A DNA stretch of 38,248 nt from Desulfobacula sp. Its GTDB lineage: Bacteria; Desulfobacterota; Desulfobacteria; Desulfobacterales; Desulfobacteraceae. Under the pieces are notes generated by a model. The model was given only the letters and a program-made list of their open reading frames with translations, had not been told where the DNA came from and ran no database searches. Location: NCBI GenBank assembly GCA_023701135.1, contig JAMPXP010000033.1:1-38248 (forward strand), in the 5' to 3' direction. Positions within the stretch are counted from its first letter, which is position 1, and the number at the start of each line of letters is the position of its first letter. Positions 1 to 38,248 of this stretch are shown in pieces. Position numbers and translations under genes: made by a program.

Positions 1-21
1 ATCCTGCTGATGTTTAATCCA

Positions 22-57
22 TTCATGCTGAATGGCGTAACGGCCATCCAGCATGAA
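22..57 (-). repeat. Stem-loop downstream of dctP
   Basis: Arms at 22-36 and 43-57 pair over 15 bp with one mismatch around a 6-nt loop, beginning 13 nt beyond the TRAP binding-protein gene in its direction of transcription. No U-tract follows on the minus strand, so it is not a classical intrinsic terminator. In transport operons such structures often protect the 3' end of the binding-protein message. The dctQ/dctM membrane genes would be expected just outside the window; that is inference. Confidence 0.55.
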
Positions 58-69
58 ATCATATGAATA

Positions 70-1065
70 TTACAAATTCGCCTTGATGAAATCCACAACT
101 GCTTTTCCGTCAATGCCTTTGGCGCTGACGCTTTTGATGTATTCGTCAAAGATAGGGGCTATGGCCTTCTGCCATTTTTCTGATTCCTCTGGGCTCTGGG
201 GGACAATTTCCCCTCCTTTTTCCTTGAAAAAATCAAGTCCTTCCTTATCGATATCATCCCAGCCCTGGCCTGTTTTTACGACCCATTCCGCATTGATCGT
301 GTTAATAATATTCTGAATTTCCGGTGACAGGGCCTTCCATTTGGACTTGTTCATCATGACACCGAAAGCCAGCGAATACGCCGTTGAATAGTTTTCCATC
401 ATATATTTTGTAACTTCGCCCAGTTTCCAGCCTTTATTGGATTCCACCGGGTAGAGGGCTCCGTCCACAACGCCTTTCTGCAGCAATTCATAGGTTTCAT
501 TCATGGGTTTGCCCACGGGTGATCCGCCAAGGGCGCTGATAATGCTGCCGCTGGTTCCTGTTCCCCTGATTTTAAGACCTTTCATATCATCAAGGGTAAC
601 CACTTTTTTACTGACGGTGTGAAGAAGGCCTGGGCCATGGGCATGGAGATACATAATCTGGGTATCATCAAATTCTTTGGGCTGGAATTTGTTCAGGACT
701 GCATTGGCTACCCGGGTTGCCTGAGTTCCGTTCTTATAACCCATGGGAAGATCAATGGCAGTCGCAACCGGGAACCGTCCTGCCGTATAGGACAATACGG
801 TGAGCCCGATATCTGCTATCCCGCTGATGACCCCATCATAAATCTGGGGACCTTTTGCCAGGGAACCGGCCGGAAAATATTTTATCACCACTTCGCCGTT
901 GGTTCTTTTTTCAACTTCGGCACACCAACTCGCTGCAAGCTGACTCTGCTTGTGGGTAGGGGGGAAGAAATCCGCATAGGTGAGTTCGGTTTTAGCAAAT
1001 GCACTGAGAGTAAAAACAGCACTCAAGCAAAAGATTAAAAAAGATAGAAACATCGTTTTCTTCAT
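70..1065 (-). CDS. dctP: TRAP transporter solute-binding protein, DctP family
   Basis: A 331-residue periplasmic receptor for a tripartite ATP-independent transporter, which captures an organic acid and hands it to the DctQM membrane pair. The N-terminus is a typical Sec signal peptide (Lys-Lys, hydrophobic residues 5-22, Ala-x-Ala near 22-24). The fold's hallmark Lys-Ile-Arg-Gly motif places the conserved carboxylate-binding arginine at residue 167. The start is supported by AGGAG eight bases upstream. It lies 126 bp downstream of a CoA-ligase gene on the same strand, so an aromatic or other organic acid that is then CoA-activated is a reasonable guess for the ligand, but the sequence does not show it. 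The DctQ and DctM subunits are not in the window. Confidence 0.93.
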   Translation of the reverse strand: MKKTMFLSFLIFCLSAVFTLSAFAKTELTYADFFPPTHKQSQLAASWCAEVEKRTNGEVVIKYFPAGSLAKGPQIYDGVISGIADIGLTVLSYTAGRFPVATAIDLPMGYKNGTQATRVANAVLNKFQPKEFDDTQIMYLHAHGPGLLHTVSKKVVTLDDMKGLKIRGTGTSGSIISALGGSPVGKPMNETYELLQKGVVDGALYPVESNKGWKLGEVTKYMMENYSTAYSLAFGVMMNKSKWKALSPEIQNIINTINAEWVVKTGQGWDDIDKEGLDFFKEKGGEIVPQSPEESEKWQKAIAPIFDEYIKSVSAKGIDGKAVVDFIKANL

Positions 1066-1104
1066 TTTGTTATCTCCTGAAAATGGTTAAGGTGCCACTG
1101 GGAA

Positions 1105-1137
1105 ACTCATTTTTTAGCCTTTATATACTCATTTTTT
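1105..1137. repeat. Two 11-bp direct repeats upstream of dctP
   Basis: The sequence ACTCATTTTTT occurs at 1105-1115 and again at 1127-1137, exactly 22 bp apart (about two helical turns), 40-72 bp upstream of the dctP start. The spacing would suit a regulator binding one face of the helix. No regulator can be assigned. Confidence 0.35.
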
Positions 1138-1191
1138 CTAAACGTTAGCGGATTCACCTCCTTTCAAAGGGATTATGGGTGCACTGCAATT

Positions 1192-1401
1192 TTACGGGTT
1201 GGAGGACAACGGGTGATCCGCCAAGCCCAGTGTAACCAGATCGCAAAGGTTCAGCTCCATCATCTTTACACTGGCCAGCGCTCTTTTTGAATTCCGGGAC
1301 AGGGCCGGGAAAGAAGCGGCTGAAGCCTCCAGCTCAATTAATAGTGCTTTGGCTTTAAGGATATTGTCATTGAGTTGATTCAGGTCCAAAACGGTTTTCA
1401 T
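1192..1401 (-). CDS. Small protein translationally coupled to the CoA ligase
   Basis: A 69-residue protein I do not recognise. It starts inside the stop codon of the upstream CoA-ligase gene (ATGA overlap) and has a strong AAAGGAGG site seven bases before its ATG, so translation is almost certainly coupled. Residues 1-60 look largely helical, rich in Leu, Ala and Lys, with one cysteine near residue 53 and no signal peptide or membrane segment. CoA-ligase genes of this family are often followed by a small ACT-domain gene, but I see no ACT motif here. Being a real gene is well supported; its function is unknown. Confidence 0.7.
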   Translation of the reverse strand: MKTVLDLNQLNDNILKAKALLIELEASAASFPALSRNSKRALASVKMMELNLCDLVTLGLADHPLSSNP

Positions 1402-2747
1402 GGTCGGCCCTCCTTTTTCACCATATCTTTTTTTCTCAGGTCTTTGAACCGTTTTGCCTTGGCTTCGTACCTCGGCAGGCTGCCGTAATCATAATATTCA
1501 ATCTGATATCCAAGATTTGTTTTCAGCCGGAGCTGATCTTTTAAACGGTTTTCGACACTGATTTGCGAGACCTCAGGCAGAAGCTCCACCTTGAGCTTGA
1601 TCCGGTCCGCATCCCCTTGCTTATCCACGACCACTTCGAATTCATCGCCAAGACCGTCAATGGACCTGACAACCTCTTCGATGGCGGCCGGTGAGATGAG
1701 AACGCCCTTGACCTTTGTGATATCATCGGCCCGGCCGAGGACACCTCCCCGGATAAGCCTGAAAGAGCGGCCGCAGGAACAGGATTCCGAATCCCACTCG
1801 ATGATATCCTTGGAGTCAAACCGGATACAGGGCTGGGCGATGCGGTCCAGGGCCGTAATTACCATCTTTCCCTTCCGGCCCGGTTCTTCTATGATCTCGC
1901 CCGTCTCCAGGTCTTCAATCTCCACAAGAAACATGGCTTCATTCACATGCATGCCGCAAGGCTGTTTTCTGCATTCATAGGACCAGGCCCCGATTTCCGT
2001 TGCCCCTGAATGATCAAATACTTTTGCACCCCAGGCCTCTTCCATTCTTCGTTTAGTGCTGGGAATACCGGCCCCCGGCTCTCCTGCACAGGTGATCTTA
2101 TTGATGGAAAGCGTGGCCGGATCTATACCCATCTTGTTTTTTGCCACATCCGCCATATTCAGCACATAGGTAGGCGTGGCCATCATGGCCGTGGCCCTTA
2201 ATTCCCTGATCTTCAAAATACGGGACTGGGTATCCAGAACACCTCCGGGAACCACCTCGCACCCCAGCTTTTCAGCCGCATAATGCCCGGCCCAGAAAGC
2301 CACAAAAATATTATACCCAAAGGGAAGAAAGACCCTGTCGTTGGGCCGGTACCCTTGGGCCCACAGGATAAAGGACCAGCACTCGGACCACCATTCCCAG
2401 TCCTGCCAGGTATCGGGCTGATACACCGGCTGTCCTGTGGTGCCGCTGGTCTGGCGGAACACGGACACCTCTTCCAGAGGGACACAAAGGGCATCCCCGT
2501 AAGGGAAAGGATCTTTGTTCTGGATTTCCCGCATCATGGATTTTTCAACTTTTGGAATTTTTTTAATATCGTCTAAAGACCGGATATCGTCCGGTGTTAA
2601 TCCGGCCTTGTCATACAAGGCCCTGTGGAATTTTGAACGGGTATAGGCCCAGGCGAGTATCTGTTTGAATTTTTTAAACTGCAATACTTTCAGCTTTTCC
2701 CGGGGCAATTTTTCAAGGACCGGGTTCCAGTATTCCTGATCAAGCAT
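1398..2747 (-). CDS. paaK: Phenylacetate-CoA ligase family protein
   Basis: A 449-residue AMP-forming acyl-CoA ligase of the PaaK type, the usual family length. It activates an aryl or arylalkyl carboxylic acid with ATP and CoA. Visible motifs are the adenylate-binding loop Ser-Gly-Thr-Thr-Gly-Gln-Pro at residues 101-107, His-Ser-Gly-Ala-Thr-Glu in the middle, and the Cys-Ser-Cys-Gly motif before the C-terminal subdomain (Gly-Arg-Ala-Asp-Asp). The ATG follows AAGGA/AAGGAAA. It heads a short transcript with the 69-residue gene and perhaps dctP, downstream of a PAS-LuxR regulator gene and a palindromic site. Substrate is uncertain: phenylacetate, indoleacetate and other aryl acids are all used by this family in anaerobes. 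Confidence 0.88.
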   Translation of the reverse strand: MLDQEYWNPVLEKLPREKLKVLQFKKFKQILAWAYTRSKFHRALYDKAGLTPDDIRSLDDIKKIPKVEKSMMREIQNKDPFPYGDALCVPLEEVSVFRQTSGTTGQPVYQPDTWQDWEWWSECWSFILWAQGYRPNDRVFLPFGYNIFVAFWAGHYAAEKLGCEVVPGGVLDTQSRILKIRELRATAMMATPTYVLNMADVAKNKMGIDPATLSINKITCAGEPGAGIPSTKRRMEEAWGAKVFDHSGATEIGAWSYECRKQPCGMHVNEAMFLVEIEDLETGEIIEEPGRKGKMVITALDRIAQPCIRFDSKDIIEWDSESCSCGRSFRLIRGGVLGRADDITKVKGVLISPAAIEEVVRSIDGLGDEFEVVVDKQGDADRIKLKVELLPEVSQISVENRLKDQLRLKTNLGYQIEYYDYGSLPRYEAKAKRFKDLRKKDMVKKEGRP

Positions 2748-2829
2748 TTTCCTTATCCTTTTTTAAATTTGGTGAAAATTTATGTTCTATCAATATCTTG
2801 ATAAAAAACAATTAACAAGGGCTATATTT

Positions 2830-2857
2830 CAGGTATAAACCAGGTATAAAATATACC
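2830..2857. promoter_or_regulatory. Candidate operator: palindrome plus extra half-site upstream of paaK
   Basis: A 15-bp palindrome, GGTATA-AAA-TATACC, occupies 2843-2857, and a further GGTATA half-site at 2832-2837 forms an 11-bp-spaced direct repeat (CAGGTATAAA at 2830 and 2841). It lies directly after the stop codon of the PAS-LuxR regulator gene, 83-110 bp upstream of the paaK start, a typical position for an activator. Its recognition by that regulator is inference. Confidence 0.5.
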
Positions 2858-2859
2858 CA

Positions 2860-3750
2860 TTATTCTGAAGAAGACAAAAAAGTTCTGAGGTTAATGCTCT
2901 GGTTGGTGATCCCGATTTTTCTGCGGATGCTTTTACGGTAAAACTCAACGGTTTTTTCGGACAGGTTGAGAATCCCTGCAATATCCTTGGTTGTTTTTCC
3001 GAATTTGACCATATTGGCCACCTGGATTTCCGATGGGGTCAGGTTCCTAAATTCCAGGGACATTCTGTGCAGAAACGGGGAGACAATATCATGAAGCGTG
3101 GATTCCATGATATCCAGACACCCTTTTTGCCTTTCATCCAATTCAGATCCCCGCATTTTTTCAATATAAGGAATCACCAGTTCCCTGATATTTACCAGCA
3201 TTCTTTCTTCCAGCAGGGTCTTGTCTTCTTCTCTTTTCTTTAAGAGGACCCGAAGAGCCGTATTCACTTCTTCAAGACTCTGGGTCTTATTTTCAATCTC
3301 CTTTGTCCTTTGCCGGACCCTGAGTTCCAGAAGATTTATCTCTTTTTTCTGGGTGGAAATATCCGTAATAATGGCAAAACTCCCCTTAAACCGGCCTTCT
3401 GCATCAAAATAGGGGGTGGGTGTCATGATGGAATGGAGGTGTGAACCGTCCTTTTTGATCCAGACGATCTCATAGGGGTCACGTCCTCCTTTTCTTCGCT
3501 TTTCAAGCTGGTCCAGAAGAATTTTTTTATTCTCATCATCCAGGAACTGATCTACTTTCTGACCGATGATCTCATCCCTTGACCGTCCCCACATCCGGCA
3601 AAGCGTCTCATTGGCATAGGTTGTGACCTGGTGTTCATCGATTTCGCTCAACCCGTCTCCCATGGTTTCCACAAGGGTCCGGTATCGCTGCTCGCTGGTA
3701 AATAATGCGCCTTCCCTGTCGGGTTTCAGTTCCTCATTGGTCATTTGCAT
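2860..3750 (-). CDS. PAS-domain transcriptional regulator with LuxR-type HTH
   Basis: A 296-residue one-component regulator. Residues about 20-135 form a PAS domain ending in the usual Asp-Ile-Ser linker. Residues 135-200 are a charged coiled coil. Residues 236-285 are a LuxR/GerE helix-turn-helix (Leu-Thr-Pro-Ser-Glu-Ile...Lys-Thr-Val-Glu-Phe). It would sense a small ligand or redox state in the cytoplasm and bind DNA as a dimer. Its ATG is six bases past the stop of the phosphoesterase gene and has only a weak ribosome site, suggesting coupling within a three-gene operon. The downstream paaK gene and the palindrome at 2843-2857 make it a candidate regulator of aryl-acid activation. Confidence 0.85.
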   Translation of the reverse strand: MQMTNEELKPDREGALFTSEQRYRTLVETMGDGLSEIDEHQVTTYANETLCRMWGRSRDEIIGQKVDQFLDDENKKILLDQLEKRRKGGRDPYEIVWIKKDGSHLHSIMTPTPYFDAEGRFKGSFAIITDISTQKKEINLLELRVRQRTKEIENKTQSLEEVNTALRVLLKKREEDKTLLEERMLVNIRELVIPYIEKMRGSELDERQKGCLDIMESTLHDIVSPFLHRMSLEFRNLTPSEIQVANMVKFGKTTKDIAGILNLSEKTVEFYRKSIRRKIGITNQSINLRTFLSSSE

Positions 3751-3756
3751 ACAAAA

Positions 3757-4749
3757 TCATTCGATTTTTCTTCCTGCCGTTTTTTCAATAGCCTCAATAA
3801 TCCATCCGCCAACGGATTTTTTACTGATAGAGCCTGTCTGCTTTCTCACCCGTTTTAATTCAAGTTCGGCCCGGGCCATGGTTTTATGCCCCCCGGCAGA
3901 GCCCAATGCCGAAAAGGCCTCCTTGGCCGTATTCCCCGCGCCTTTTCGCAAACCGTCATTGCGGATGACAATAATGAGTTTTTTCTCGTAGATTCCGGAT
4001 ATAACGCTCCAGTTGATCTTTGACAGGGTTAAAAAAAAATCCGCCACCACCACAAGGCCGTCGGGCTTTGAAATATTTCCGGCATGAAAAAACACCCGGT
4101 TATTGATCACCTTTCTGTGTTTAATGGCCCTTCCTAGAAAATCAAGGTCTTCCTGGGTTAAAGTAGCCCTTTCCACCTTTGTGACGATATTATTGTCCGC
4201 GAACCGGTAAAGATACTGGAAGGCCTTGATATCTTTCAGGCTTGCGCCCCGGGTGAAATCCGCCGTATCTGTTTTAATGCCCAGCATCAAAGCTGCTGCA
4301 AGCTTTGCCGAAGGTTTGATGTTGCGGGTCTTCAAATATTCGGTCATCATGGTGGCGCAGGCCCCGTAATCGGACCGGATATCCACATAGGGCGCATCAC
4401 CATCGTAACTTAGCGGATGATGATCAATGACGGCATCAAAGGTAAATCCGGAAAACTGTTCATTGTGACCGGGCTGTGAGTCTATGATGATGAAGGCTTC
4501 AAAATTTTCTTTATTCACCTTATCCAGCTCCACCAGGCCGGACTCCGTATGTTCGATCATGGCAAGGTTATCCGGACGGGTAATCCGGTTGAAATGAGCG
4601 ATGACGACTTCCGCCGCTTTCCGCCACAAGAGACGCTTCACCGCCATGGCAGATGCAATGGCATCGGGGTCCGCATTGATGATGATCAGCACCTTTGAAT
4701 TGCCGGAGAAAAGGTTTAAAAACCGTTTGAGTTTTTCCTTGTTGTTCAT
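3757..4749 (-). CDS. DHH-family phosphoesterase (NrnA/RecJ-like)
   Basis: A 330-residue DHH/DHHA1 protein, a family that hydrolyses phosphodiesters in short oligonucleotides, cyclic dinucleotides or phosphonucleotides with manganese. Motif I reads Asn25-Ala-Asp27-Pro-Asp29, with Asn where His is more common. Motif II is Asp90. The signature Asp109-His110-His111 is intact, and the DHHA1 glycine motif (Gly-Gly-His-Lys-Thr-Met-Ala-Arg) is near residue 285. The start overlaps the stop of the upstream membrane-protein gene (ATGA). The operon position between a membrane protein and a PAS regulator could indicate nucleotide signalling, but general nanoRNase activity is equally possible. Confidence 0.85.
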   Translation of the reverse strand: MNNKEKLKRFLNLFSGNSKVLIIINADPDAIASAMAVKRLLWRKAAEVVIAHFNRITRPDNLAMIEHTESGLVELDKVNKENFEAFIIIDSQPGHNEQFSGFTFDAVIDHHPLSYDGDAPYVDIRSDYGACATMMTEYLKTRNIKPSAKLAAALMLGIKTDTADFTRGASLKDIKAFQYLYRFADNNIVTKVERATLTQEDLDFLGRAIKHRKVINNRVFFHAGNISKPDGLVVVADFFLTLSKINWSVISGIYEKKLIIVIRNDGLRKGAGNTAKEAFSALGSAGGHKTMARAELELKRVRKQTGSISKKSVGGWIIEAIEKTAGRKIE

Positions 4750-5846
4750 TGCACGCTTTCCTTTTTATTGCTGCTGAAAAACAGGGTCAGCGTAATAAAG
4801 GCATATCCGATAATGGCCAAAACGGCAAACACGCCGTAAAATACGCCCAGAGGAGCAAGGACAAGGGCTGTCAGCCAATGGACGGCAATAACAGTGGGCG
4901 AGTGCAGTTTGATGGGGAAATCATCAAACCGGCAGATCACGGCAAGACCGCAAAGGTTCCAGCCGTAAAGGGAGGCGAAAACATGCATCTGCAACAGCCA
5001 TTTCGTCTTGGAGGGGTCGTAATCCGGTGACATCTGCAATAGGATATAAGCGATCCCCGAAACGGCTGTGAAATTCAAAAACCCGATCCCCGAGGTCAAA
5101 AAAAGTTTCTGCTGAATATTATCGGCAAATGTTGCATAAAGGAAAAATACCGTGATAACGGCCAAAAACAGGGCTGATGTGACATAAATCTGGGGGATAA
5201 ACCGTTCAAACAGGATAAACACAAAAAAGATGATCACTCCCAGGGTAATGGTCCAGAAACACATTTCCATCACAACTTTGGCTGATGTGCCCTCCATCTT
5301 TCTCAGCATGGAGAAGACAAGGGATAAAGAGATAAGGGACAAGGGGAAGGAAAATCCAAGGAAAAACGTATTCAAGGTCAATTTTTCCATATAGATAAGC
5401 TTGAGGTATTCGTTGTTGAGGATCACCAGGGAAGCCATGACAATCCCTATGGAAAGACAGAGCAGGGATGCCTGGTGAAATTTTTTAGACACGGATTCCT
5501 TTGAACTGAAAAAGGAAATGGGAAAAAATGAGAATTCCTCAATCCTGATTTTCTCCACCAAGCAGGTCAGGGGGATGGATACGGCAATGGTTATTGGATA
5601 TAACTTTAAAAAAGCAGATACCGCATAAACGATGGATCCTGAAAAAAACAGAAGAACGGTTCCGGATATCCGGGCCCTGGCCTGGGTATAATAGAGCAGA
5701 ATGGTTCCCCCGGTACAAAGATTGAAAAGAAAGATATGAAGCCTTTCAAAACTGTAGTGTTCTGCAGGAAAATAAATATTCATAAACCCGAAGATGAGGG
5801 CTGCAATCATTAAAATGGAGAAAAGAAGCTTCAATCTATTGTTCAT
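4746..5846 (-). CDS. Polytopic membrane protein of unknown function
   Basis: A 366-residue integral membrane protein with roughly ten hydrophobic segments (for example near residues 8-28, 35-55, 60-95, 125-150, 160-185, 195-215, 220-245, 250-275, 290-310 and 320-360). I do not recognise the family. Two histidine-containing stretches near the C-terminal third (a Met-His-Val-Phe-Ala-Ser-Leu-Tyr-Gly-Trp segment and an Ala-Val-His-Trp-Leu segment) could be metal or haem ligands. The start has only a weak AGG site. The stop overlaps the DHH gene start, so the two products are probably made together. Confidence 0.75.
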   Translation of the reverse strand: MNNRLKLLFSILMIAALIFGFMNIYFPAEHYSFERLHIFLFNLCTGGTILLYYTQARARISGTVLLFFSGSIVYAVSAFLKLYPITIAVSIPLTCLVEKIRIEEFSFFPISFFSSKESVSKKFHQASLLCLSIGIVMASLVILNNEYLKLIYMEKLTLNTFFLGFSFPLSLISLSLVFSMLRKMEGTSAKVVMEMCFWTITLGVIIFFVFILFERFIPQIYVTSALFLAVITVFFLYATFADNIQQKLFLTSGIGFLNFTAVSGIAYILLQMSPDYDPSKTKWLLQMHVFASLYGWNLCGLAVICRFDDFPIKLHSPTVIAVHWLTALVLAPLGVFYGVFAVLAIIGYAFITLTLFFSSNKKESVQ

Positions 5847-5897
5847 GGTGTAATTAAACCTATTGGCCCATCTGTAAAATTCCCGGCATCTGTCTTC

Positions 5898-7271
5898 CTA
5901 TCGTCCCAGGACATGTCTCAATGCCGGGACAAGTGTCTCATGCTGATACGAAAACCCATGGTTCAAAAGTTTTTCAGGTTTGACCCGGGCGCTTGCCAAA
6001 AGGGTTTCTTGTCCCATTTCTCCCCATAACAGCCGGGCCGGAAAGGCGGGGAATCTGAAAAATATTTTTTTTAAAAAAACCTTTGCCAGAGTGACCGAAA
6101 ATTCCTGGTTTGTAACCGGATGGGGCGCCGTCAGGTTTACAGGACCCTGGATATCCTCTGAATTCAATATATGCAGAATAGCGGACACGGTATCATCCAT
6201 GCTGATCCAGCTCATATACTGCCGCCCGTGGGAAAGGATTACCCCGCAACCGGTTTTAAACGGCACCGCCATCCTGGCCAGGGCGCCTCCGGCAGGGGTG
6301 AGAACAATTCCGATCCTGAGCTGAACCGTTCGGATTCCGGCCGTCTCCGCCTCCTTGGCCGCATCTTCCCATTGTTGACAGACCCAGGAGATGAAGCAAT
6401 GACCCGGAGCCGAAGATTCCGTTAATACCGTATCCTTGCCTTCCCCGTAAAATCCGATGGCAGACGATGAGACAAAGACACCGGGCTTGTGCTTCAGGGT
6501 TTTCATCTTTTCCACAAGAAGCCGGGTGGGCATGATTCTTGAGTCCAGGATCTTTTTTTTCTGCTCACGGGTCCACCTCCCCCTTGAAATATCCAGCCCG
6601 TTTAAATTAATGACGGCGTCGATGGGGCCTGCCGATTCCAGGTCCAGGTCTCCCTTGTAAGGGTCCCAGAAAAGCTCGTCCTTTTGCAGATTGCCTTTTT
6701 TGCGGACCAGCCGGATCACCTCATGGCCGCGGGTTTGCAAAAACGGAACAAGGACGCTGCCAATGGTACCGCCGGAACCGGAAATAAGGATTCTTTTTTT
6801 CGGCATCTCTTCTGAATAGTGTTCAAGGTCATATTTGAGAACCCTGTGGCGGTAACTGAACATCCTTTCAAATTCTTTTTTAGCATATCCGTAAAAGGGC
6901 CTGCTCAGGATTCCAAAGGGCAGCTTAAATTCCACCCGGTCTTCCATGACCATGCCGGAGGCCCCGTCGGAAATAAATCGATGGGTGTGCTCCCATTTGG
7001 AAAACGGACCTTTGACCTGACAATCCTTAAATTCCTGATTCTTCCGGTACTCAATGTGTTCGGCCACCCAGAGGCGAGGTATTTTAAATATTTGAATCCG
7101 GAAAGTGACCTTAACGCCTCTTTGAATCCCCTCTCCACATCGGGAGATGAGTTTCATGGGCGCCCAGGGAGGAGTCAGCCTGGCGATGGCTCCGTTTCTT
7201 TCATGCCATGAAAAAACCGCCTCAACCGGAGCATTGATCCGGGTTCTCTTTATATAAATATCACTCTTCAC
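5898..7271 (-). CDS. SRPBCC domain fused to TIGR01777-type NAD-dependent epimerase
   Basis: A 457-residue fusion. Residues 1-150 resemble a SRPBCC/START-like hydrophobic-ligand domain (polyketide cyclase type). Residues 158-457 are an extended short-chain dehydrogenase/epimerase of the YfcH/TIGR01777 family with the nucleotide-binding Gly165-x-Gly167-Gly-x-x-Gly171 motif and the family's Ser-Ser-Ala-Ile-Gly-Phe-Tyr-Gly segment. The substrate of this family is not established. A second, unfused copy is encoded at 23016-23918. It is divergent from the rubredoxin gene and 51 bp upstream of the membrane-protein gene. Confidence 0.85.
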   Translation of the reverse strand: MKSDIYIKRTRINAPVEAVFSWHERNGAIARLTPPWAPMKLISRCGEGIQRGVKVTFRIQIFKIPRLWVAEHIEYRKNQEFKDCQVKGPFSKWEHTHRFISDGASGMVMEDRVEFKLPFGILSRPFYGYAKKEFERMFSYRHRVLKYDLEHYSEEMPKKRILISGSGGTIGSVLVPFLQTRGHEVIRLVRKKGNLQKDELFWDPYKGDLDLESAGPIDAVINLNGLDISRGRWTREQKKKILDSRIMPTRLLVEKMKTLKHKPGVFVSSSAIGFYGEGKDTVLTESSAPGHCFISWVCQQWEDAAKEAETAGIRTVQLRIGIVLTPAGGALARMAVPFKTGCGVILSHGRQYMSWISMDDTVSAILHILNSEDIQGPVNLTAPHPVTNQEFSVTLAKVFLKKIFFRFPAFPARLLWGEMGQETLLASARVKPEKLLNHGFSYQHETLVPALRHVLGR

Positions 7272-7479
7272 GACCAGCTCTTAAATTAATTCATCCATTG
7301 ATTTTGAGGTTCTTATACTATAATAATAATTTTTAAGTTTAAACCTTTTTTATCGAGACAAGGATTTAAGATTCAAAGGCACATTCTTTGCAGAGTCTTC
7401 GGATGTTGCGTTGGCCTGAATATCGGCTGACTTTTATTGAATGATAACAATTAACGAATGGATGATAGGAGGATTTACC
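7272..7479. promoter_or_regulatory. Divergent promoter region between epimerase fusion and rubredoxin
   Basis: This 208-bp AT-rich region serves genes leaving in both directions. On the plus strand TTGATT (7298-7303) and TATAAT (7319-7324) form a possible promoter, but the 15-bp spacing is short. An AT-rich partial dyad lies just before the rubredoxin ribosome site (around 7438-7455). It is too degenerate to name as a Fur or Rex box. Confidence 0.35.
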
Positions 7480-7641
7480 ATGAACAAATATGAATGTTCT
7501 ATCTGCGGCTATGTGTATGACCCTGCCAACGGCGACCCTGACAACGGCATCGCGCCGGGAACCTCATTTGAAGACCTGCCGGAAGACTGGGTCTGCCCCC
7601 TTTGCGGGGCTGCCAAAGAAAATTTTGAAAAAATGGATTGA
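7480..7641 (+). CDS. rub: Rubredoxin
   Basis: A 53-residue rubredoxin, the standard length, with the iron ligands Cys6-x-x-Cys9 and Cys39-x-x-Cys42 and the conserved Pro-Leu-Cys-Gly knuckle. It is a small cytoplasmic one-electron carrier. AGGAGG at 7467-7472 lies seven bases before the chosen ATG, so an in-frame ATG at 7441 is not used. It is 26 bp upstream of the flavodiiron oxygen reductase gene, the partner it donates electrons to in Desulfovibrio gigas (established for that pair). Co-transcription is very likely. Confidence 0.97.
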
Positions 7642-7667
7642 TACTCAAACAGGGAGGCCGTTAAAAA

Positions 7668-8864
7668 ATGTACAAACCCATTGAGATAGCGGATGGGATC
7701 TATTCTGTAGGATGCCGGGACTGGGATATCAGGGATTTCCATGGATATTCCACCTATGAGGGAACAACTTACAATGCATTTCTGATTCTTGGCGAAAAAA
7801 ACATACTCATTGATACGGTCAAGGAAAAATTTGGAGATGAGCTTATTTCCAATATCAGCAGGATTATTGACCCGAAAAAAATCGATATTGTCATCAGCAA
7901 CCACACGGAAATGGACCATTCCGGTGCCATCCCCAAGGTGCTCCATGCCATTGGAAAAGACAAACCCCTGTATTGCTCCAAAATGGGCGCCAAAAACCTG
8001 AAAAGCCATTTTAACCGGGATTTTAATTTCAAAGTGGTGGGAACCGGGGACGAACTGAAAGTCGGCAACAGGACCTTTTCCTTTATTGAGACAAAAATGC
8101 TTCACTGGCCGGACAGCATGTTCACCTATCTTGTGGATGGCGGCATCCTGTTTTCCAGCGACGCTTTTGGGCAGCATTACTCCGGGGATAAATTCTTTGA
8201 TGATGAAATCGGAGATGAAATCATTCCCCATGCCAGGAAATACTATGCCAATATCCTGCTCCATTTTTCACCCCGGGTCCAGGCTCTTCTGAAAGATGTC
8301 GGCAAAATGAATCTGAAACTGAATATGATCTGCCCGGATCACGGTATCATTTGGAGAGAGAATCCTTCCAAGATCATTGAGGCCTATGACAAATGGTCCA
8401 AGCAGGAGCCGGCAAAAAAAGTGGTTGTGATCTTTGATTCCATGTGGGAAAGCACCACAAAGATGGCCAGGGCCATCACCAGCGGCATAGAGTCCGAAGA
8501 TGTGCATGTCAGGCTCATGAACACACGGAAATGGCACAGAAGCGATATTATGACGGAAATCATAGATGCCGGCGCCATTGCCGTGGGATCACCCACCCTG
8601 AACAACAGCATTTTTCCTGTTATTGCCGATGTCATGACCTATATCAAGGGCCTCCGGCCCCAGAATAAAATTGCAGTTGCCTTTGGTTCCTATGGATGGA
8701 GCGGGGAAGCCGTCAATATCCTGAACAAGGAATTTGCCGAAATGAAACTTGATATTATTGACGAAGGGGTAAAAGTTCAATATGTTCCGGATGAGGAAGA
8801 TCTGAACAGATGTTTTGGTCTGGGGGTAAAACTAGCAAAAACATTAAAGGAAAGGTTATCGTAA
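7668..8864 (+). CDS. roo: Rubredoxin:oxygen oxidoreductase (A-type flavodiiron protein)
   Basis: A 398-residue A-type flavoprotein that reduces O2 to water, and often NO to N2O, with electrons from rubredoxin. The N-terminal metallo-beta-lactamase-like domain carries the complete diiron ligand set: His79, Glu81, Asp83 and His84 (His-x-Glu-x-Asp-His), His146, Asp165 and His225. Residues from about 250 form the flavodoxin-like FMN domain (Asp-Ser-Met-Trp-Glu-Ser-Thr phosphate loop, and Gly-Ser-Tyr-Gly-Trp-Ser-Gly). It follows rubredoxin and precedes a ferritin-like gene by 24 bp, forming an oxygen-detoxification operon. Confidence 0.96.
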   Translation: MYKPIEIADGIYSVGCRDWDIRDFHGYSTYEGTTYNAFLILGEKNILIDTVKEKFGDELISNISRIIDPKKIDIVISNHTEMDHSGAIPKVLHAIGKDKPLYCSKMGAKNLKSHFNRDFNFKVVGTGDELKVGNRTFSFIETKMLHWPDSMFTYLVDGGILFSSDAFGQHYSGDKFFDDEIGDEIIPHARKYYANILLHFSPRVQALLKDVGKMNLKLNMICPDHGIIWRENPSKIIEAYDKWSKQEPAKKVVVIFDSMWESTTKMARAITSGIESEDVHVRLMNTRKWHRSDIMTEIIDAGAIAVGSPTLNNSIFPVIADVMTYIKGLRPQNKIAVAFGSYGWSGEAVNILNKEFAEMKLDIIDEGVKVQYVPDEEDLNRCFGLGVKLAKTLKERLS

Positions 8865-8888
8865 TTATACGGATAACCCGGAGGAAGC

Positions 8889-9362
8889 ATGACAAACGAA
8901 TTTAATGCAGATGATATATTTGAAATGGCCGTAAAAATTGAGCAGAACGGCGCCGTTTTTTACCGGGATGCAGCCGGTCAGGTTGACGAAAAAAAAAATA
9001 AGGATTTTCTTCTGGAACTGGCCCGGATGGAAGATGAGCATGGCGCTGTTTTTTCCAACCTGAAAAAAGAATTGACATCCCAGGAAAAAATAGCAACAAC
9101 CTTTGATCCTGAAGACGAAAACATCCTTTATTTGAATGCCTTTGCAGACTCAAAGGTATTCTTCAAAAAGGAAAAGCCGGACAATAATTTTAAAAATATT
9201 TTACACTGCTCCATCCAGACGGAAAAGGATTCCATTGTCTTTTATCTTGGCATCAAGGAATTGGTTCCGGAAAAATATGGCCGGTCAAAGATAGATACCA
9301 TTATTAAAGAAGAAATGGGGCATATCCGGCTTCTTGCGGGTAAATTGGCCGAGCTTTACTGA
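8889..9362 (+). CDS. Ferritin-like diiron protein (rubrerythrin family without rubredoxin domain)
   Basis: A 157-residue four-helix protein of the rubrerythrin/ferritin-like superfamily. Candidate diiron ligands are Glu18, the Glu-Asp-Glu-His motif near residue 50, a Glu near residue 112 and the Glu-Glu-Met-Gly-His motif near residue 142. There is no C-terminal rubredoxin domain, so electrons would have to come from a separate carrier such as the rubredoxin two genes upstream. A GGAGG site precedes the ATG. Role in peroxide reduction is inferred from the family and from its place in the rubredoxin-Roo operon. Confidence 0.85.
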   Translation: MTNEFNADDIFEMAVKIEQNGAVFYRDAAGQVDEKKNKDFLLELARMEDEHGAVFSNLKKELTSQEKIATTFDPEDENILYLNAFADSKVFFKKEKPDNNFKNILHCSIQTEKDSIVFYLGIKELVPEKYGRSKIDTIIKEEMGHIRLLAGKLAELY

Positions 9363-9377
9363 TCTTGATTATTTAAC

Positions 9378-9414
9378 AAAAATCCCCTGATGGTCTCATC
9401 ATCAGGGGATTTTT
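9378..9414. terminator. Bidirectional intrinsic terminator
   Basis: Arms at 9378-9392 and 9400-9414 form a perfect 15-bp stem around a 7-nt loop, with A-rich and T-rich ends so that either strand gives a stem followed by U residues. It lies between the convergent ferritin-like (plus) and desulfoferrodoxin (minus) genes and should stop both transcripts. Confidence 0.93.
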
Positions 9415-9435
9415 GTTTCCGGAAAAATAAAGGGA

Positions 9436-9816
9436 TCAGGCTTTCCAGAGGCCGTGAAGATTGCAATACTCCCTTGCCACCACCTTTGCCGCATCGGTCT
9501 TAAATTCGGCTCTGGGGGCGCTGGTCGGCGTCAGCATCTGTCTTTGAACAAAGGTATTATCCTCTGAAGCAAGCTCAATCCATTCAATCCAATGATCATT
9601 GCCCATGGGATGCGGCACGCTGCCGACCTTTACAGCATATCCGCCCTGAATTTTTTCAATGACCGGCACATGCTTTTCCTTTGCCGCGTCCACCGTATTC
9701 TCCACCAGCCTGTCCATGGGCTGGCCGCAACACATGACCGGCGGGTTTTCGCCGTGAAGAACCTGTACAATATTTCCGCATTTGCCGCATTTGTAAATAC
9801 CCATTTTTTCAGCCAT
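9436..9816 (-). CDS. dfx: Desulfoferrodoxin (superoxide reductase)
   Basis: A 126-residue two-iron superoxide reductase, the normal length for the class I protein. Center I ligands are Cys10, Cys13, Cys29 and Cys30 (desulforedoxin type). Center II, the active site, has His49, His69, His75, Cys118 and His121, all present, with Glu47 beside the site. It reduces superoxide to hydrogen peroxide using rubredoxin as donor and is cytoplasmic. GGAG precedes the ATG. It converges on the rubredoxin-Roo-ferritin operon. Confidence 0.97.
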   Translation of the reverse strand: MAEKMGIYKCGKCGNIVQVLHGENPPVMCCGQPMDRLVENTVDAAKEKHVPVIEKIQGGYAVKVGSVPHPMGNDHWIEWIELASEDNTFVQRQMLTPTSAPRAEFKTDAAKVVAREYCNLHGLWKA

Positions 9817-9936
9817 CTACGATCTCCTTTATTTTAATGTTGAGGTTAATAAATTCATATATAATGATAAAAAACACGTCTAACCCGAAGGTTCAACCCG
9901 TTTTCGTTTTCAGGGAATACACCGTATATATCCAAT

Positions 9937-10149
9937 CTAAAGTTTATTTTCCACAAAAAAATCCGGTTTTTTCATGCTCAATAAAGTTCCGAGCATCCTT
10001 TGGGTCAATTCCTCTTCGTTTTTTGTGGCAGCTTTAAAAATAGAAGCCATCTGATAATAAATCTCGTTTTGAGACCGGACGGCAAAATACGAATGCGTCT
10101 GATGCGGTTTTTTCAAATTTTGTTGTTTGCCTCTTTTTGAGCGAGCCAT
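9937..10149 (-). CDS. Small basic protein of unknown function
   Basis: A 70-residue protein I do not recognise. The first 20 residues are strongly basic (Ala-Arg-Ser-Lys-Arg-Gly-Lys), followed by a probably helical body. AGGAGG seven bases before its ATG strongly supports translation. It is upstream of the desulfoferrodoxin gene on the same strand (120 bp apart). The basic start could bind nucleic acid, but this is only a composition argument. Confidence 0.55.
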   Translation of the reverse strand: MARSKRGKQQNLKKPHQTHSYFAVRSQNEIYYQMASIFKAATKNEEELTQRMLGTLLSMKKPDFFVENKL

Positions 10150-10513
10150 ATGTCATCCCTCCTGTATTTTTTTCTAAAAATGAATACAGCAAACATCATA
10201 CCAGATGATAAAAAACCTTCCATTTTCCTGAAATACTCTCGGAACAAGCGACGGACATGGAATGGAACGTATAAGAACAGGTGAAACGAAACCAAGACAG
10301 TCATGTCTCAAATGCCGTATCAATCCCCAGAAAAACAAGACAACACTGCACTGATCAAAGCGAAAAAAAATGGAAAAAACGAAATTCGATTTAAGAATCA
10401 GATAATATATCCTAACAGAAAAAGAATCTGTATTTCAACCCATTTTTAATCAAACTTCTCTTTTTTATATATCCTGAGGGCGAAAAAAACTGAAATCCTA
10501 TAGATGGATCAGA
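10150..10513. other. 364-bp AT-rich intergenic region without a convincing gene
   Basis: This separates the end of the long minus-strand operon from the small basic-protein gene. I find no gene with a ribosome site. An open frame at 10113-10304 lacks coding character. No clear terminator hairpin for the long operon was found. Confidence 0.6.
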
Positions 10514-11488
10514 CTAATCCATTTGCCAGAGTTTTCTGATCTCTTCCATGTGATCAACCAGAATTCCCATATAGGTTTCTTCCATGTCAAGCATGATTTG
10601 GTCTTTTTTCCTGAGCCATTCGGACAGCCAGGCAAACCTCAGGGCCAGCGCATATTCCGGAAAGAATCGCCGGCCTGTTTCGCTGATCACAGACGTCTTT
10701 TGAATCTCTTCCATGAAGGTCATGACCATGGGCCTTCCTAAGCCGCTGGGGTTTTCAATCCCGGCGCAACCCACCAGATTGGCCGCATCGTACAGATCCG
10801 GCTTGATGCCGGCAAATTCCCAGTCAATGACGGCTTTTATCGTATCCTGATGCCAGATGACATTCAAGGGATGAAGGTCTCCGTGACAAAAGGAAAGCGG
10901 CAGATGGTCATGGGCCTGCATAAACCCGGATTCAAGAAATTTTAAAAAAGGCAGAAATTTTTCATAAACCGGCCGGTCATGAATTTTCATCTCGCTGACG
11001 AGTTTATAAATATAGGCTTTAAGGGAAAATTGGGGAAGGGATAAGACCTTTTCAATTCCTTGGGAGGCCCTTTGCATCCGGGCCAGAAACACGGCAAAGT
11101 TTTTTCCCATGTCCGGGGAATCTAGATAATCCGGTCTCTTCAATACTGTCCCCTCAAGGAAAGAGGAAAGCTGAAAGCGCCCTTCCCTGAAAAACGGCAG
11201 GAATCCTTCCTGATCCGATTTCCGGTATGGCAGGACTTCGAAGAGTCCCTGGTGGTTCAGAAAATCAACCGCCTTTGCCACCTGATCCCGGATGGAAAAT
11301 TTTTCTGCCGGAAATTTTTCCAGCAGAAAAAGCCTGCCGAACCTATCTTGAATCACTACCCGGGAAACCGTCCGTTCCGGGCTGCCCGGGATCTCAATAT
11401 CCGCCCGTACCCCTTGAAATTCAATTTTCCATTGATCAAAGAGCCATTGAAGGAATTCTTCCTTTGACGGATCAGAGAATTCTTGCAA
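10514..11488 (-). CDS. Phosphotransferase of the APH/choline kinase family
   Basis: A 324-residue kinase-like protein. The Brenner catalytic motif His-Gly-Asp-Leu-His-Pro-Leu-Asn and the metal-binding Asp-Trp-Glu-Phe motif are both present near residues 205-235, so it should transfer phosphate from ATP to a small hydroxylated molecule. The substrate is unknown; there is no reason to think of antibiotic resistance. It starts at TTG with GGAG seven bases upstream and overlaps the end of the thioredoxin gene by 17 bp, as the last gene of a six-gene operon. Confidence 0.82.
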   Translation of the reverse strand: MQEFSDPSKEEFLQWLFDQWKIEFQGVRADIEIPGSPERTVSRVVIQDRFGRLFLLEKFPAEKFSIRDQVAKAVDFLNHQGLFEVLPYRKSDQEGFLPFFREGRFQLSSFLEGTVLKRPDYLDSPDMGKNFAVFLARMQRASQGIEKVLSLPQFSLKAYIYKLVSEMKIHDRPVYEKFLPFLKFLESGFMQAHDHLPLSFCHGDLHPLNVIWHQDTIKAVIDWEFAGIKPDLYDAANLVGCAGIENPSGLGRPMVMTFMEEIQKTSVISETGRRFFPEYALALRFAWLSEWLRKKDQIMLDMEETYMGILVDHMEEIRKLWQMD

Positions 11489-11915
11489 TGGCAGACTCCA
11501 ATTGTTCCCTTGGCAGGGCGCCCAGAAGGGTGTCCAAAATCCGGCCGTTTTTTACGAGGAACAGGGTGGGAACACTGGAAATGGAATATCTGGATCCGAT
11601 TCCGGTATTTTCATCCAGATTCAGTTTGGCGATCTTCAGTCTTCCCTTGTATTTTTCTGCGAGCTGGTCAAGGATGGGGCCGACCGAACGGCATGGCCCG
11701 CACCAGGGCGCCCAGCAGTCCACCAGGACAGGAAGTGCTGATCCCAGCACCTCCCTGTCAAAGGTGGCATCGGTCACATTTACGGGGCGGCTTAAGATTT
11801 CCTTTGGTAAAACTGTTCCACATTTTCCGCATTTCGGGGTTTCATTGATTCTGGATACCGGAACCCTGTTTTTTGCCGAACATTTTTTGCATACCAATAT
11901 CAAGCTGTCAGCCAT
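11472..11915 (-). CDS. trxC: Thioredoxin with N-terminal zinc ribbon (thioredoxin 2 type)
   Basis: A 147-residue thioredoxin. An N-terminal zinc ribbon (Cys9, Cys12, Cys29, Cys32) precedes a standard thioredoxin fold with Trp-Cys72-Gly-Pro-Cys75 and the cis-proline Ser-Val-Pro-Thr motif. This is the TrxC layout, a stress-related disulfide reductase. The ATG at 11915 is preferred because GAGG is nine bases upstream; an ATG three codons earlier abuts the ribosome site. It lies 12 bp after the flavodoxin gene. Confidence 0.93.
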   Translation of the reverse strand: MADSLILVCKKCSAKNRVPVSRINETPKCGKCGTVLPKEILSRPVNVTDATFDREVLGSALPVLVDCWAPWCGPCRSVGPILDQLAEKYKGRLKIAKLNLDENTGIGSRYSISSVPTLFLVKNGRILDTLLGALPREQLESAIARIL

Positions 11916-11927
11916 GATAATCATCCT

Positions 11928-12359
11928 CTATATCAAAGCGGTAATACTTTTTCCATAGGCCTGGGCAGCCTGGATACCGCCTTGTACCCAGCTTGCCTTA
12001 AGCATCAGGGGGCCTGATACCATTTTCATTCCATAGATATTGGCCATGGTATCAAAAATTCTGCCGGGGGCCTCGCCGCTCCAGCCGTAAGCACCGAAGG
12101 CACCGCCGATTTTATCCTTGAGTTCCGCTCTTTCCGCAATAAAAAGGATTTGTTTCATGGAAGTGATCATTTCGCCGTGATAGGTGGCGGACCCAAAGGC
12201 ATATCCGTCATATCCCTTTAAATCCTCTTCGGTTTTAATATCCCCGGTTTTCTTGATCACAACCTCATGCCCTGAAATCCGTACGCCTTCGGCGATCAGA
12301 TCGGCTATTTTTTTTGTCTCATCGGTCCTTGACGCATACACAATCAATACTTTTCCCAT
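11928..12359 (-). CDS. Flavodoxin
   Basis: A 143-residue flavodoxin. It has the FMN phosphate loop (Tyr-Ala-Ser-Arg-Thr-Asp-Glu-Thr) at residues 8-15 and the Gly-Ala-Tyr-Gly-Trp-Ser-Gly flavin loop in the second half. It would carry one electron in place of ferredoxin. GGAG upstream of 12359 decides the start over an ATG six codons earlier. Placement between a FMN oxidase homologue and a thioredoxin, downstream of KorAB, makes KorAB or the hydroxyacid oxidase its likely partner (inference). Confidence 0.9.
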   Translation of the reverse strand: MGKVLIVYASRTDETKKIADLIAEGVRISGHEVVIKKTGDIKTEEDLKGYDGYAFGSATYHGEMITSMKQILFIAERAELKDKIGGAFGAYGWSGEAPGRIFDTMANIYGMKMVSGPLMLKASWVQGGIQAAQAYGKSITALI

Positions 12360-12373
12360 TCTTTTTCTCCTGT

Positions 12374-13534
12374 TCAATCCTGGTTAAATAAAATTTTTGA
12401 ATCGGCCATCTTCAGGTTTTTAGTCCCCGTCATGAACATGGCTTTTTTCAATGTCTTATGAACATGCTCAAGATGCAATTTTACACCCAGGGTCCCGGCT
12501 CCTACGGCAGCGCGGATAATGTCCCGGCCCAGAAGAACTGCATCTGCTCCCAGGGCCAGCATCTTTAAAACATCATACCCGGTTCTGACACCTCCGTCGG
12601 CGGTGAGGGTCACCGACTTTCCCACTTTTTTACGGATCAAGGGCAGGACCGTTGCAACTCCAGGCGTTGAATCCAGAACCCTTCCTCCGTGGTTGGAAAC
12701 GGCAATCACCTGAACCCCTGCATCAACACATTTCTGTGCCTCCTCCGGCATCATGACACCCTTGGCGATAAAGGGCAGCGACGTAAACCGGACCAGCTCT
12801 TCGATATCCTTCACGCTCTTTTTAAACACCGGCTGTCCCTGGCGGGCCATGATGGTGGACCCGCACCCGTCCAGATCCACGCCCACAGCCTTGCACCCAT
12901 ATTCTTGTGCTGTCTCAATGAGTTTTTTCAACACATCCTGGGACCTGGGTTTGAAAATGGGTATCCCATATCCATTGCAGGCTTTCATGGCGTTAAGCGA
13001 CGGGTGGTCTTCCCGGGTGTAAAACCAGGTATCGCCCCTAAGGCCAATAGTTCCAGCTTCTTTTGACCCTCTTAATACGGAAACGCAGAACTGGGTTTCA
13101 TCCAGGGCCTCATTGTATTTTTGGGCCCCTGCCGTTGAGGCTGCCAGCACCGGAAATTTGAGATCCACCCCGAGAAAGGAGCATGACGTATCCGGTTCAA
13201 AATGATCTCCCAGTACCGACATATTAAACTCAATTCTGGACAGAGCCTCGGTGTTGGCCCGGAATGACCTTCCCTGACCGGCCCCGCCAAGACCGATGGG
13301 CTTTCCATAGGCTTCTCTCTGGCAGATCTTATCAAAATTACCGTCGCAGGCCGGATAGGCCGCACAGATCCCCTTGAGCTTTGTTCTGGCCATGTCCCTG
13401 ACCTGCTCCAATGTGCCGGGCACCTGTTCCGTGCTCATGATCATCCGGTCATCGGCCCGGCAAATCTCGCAGGAAGCGGGTTTATTTTCAGCGTTTAATA
13501 TTTCATGACAGACGGAACAATACCATTGATTCAT
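12374..13534 (-). CDS. FMN-dependent alpha-hydroxyacid oxidase family protein with N-terminal rubredoxin-like domain
   Basis: A 386-residue fusion. Residues 1-30 are a rubrerythrin-type rubredoxin knuckle pair (Cys6-x2-Cys9, Cys22-x2-Cys25). Residues 40-386 are an FMN TIM-barrel related to lactate/glycolate oxidases, with the catalytic Ser-Asn-His-Gly-Gly-Arg motif and the FMN-phosphate segment Thr-Ala-Asp-Gly-Gly-Val-Arg-Thr-Gly. It probably oxidises a 2-hydroxyacid to the 2-oxoacid, passing electrons through its own rubredoxin centre. Extra cysteines between the domains recall the Cys-rich leader of clostridial homologues. It is 22 bp downstream of KorB, which would consume a 2-oxoacid. Confidence 0.88.
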   Translation of the reverse strand: MNQWYCSVCHEILNAENKPASCEICRADDRMIMSTEQVPGTLEQVRDMARTKLKGICAAYPACDGNFDKICQREAYGKPIGLGGAGQGRSFRANTEALSRIEFNMSVLGDHFEPDTSCSFLGVDLKFPVLAASTAGAQKYNEALDETQFCVSVLRGSKEAGTIGLRGDTWFYTREDHPSLNAMKACNGYGIPIFKPRSQDVLKKLIETAQEYGCKAVGVDLDGCGSTIMARQGQPVFKKSVKDIEELVRFTSLPFIAKGVMMPEEAQKCVDAGVQVIAVSNHGGRVLDSTPGVATVLPLIRKKVGKSVTLTADGGVRTGYDVLKMLALGADAVLLGRDIIRAAVGAGTLGVKLHLEHVHKTLKKAMFMTGTKNLKMADSKILFNQD

Positions 13535-13555
13535 TCCTGATCTCCTTTGTTTGAG

Positions 13556-14407
13556 TTAGCCTCTGCCAAGAATATCATTCATTTTCAATTTATCAAAGCC
13601 GTATTCAAAAAGCGTCTTTGTTTTAAGCACGTCCAGCCTGTCGGTAAAGGACGGGGATTGGGATTTGTAAATAACGCCGGTGGGAATTTTTTCCGCTCCC
13701 ATATGAGCCACCTGCAAGGCCTTTTCATAATCCAGAGGGTCATGACCGGCTTCCTTTAGATCAAATACCCGTTCCTTATACCATAAATGGGTATTGATCT
13801 TATTAAAGGACACGCAGGGCTGATAAATGTCAATCATTGAAAACCCCTTGTGGGACATGGCTTCCACAATAAGCTCAGATAACTGCTCCGTATTTCCGGA
13901 AAACCCCTGGGCCACAAAGCCTGCTCCTGCCGCAAGGGCCGTTGCAACGGGGTTAAAAGGGGAAGAAACCGTCCCCCTGTTCTGGATTTCGGTCTTCATC
14001 CCCAGGGCTGTGGTGGGAGAGGCCTGGCCCTTGGTCAGGCCGTAAATTTTATTGTTATGCACCAGCAGGGTAATATCAATATTCCGGCGGATAGCTGCAA
14101 GAAAATGATTGCCGCCCTCGCCATAGCAGTCCCCGTCACCGGAGTTCACCACGATATTGAGACGGTGATTGGCGATCTTTGCTCCCGTTGCAAGGGGAAG
14201 TGCCCTTCCATGCAGGCCGTGCAGCATATTGCAGGCCATAAAATGGGGCGTCTTCCCGGCCTGGCCGATCCCTGACACAATGAGAAGGTCTCTGGGCTCA
14301 AGCCCCTGGGCTATAAAGGCCTTTTTCATGGCGGCCAGGATAGCGAAATTGCCGCAACCCGGACACCACTCGTTTTCATTCTCAATATCAAATTGTATTG
14401 CCGCCAT
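13556..14407 (-). CDS. korB: 2-Oxoacid:ferredoxin oxidoreductase, beta subunit
   Basis: A 283-residue thiamine-diphosphate subunit. Near the N-terminus Trp-Cys-Pro-Gly-Cys-Gly supplies cluster ligands, and the ThDP/Mg motif Gly-Asp-Gly-Asp-Cys...Asn-Asn is intact. With KorA it oxidatively decarboxylates a 2-oxoacid to acyl-CoA and CO2, or runs in reverse, using ferredoxin. The family includes 2-oxoglutarate and other 2-oxoacid enzymes; the exact substrate cannot be read. The ATG at 14407 is one base past the KorA stop; a longer frame would overlap KorA and is not needed. Confidence 0.93.
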   Translation of the reverse strand: MAAIQFDIENENEWCPGCGNFAILAAMKKAFIAQGLEPRDLLIVSGIGQAGKTPHFMACNMLHGLHGRALPLATGAKIANHRLNIVVNSGDGDCYGEGGNHFLAAIRRNIDITLLVHNNKIYGLTKGQASPTTALGMKTEIQNRGTVSSPFNPVATALAAGAGFVAQGFSGNTEQLSELIVEAMSHKGFSMIDIYQPCVSFNKINTHLWYKERVFDLKEAGHDPLDYEKALQVAHMGAEKIPTGVIYKSQSPSFTDRLDVLKTKTLFEYGFDKLKMNDILGRG

Positions 14408-14408
14408 A

Positions 14409-16112
14409 TTATTTCCCCATGATCTGTTTTGCTCGTTCAATGATATATTCAGGGTAAAAGGGCCTTCCGTCATATTTTAAAATACGGGTCACATAGTCAA
14501 TTCCGGTTTCCTGCCGGATGAGGCTGCCCAGTTGGCAGGTGGCATTGCCTTCCACCATGATGAGTTTTTTGTTTTCAAGAAGGGTTTTCAGCCTGTGGGA
14601 ATCCAGGGGCCAGATATCTTCAAAAATAACCCAGCCCACATCGATCCCTTCTTCCCGCAAGCGAAGGCAGGCCTCCATGATGCTTCCTTTTGTCGAGCCC
14701 CAGCCGGTCAGATAAAAGGAACTGTCTTCGCAGAATACCAAGGGCATCCTCATTTCATCTTTCATCAGCACCTGTTTTCTGAACCGCTTTTCCACCATTG
14801 CCGTTCTGACCCGGGGGTCTTCCGAAGAAAGCCCTTCTTCCGAGTGTTCATTGCCGGTCGCTCTCACCAGAGCATCTGAAAGACAGGGAACCTTTCTTGG
14901 CGAAATACCTGATCCTGTTAATTTGTATCGAAAATAGGCCTGATCCTGAGACATCTGTGTCTCTTGATCCAGAAAAGTCTCATGTTCATGACCGGTTTGG
15001 AATGCCCCGGTTTCTGTTCCGGCAGAGTCGGCAAGGAACTGATCCATCAGAACAATGGCCGGCACCTGGTATTTTTCAGACAGATAAAAGGCTTTTTTTA
15101 CAGTATTGAATGTTTCCAGAACCGAACCGGGGGCAAAGACAAACCGTGGGAATTCATCCTGGGACGCATATATGGAAAACAAAAGATCGGCCTGGGCTGT
15201 CCGTGTGGCAAGCCCGGTGGCCGGACCCGGACGCTGGGCAAGGACAATGACAACCGGAGTCTCCGTCATGGCGGCAAGGCCAAGCCCTTCGGTCATAAGG
15301 CAGAACCCTCCCCCGGAGGTGGCAGTCAGGGACCTGACCCCGGCAAAGGAGGCTCCAACGGCCATATTAATGGCAGCCAACTCGTCTTCGGCCTGTTCAA
15401 TCACAATGGGTAGCTCATTCCCATATTGAGCGGCATTGGAAATAATGCCGGTGCCCGGGCTCATGGGATAAAATGAAAAAAACCGGCAATCGGCAGCCAA
15501 AGCGCCGAGAGCCGCCGCCTTGGCCCCGGTCATGAACACACGGCCATGCCGGCCTCCTGTAAAATCAAAATATTTGGGGAATTCAATGTCCCTGCCTATA
15601 TCATAACCCTGTTTGCCCGTCTTAAGATTGAGTTTAAGAACCTCTTCGGACTTATCCCTGAAATTGTCTTTCAGCACTGTTTCAAAATCCTTGAACTTTG
15701 CCCCGATAATCGCAAGCAATGCACCGGCAGCCACTGTATTAGAGGCGATCATGCCCCCGGCCGCTTTGGCTGATGCATCAAAAGGAAGATAAAAGGCATG
15801 GGACTCCATGGTCTTTTTTGTATCGCTGTTGATTAAGGCAATGCCCTTGGGCCCCAATCTTTCCCGATGATATTCATAGTCTCTTTCATTGACGGCTGCA
15901 AGGATATCTATGTTAAGGCTCGGAGCCACCAAGGGCCGGGTTCCGATCCTCAACAGATGAAAACTGTGGCCTCCCCTTATCCTGGATTCAAAATCATCGC
16001 TTGAAAATATGAACAGCCCTGCCCTGTGACAAACTCTTGCCAGAAGCGTTCCGATGGTTTGGATACCCTGACCGGCCGCTCCTGCAATCAGTATTGTAAT
16101 ATCTTTTATCAT
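14409..16112 (-). CDS. korA: 2-Oxoacid:ferredoxin oxidoreductase, fused gamma-alpha subunit
   Basis: A 567-residue subunit with the usual fusion order. Residues 1-190 are the gamma domain (Gly-Ala-Ala-Gly-Gln-Gly-Ile-Gln). Residues 200-567 are the pyrimidine-binding alpha domain plus the CoA-proximal domain (Thr-Ala-Thr-Ser-Gly-Gly-Gly-Phe and Gly-Trp-Gly-Ser-Thr-Lys-Gly motifs). The ATG at 16112 is chosen because the conserved domain begins there; an in-frame start 15 codons upstream adds unconserved residues. It heads the minus-strand operon through 10514 and is divergent from the glutaredoxin operon. Confidence 0.93.
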   Translation of the reverse strand: MIKDITILIAGAAGQGIQTIGTLLARVCHRAGLFIFSSDDFESRIRGGHSFHLLRIGTRPLVAPSLNIDILAAVNERDYEYHRERLGPKGIALINSDTKKTMESHAFYLPFDASAKAAGGMIASNTVAAGALLAIIGAKFKDFETVLKDNFRDKSEEVLKLNLKTGKQGYDIGRDIEFPKYFDFTGGRHGRVFMTGAKAAALGALAADCRFFSFYPMSPGTGIISNAAQYGNELPIVIEQAEDELAAINMAVGASFAGVRSLTATSGGGFCLMTEGLGLAAMTETPVVIVLAQRPGPATGLATRTAQADLLFSIYASQDEFPRFVFAPGSVLETFNTVKKAFYLSEKYQVPAIVLMDQFLADSAGTETGAFQTGHEHETFLDQETQMSQDQAYFRYKLTGSGISPRKVPCLSDALVRATGNEHSEEGLSSEDPRVRTAMVEKRFRKQVLMKDEMRMPLVFCEDSSFYLTGWGSTKGSIMEACLRLREEGIDVGWVIFEDIWPLDSHRLKTLLENKKLIMVEGNATCQLGSLIRQETGIDYVTRILKYDGRPFYPEYIIERAKQIMGK

Positions 16113-16253
16113 CTCTTGTTCTCTTCTTTTTGATAATATATTCAATGGACCTGGCAATCTTTATGGATTATCATAGCAAAATTCAGACCATGACCATCAA
16201 TGATTGGGGTTGAATCCTGAATTATTCTTTTCTGAATTTTAACCTTGCCAATA

Positions 16254-16269
16254 TGGCATAAATTGTGCA
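16254..16269 (+). promoter_or_regulatory. Candidate sigma-54 promoter for the glutaredoxin-FTR operon
   Basis: TGGCATAAATTGTGCA has the defining GG (16255-16256) and GC (16267-16268) dinucleotides separated by exactly ten bases, with good agreement at the -24 element and one mismatch at -12. Transcription would begin near 16280, about 58 bp before the glutaredoxin start. No sigma-54 activator gene is in the window. Confidence 0.55.
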
Positions 16270-16337
16270 AAAGTTTAAACCTTGTAGCACCTGAACACAA
16301 TCGTTTCTTAAACCTGTGCCGCTCTAAGGAGAAACAC

Positions 16338-16604
16338 ATGACCGAAAATAATACAACCTTATATGCACTGAGTACATGCAGCCATTGCAAATCGACCAAA
16401 AAGCTGCTTTCCGAATGCAATGTGGAATTCAATTATATAGAGGTGGATGACCTGGAAGGCGAAGAGCGAAAAGCCATTATAGCGGAAATCAAAGCCCTTA
16501 ACCCGCGTTGTTCCTTTCCGACGATCAAGATTAATGACACCGTTATCGTGGGATTTAAGGAAAAAGAAATAAAGGAGGCATTGGGAATCCATCATGAAAG
16601 TTGA
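16338..16604 (+). CDS. Glutaredoxin-like protein
   Basis: An 88-residue glutaredoxin-fold protein with a Cys14-Ser-His-Cys17 active site and the Phe-Pro-Thr-Ile cis-proline motif near residues 59-62. AAGGAG seven bases before the ATG at 16338 fixes the start. It would reduce disulfides or act in a thiol relay. Its stop overlaps the start of the FTR-catalytic gene by 11 bp, which makes that iron-sulfur thiol reductase its probable electron donor, rather than glutathione or a flavin thioredoxin reductase. Confidence 0.9.
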   Translation: MTENNTTLYALSTCSHCKSTKKLLSECNVEFNYIEVDDLEGEERKAIIAEIKALNPRCSFPTIKINDTVIVGFKEKEIKEALGIHHES

Positions 16605-16923
16605 ACAACTGTATCAGGCATTAAAAAAATCCCAGGAAGCCAAGGACATCTATTTTAACAAAGACAAGGATCTTGTGTTCGAACTGCTTGAAGCCCTGTT
16701 GCTGAACAAGGACCGTTACGGATATATGGCCTGCCCCTGCAGACTGGCGTGCAACGACAGGGAAAAAGACAAGGATATCATCTGTCCCTGTGTTTACCGG
16801 GAACCGGATTTAAAGGAATATGGCGCCTGCTACTGTGGTCTCTATGTGTCAAAAGCTGTACATCACAATGAGATGGAAGCGGAATACGTTCCTGAACGGC
16901 GGCCCCCTGAAAAAATATTCTAG
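16594..16923 (+). CDS. Ferredoxin:thioredoxin reductase catalytic-subunit family protein
   Basis: A 109-residue FTR-beta-type protein. The diagnostic cysteines are Cys47-Pro-Cys49, Cys64-Pro-Cys66 and Cys79-Tyr-Cys81, followed by Gly-Leu, which build a 4Fe-4S cluster beside a redox disulfide. Family members take single electrons from ferredoxin and reduce a thioredoxin-like disulfide. Here the overlapping gene encodes a glutaredoxin. No gene for the variable alpha subunit is visible. Extra Cys53 and the 12-residue spacing to the last pair differ from plant FTR. Confidence 0.9.
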   Translation: MKVEQLYQALKKSQEAKDIYFNKDKDLVFELLEALLLNKDRYGYMACPCRLACNDREKDKDIICPCVYREPDLKEYGACYCGLYVSKAVHHNEMEAEYVPERRPPEKIF

Positions 16924-16940
16924 TTTCCGAGGTGAACCAT

Positions 16941-18119
16941 ATGAATGAATGTATGTCTATTCTCAATACCGGCCTTCGGGGTATTGACGTGGCCAGCTCA
17001 AAAATCTGTGATGTCCGGGGCAAGGAAGGAAAACTGATCTACAGGGGTTTTCTGGTCCAGGACCTTGCAAAGAAAGCCGGTTTCGAAGAAGTGAGCTTTC
17101 TTTTGCTGTATGAACGGCTTCCCAATAAAGACGAACTTTCGGACTTCAGCCAAAGCCTGAAACAAAAAAGACGCATCCCGGATAATATATTTACGGTTTT
17201 AAAGGCCCTGCCGCCGGCAATGAATCCCATGGATGTGATCCAGACGGCCACCCCCCTTCTGATCCAGAATGATAAAACCGTTGGCGAACCGGGCATTGAA
17301 AACACCCTTCACAGCGCCGAAAACCTGATCGCCGGGATGGCGACCATTACTGCGGCCTGGGACCGGATCAGAAACAACCGGGAAATTGTTCCGCCCCATG
17401 ATGATCTGAGCCATGCCGCCAATTTTCTGTATATGCTCACCGGCGACATTCCTGATCCTGAAACCGCCCGCTTTTTTGACATCAGCCTTGTGCTGCATGC
17501 CGAGCATTCCTTTAACGCCTCCACCTTCACGGCAAGACAGGTGGCCTCCACCCGGGCTCATATTTATGCTGCCGTATCCGCGGCCATAGGGTCCCTTTCC
17601 GGCGCCCTCCACGGTGGAGCCAATGTCCGGGTCATGCAGATGCTGAAGGAAATCGGGTCCAAAGACCATATCGATGCCTATATCAAACGCGTGCTGGACT
17701 CGGGCGATCTCATCATGGGGCTCGGCCATGCCGTATATGAGACCGATGATCCAAGGGCCCTGATCCTGGGCCCCATGAGCAAAAGAATGGGAGAGATTGC
17801 CGGGCAACCCCTCTGGTATGACCTTTCAAGGGAACTTGAAATTAAGGCCAAGGCCGCATTTAAGGCCAAAAAGCAGCGGGAGATCTACTGCAATGTGGAT
17901 TTTTACAGCGCTTCCCTTTTTTATGCCATGGGCATTGCCATGGATCTTTTCTCCCCGGTCTTTGCCGTTTCAAGGATCAGCGGGTGGTCGGCCCATGTGA
18001 TTGAGGAGCAGTTTGCCATGGCTGCTCCCAAGCCATCGCTCTACCGGCCGGGAGCAACCTATGTGGGCAATTATTGCGGGCCTGATGAATGCGCGTTTGT
18101 GGATCTGGATAACCGTTAA
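16941..18119 (+). CDS. gltA: Citrate synthase (short type I-like)
   Basis: A 392-residue citrate or 2-methylcitrate synthase, condensing acetyl-CoA or propionyl-CoA with oxaloacetate. The catalytic triad is visible: His224 (His-Gly-Gly-Ala-Asn), His263 (Gly-His-Ala-Val-Tyr) and Asp320 (Asn-Val-Asp-Phe-Tyr-Ser). The ATG at 16941 has GAGG eight bases upstream; an overlapping GTG nine bases earlier is less likely. It is 17 bp after the FTR gene, and near KorAB and the ADP-forming synthetase, consistent with acetyl-CoA metabolism. The sequence does not settle citrate versus methylcitrate. Confidence 0.92.
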   Translation: MNECMSILNTGLRGIDVASSKICDVRGKEGKLIYRGFLVQDLAKKAGFEEVSFLLLYERLPNKDELSDFSQSLKQKRRIPDNIFTVLKALPPAMNPMDVIQTATPLLIQNDKTVGEPGIENTLHSAENLIAGMATITAAWDRIRNNREIVPPHDDLSHAANFLYMLTGDIPDPETARFFDISLVLHAEHSFNASTFTARQVASTRAHIYAAVSAAIGSLSGALHGGANVRVMQMLKEIGSKDHIDAYIKRVLDSGDLIMGLGHAVYETDDPRALILGPMSKRMGEIAGQPLWYDLSRELEIKAKAAFKAKKQREIYCNVDFYSASLFYAMGIAMDLFSPVFAVSRISGWSAHVIEEQFAMAAPKPSLYRPGATYVGNYCGPDECAFVDLDNR

Positions 18120-18140
18120 CCCAAAAAGGAAAATTGAATC

Positions 18141-18809
18141 ATGAAAGTCTGGCAATGCACTGTTTGCAAATATATTCACCGGGGGGAGGAACCCCCTGAA
18201 AAATGCCCTGTCTGCGGTGTGGACAAAAGCAAATTTATAGAAATTGATGAATCCATGATACCGGAACGGCCGGTTCGAAAGGTTGCCGTAAAAGAGTCAG
18301 ACCCTGTGGCCGCCTCCACCGCTGCAAAGGCCGCCCCTGAACCTCCCAAAAAACAGCCGCCGCCACCCCCTGAAACCGGTTTTGAAAAAATCAAATCCCT
18401 GGCCCTGAAGCACCACGTCCACCCGGTTTCCGTGCACACGCCCAATGGTATCCTGCCCATTGCCGTGGTCCTGTGGATCCTGGCCTGGATATTCGATTCC
18501 GAGCTGCTGGCCAAGGCTGCCATGATCAATATGATTTTTGTGGTGCTGGCCTTTCCGGTGGTCATCTTTACAGGGATTCTGGAATGGCAAAAAAAATATC
18601 AGGGAGCGCTGACCCCGGTCTTCAAAACCAAAATTCTGGCCGCGGCCCTGACCACGGTGTCCTGTGTGATCAGCCTTCTCTGGTATCTTTTTGACCCAAC
18701 GGTTTTATCAAGCCCGAAAGCCTTTGTCTTCATCCTGGTCAATATCGTCATGGTGGCGGCAGCCGGTGTGGCTGGATTTATCGGTGGAAAACTCGTGTTC
18801 AAGGATTAG
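18141..18809 (+). CDS. Membrane protein with N-terminal rubredoxin-like domain (DUF2231-like)
   Basis: A 222-residue fusion. Residues 1-32 are a rubredoxin-like metal site (Cys6-x2-Cys9, Cys22-x2-Cys25), residues 50-80 are a Pro/Ala-rich linker, and residues 95-220 hold four transmembrane segments. The membrane part starts with a His-His-Val-His-Pro motif and resembles DUF2231 proteins, suspected to bind haem or metal. A role passing electrons from a cytoplasmic rubredoxin centre to the membrane is inference. It is 21 bp after citrate synthase, and its stop overlaps the convergent exonuclease III stop by 4 bp. Confidence 0.78.
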
Positions 18810-19597
18810 ATTTCAAGAATCAGACCCACCGGACAATGATCCGACCCCTGGACCTCATTATCGATAAAGGCTTCTTTGACCATGCCCTTATCGATAAGGT
18901 CCCGGGTGACAAAAAAATAATCAATGCGCCAACCGGCATTGTTTTTCCGGGCATTGAACCTATAGGACCACCACGAATATTTGACCGTATCCGGATAGAA
19001 ATAGCGGAAGGTATCCACATACCCATTCTCCACCATCCGGTCCAGAACATCCCTTTCAATCCTTAAAAACCCGGAAAATTTTGAATTGGGACCCGGATGC
19101 TTTAAATCAATCTCATTGTGGGCCGTGTTGAAATCCCCGGTGATAATGAGACTTTTGCCCTGACTGCGCAAAGTATCGGCATGGGCAAGAAGCCAGTCAT
19201 AAAAATCCAGTTTATATTTCAGGCGGTCATCACTCATCTGGCCATTGGGAAAATATACATTAAACAGGGTAAAGTCCTGATAATCCATTTGGATGACCCG
19301 GCCTTCGACGTCAAATTCAGGCCTGCCGAAGGATGTTGTGACGTTTAACGGGGTTGTTTTTGAATAGGCGGCCACGCCGCTGTATCCTTTTTTCAGGGTG
19401 GAATAGGACCAGAAGGAATCATAGGGCGGCAAGGCAATCATCTCTTCGGTCCGCTGGCCCTCCTGAAGCTTTGTTTCCTGTAACAGGAGGATATCGGCAT
19501 CCAGGTTCCGTATGGTTTTTGTAAACTCCTTATTCATGACGGCCCTGAGTCCGTTCACATTCCAGGAAATAATCTTTAATTGTTTTTTATCCGGCAT
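18806..19597 (-). CDS. xthA: Exodeoxyribonuclease III
   Basis: A 263-residue AP endonuclease/3'-exonuclease for base-excision repair. Family motifs are in order: Trp-Asn-Val-Asn-Gly-Leu-Arg-Ala (residues 12-19), Leu-Gln-Glu-Thr-Lys (metal-binding Glu), Gly-Asp-Phe-Asn-Thr-Ala, Trp-Trp-Ser-Tyr-Arg, and the terminal Ser-Asp-His-Cys-Pro-Val catalytic motif. Length is normal. It follows the ADP-forming synthetase genes by 12 bp, perhaps sharing their transcript, and would mend oxidative damage. Confidence 0.96.
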
Positions 19598-19609
19598 AAC
19601 CCTTCCTGT

Positions 19610-20329
19610 TCATATTTTTGTTGCATCATACACCTGTGACCCGTCATGGGCCTCCTTTTTCAGAATAATCCGGGCATCGGCAATGATGCACCGATCCTTT
19701 GTGCAGATAACGGGGTTCAGGTCCAAAGAGTCCATATCCTTTTCCAGCGCCATGATGAGATGGGAGAACCTCACCAGGGTATCGGTGAGAACCTCCATAT
19801 TCACCCCGTCCCTGCCCCGGTATCCGAACAAAAGGGCCTTGGCCTTCAGGGAGTCTACCATGGACAACACATCTCCGGGCTTCAGCGGCGCCATGCGGAT
19901 GGCGGTATCATTATAAATTTCAACGGAAGTTCCGCCAATGCCAAGGACCACCACGGGGCCGAACTGGAAGTCATTTTTTGCACCAATGATCACCTCAAGA
20001 CCCTGAACCATTTCTTCCACCAGGACGGCTTCGCAGCCCTCCAGGCCTTGGAGCCTTTCCATCTCTTTTTTCAAATGACGGCTGGTGGTGATGCCGGTCA
20101 CCACGGCCTGGTATTCGGTTTTATGAAGAATTTTCTTTGAAACCGCCTTGATCACCACCGGTCCCTTGATTTTCTTTAAAAACTTTTCCGCTTTTTCAAA
20201 GGACCCGGTGAGTACAAACTCTGGGATATCCAGGCCCTGGGCTTTCATGATGGCCTTTGCAGACGGCTCCAGGACCCATCCCAGATCCTTATGGGCCTCA
20301 ATGAGGGTTTTGATCTTTTTCTTCAACAT
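19610..20329 (-). CDS. acdB: ADP-forming acyl-CoA synthetase, beta (ATP-grasp) subunit
   Basis: A 239-residue ATP-grasp subunit of the NDP-forming acyl-CoA synthetase. Its Glu-Met-Val-Gln-Gly-Leu-Glu motif and C-terminal Leu-Asp-Leu-Asn-Pro-Val segment are typical. With the alpha subunit it converts acyl-CoA plus ADP and Pi to acid, ATP and CoA, conserving energy from acyl-CoA. The ATG at 20329 has GAGG eight bases upstream, while a GTG three codons earlier sits on that site. It overlaps the alpha gene end by 7 bp. Confidence 0.92.
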   Translation of the reverse strand: MLKKKIKTLIEAHKDLGWVLEPSAKAIMKAQGLDIPEFVLTGSFEKAEKFLKKIKGPVVIKAVSKKILHKTEYQAVVTGITTSRHLKKEMERLQGLEGCEAVLVEEMVQGLEVIIGAKNDFQFGPVVVLGIGGTSVEIYNDTAIRMAPLKPGDVLSMVDSLKAKALLFGYRGRDGVNMEVLTDTLVRFSHLIMALEKDMDSLDLNPVICTKDRCIIADARIILKKEAHDGSQVYDATKI

Positions 20330-21690
20330 GGTCTGCACCTCTTCAATGCCTTTGCCATAAGGACGGCCCCATCCACAGAGGAGGCCACCGGGATATCGTT
20401 GAGTTCAAAGCCTTCGATAATGATCCTGTATTTTTCCTCATTGGGAACATAGGCAATCATGGGTTTGCCCTCATTTCTGGCCACCTGGCTGAGCTTGGCC
20501 CCGATATCGGCGGAAACACCGGGTGAATATGGAATGAGCAGGGCCAGAAGACATTCAATCCCCTTATCCCTGGCAAGATGGGTGGCTGCCGTCACAATAT
20601 CATTGTCCACGGAACTTCCGGTCAGATCCAGGGGGTTGCCCAGGGAAATGATATTCCGGATTTCCGGGGAAACCCTTTCCCGGATGGCCTCCATGGTCCC
20701 GGGGTCCAACCGGGGGACAGTCATGCCGTGAAGCTCGCAGGCGTCCACGGCAATGACGCCGTGCCCGCCGCTGAGGGACAGCACCCCTATATGGCCTTGA
20801 ATGCCTTTCTGAAAACAGCTCAGGGCTTCGCAAAAAGAGGTGAGCTCGTATTCATTGTCCGCCTCGGCCACACAATGCTGCTTCATGATATCGGAAAAGA
20901 CCCGGTAATCTCCGGCCAGAGATGCAGTATGGCTGGAAACGGCTTCCCTGCCTTTTTTGCTTTTTCCGGCCTTGAGGATGACGACGGGTTTACCGCACTG
21001 TTCAGCCTTTTGAATAAAAAGACGGCCTTCCCCTTTTTCAAACCCTTCCACATAAAAAGCAATGACCTTTGTTTCAATGTCCCTGGCAAACCAGTCCAGC
21101 ATATCGGTTTCCCGGATAAAGGCTTTATTGCCAATGCTGACCGCCAGTGATACGCCGATGCCCTGGCCTGCAAATTTCACCATCTGGTCCACCAGGACCC
21201 CGCCGCTCTGGCTGATAAACCCCACATTGCCTTTTTTGGGTCGGATGATTCTTTCCCCGGGAAGAAAAAACGTATCTACATGATCCGGCGCATAAATTCC
21301 CAGGCAATTGGGGCCCACAAAAGGAAAGCCGGCCGCCCGTGCGATATCCGTCAAGCGTTGCTGCAAAGCTCTATTGCCGGCTTCAGCAAATCCGCCGGAG
21401 ACGATGACGGCGCCCTTGACCCCCTTTTGTATGCAGTCCTCCATCACCTTTGGCACAAATTCGGCGCGAACGGCAATGACGGCCATATCAATACTTTCCT
21501 CAATATCGGCAATGTTCCGGTACAATTTTTCGCGATGAAGCATTCCGCCTTTGGGGTTTACAGGAAAGGTCTTTACAGGATACCTCAGATTATTTTTGGT
21601 ATAGATCACATTGGCCGGGTGGTTGTCCTGGGAGGTTGACACACCGATAACGGCCATGGTTGAGGGCTTGAAAAGATATTTCAGCTCCAT
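20323..21690 (-). CDS. acdA: ADP-forming acyl-CoA synthetase, alpha subunit
   Basis: A 455-residue CoA-binding/ligase-CoA subunit. An N-terminal Rossmann CoA-binding domain (Ala-Val-Ile-Gly-Val-Ser) is followed by the conserved Gly-Pro-Asn-Cys-Leu-Gly motif, the Ser-Gln-Ser-Gly-Gly loop and the phosphorylated histidine in Ser-Ser-His-Thr-Ala-Ser-Leu-Ala-Gly. The enzyme is split into two genes here, whereas many bacteria fuse them. It could use acetyl-CoA or aryl-CoA such as phenylacetyl-CoA; the sequence does not distinguish. Confidence 0.92.
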   Translation of the reverse strand: MELKYLFKPSTMAVIGVSTSQDNHPANVIYTKNNLRYPVKTFPVNPKGGMLHREKLYRNIADIEESIDMAVIAVRAEFVPKVMEDCIQKGVKGAVIVSGGFAEAGNRALQQRLTDIARAAGFPFVGPNCLGIYAPDHVDTFFLPGERIIRPKKGNVGFISQSGGVLVDQMVKFAGQGIGVSLAVSIGNKAFIRETDMLDWFARDIETKVIAFYVEGFEKGEGRLFIQKAEQCGKPVVILKAGKSKKGREAVSSHTASLAGDYRVFSDIMKQHCVAEADNEYELTSFCEALSCFQKGIQGHIGVLSLSGGHGVIAVDACELHGMTVPRLDPGTMEAIRERVSPEIRNIISLGNPLDLTGSSVDNDIVTAATHLARDKGIECLLALLIPYSPGVSADIGAKLSQVARNEGKPMIAYVPNEEKYRIIIEGFELNDIPVASSVDGAVLMAKALKRCRPC

Positions 21691-21725
21691 TTGTTTCCTT
21701 TGTCGGGATTTAGAAAATGATGCGT

Positions 21726-22355
21726 TTAAAACCGGACCACAATGTCATCATACCCTTTTCGCCATTTGGGAGCGGAAAGGGATTTGGTCTCGTCAAAATA
21801 TCCAAAAGCGATGAGCAGGGGAATATAAAAATTTTCCGGTATATTGAATTCAGCCATGACCTTGTCGTGATCAAAGCCATCCATGGGATGGCTTTCGATA
21901 CCCAGGCTTTTGGCGGCGAACATCAGGGCCATGGCAAAAAAACCGGTGTTTTTGCAGGAAAAGGCCTGAATGGTTCGTTCATTTTTCCCATACAGTTTTA
22001 TCCTTGCCTTCTGAAACCAGTCCCTCTGTTTTTCCGTCATGGTGCCGGCCTTGATGTTTTCCCGGAACACCCGTTCAACGGTGGGATGTCCTTCCAAAAA
22101 ACCGTGGTTGTCCGCCAGTACGATCATGGTGACCGGGGCCGTGCTGACTTTTTCCTGGTTCATGGCGCATTTCTGGAGCCTCAGTTTGTCTTCCTTGTCC
22201 GTTAATATGATGAGGTTCCATGGCTGAAGATTAAAAGAAGAAGGGGCTTTGGATGCCATTTCCACCATCTTTTTCACCAAAGACGGGTCAACGGGTTTAT
22301 CAGGGTTAAAAAAATTCACGGCGCGCCGGCTTGATACCATTTCTTCAAAATTCAT
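21726..22355 (-). CDS. Nitroreductase-family FMN protein
   Basis: A 209-residue flavoprotein of the nitroreductase family. Residues 9-12 (Ser-Arg-Arg-Ala) and the Ala-Pro-Ser-Ser-Phe-Asn-Leu-Gln-Pro-Trp motif form the FMN site, and the C-terminal Gly-Ile-Glu-Ser-His-Pro-Met segment is typical. It would reduce quinone-, nitro- or flavin-type substrates with NAD(P)H. The ATG at 22355 begins the conserved domain; the frame extends upstream through a hairpin, which argues against an earlier start. Expressed after the ferritin-like gene on the same strand. Confidence 0.85.
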   Translation of the reverse strand: MNFEEMVSSRRAVNFFNPDKPVDPSLVKKMVEMASKAPSSFNLQPWNLIILTDKEDKLRLQKCAMNQEKVSTAPVTMIVLADNHGFLEGHPTVERVFRENIKAGTMTEKQRDWFQKARIKLYGKNERTIQAFSCKNTGFFAMALMFAAKSLGIESHPMDGFDHDKVMAEFNIPENFYIPLLIAFGYFDETKSLSAPKWRKGYDDIVVRF

Positions 22356-22380
22356 TTTCACACCCTGTAAGACAAGATTA

Positions 22381-22410
22381 AGGGGTGGCCCCAAAAAAGC
22401 GGTCACCCCT
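22381..22410 (-). repeat. Stem-loop between ferritin-like and nitroreductase genes
   Basis: Arms at 22381-22390 and 22401-22410 pair over ten positions with one mismatch on the minus transcript around a 10-nt loop. There is no U-run after the stem, so it may be an attenuating or message-stabilising structure rather than a full terminator. Confidence 0.5.
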
Positions 22411-22424
22411 GTTCATTTTGAAAA

Positions 22425-22886
22425 TCAGCCCTCCTGGCTGGCCAGATAATCATCATACATGGATTCCAGTCCCAATTTATGCTTGGATTCTTCCTGGACA
22501 AGAATCATAAATACTTTTTTGGCATCTTTGTTGTCTGTCTGGTCTGCCAGCATGGTGTAAAGCTTAACCGCTTTTTCTTCTCTTTTCATGGCAATCTTGA
22601 GGATTTCAGGCATGGGCATGCCTTCCTGGTATTCGATTTCCACCATATAATCGCTTATTTTCAGATCCGTGATTTTTTTAAACTGATAGGAATCAATTTT
22701 TGCCTTATTGCCGGAGATGTCGGAAAGAAGGGCGACATGCTTTTCCTCTTCCTTGGCAAATCTTTCAAAGCTTTCTTTTAAAGATGCCCGTGTTGCTTCC
22801 TTGGCCAAAGAAGAATAAAATTCAACAGCTTCTTTTTCCTTGTCAATGGCAAATTTCAATATTTCATCAACCGATCCAAATTTCAT
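22425..22886 (-). CDS. Ferritin-like diiron protein
   Basis: A 153-residue four-helix protein of the ferritin-like superfamily, distinct from the one at 8889-9362. Ligand candidates are Glu17/Glu19 in the first helix, Glu-Glu-Lys-His near residue 50, Glu-Glu near residue 103, and Glu-Glu-Ser-Lys-His near residue 135. No rubredoxin domain or signal peptide. A strong GAAGGAG site precedes the ATG. Iron storage or peroxide reduction are both possible. Confidence 0.82.
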   Translation of the reverse strand: MKFGSVDEILKFAIDKEKEAVEFYSSLAKEATRASLKESFERFAKEEEKHVALLSDISGNKAKIDSYQFKKITDLKISDYMVEIEYQEGMPMPEILKIAMKREEKAVKLYTMLADQTDNKDAKKVFMILVQEESKHKLGLESMYDDYLASQEG

Positions 22887-23015
22887 GCTTCCTCTCCTTC
22901 GTGTGTTATCGTTTAGTACCCAGGTTATAATTAAATTTTTACAGCAAATTGTATACCATTTCCATCTGAATTTTTCTACTATACATATAAACCCGGCTAA
23001 TTTTCAATTAAAAAT

Positions 23016-23918
23016 TTATTTATTGAAAACATCCTCAAGGGCTGAACCAACATCGGTAAATTTAAAAGCATATCCGGCTTCCAGCAGATGTCTGGGGACT
23101 GCCTTCTGGCTTTCCAGAAGGGCGGAGCCCAGTTCCCCCATGATGGCCCTGACCAAAAAGGCCGGAGCCGGGATAAAGGCAGGCCTTTTCAGGACTTTGC
23201 CCAACGCCTTGGCAAATTCCTTCTGCCGGACCGGAACCTTTCCCGTGAAATTGAAGCTTCCTTCTATTTTCTCATTTTCAAGAATAAACCAGGCTGCCTG
23301 AATCAGATCATCCAAATGAATCCAGGGAAACCAATGTCTTCCATTTCCCAGGGGTCCGCCGGCAAACATGCGGAATGCCGGGGCCATTAATGAAAGGGCA
23401 CCCTTATCTCCCAGAACCACACCAAACCGCATAACGGCCACCCTGACCCCTTTTTCCCTGGATCTGAGCCCTTCTTTTTCCCAATCCACACAGACCCGGG
23501 CCAGAAAACTCTCTCCGGGGGCGCTCCCTTCCGTGAGTTCATTCTCGCCCCGGTCCCCGTAAATTCCAACGGCAGAAGTGGTTAACAGGGTCTGCCCTGC
23601 CCCGTCAAGGGCATTGACAAGGTTTTGGGTGGTGAGGATCCGTGAGTCATAAATGGCCTGTTTGTATTTTTTTGTCCAGTAGCGGAATATATTGCGGCCG
23701 GCAAGATTAATCACGATATCAGCGGTTTTCACATGGGCCTGCCAGCCACCGGCAAGGGTGGTATCGGCACTGACCCATTCAAAGTCCGGAAAAAATTTTG
23801 ACAACGGGTGGGATTTGGATGTCCCAAGGCCGACAACCGGATGTCCCTTTGTCAGAAAGAACCGGGCCAGTTTATTGCCGATGAATCCTGAAGCACCTGT
23901 GATCAATATTTTTTTCAT
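23016..23918 (-). CDS. TIGR01777-family NAD-dependent epimerase
   Basis: A 300-residue extended short-chain dehydrogenase/epimerase of the YfcH type, with Gly-Ala-Ser-Gly-Phe-Ile-Gly at residues 8-14, Thr-Thr-Ser-Ala-Val-Gly-Ile-Tyr-Gly in the active-site region and the family's Trp-Ile-His-Leu-Asp-Asp motif. It is a paralogue of the C-terminal domain of the fusion at 5898-7271 but lacks the SRPBCC part. Substrate is not known for the family. GGAAAGG precedes the start. Confidence 0.86.
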   Translation of the reverse strand: MKKILITGASGFIGNKLARFFLTKGHPVVGLGTSKSHPLSKFFPDFEWVSADTTLAGGWQAHVKTADIVINLAGRNIFRYWTKKYKQAIYDSRILTTQNLVNALDGAGQTLLTTSAVGIYGDRGENELTEGSAPGESFLARVCVDWEKEGLRSREKGVRVAVMRFGVVLGDKGALSLMAPAFRMFAGGPLGNGRHWFPWIHLDDLIQAAWFILENEKIEGSFNFTGKVPVRQKEFAKALGKVLKRPAFIPAPAFLVRAIMGELGSALLESQKAVPRHLLEAGYAFKFTDVGSALEDVFNK

Positions 23919-24026
23919 GATTTCGAATCCTTTCCACCATTATTAGCGTTAAAAAGAATATTAACCATATATTTTAACGATACAACCTCATCAAAAAACC
24001 AGATCGGCTCTTTTATTGATTTTTTG

Positions 24027-24044
24027 TTTGTGATATATCACAAA
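24027..24044. promoter_or_regulatory. Perfect 18-bp palindrome in a divergent promoter region
   Basis: TTTGTGATATATCACAAA is a perfect dyad, 42 bp before the PAS-HisKA start and 108 bp before the divergent epimerase start. It resembles CRP/FNR-superfamily and Rex sites but has four, not six, bases between TTGTGA and TCACAA. The upstream part of the region also carries GTTAA/TTAAC half-sites at 23948-23978. Confidence 0.6.
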
Positions 24045-24086
24045 AAAGGATGACCATGCGAATTACCCTTTTTTAGGCAGAGGAAT

Positions 24087-25088
24087 ATGTCCCTGAATCC
24101 CTTGAACCATCAATCCGTTTATGAGAGCCTGTTTAAGCACTCCTATTCGATCATGCTCATCATTGATCCTGAAACAGGTAAAATCCTGGATGCCAATTCT
24201 GCAGCACTGAAATTTTATCAGTATTCGGAAAAAGAGATCCTGAACATGAAAATGTCGGAAATCAACACCCTGTCTGAAAAAGAAATACAAAGCGAAATGG
24301 AAAAAGCCCGGCTGAAAAAACGAAATTATTTCAATTTCCGGCACAGGCTGAAAACCGGAGACATAAGGGATGTGGAAGTCTACAGCGGACCCATTGAATT
24401 CCAGGACAAAAAAGTCCTCTATTCCATCATCCATGACATCAGCGACAAAAAGCAGGCCCAGGAAACTCTGAAGAAAAGCGAAAGCACCATCCGGGCCATG
24501 ATCAATGCCACCCGGAGCCTGGTATATCTTTTTGACATACAGGGGGATATCATCAATCTGAATATACCGGGCGCCCTGCTGTTTGATAAACGCCCCGATG
24601 AAATGATCGGTAAAAATTTTAAAACCTTCTTTGGTGAAGAGGACTTTTCAAAACTGAGCCTGCTGGTCGATGAAGTGGTTGAAAATCAGGACCCCATCAG
24701 CTATCAGAAAGAAAGGCGGGGCCGGTATTTCGATGTCCATCTCTACCCTGTGTTTAATGAATCGGACCAGGTGGACCGGATCTGTGTGTTTGCCAATGAT
24801 ATCACCGACCTGAAAAAGACCGAAAAAGTGTTTGCCGCCATTGAGACGGCCGGCGGCATCTGCCATGAAATGAACCAGCCCTTGCAGGTCATCCTCGGCA
24901 ATCTGGAGTTGCTGAGGATCAATCTGGAAGAAGACGACCCCAACCAGAACCTGATCAATACAGCTCTGTTGCAGACCGAAAAACTGGGCCGGATTACCAA
25001 AAAACTCGCCCACATTACCCACTATGAAACCAAGGGATACATCAAAGGCACGATTTTTGACATTGACAAGTCTTCGGAAACCCCATGA
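24087..25088 (+). CDS. PAS-PAS-HisKA signalling protein lacking a kinase ATPase domain
   Basis: A 333-residue cytoplasmic protein. PAS domains occupy about residues 10-125 and 130-250. A HisKA-type dimerisation helix pair follows at 250-325, with the phospho-acceptor in Cys-His260-Glu-Met-Asn-Gln-Pro. It then stops: no N, G1 or G2 boxes of the HATPase domain are present, in this frame or just downstream. The stop overlaps the HIT gene start (ATGA), so this is an intact gene boundary, not an obvious frameshift. It could be phosphorylated by another kinase or act as a redox-sensing scaffold. A GAGGA site lies close before the ATG. Confidence 0.83.
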   Translation: MSLNPLNHQSVYESLFKHSYSIMLIIDPETGKILDANSAALKFYQYSEKEILNMKMSEINTLSEKEIQSEMEKARLKKRNYFNFRHRLKTGDIRDVEVYSGPIEFQDKKVLYSIIHDISDKKQAQETLKKSESTIRAMINATRSLVYLFDIQGDIINLNIPGALLFDKRPDEMIGKNFKTFFGEEDFSKLSLLVDEVVENQDPISYQKERRGRYFDVHLYPVFNESDQVDRICVFANDITDLKKTEKVFAAIETAGGICHEMNQPLQVILGNLELLRINLEEDDPNQNLINTALLQTEKLGRITKKLAHITHYETKGYIKGTIFDIDKSSETP

Positions 25089-25495
25089 CAACAACCGGCT
25101 CCGCATCAGAGAACAAAGACAGTTGGCCTTGTCCCTTCTGCCGGACCGAAGCCCTTTGTGTCATCCTTGAGAACAAAACCGCATTTGCCGTCAAAGACAC
25201 CTCCCCCGTCAGCCTTGACCATATGCTGGTTCTGCCGAAACGTCATTGTTCCGACTATTTTCACATGACCCATGAGGAAAGATGTGATGCCCATGACCTG
25301 ATTGAAAGGCTTAAAGCTCTGATCCTGGGCCATGACCCGTCGGTGCGGGGCTTCAATATCGGCGTCAATTGCGGAGAAACCGCCGGCCAGACCATCTTTC
25401 ACGCCCATATCCACTTCATCCCCAGAAGAAAAAACGACACCCCCCATCCCAGGGGAGGGGTCCGCGGGGTGATCCCGGATAAAATGAATTATTAA
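25085..25495 (+). CDS. HIT-family nucleotide hydrolase/transferase
   Basis: A 136-residue histidine-triad protein. The triad His106-Ala-His108-Ile-His110 is intact, and Cys16-Pro-x-Cys19 with His54 suggests the structural zinc found in FHIT/GalT-like relatives. It would hydrolyse nucleoside phosphoramidates or dinucleoside polyphosphates, or act as an adenylyltransferase. Translation is coupled to the PAS-HisKA gene by ATGA overlap, so a link to nucleotide second messengers is possible but unproven. Confidence 0.9.
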   Translation: MTTTGSASENKDSWPCPFCRTEALCVILENKTAFAVKDTSPVSLDHMLVLPKRHCSDYFHMTHEERCDAHDLIERLKALILGHDPSVRGFNIGVNCGETAGQTIFHAHIHFIPRRKNDTPHPRGGVRGVIPDKMNY

Positions 25496-25507
25496 TTTTT
25501 TTGCAGC

Positions 25508-25536
25508 TTGACTTTTGTTTTTTTTCTGAATACAAA
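25508..25536 (+). promoter_or_regulatory. Candidate sigma-70-type promoter for the cobalamin riboswitch
   Basis: TTGACT at 25508-25513 and TACAAA at 25531-25536 are separated by 17 bp. The predicted transcription start near 25543 coincides with the first nucleotides of the riboswitch. Confidence 0.6.
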
Positions 25537-25545
25537 CGGATCTGT

Positions 25546-25724
25546 TCAGGTGCACATCGTGCTTAAAAGGGAACTCCTGTGTGAATCAGGGACGGGCCCG
25601 CCGCTGTAAGTGGGGACGAAGGCTTGCAACGCCACTGCCGATTGGAAACCGATGTAGAACGGTTTCCCGAAATCAGCGGGAAGGCAAAAGCTGTGAGGAT
25701 GATCCACAAGTCAGAAGACCTGCC
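25546..25724 (+). ncRNA. Cobalamin (B12) riboswitch
   Basis: The conserved AdoCbl-riboswitch landmarks are all present in order: a GGTGC start, the GGGAA block (25569-25573), GTGTGAATCAGGGACGG (the B12 box region is discontinuous), CCGCCGCTGTAA, GCCACTG, and the terminal AAGTCAGAAGACCTGCC. CAGGT at 25547-25551 can pair with ACCTG at 25718-25722 to close P1. B12 binding is expected to switch off the downstream cobaltochelatase gene. Edges are approximate. Confidence 0.95.
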
Positions 25725-25788
25725 GGACAAATGGGTGCATTCCCCGCGGACAAGGGAATCACAATGATCTTAAGGAAAATCAGGGATA

Positions 25789-25822
25789 CCCCGGGATCGA
25801 GTATATATCGGTCCGGGGTTTT
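25789..25822 (+). terminator. Riboswitch-controlled intrinsic terminator
   Basis: CCCCGG at 25789-25794 pairs with CCGGGG at 25813-25818, extended by an imperfect inner stem, and is followed at once by TTTT. It lies between the B12 aptamer and cbiK, so regulation is probably by premature termination. Confidence 0.75.
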
Positions 25823-25864
25823 GTATGGCTCCGGACCCGTGGATTCAATTTTTAAGGAGCTATC

Positions 25865-26749
25865 ATGAAAAAAATTATCTTTGCCTTATTGTTCACATGT
25901 CTTATCCTTCCTGCCGCAGTCCTTGCCTCGGGCCACAGCCATGAAAGGGAAATGAAAAAAGGATTTCTCCTGGTGGCCTTCGGGTCAAGCGTTCCCGAAG
26001 CCCAGGTATCCTTTGACAACATCGACAAACGCGTCAAACAAGACTTTCCGGACACTCCGGTATTCTGGGCCTATACCTCTTCCATCATCCGGAACAAGCT
26101 GGCCAAGGAGGGGAAAATCCTGGATTCCGTGCCCATGGCCCTGGCCAAAATGACGGACCAGGGATTTACCCATGTGGCCATCCAGTCCCTTCATACCATC
26201 CGGGGGGAAGAGTTCGACGACCTTGCAAATACGGTCAAAGCTTTTGAAGGACTGCCCGACGGCATTGAAAAAATTATCATCGGTGCTCCCCTTCTTTCCT
26301 CTGAAAAAGACATGGAAGCGGTCACCCATGCCATCCTTAAAAATATTCCGGCCCATCGCAAGAAAGGAGACGCCGTCCTCCTCATGGGCCACGGCACCCC
26401 CCATCCCTCCAATGCCTTTTATGCGGCCCTGATGTTCCATCTCCAGAGAAAAGACCCCCATGTCTTTGTCGGAACCGTTGAAGGATCTCCCGATATCAAC
26501 GACATCATCCCCATGCTCAAGGAAAAGAAACTGAAAAAAATCTTTCTCATGCCCTTTATGTCCGTTGCCGGGGACCATGCCAGAAACGACCTGGCCGGCG
26601 ATGAAGAAGACTCCTGGAAATCCATCCTGATAAAACAGGGGTTTGAATGCGATATCACCCTGAAAGGCACGGCCGAATATGACAATATGATTGATATCTG
26701 GACTTCTCACCTGAAGGAGGCCATGGCCCGTTTAAATAAGACGGAATAA
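25865..26749 (+). CDS. cbiK: Periplasmic sirohydrochlorin cobaltochelatase CbiK
   Basis: A 294-residue class II chelatase that inserts cobalt into sirohydrochlorin in the anaerobic B12 pathway. Metal-site histidines appear as His176 (Met-Gly-His-Gly-Thr-Pro-His) and His238 (Ala-Gly-Asp-His-Ala-Arg). Residues 1-22 are a clear signal peptide, giving a periplasmic form like the CbiK-P of Desulfovibrio vulgaris (established knowledge), where it is thought to serve metal or haem transport rather than cytoplasmic synthesis. The mature N-terminus has Gly-His-Ser-His. AAGGAGC precedes the ATG, and a B12 riboswitch with terminator lies immediately upstream. Confidence 0.94.
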   Translation: MKKIIFALLFTCLILPAAVLASGHSHEREMKKGFLLVAFGSSVPEAQVSFDNIDKRVKQDFPDTPVFWAYTSSIIRNKLAKEGKILDSVPMALAKMTDQGFTHVAIQSLHTIRGEEFDDLANTVKAFEGLPDGIEKIIIGAPLLSSEKDMEAVTHAILKNIPAHRKKGDAVLLMGHGTPHPSNAFYAALMFHLQRKDPHVFVGTVEGSPDINDIIPMLKEKKLKKIFLMPFMSVAGDHARNDLAGDEEDSWKSILIKQGFECDITLKGTAEYDNMIDIWTSHLKEAMARLNKTE

Positions 26750-26780
26750 ACCGCCATACGGATTCAGGCATTTTCTGTTT

Positions 26781-26824
26781 TGCATCAGATGCAATCTTTA
26801 CAAAACCTAAAATAATGCTATAGT
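26781..26824 (+). promoter_or_regulatory. Internal promoter with adjacent palindrome
   Basis: TTTACA (26797-26802) and TATAGT (26819-26824) are 16 bp apart, and the dyad TGCATC-A-GATGCA (26781-26793) abuts the -35 element. Transcription would start near 26831, which argues that the following small gene begins at 26864 or 26891. This would let the small-protein, His-rich and receptor genes be expressed apart from the riboswitch. Confidence 0.5.
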
Positions 26825-26890
26825 TTGGCCATGGGCTTCTACCCGAAGAAAGGCAAGCGGCCCATGACCAAAAAATCAAAAAGGATCAAG

Positions 26891-27079
26891 ATGGCTCACA
26901 ATTGCGCAAAATGCCGATTCAGGGCAAAATATGATAACAGACCCGATTCTATTATAGGACGGTTATGGCGGTGGCATATCAACTGGTGCCCCGGATGGAA
27001 AGGATACCTGCGCTCTCTGCCTCCCGGTGAAAAAGACCGAATAGATCAAACTTACGGCCTGGGAAAGCGCCCCATTTAA
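26891..27079 (+). CDS. Small Cys-containing protein, conserved-looking
   Basis: A 62-residue basic protein with Cys5-x-x-Cys8, a Phe-Arg-Ala-Lys-Tyr-Asp segment, a Trp-Arg-Trp-His core and a third cysteine in Asn-Trp-Cys-Pro-Gly-Trp. The three Cys and one His could hold a metal or small cluster. I do not know its function, though I have the impression that similar short proteins occur in related sulfate reducers. The start is uncertain: ATG at 26864 gives a nine-residue Lys-rich extension, while 26891 has AAGG six bases upstream. It is 13 bp before the His-rich gene. Confidence 0.65.
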   Translation: MAHNCAKCRFRAKYDNRPDSIIGRLWRWHINWCPGWKGYLRSLPPGEKDRIDQTYGLGKRPI

Positions 27080-27092
27080 AACGGAGGAAGAA

Positions 27093-27338
27093 ATGGAAAT
27101 CAAACTGGATCACCACAAACACGACCATACCCATGACCACAGCCATGACCACGACCATAGCCATACTCATGGGAAAGACAAACACAGCCATCCCCACCAC
27201 CATGACCACAGCCATGGTCACCCGCATTCCCACAGTCATGGGAAAGATCATGAAGAGCATGACCATGTGGACGAACACGGGGGTCATGACCATGATCACC
27301 CCGGCCATGAAAAAGAAAAACATGACCATTCCCATTAA
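27093..27338 (+). CDS. Histidine-rich metal-binding protein
   Basis: An 81-residue protein in which 33 residues are His (about 41%), mostly as Asp-His and Ser-His dipeptides, with no Cys, no signal peptide and no hydrophobic segment. Composition indicates a cytoplasmic metal buffer or chaperone for Co, Ni or Zn, comparable in principle to Hpn-like or HypB-type His tails. GGAGG lies seven bases before its ATG. Location between a cobaltochelatase and a metal-receptor gene supports cobalt or zinc handling, which is inference. Confidence 0.85.
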   Translation: MEIKLDHHKHDHTHDHSHDHDHSHTHGKDKHSHPHHHDHSHGHPHSHSHGKDHEEHDHVDEHGGHDHDHPGHEKEKHDHSH

Positions 27339-27472
27339 GACCACCCTTTCCTTGAGCTGACGTGACCTGGTTTTTACCTTAGCGTATCCGGGTTTGGGAA
27401 ACACCTGTAGAGAGTCTTGGCCATGCCTGATAAAAAAAAGTCCCATTAGAAAAACTGTCTCAGAGGTGAAAA

Positions 27473-28402
27473 ATGAAATTATTAAAAAATTATTGGATGG
27501 CTGCTGCTGTCGCCCTGTTATGGCTCCTGCCCCTGCCTGTATCTGCAAAAAGCCCTGTTAATGTGCAGGTCAGCATCCTGCCCCAGAAATATTGTGTTGA
27601 AAGAATCGGGAAGGACCGCGTCAATGTCGATGTTCTTGTAAAACCGGGCAAAAGCCCGGAAATTTATTCTCCCTCCCCGGCCCAGATTAAAACCCTTGTA
27701 TCGGCCGACATCTATTTCAGGATCGGCATCGATTTTGAAAACGGCCTCATGGGTAAGATCGAATCCGTGGCAGGGCTTAAAATAGTGGATACCCGTGAGG
27801 GCATAACCTTAAGAGACATGGCAGAGCCCCCCCATGAGGGTGAAGATCATTATGCCGGCCACGCTGAAGGCGAAGATCACGACCATGATGCAGACCAGAA
27901 ACATTCCGCCCATACCGGCAAGGACCCCCATATCTGGATGAGCCCGGACAACATGAAAATCCAGGCCCATACCATTTTCCAGACCCTGGTCCAAATTGAT
28001 CCCGAGGGCCGGGAGGCCTACCAGGCCAATTATGATCGTTTTGTCAAAGACCTGGATGCCCTGGACCTTCGCCTGAAAGAGGTCTTCAAGCCTCTTCAGG
28101 GGGAGAATCTATTTGTGTTCCACCCGGCCTTCGGATATCTGGCGGACCGTTACGGCCTTCGCCAGATCGCAGTGGAAACCATGGGCAAAGCCCCCAAGGG
28201 CAAGGACTTGTCCAATATCATCAAGCTTGCAAAAAAGGAAAAAACCCGGGTGATCTTTGTCCAGCCCCAGTTTGACCGGTCTGCGGCGGAAAAAATCGCA
28301 TCGGCCATCAACGGTGTCGTGGTGTCCATCGATCCTTTGGCTTATGATTATCCGGCCAATATGGAAACCATGGCCAAAACCATTGCCGGGGCCTTAAAAT
28401 AG
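27473..28402 (+). CDS. Metal ABC transporter solute-binding protein, ZnuA/TroA-like
   Basis: A 309-residue periplasmic receptor of the cluster A-I (Zn/Mn) family with a signal peptide (residues 1-25). A His/Asp/Glu-rich loop spans residues 121-147. His153 (Asp-Pro-His-Ile-Trp-Met) and His217 (Phe-His-Pro-Ala-Phe) are metal ligands, with Asp in Ser-Ile-Asp-Pro near the end. The usual first ligand histidine is replaced: the motif reads Lys-Ser-Pro-Glu63-Ile-Tyr-Ser-Pro-Ser-Pro. No permease or ATPase of this system is adjacent; the next genes are an amino-acid transporter. It may deliver Co, Zn or another ion, or buffer it. Confidence 0.88.
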   Translation: MKLLKNYWMAAAVALLWLLPLPVSAKSPVNVQVSILPQKYCVERIGKDRVNVDVLVKPGKSPEIYSPSPAQIKTLVSADIYFRIGIDFENGLMGKIESVAGLKIVDTREGITLRDMAEPPHEGEDHYAGHAEGEDHDHDADQKHSAHTGKDPHIWMSPDNMKIQAHTIFQTLVQIDPEGREAYQANYDRFVKDLDALDLRLKEVFKPLQGENLFVFHPAFGYLADRYGLRQIAVETMGKAPKGKDLSNIIKLAKKEKTRVIFVQPQFDRSAAEKIASAINGVVVSIDPLAYDYPANMETMAKTIAGALK

Positions 28403-28481
28403 GTCGGCCTGAGATGGCCGTAATGGCTTAACCTCTTTTCTCCTTTTTTCTTTGCAGGTTTTAAAATACAAAGGTCCCTTC

Positions 28482-28510
28482 TTGACAATTTACCGGAATA
28501 TCACTATTTA
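28482..28510 (+). promoter_or_regulatory. Candidate promoter for the amino-acid ABC transporter
   Basis: A consensus TTGACA (28482-28487) is followed after 17 bp by TATTTA (28505-28510). The resulting leader of about 90 nt contains a tandem GGCCCCCT pair (28531-28546) and a small dyad, GGAGCA-A-TGCTCC, at 28564-28576. Confidence 0.6.
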
Positions 28511-28608
28511 CCAAGAGTTATTAAGCAGGCGGCCCCCTGGCCCCCTGCCGATGTTATTGAGCCGGAGCAATGCTCCACATACCATAACTATAGGAAAGGA
28601 TTCATAAC

Positions 28609-29361
28609 ATGTTTAAAAAAAACCTGGTCATTCTGGTCGGGATCATGGCGCTTCTCCTGGCAGGCGGCAGTCAGGCCCTTGCAGGAAAGAAAATTATCAA
28701 CGGAATCGATGCGAATTTCCCTCCCTTTGCCTTTATTGATCAAAAAGGAGCACCCAGCGGCTTTGACGTGGAAGCCATGAACTGGATCGCCAAGGAAATG
28801 GGCTATGAAGTCGAGCACAAACCCTTTGACTGGGACGGGATCATCACCAGCCTGATCACCAAAAAAATAGACATGGTGGCCTCGGGCATGAGCATCACCC
28901 CGGACCGGATGGAAAAGGTCGCCTTTACCATTCCCTACTGGAAAATCCAGCAGGTCATGGTGGTTAAAAAAGATTCGACCCTGACCCTGGACGATCTGCT
29001 CAAGGGCAAAAAAATGGTGGGCGTTCAGCAGGGCACATCCGAAGCCAAATGGCTCAAGGAAGCGGCCGAGAAAAACGGATGGAATCTCGAACTCAGGTAT
29101 TACGATTCCTCTCCCCTGGCCGTTGAAGACATCCTTAACGGCAGAATTGCCGCCGCCGCCATGGACGATGCCCCGGCAAAGGACGCGGCCGATAAAAAAG
29201 ACGTGAAGATCCTGGGTACCTTTGGAATGGCATCCGAAGATTTCGGATATGCCATCCGCAAAGAAGACACCCAGCTCCTCAAAGATATCAACGAGGGCCT
29301 GAAACGGCTCATGGCTTCCGACTACTGGAAAGAACTCATTAAAAAATACGATCTGAAATAA
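28609..29361 (+). CDS. Polar amino-acid ABC transporter, solute-binding protein
   Basis: A 250-residue family 3 periplasmic receptor with a signal peptide (residues 1-25, ending Ala-Leu-Ala). It has the conserved Pro-Pro-Phe-Ala-Phe near residue 40, the Gly-Phe-Asp-Val-Glu motif and Ser-Gly-Met-Ser-Ile-Thr-Pro-Asp-Arg that binds the ligand's alpha-amino and carboxylate groups. Ligand may be glutamine, arginine, histidine or another polar amino acid. AGGAAAGG precedes the ATG. It leads the four-gene transporter operon. Confidence 0.93.
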   Translation: MFKKNLVILVGIMALLLAGGSQALAGKKIINGIDANFPPFAFIDQKGAPSGFDVEAMNWIAKEMGYEVEHKPFDWDGIITSLITKKIDMVASGMSITPDRMEKVAFTIPYWKIQQVMVVKKDSTLTLDDLLKGKKMVGVQQGTSEAKWLKEAAEKNGWNLELRYYDSSPLAVEDILNGRIAAAAMDDAPAKDAADKKDVKILGTFGMASEDFGYAIRKEDTQLLKDINEGLKRLMASDYWKELIKKYDLK

Positions 29362-29370
29362 GCGACAGAG

Positions 29371-29396
29371 GGTTCCCGGGCTCAGGCCCGGGGACC
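29371..29396 (+). repeat. Stem-loop between receptor and permease genes
   Basis: Arms at 29371-29381 and 29386-29396 pair over 11 bp with one G-U pair around a 4-nt loop. It has no U-tract and lies in the 45-bp gap after the receptor gene, as in operons where the receptor is made in excess of the membrane proteins. Confidence 0.65.
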
Positions 29397-29406
29397 GGAT
29401 TATAAT

Positions 29407-30084
29407 ATGCTGGAAGCTGTATCAATCATAAAAGGCGCCCTGCCCTATCTTCTTGCCGGCAGCCTCATCACCGCCGGGATTGTTATCGGCGCCATGGCCC
29501 TGGGACTGGTCCTGGGGCTCTCCATGGCCGTGGGCCAGGTTTACGGCGGCAATGCCCTGAAAAGAGCCCTCGGTACCTATGTCTGGTTTTTCCAGGGAGT
29601 CCCCATCCTGGTGCTGCTCTTTCTTTTTTATTTCGGAGTCTTTCATTATATGGGACTCAATCTCAGCGCCGTGGCAGCCGTCACCATTGTCCTGGGGATG
29701 ACCACGGCCGCTTACCAGGCCAATATCTTCAGGGGCGCCATCCTCGCCCTTCCCCAGGGCCAGTTTAAAGCGGCCAGCACTCTGGGCATGAGCGATATCC
29801 AGACCATTTTGACCATCATCCTGCCCCAAGCCCTGAGGTTGTCCATCCCGGCCTGGTCCAATGAATTTTCCATTGTCCTGAAGGATTCGGCCCTGGCCTT
29901 TGTCCTGGGAGCACCGGAAATCATGGCCAGGGCAAAATTTGTGGCCTCCCGGACCTACCAGCACCTTCCCATTTATATCATCGCAGGACTGATTTATTTT
30001 ATCCTGACCTGGGCCGGGGTCAGGGCCCTGGCAAAACTGGAAAAGACCGTCAGGATCCCCGGATATTCGAATAAAGGAATGTAA
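29407..30084 (+). CDS. Polar amino-acid ABC transporter, permease
   Basis: A 225-residue HisM/GlnP-type inner-membrane subunit with about five transmembrane segments and the EAA-loop motif (Ala-Ala-Ser-Thr-Leu-Gly-Met-Ser...Pro-Gln-Ala) near residue 120-145 that docks on the ATPase. It probably pairs with the other permease at 30845-31507 to form a heterodimeric channel. Two base pairs separate it from the ATPase gene. Confidence 0.93.
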   Translation: MLEAVSIIKGALPYLLAGSLITAGIVIGAMALGLVLGLSMAVGQVYGGNALKRALGTYVWFFQGVPILVLLFLFYFGVFHYMGLNLSAVAAVTIVLGMTTAAYQANIFRGAILALPQGQFKAASTLGMSDIQTILTIILPQALRLSIPAWSNEFSIVLKDSALAFVLGAPEIMARAKFVASRTYQHLPIYIIAGLIYFILTWAGVRALAKLEKTVRIPGYSNKGM

Positions 30085-30086
30085 CC

Positions 30087-30848
30087 ATGACCCGGCAAAA
30101 TCCCATCCTCAGGGTGGAAAACATCACCAAATCCTTTGGGGGAGAGCCCATTCTCAAGGGAGTGAATTTAAGCCTGGGCAAGGGCGAAATCAAAATCCTC
30201 ATCGGTCCTTCCGGGGGAGGCAAAAGCACCTTTCTTCAGTGCATGAACTGCCTCATCTCCCCTGATTCCGGTAAATACTGGCTGGAAGAAAAACCCGTGG
30301 ACATCACCAGCAAAAAAGTGCTCTACCACTACCGGCAACAGGTGGGGATGATTTTTCAGGATTTCAACCTGTTTGACCACCTGACGGCCCTGGATAATGT
30401 GACCCTGGCCCTTCGCAAGGTTAAAGGAATGGACAAGAAGGCAGCGGCCCGGCGGGCCATGACCGAACTGTCCCAGGTGGGGCTGGAGGACAAGATCCGG
30501 CTGTATCCGGCAGAGCTTTCCGGCGGTCAGAAACAGCGGGTGGCCATTGCCAGGGCCTTGGCCATGGACCCCAAGGTGCTGCTCCTGGACGAACCCACTT
30601 CGGCCCTGGACCCGGATCTGACCGGTGAGGTCATCGATGTCATCCGGAATCTGGCAAAAAAAGGCATGACCATGGTCATGGCCACCCACCAGATCAGTCT
30701 CATCCGAACCCTGGCCGATGAAATCCTGTTCATGGAAGCCGGTTTTGTGGTGGAACAGGGCAGTCCCAAAGCGCTGCTGGTCCCCGGCACCCGGAGCCAG
30801 GGCTTCTGCGATAAGCTCAACAGCCTTTCCGGAGAAGGGCCCGAATGA
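30087..30848 (+). CDS. Polar amino-acid ABC transporter, ATP-binding protein
   Basis: A 253-residue ATPase with Walker A (Gly-Pro-Ser-Gly-Gly-Gly-Lys-Ser-Thr), Q-loop, ABC signature (Leu-Ser-Gly-Gly-Gln), Walker B (Leu-Leu-Leu-Asp-Glu-Pro-Thr) and the switch histidine in Met-Ala-Thr-His. It belongs to the GlnQ/HisP group and powers amino-acid uptake. Its stop overlaps the second permease start by 4 bp. Confidence 0.95.
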   Translation: MTRQNPILRVENITKSFGGEPILKGVNLSLGKGEIKILIGPSGGGKSTFLQCMNCLISPDSGKYWLEEKPVDITSKKVLYHYRQQVGMIFQDFNLFDHLTALDNVTLALRKVKGMDKKAAARRAMTELSQVGLEDKIRLYPAELSGGQKQRVAIARALAMDPKVLLLDEPTSALDPDLTGEVIDVIRNLAKKGMTMVMATHQISLIRTLADEILFMEAGFVVEQGSPKALLVPGTRSQGFCDKLNSLSGEGPE

Positions 30849-31507
30849 TTTCTCCTTTTTTTCAGGAACTGCTTGAAGCCCTGAACCGCGGGCTCATCAT
30901 GAGCATGGCCCTGATCCTTCCGTCGGCCGCGGGCGGTGTCCTGGTGGGCATCATGGCCGGATGCCTCAGGGCCTTCGGGGACACCTTTTTCCGGAAAATC
31001 TGCGATACCTATGCCGCTATTTTCCGCGGCACACCCCTGGTGGTTCAGCTTTTTATCCTCTATTTCGGATTGCCCAATATCGGCATCTATCTGACGCCCT
31101 ATGCGGCAGCGGTGACGGGATTTATCCTGTGCAGCGGGGCCTATCAGTCGGAATATGTGCGGGGAGCCCTGCTCGCCATCAAAAGAAACCAGTATTTGGG
31201 AGCCCAGGCCTTGGGTCTGACCAAATTCCAGTCCATCTTCTGGATCATCGTTCCCCAGGCCATGCGCAAGGCCCTGCCCGGGTGCGGGAACGAGGTCATC
31301 TACCTGATCAAATATTCATCCCTGGCCTATATCGTCACCTTCATGGAACTGACCGGAGAGGGAAAGACCCTCGCCACGGAATATTTCCGGTTTACAGAAG
31401 TCTTTGCCGTCATCGGCCTCTATTATCTGGCCCTGGTGTCCATGGCCATTTTTGTCTTGAAAAAAATTGAAAAGACCCTTCACATTCCAGGATTCGGAAA
31501 GGGATAA
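30845..31507 (+). CDS. Polar amino-acid ABC transporter, second permease
   Basis: A 220-residue permease of the HisM/GlnP type with about five transmembrane segments and the docking loop (Gly-Ala-Gln-Ala-Leu-Gly-Leu...Pro-Gln-Ala-Met) near residues 117-140. It is coupled to the ATPase gene by ATGA overlap and ends 63 bp before the converging glycyl-radical operon. Confidence 0.93.
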   Translation: MISPFFQELLEALNRGLIMSMALILPSAAGGVLVGIMAGCLRAFGDTFFRKICDTYAAIFRGTPLVVQLFILYFGLPNIGIYLTPYAAAVTGFILCSGAYQSEYVRGALLAIKRNQYLGAQALGLTKFQSIFWIIVPQAMRKALPGCGNEVIYLIKYSSLAYIVTFMELTGEGKTLATEYFRFTEVFAVIGLYYLALVSMAIFVLKKIEKTLHIPGFGKG

Positions 31508-31539
31508 CGGCATCTTCTCCATCTTCATATGATAGGCCA
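31506..31539 (-). repeat. 34-bp repeat matching the exonuclease gene (second copy at 36347-36380)
   Basis: 31 of 34 bases match 36347-36380, in the same orientation, inside the RNase-H-like exonuclease gene. The minus-strand frame here reads Leu-Ala-Tyr-His-Met-Lys-Met-Glu-Lys-Met-Pro-Leu, against Leu-Ala-Tyr-Asn-Met-Lys-Met-Ala-Gln-Met-Pro-Phe in the exonuclease. It looks like a remnant of a related gene, or a recombination scar, in the gap between the transporter and the glycyl-radical operon. Confidence 0.7.
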
Positions 31540-31569
31540 AAACATGCTGGGAAAAGGGCAGCGAAGCTT

Positions 31570-32526
31570 TTAAAGCACGGGCAAATCGGCACCCGCAGCA
31601 ACCGGAATACCGCAGGACGCCATCCCGGCGGCAATGGTGCGGATCATTTCCGGAAGCGCTTCGGCCCGGGTCCGGAAGGTTTCGGGCATGGGATAGCCGC
31701 GGCCCAGCGCCGTATACTTTTCCAGCCCCAGGGGGCGGTAGGGCAAAAGCTGGACAAGGGCCACCCTGCGGTCGAGCTTTTCAATGATGAACCTTGACAG
31801 GGCATGGATATTGCTCTTGTCATCGTTGTGGCCGGGAATCAAGGGTATCCGGATGATCAGGGGCTTTCCCATGTCAACGGTCCGGATGATGTTTTGGAGG
31901 ATGAGGCGGTTTCCCACGCCGGTGTAGTCCCGGTGCTTTTCAGAGTCCATATGCTTGATGTCCGTGATGACCAGGTCTGTGTGGGCATAGACCGAATCAA
32001 GGAGATCGGTGGGGCAGTGCAGGGCGGTTTCCAGGCAGGTGTGGATCTGATGGGCCCGGCAGGCCCTGAGAATCTCCCGGGTGAATTCCCACTGGACCAG
32101 GGCCTCTCCCCCGGACAGGGTGGCACCCCCCCCGGACTTTTCGTAGAACGCTGTGTCTGCCAGGATCTCTTCCATGACCCGGTCAACGGTCATCTGCTTT
32201 CCCCAGGCGGTCAGGGCATTGGCCGGGCAGGCGTCCGCACATTTCATACACCGGGTGCACAGGTCCCGGTCAATGCCGGTGATCCGTCCCTCTTTGATAA
32301 GAAGGGCTCCCCGGCCCCGTTCAGGGCAGGCCCCCAGGCAGTACCCGCACTTGTCAATGCCGATGCAGCGGGATGCATGGACCCCGATTTCGGGTCCGGG
32401 ATCCATGCTCTCCGGGTTGCTGCACCATCTGCACCTTAAGGGACAGCCCTTGAGGAAGACTTCGGTCCTGATCCCGGGGCCGTCATGGATGGTGAAGTGC
32501 TGGATATTGAAAATGATCCCGTCCAT
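31570..32526 (-). CDS. Glycyl radical enzyme activase (radical SAM)
   Basis: A 318-residue activating enzyme. The radical-SAM cluster cysteines are Cys28-x3-Cys32-x2-Cys35, preceded by the family's Gly-Pro-Gly-Ile-Arg-Thr. An inserted ferredoxin-like region (about residues 50-110) has two four-Cys motifs for extra 4Fe-4S clusters, as in activases of dehydratase/decarboxylase-type glycyl radical enzymes. It abstracts hydrogen from Gly818 of the partner encoded 9 bp upstream, using S-adenosylmethionine and low-potential electrons. Confidence 0.95.
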
Positions 32527-32534
32527 GGTTCAGG

Positions 32535-35063
32535 CTAAAAGGAGAGTTCGGTCCGGCCGATGATATCGTATTGCAGGGGTTTGCTCAACTCAACAAAATA
32601 AGCGCTGTACCCGGCCACCCGGACCATGAGATCCTTGTACTGCTCAGGGTTTTCCATGGCATCCATCAGGGTTTCCCTGCTTAATATATTGAACTGGCTG
32701 TGCATGCCCTTACATTCAAAATAGACATCGATCAGGGAGATAAGGTTGTCTCTTCCCGCGTCTCCCGAGACGCAGGAAGGGGTGAATTTCCAGTTGAGCA
32801 GGGTGCCGTTGCCGGCCCGGACATGGTCCAGCTTGGTTACGGATTTGGCAATGGCGGTGGGCCCCTTGATGTCATGGGAGCCAACCTGGGTATGGACCGG
32901 GCCTACACAATCCGAGACCGGCTCCATGGCCTTTCTCCCGTCCACGGACGCCCACTGGATCAGCCCCAGGGCCACATTGGCAGACACAGAATAGACCCCG
33001 GGCACATATGTGCCGCCCCTGGCATTGGGCCGGCCTTCCACATGCCTGCAATAGGTGTCTGCTGCGAACCGGGCCAAATCGTCGGCATAGTCGTCGTCAT
33101 TACCATAGTGGCGGACCTTGTCCGAGTTGACCAGGGCGTATAGGGCTTCGTATCCGTTCCAGTTGTTTTCGCAGGCTGCCAGAAGTTCCTTGCCCGAAAT
33201 CCTTTTCTCTTCAAAGACCAACTGCTTGACCGCAGCCAGCCCGTCGGCCACCGTGCCCACACCAACGGCCTGGGGTCCGGTGAAATTGTAGACCGCGCCG
33301 CCGGCAGTGACATCCTTTCCCCGTTCAATACAATCGTCCATGAGGGAGGACAGGAAGGGCAGAGGCTTGAGTTCCTGGTGAACCAGATCCATGACCTCTG
33401 TGGCGGCGACCATCCGGTCTGTCCAGTATTTCATCTGACGGTCATAGGATTCCAGGACCTGGTCGAAGGCGGCGGCTTCTTTGAGGCTGCCGGTGGCAGG
33501 ACCCAGGCGGTTGCCGACGCCGCCGCAGCCGTCCCACCTGGGGCAGTGGCTCCCGCATCCCATGCACCGGCCGTTGTTCAGGGCCAGTTCCAGGACCTTG
33601 GCAATGCTGAAATAAGCAGAGTCGTGCCAGCCGTACTCTTTGCCGCCGGCATCGATTTCCACACAGCCCACCACATGGTAATCCCGGGAGTCTTCCAGGC
33701 TCCGGCCCGCCTTGAGGGAGGCCGGGACCGCTGCCTCGTCGTTGAACAGCTTGGGCTGGCCCGTACCGATGCGGATCGTGTTGACGGCCTTGACCTTGAA
33801 CTCCCAGGGCGTATCCTTGTGAAACCGGACCGCCAGCCAGGGAACTCCGAGGCGGGTGTGGGCATGGGCGTCCAGGACCATATAGCTCAGGTCATTGGTG
33901 GCATCCCTTCCGTCCCGGTCCGTCCCGCCCACGGTCAGGGTATCCCCGCCCATCCCCCGGCCGGAATTGGCAATGACCGTAAGCCGGTCCCTGAGCTTGG
34001 TCCACCAGAGATCCTTGACAAAAGCGATCTCTATCAATTCCTGGATGGATTCCTGGGTGGCCCGGCCGCTTTGCAGGTCCGCCAGGTAAAAGGGGTGCAT
34101 GTACTGGTCAAAACGGCCAAAGGATACCGAGTGGCCGTTGGATTCGATGAGGATGAGGGTCGTGGCCATGAACCAGAGCTGCAGGGCCTCCCAAAAGGTG
34201 CGAGGAGGATGTTCGGACACATGGTCGCAGTTCTCTGCAATGCGGATCAGCTCCTGTTTCCATCGGGGATCAGCCTCTGTGCGGCTCATTTGCCGGGCCA
34301 GGCAGGCATACCGCTTCAGGTAGCTTCCGGCGGCATCCAGAACAATGAGTTCGGCCTGGAGGAAATCCCTTTTTTTGAGATCCTCTGATCGGGTGGGATC
34401 CAGGCTCATCAGTCGTTTCCGGGCCCGGTCCCTGATCCCGGTAAAGCCCTGGGAAAAAAGCGTTTCATAGTTGGCCTGAAGATGCCCTACCCCGCCGAAA
34501 AGATACAGGTTGAGAAGAAAGAGGCCCTTGCCCAGGTTGGAGCCTTTTTTCTCATCCTCGGACAGGCGGGAGACAATGGCCTCCTCAACGGTTCGGCCCT
34601 TCCAGAATCCCTTGATGGCCTCCAGGGCTTTTTCGCTCTTTTTGGAGATATGGTAATTGTCGTGAAGGCGGGCCTTCCAGGGATGATGCCGCATCTCATC
34701 CATGATCCAGTCATAGGAAAACTCCGGGAATATGGGAGCGGATTTCATGGGCGCGGCCATTTCCCCCACGATGAGTTCATCCCTGTGGATGCGGATGGTG
34801 ACATTCTTGAGCACATGCTCCAGGGCCAGGGCCGTCTTGATGATCTGGGGCTTGTCCTGGTGCTGTTCATAGGCCTGGGTGACCAGGCAGGCCCGTTCGT
34901 GGTCCACGGTGAATTCGGTCCTCAGGGCAAATTCCCTGAACCGGTTCACCCGGTCAAAGGGGGAGGGACTGTCGTTCATCCCGGATTCTCCTATGGCCCA
35001 CACCTTGTCAAAGGGTTCAAGCCCGCAGGGGTTTTTCTCTGCGTCTGATTTTGGTACACCCAT
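32535..35063 (-). CDS. Glycyl radical enzyme of the PFL2/dehydratase superfamily, substrate unknown
   Basis: An 842-residue glycyl radical enzyme. The radical site is Gly818 (Arg-Val-Ala-Gly-Tyr-Ser). The active-site cysteine is Cys467 with Glu469 (Gly-Cys-Val-Glu), the pair used by radical eliminases such as glycerol dehydratase, choline lyase and isethionate lyase (family knowledge). An unusual loop after the active-site strand has Cys500, Cys503, Cys507 and Cys513 (C-x2-C-x3-C-x5-C), where relatives usually have a short Asn-Gly loop. There is no microcompartment-targeting extension, and no small subunit or shell genes are nearby. AAGGAG supports the ATG. Decarboxylase or succinate-synthase roles are less likely. 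Confidence 0.9.
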   Translation of the reverse strand: MGVPKSDAEKNPCGLEPFDKVWAIGESGMNDSPSPFDRVNRFREFALRTEFTVDHERACLVTQAYEQHQDKPQIIKTALALEHVLKNVTIRIHRDELIVGEMAAPMKSAPIFPEFSYDWIMDEMRHHPWKARLHDNYHISKKSEKALEAIKGFWKGRTVEEAIVSRLSEDEKKGSNLGKGLFLLNLYLFGGVGHLQANYETLFSQGFTGIRDRARKRLMSLDPTRSEDLKKRDFLQAELIVLDAAGSYLKRYACLARQMSRTEADPRWKQELIRIAENCDHVSEHPPRTFWEALQLWFMATTLILIESNGHSVSFGRFDQYMHPFYLADLQSGRATQESIQELIEIAFVKDLWWTKLRDRLTVIANSGRGMGGDTLTVGGTDRDGRDATNDLSYMVLDAHAHTRLGVPWLAVRFHKDTPWEFKVKAVNTIRIGTGQPKLFNDEAAVPASLKAGRSLEDSRDYHVVGCVEIDAGGKEYGWHDSAYFSIAKVLELALNNGRCMGCGSHCPRWDGCGGVGNRLGPATGSLKEAAAFDQVLESYDRQMKYWTDRMVAATEVMDLVHQELKPLPFLSSLMDDCIERGKDVTAGGAVYNFTGPQAVGVGTVADGLAAVKQLVFEEKRISGKELLAACENNWNGYEALYALVNSDKVRHYGNDDDYADDLARFAADTYCRHVEGRPNARGGTYVPGVYSVSANVALGLIQWASVDGRKAMEPVSDCVGPVHTQVGSHDIKGPTAIAKSVTKLDHVRAGNGTLLNWKFTPSCVSGDAGRDNLISLIDVYFECKGMHSQFNILSRETLMDAMENPEQYKDLMVRVAGYSAYFVELSKPLQYDIIGRTELSF

Positions 35064-35078
35064 GAGATTCTCCTTTTC

Positions 35079-35438
35079 TTATGCCTTCGTCATCAGGTCC
35101 AGTGCCCTGGCAAACCACATAAATTCCCTGAAATCGCCCTCGATGGTCAGTTTTTTCTCCGTGAGGGCTGCCACGACAGCTTCGTCATTTCCCGAAGCCA
35201 TTGCTTTAAATGCCGTATCCCCGTCGCACCAGACCATGGCGGCATCGCAGCCGCCTATGGCAGTGCTGGAAAAGATCTTTCCCTTGCTGAACACATATTG
35301 CCGGCCCTTTTTATCCCGGCTGTCCTTGATGGTGAATTTCAACTGCTTGTCCCGGATGAATTGCCGAAAGACCGGATTGCGCCTGGCAGCCCTGCCCATT
35401 TTCACGGACAGGACAAACAGCAGGAGATAAAATTTCAT
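35079..35438 (-). CDS. SCP2-like hydrophobic-ligand-binding domain protein
   Basis: A 119-residue protein resembling the SCP2 sterol-carrier fold, a domain that holds lipids, acyl chains or other apolar molecules (family-level recognition, moderate). Residues 30-115 form the domain, with Phe-Ser-Lys-Gly-Lys-Ile and Leu-Thr-Ile-Glu-Gly-Asp strands; the first 15 residues are hydrophobic but too short for a clear signal. AGGAGG seven bases before the ATG at 35438 fixes the start, leaving 13 bp after the TetR stop. Its place directly before the glycyl radical enzyme suggests a hydrophobic substrate or product. Confidence 0.75.
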   Translation of the reverse strand: MKFYLLLFVLSVKMGRAARRNPVFRQFIRDKQLKFTIKDSRDKKGRQYVFSKGKIFSSTAIGGCDAAMVWCDGDTAFKAMASGNDEAVVAALTEKKLTIEGDFREFMWFARALDLMTKA

Positions 35439-35451
35439 GGTGTTGCCTCCT

Positions 35452-36156
35452 CTATCCTTTTCGTGTGCCTGTCTCACGGGGCACAATTTTTAATGCCGGT
35501 CGTTTTGCCAGGGCCGCCACTTCCCGCCGGGTATTGGTGACAATGCGGCCAATGATCTGTTCCTTGAGGGAGACCGGGTCCGGATGCATGTACTGGAGCA
35601 GGGTATTGTTGATACCGGCCACGTATCCATGCATCTGGGACCATATCTGGATCATTTCGTGGCGGAGTTCTTCCCGGTTCACGGGGATGTCACTGCCCAG
35701 GCAAGCGGTCATCCGGTCCATGAAAAACTCGGCGCATTTGAGCGCGCGGGTCAGTTCCCTGTGAGCGGTCTCTTCCATGGGTGTGCCGATATAATCCCTG
35801 TACTTGGGTACATGCCAGGTAAACAAAAGGTTGTAGATATTGGCATGGTCAAGCCCGAAATCCACATAGGCCCGGATCATGGCACCCACCTGGTCCATGG
35901 GGTCCTCCGCGGTTCTGACGGCCGCCTCAAAACGGTCCAGAAGCTGGTCAAACCCCTTGATCAGCAGGTGGAGGTAGAGTTCGTCCTGGTTGTGGAAATA
36001 ATTGTAGATGGTTTTGGCGGCAATGCCAAGGCGGGTGGCCAGTTTCCGCATGCTGAACCCGTCGTAGCCTTCGGTGACGATCAGGTCCAGGGCATGGTCC
36101 ATGATTTTTTCCCGGACCGCGTCGATCTCTTCAGAACTCCGCTGAATCTTTGGCAT
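35452..36156 (-). CDS. TetR/AcrR-family repressor
   Basis: A 234-residue regulator. Residues 10-60 are the TetR helix-turn-helix (Gly-Phe-Ser-Met-Arg-Lys-Leu-Ala...Thr-Ile-Tyr-Asn-Tyr-Phe), followed by a helical ligand-binding domain. It starts at 36156 with AAAGGAG five bases upstream, and is first in an operon with the SCP2 protein, the glycyl radical enzyme and its activase. Two tandem palindromes 18-44 bp before its start suggest autoregulation, so that an apolar substrate would derepress the whole operon (inference). Confidence 0.93.
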   Translation of the reverse strand: MPKIQRSSEEIDAVREKIMDHALDLIVTEGYDGFSMRKLATRLGIAAKTIYNYFHNQDELYLHLLIKGFDQLLDRFEAAVRTAEDPMDQVGAMIRAYVDFGLDHANIYNLLFTWHVPKYRDYIGTPMEETAHRELTRALKCAEFFMDRMTACLGSDIPVNREELRHEMIQIWSQMHGYVAGINNTLLQYMHPDPVSLKEQIIGRIVTNTRREVAALAKRPALKIVPRETGTRKG

Positions 36157-36171
36157 GGATGCTCCTTTGTT

Positions 36172-36202
36172 AAGTAACAATATTACAGTAACGTTGTTAC
36201 TT
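36172..36202. promoter_or_regulatory. Tandem TetR-type operators
   Basis: Two 13-bp dyads, GTAACAATATTAC (36174-36186) and GTAACGTTGTTAC (36188-36200), are separated by one base. The outer arms AAGTAACAA and TTGTTACTT also form a perfect 9-bp inverted repeat. They sit between a TTGACT -35-like hexamer (36209-36214, minus strand) and the TetR start. Confidence 0.8.
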
Positions 36203-36219
36203 ATAAAAAGTCAAGCCTT

Positions 36220-37086
36220 TTATTGCCTGTAATGGTAAGCGTCCGGTGAGTAAAAAACCTGTTTTTTTATCCGGGCCAGGGTGGCCGGGTCCGCCTGAAA
36301 CGGGATTTCGGGCGCCTTGGGCATGGGCAAAGGGCGGGAGGGCAAAAACGGCATCTGCGCCATCTTCATATTATAGGCCAGGACCATGAGGGTCTCCAGG
36401 TTGACCACATCCTCAATATTGTATGCCAGAAGGGTCTCAAGGGCTTTTTCATTCCGGTTCCGCTGATAGTCCTGCCAGAGCAGGACGGCAAAATACCCAT
36501 CCACCCCGTCCAGATCCCCCCGATCCAAACCCAGGGCCTTTTCACAGGATTTCAGGCCCCCGCCATATCCCAGGCTTTTCAGGACATAGCGCAGATCAAT
36601 GTGGCCTTGGGTCAGCTTTGTTCTGAAATATCCCTCAATAAAAGGCACATCAAAGGTTTTCCCGTTATAGGTGACAATGACGGAATAGGCCTGAATATCA
36701 TGAAGAAAATCTTCCAGGTTCTGTCCCCGGACATAATATCGGATGGCAGTCCCGTCATACAAGGCAATGGTGGTGATGTCCGAATCCCAATGACTTAACC
36801 CCGTAGTCTCAATATCCAGATAGGCAATGGAAGCCCTGAATTCCGGGAAAACACACCAGTGCCGGTCCGGCGGCAGCAGGTCCAGAAAAAACTTGGGATT
36901 GTTGGCGGCCAAATGATGATGGGAGGCCTCGATATAGGCTTTTATGGTTTCACGCTGTTTGGGGGAAAGATTTGTGGGATTTTCCGCTTTGGAAAAGCCG
37001 GCCCAGTCCGGGATGCCTGCTTCCCACAATTGCCTTTCCGTCTTTGCCCCGATTCCGGGGATATGTTGAAACGAATGCGTCAGCAT
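36220..37086 (-). CDS. RNase-H-like 3'-5' exonuclease with helix-hairpin-helix (YprB-like)
   Basis: A 288-residue protein. Residues 5-25 form a helix-hairpin-helix (His-Ile-Pro-Gly-Ile-Gly). Residues 85-235 form an RNase_H_2/DEDD exonuclease domain with Asp91-Ile-Glu93-Thr-Thr-Gly, Asn141/Asp146, Asp164 and a C-terminal Tyr-Asn-Ile-Glu-Asp. It should degrade DNA or RNA ends in repair or turnover. AAAGGA precedes the ATG. Residues about 236-247 correspond to the 34-bp repeat found again at 31506-31539. Confidence 0.85.
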   Translation of the reverse strand: MLTHSFQHIPGIGAKTERQLWEAGIPDWAGFSKAENPTNLSPKQRETIKAYIEASHHHLAANNPKFFLDLLPPDRHWCVFPEFRASIAYLDIETTGLSHWDSDITTIALYDGTAIRYYVRGQNLEDFLHDIQAYSVIVTYNGKTFDVPFIEGYFRTKLTQGHIDLRYVLKSLGYGGGLKSCEKALGLDRGDLDGVDGYFAVLLWQDYQRNRNEKALETLLAYNIEDVVNLETLMVLAYNMKMAQMPFLPSRPLPMPKAPEIPFQADPATLARIKKQVFYSPDAYHYRQ

Positions 37087-37242
37087 GGATTATCCTTTGG
37101 CCGGGCTGCTTGTTTTGCCATCCTGTCCCTCCTTATTTTTCATACCCTTGACGGTTCCCCTCCGCATGGATTAAACTCTGTTCGATGAACCGGCACAGCA
37201 TAGCATAGGGCTTTTTATTTGTGAACAGATCTGATTTTAAAC

Positions 37243-37941
37243 ATGACTGACAATTCCTGTACCATAAGGCTGAAAGATATCTCCATAAAAATCTTCCCGA
37301 CCGTTTTTCTGGGCCTGGCCCTTATTTTTGCGGGATGCACCAAAAAAGGGGTTCATATCACGGAAGAGGAGGAAATTGTCTTCCGTTCCCATGACTACCC
37401 CGAAATCGAAATCAGGATAGCCAAGGACATCCGGTATATGAAGGGCGACGCCGGCCCAGCCGGAAAAAATCCGGCCCCGGGGGGATCCCGTCATGACAAA
37501 AAACCTCTGGCCTCAAGGCGCTATACCTTTATGAACCCCCATGATCCAACGCTGGGCTGTATCAAAATGGTCAATATTGAAATCGAAACGTTTGAGACCG
37601 ATGAAGGCCGATGGGTCCATCCCGATTTCAAAGTGTTTCCCGGCGTGATCAGGTATGGAAGAACCCGGTTCAACGGCGTTGATTACCAATACGGCATCGC
37701 CCTGAATCCTCTCTTCACGGCGTCACCCAAAGACAGCCCTTCCGGCCCCGTCAAAATGATCTCCAAAATTTATTCCCGTGTCTTCGGTGACGACGCAAGC
37801 GGCATTGTCACCATTTCCTATTCCGAATCCCTCCCGGAAGATCCGGACTGGCATCCGGCAAGCCCCCTGACGGAAAAACGCAGACAATTCCTGGACGGTT
37901 TTCTGAAGCGGTGCGACCGGAACCTGGTCATCATGAATTGA
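37243..37941 (+). CDS. Putative lipoprotein of unknown function
   Basis: A 232-residue exported protein. An N-terminal hydrophobic segment (residues 17-31) ends in Ile-Phe-Ala-Gly-Cys32, a slightly atypical lipobox, so it is probably lipid-anchored to the envelope. The remaining 200 residues show no motif I recognise; they are mostly beta-strand-like with Lys, Pro and Gly. No clear ribosome site precedes the ATG, and no alternative start is better. Function unknown. Confidence 0.72.
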   Translation: MTDNSCTIRLKDISIKIFPTVFLGLALIFAGCTKKGVHITEEEEIVFRSHDYPEIEIRIAKDIRYMKGDAGPAGKNPAPGGSRHDKKPLASRRYTFMNPHDPTLGCIKMVNIEIETFETDEGRWVHPDFKVFPGVIRYGRTRFNGVDYQYGIALNPLFTASPKDSPSGPVKMISKIYSRVFGDDASGIVTISYSESLPEDPDWHPASPLTEKRRQFLDGFLKRCDRNLVIMN

Positions 37942-38248
37942 AGCTCCGATGGAATTTTGATTTGCAGGCCGATGAAAACAGTGCTATGAAATTTTTGAGC
38001 CGATTGTCGTCTATATTTTGATCGGATACTATTCAGGCTGTGAAGATCCACAGATCTGTGGATTAACTTGTTATAGCCAAAAGGACTGACGATGACTGAT
38101 GTTGGGTTTTTCTTTATCCTGACATAAATTTTCTGATTATTATGAACAAGGTGGATATTTTTCGATTTTGTTTGAACAAAACAGGGAAGTTGCTGCGCTC
38201 CAACTGATTTTATGGGTTTTTTAAGGCATAGGTGGGAAAGCTTAAATA
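37942..38248. other. 307-bp region with promoter-like elements and a perfect palindrome
   Basis: TTGTCG (38004-38009) and TACTAT (38027-38032), 17 bp apart, are a possible promoter. The perfect 18-bp palindrome ATCCACAGATCTGTGGAT follows at 38046-38063. An 11-codon frame at 38092-38127 has a fair ribosome site but is too short to call. The next gene is outside the window. Confidence 0.5.

Follow-up and report, generated by a model that had tools for sequence, protein, structure and literature searches.

Organization of the operon and its control region

We identified an operon of four tightly packed genes, all on the reverse strand (31570..36156), in the window, by which we mean the whole stretch of 38,248 nucleotides from Desulfobacula sp. 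that was analysed. The genes encode, in this order, a TetR-family regulator, a protein with an SCP2 fold, a glycyl radical enzyme (GRE) and its activase, and the operon given in a preliminary description of this DNA is thus real. The TetR-family regulator (35452..36156, reverse strand; 234 aa) matches Pfam TetR_N (43.1 bits) and TetR_C_33 (40.3 bits), and homologues with 41-67% identity are present at all seven other loci of the GRE clade. Judged from its sequence, it is a probable local ligand-responsive repressor. An inverted repeat, TAAGTAACAA-13 nt-TTGTTACTTA, with the core GTAACAACGTTAC at 36188-36200, lies at 36171..36203 on the reverse strand and overlays a -35/-10-like pair recognized by eye on the same strand (TTGACT at 36214-36209 and TACTGT at 36190-36185). 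This repeat is likely to mark the predicted TetR operator and operon promoter. The operator pattern GTAACNNCGTTAC is found at most 160 nt upstream of tetR at four of the eight clade loci (the window, L005, L014 and L083) and is missing upstream of tetR in L003, L004, L011 and L084. Its whole-genome count of 2 equals that of the reversed control and shows no enrichment, therefore no regulon is indicated; the second site lies amid ORFs that by eye seem unrelated, and a wider TetR regulon was rejected.

The activase (31570..32526, reverse strand; 318 aa) is a radical-SAM protein with Fer4 domains (Pfam Radical_SAM, 46.4 bits) which scores 334.1 bits with TIGR02494, above the cut-off of 174.35. 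The GRE (32535..35063, reverse strand; 842 aa) was characterized by Pfam, alignments and AlphaFold2. It contains the PFL-like and Gly_radical domains, the C-x-E motif and the RVAGYS glycine loop of GRE eliminases, and alignment places the glycyl radical at G818. Residues H194, H311, S312, C467, E469 and D481 align with His164, His281, Ser282, Cys433, Glu435 and Asp447 of 1r8w, a B12-independent glycerol dehydratase, and the best fold matches of the AlphaFold2 model (pLDDT 83.9, pTM 0.88) are 1,2-propanediol and glycerol dehydratases (TM 0.90). The enzyme is therefore predicted to be a diol-dehydratase-type eliminase. An insert with four cysteines (C500-x2-C503-x3-C507-x5-C513; codons at 33525..33566, reverse strand) was detected by alignment in 21 of the 23 rows of the GRE superclade and in none of the 15 other rows. 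It is a possible metal knuckle, and the model has a pLDDT below 50 at residues 511-517 of this region. The GRE gene of genome G963 carries an in-frame TGA; since this stop falls outside the catalytic positions, decay or error is likelier than selenocysteine.

The SCP2-fold partner and its gene neighbourhoods

The gene at 35079..35438 (reverse strand) encodes a protein of 119 aa for which Foldseek and VIA searches with the AlphaFold2 model found whole-domain structural matches to SCP2, UbiJ and alkylsulfatase domains. The model is of moderate confidence, with a pLDDT of 73.5 for one of five models and 50-55 for the other four. Pfam PF02036 (SCP2) does not match the protein even at E<=10, it recognizes only 3 of 21 SCP2 relatives (best E 0.00095), and a sequence search against the PDB returned no useful match. 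Based on the modelled fold, the protein is a probable carrier of a hydrophobic ligand.

A family profile finds this gene as the sole match in the genome at E<=1. In a class sample of 388 genomes, the four top scores (E 1.5e-62 or lower) come from exactly those four genomes that have a window-type GRE, and the next score has an E of 6.4e-31. At all eight clade loci the SCP2 gene lies immediately upstream of the GRE gene. The preliminary description named two findings that would refute it, clustering of the GRE within a characterized family of known substrate and absence of the SCP2 gene next to all orthologues. Since trees and profile scores appear to place the GRE near HpfG but within no characterized family, and the SCP2 gene is next upstream at 8/8 loci, neither was observed.

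Lipid-type neighbours were recognized by eye at only two of the eight clade loci, and no lipid-pathway genes lie next door at the other six, which include the window and L003 (a stretch of 7.7 kb). The window operon itself neighbours an amino-acid-type ABC transporter. In a Geobacter-labelled MAG, the TetR, SCP2, GRE and activase genes are preceded by DUF1302-DUF1329-YCF48/BNR-MMPL genes and followed by genes for CobW, an FeS protein, an aldehyde:ferredoxin oxidoreductase (AOR), a CoA transferase and an acyl-CoA dehydrogenase and, further on, for a 3-hydroxyacyl-CoA dehydrogenase/hydratase, a thiolase and another acyl-CoA dehydrogenase, an order that spans two contig ends sharing 20 nt within the GRE gene. 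The upstream genes have the composition of AmeABCD, which parts of PMC6394551 describe as an efflux system for apolar monoterpenes. In G672, genes for an acyl-CoA-synthetase-type ligase and an acyl-CoA dehydrogenase lie upstream and a MaoC gene downstream. At L055, the locus of a related GRE, an AOR gene ends 180 nt upstream, and its product is 48% identical to the AOR of the Geobacter-labelled MAG. The window genome encodes eight AORs above the cut-off, none of them on the window's contig. In the available portion of the paper on Desulfosarcina widdelii PP31, the source of locus L004, only one of six substrate words, 'alkane', is present, in the reference list.

More distant SCP2 proteins adjoin or are fused to alcohol, aldehyde, thiamine or molybdenum enzymes at 19 of 20 loci hand-picked from 95 distant rows (hand count). 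The SCP2 fold, these enzyme partners of its relatives and the AmeABCD-like transporter, AOR, beta-oxidation and acyl-CoA neighbours together argue for a hydrophobic substrate. This retains the lipid-like half of the earlier suggestion of a lipid-like or aromatic compound; the aromatic half found no specific support. We give about an even chance to the reading that the four genes specify a radical dehydratase whose expression is inducible and whose substrate is a hydrophobic, lipid-like vicinal diol. Counting against this reading are the scarcity of lipid-type neighbours, the moderate confidence of the SCP2 model, and the Arg369 loop and possible kinship with HpfG described below.

An unlikely alternative is a GRE that uses a small polar diol, with an SCP2-fold protein that assists the enzyme's structure or activation, or that senses or sequesters a toxic apolar product. 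Other GREs have small accessory subunits that steer activation, and the SCP2 gene is absent at all 13 loci of related GREs with 49-60% identity and the same catalytic set (among them L013 and L093, which are partial and were left out of the tree; some of the stretches end near the GRE), indicating that the carrier is not required for the chemistry itself. However, because SCP2 relatives accompany or are fused to enzymes as unrelated as alcohol dehydrogenases, AOR, thiamine and molybdenum enzymes, a carrier fits better than a GRE-specific helper.

Relationship to HpfG and other candidate reactions

The NCBI model NF048009 would annotate the GRE as the (2S)-3-sulfopropanediol dehydratase HpfG, a (S)-2,3-dihydroxypropane-1-sulfonate (DHPS) dehydratase of sulfate reducers, with a score of 1129.8 against a cut-off of 1000. 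The two enzymes taken to represent HpfG were the GREs of L060 and L061, which lie in operons with hpfH, hpfE and hpfD homologues, and not the K. oxytoca/E. gilvus enzyme. They are 49-51% identical to the window GRE, belong to the same superclade and share its catalytic residues as well as Arg369 and the beta-3 loop GRG[MF]GG[DE][ST][LM]T. This loop could bind an anion, as would be fitting for a substrate with an anionic head; the model has a pLDDT below 50 at residues 370-372. A tree joining the clade with HpfG was not rejected (AU p 0.13). However, the HpfG-operon enzymes score some 500 bits higher with NF048009 (1643.8 and 1695.8), clades with other loop residues also reach or approach the cut-off (984-1065), and the activase scores 377.9 bits with the HpfH model, below its cut-off of 500. 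In the stretches examined, hpfD or hpfE homologues (blastp, E<=1e-8) occur at 0/8 clade loci and both are present in the two HpfG operons. HpfG groups with the L051-L053 clade (SH-aLRT 91), lacks the four-cysteine insert and has a His in strand 1 where the window clade has Leu, Met or Phe. The window clade adds SCP2 and TetR genes, and a divergent HpfG leaves the lipid-fold partner unexplained. Orthology to HpfG is thus weakened by scores, gene context and insert, and we regard it as quite improbable.

Slightly more doubtful still is a substrate that is amphipathic and not a terminal diol, either a vicinal amino alcohol or a lipid bearing a sulfonate (sphingoid or capnine type); Arg369 would hold the anionic head and the SCP2-fold protein the tail, and the leaving group could be ammonia or sulfite. 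This would unite the HpfG-like Arg with the SCP2 partner, and GRE eliminases releasing trimethylamine (CutC) or sulfite (IslA) are described in parts of PMC8473560. Against it, the glycerol dehydratase residues His194, His311 and Asp481 are intact, and from internal amino alcohols one would expect ketones, whereas the AOR neighbours point to aldehydes. Fumarate-adding GREs such as benzylsuccinate and (1-methylalkyl)succinate synthases, which act on apolar compounds, some of them in sulfate reducers, were rejected on their weaker fold match (ranks 48-50) and by the activase score with TIGR04003 (BssD; 233.3 bits, far below the cut-off of 496.45); unlike the window operon, with no small-subunit gene among its four packed ORFs, they have a BssD-type activase and small subunits.

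Proposed pathway and comparison with known systems

We thus return to the hydrophobic vicinal diol: in some anaerobic bacteria this GRE probably dehydrates a fatty or water-repelling alcohol, and a small lipid-holding protein may deliver the predicted substrate. As the operator-like repeat suggests, TetR would repress its own promoter until the ligand arrives. The substrate would be of the type R-CHOH-CH2OH with a bulky, apolar R, and the SCP2-fold protein would hold the apolar part and offer the polar diol head to the GRE, much as the SCP2-fold domains of alkylsulfatases or UbiJ are thought to present their substrates. The activase would place the radical on Gly818, from where it would move to Cys467, which would abstract a hydrogen atom from the carbinol carbon. 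Loss of water, aided by Glu469, His194, His311 and Asp481 in the roles that their counterparts have in glycerol dehydratase, would give an aldehyde. Judging from the neighbours of relatives, this aldehyde would most likely be oxidized by an AOR, and the product would enter beta-oxidation as a CoA thioester.

To our knowledge, the substrates of characterized GRE eliminases are small polar molecules. Through a clade whose lipid-fold partner is conserved, radical dehydration would reach apolar compounds as well, lipid diols for example. The GRE and the SCP2-fold protein form a defined, testable pair that looks new: in open-licence PMC, papers combining glycyl radical with SCP2 or sterol carrier protein were unrelated by title, none of the ether-lipid matches listed mentions glycyl radical, and none of the further matches listed mentions sterol carrier protein. 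NF048009 would label the proteins of the clade as DHPS dehydratases, which would put organosulfonate metabolism in the wrong place among sulfate reducers. In the wider SCP2 family, whose members lie beside enzymes of the aldehyde, alcohol, thiamine and molybdenum types or are fused to them, anaerobes may have an overlooked means of passing hydrophobes to soluble enzymes.

A bolder and rather unlikely extension would make this GRE the first radical dehydratase to have its own lipid carrier, acting on long-chain 1,2-diols such as the 1-O-alkylglycerols that form the core of ether lipids. In this view, the SCP2 module has repeatedly been joined to anaerobic enzymes of several kinds (glycyl radical, molybdenum, thiamine, alcohol dehydrogenase/AOR), to all of which it would present hydrophobes as a common adaptor. 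If true, a 1-O-alkylglycerol would yield a 3-alkoxypropanal, whose oxidation, followed by a single round of beta-oxidation, would produce a hemiacetal; its breakdown would release a C3 unit and a fatty alcohol, so that anaerobes could cleave glycerol ether lipids without oxygen.

Among known systems, the B12-independent glycerol dehydratase (1r8w) and propanediol dehydratase (9rco, 5i2a) share the best fold and the same catalytic set with the window GRE at only 37-40% identity, and we know of no SCP2 partner for them. In a pocket comparison made by alignment and not from structure coordinates, Tyr339 of 1r8w aligns with a glycine of the Gly-rich loop of the GRE, which is one residue longer. 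The DHPS and isethionate sulfite-lyases HpsG and IslA have the GRE eliminase fold in common with the window enzyme, which reaches 513 bits with the HpsG model against a cut-off of 1000. UbiJ and the C-terminal domain of the alkylsulfatases SdsA1 and Pisa1 share the predicted SCP2 fold and are precedents for an SCP2 domain that serves an enzyme acting on a hydrophobic substrate, whereas the window protein is encoded by a separate gene, is 7-19% identical to them and has a different enzyme partner.

Gene unit, distribution and regulation

The operon consists of four tightly packed genes on the minus strand, as reported in the preliminary description, encoding a TetR-type regulator (35452-36156), a 119-residue small protein with a predicted SCP2 fold (SCP2; 35079-35438), an 842-residue glycyl radical enzyme (GRE; 32535-35063) and a radical-SAM activase (31570-32526), with spacings of 13, 15 and 8 nt. 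Pfam confirmed the TetR, GRE and activase families and gave no match for the 119-residue protein. Window-type GREs (the clade) were found at eight loci: the window, L003, L004 (Desulfosarcina widdelii), L005, L011 (Desulfoluna limicola), L083, L084, which is close to L004, and L010+L014, a single locus of a Geobacter-labelled MAG that is split between contigs with 20 nt in common at their two ends. The gene order is kept at all eight, with transposase-like ORFs (by eye) interposed between tetR and SCP2 in L084 and ~560 nt between SCP2 and the GRE gene in L011. The adjacency of SCP2 to the GRE, on which the earlier interpretation drew, thus holds throughout the clade. Related GREs (49-60% identity) were examined at 13 loci, none of which has an SCP2 gene, although some of the stretches stop near the GRE; the tree leaves out two of these 13 enzymes, which are incomplete.

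The distribution of the clade is patchy across the genomes sampled. Among 86 genomes of the window genome's family, only the window's own carries a clade GRE; the next best GREs reach 35-38% identity. In the phylum sample of 297 genomes, seven have hits to the HpfG model at E ≤ 1e-250, and of these seven only the window's own carries a clade GRE. Clade GREs were also found in 2 of 30 genomes of the D. widdelii family, 4 of 388 of its class sample (the family's two included), 1 of 141 of the order of the Geobacter MAG and 1 of 52 of the class of L005.

An inverted repeat with the core GTAACAACGTTAC lies directly upstream of tetR, over a -35/-10-like pair (hexamers assigned by eye). The pattern GTAACNNCGTTAC is present ahead of tetR at four of the eight clade loci (window, L005, L014 and L083) and not at the remaining four. 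It occurs twice in the window genome, with no excess over the reversed control. The TetR regulator thus probably controls its own operon, with no sign of a wider regulon.

Catalytic type of the GRE and its relation to HpfG

In the alignment, H194, H311, S312, C467, E469 and D481 of the window GRE correspond to His164, His281, Ser282, Cys433, Glu435 and Asp447 of glycerol dehydratase (1r8w), and presumably have the same catalytic roles. The top matches (first five rows) of the predicted structure (pLDDT 83.9, pTM 0.88) are 1,2-propanediol and glycerol dehydratases (TM 0.90, 39-40% identity), with succinate synthases only at ranks 48-50. Based on the kept residues and the best fold match, the GRE is a dehydratase-type eliminase. 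Unlike 1r8w, which has Tyr339, the window GRE has a glycine at the aligned position, in a loop one residue longer that may enlarge the pocket; residues 370-372 were modelled at pLDDT <50.

That the GRE is HpfG itself, the DHPS dehydratase, is an unlikely reading with some results in its favour: the NCBIfam model for HpfG, NF048009, scores it at 1129.8 (cut-off 1000), and it has Arg369 and the loop GRG[MF]GG[DE][ST][LM]T in common with HpfG. However, HpfG has His in strand 1 where the clade has Leu, Met or Phe, and hpfD and hpfE homologues are absent from all eight clade loci within the stretches covered. The GREs of two operons with hpfH, hpfE and hpfD homologues, used as HpfG stand-ins, scored 1695.8 (L060, Enterococcus raffinosus) and 1643.8 (L061, Fusobacteria ZRK30). 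The cut-off over-reaches, because scores of 984-1065 are also seen for GREs whose loop residues differ. The 1000-bit equivalog cut-off passes several GRE clades beyond the HpfG pair (1008-1142 vs 1644-1696). In a tree of 38 rows, with insert columns left out, the clade (7 full-length rows) and a superclade of 23 rows containing both it and the HpfG pair each have an SH-aLRT of 100, and the HpfG pair joins L051-L053 (SH-aLRT 91). The window GRE therefore appears to be near HpfG and distinct from it, with a constraint joining HpfG to the clade not rejected (p-AU 0.13).

In 21 of the 23 superclade rows, an insert with four cysteines, C-x2-C-x3/7-C-x5-C, comes after the Cys loop (residues 500-513 of the window GRE; 33525-33566, minus strand). 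As it occurs in neither HpfG row nor in any of the 15 rows outside the superclade, it was probably lost in HpfG. The insert, where the structure model is poor, may be a candidate metal site inside a GRE.

Several related GREs differ in context. Adjacent GRE gene pairs, about 55% to the window's, are found at L006:1350-6477 and L009:5168-10517, one GRE with GWHD and the other with GWKD in the active-site region; these could be partners or paralogues. An in-frame TGA, outside the catalytic positions, breaks the gene at L093:8653-11187; MMPL-like and LolA-like ORFs (by eye) are at the opposite end of that stretch. L091 has an upstream TetR gene, no SCP2, and an alpha/beta-hydrolase gene directly downstream (12197-13096). 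At L055, the end of an aldehyde:ferredoxin oxidoreductase (AOR) gene lies 180 nt upstream.

The wider SCP2 family and neighbouring genes

A profile built from the eight SCP2 members (E ≤ 1e-4) matched 63 of the 388 class-sample genomes. The four best matches (E 1.5e-62 or lower) were the four genomes with a clade GRE, followed by 6.4e-31. Of 95 more distant rows, 20 were examined, hand-picked mostly from the top and including four ~1000-residue frames as well as the second copies that two clade genomes carry. A thiamine-diphosphate enzyme adjoins ten of these 20 SCP2s, eight of them also with a zinc-type alcohol dehydrogenase; five lie with an Fe-alcohol dehydrogenase plus an AOR, four form the N-terminal part of molybdopterin enzymes (two confirmed by Pfam, AhtL-like) and one has none of these enzyme types alongside. 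The trio SCP2, Fe-alcohol dehydrogenase and AOR was seen in L118, L122, L123, L124 and L126, from five class-sample genomes. The apparent fusions (~1000 residues) are at L128:6286-9255, L130:609-3635, L131:3418-6519 and L132:6222-9218, with an Fe-S subunit gene beside those in L130 (Pfam) and L131 (by eye). One of the ten thiamine-diphosphate loci, L117:235-4797, has a GRE directly upstream of SCP2 (33% identity to the window's, C-x-E present) and is a second, separate GRE/SCP2 pairing. Because SCP2 recurs with unrelated enzymes, a putative role as general carrier fits better than that of a GRE-specific helper.

In the Geobacter-labelled MAG, the unit is flanked on one side by DUF1302, DUF1329, YCF48/BNR and MMPL genes, a set matching the composition of AmeABCD, described in PMC6394551 as an apolar monoterpene efflux system. 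The other side carries CobW, FeS, AOR, CoA transferase, acyl-CoA dehydrogenase, 3-hydroxyacyl-CoA dehydrogenase/hydratase, thiolase, acyl-CoA dehydrogenase and OYE genes. In genome G672, genes for an acyl-CoA dehydrogenase and for a ligase of the acyl-CoA-synthetase type lie upstream of the unit, with MaoC downstream. Two ORFs 30-33% related to this ligase are present at 19610-21690 of the window, ~10 kb from the operon. URO-D-like and corrinoid-like genes (by eye) follow the unit in L005, and no consistent neighbours were seen at the other five clade loci (by eye; L003 over 7.7 kb). None of the eight AORs over cut-off in the window genome sits on the window's contig. The earlier proposal of a radical pathway for a lipid-like compound is partly supported: the conserved SCP2 partner speaks for it, but lipid-type neighbours occur at only two of the eight clade loci, which is its main weakness.

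Proposed pathway and comparison with known systems

Beyond the established gene unit, catalytic residues, predicted folds and conserved pairing, a pathway can be proposed in which TetR would repress the operon until a ligand is bound, SCP2 would grip the apolar part of the substrate and the GRE would convert a vicinal diol to an aldehyde by radical dehydration, the aldehyde then being oxidised by an AOR and entering acyl-CoA metabolism. Long 1,2-diols and 1-O-alkylglycerols fit as candidate substrates. Alkylglycerol monooxygenase requires oxygen. As it is the only known alkylglycerol-cleaving enzyme according to PMC7911779 and PMC3617469, an anaerobic route, if true, would be new, although this is speculation. 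Diol-type dehydratases are a known kind of GRE; the SCP2 partner is unusual, and conserved.
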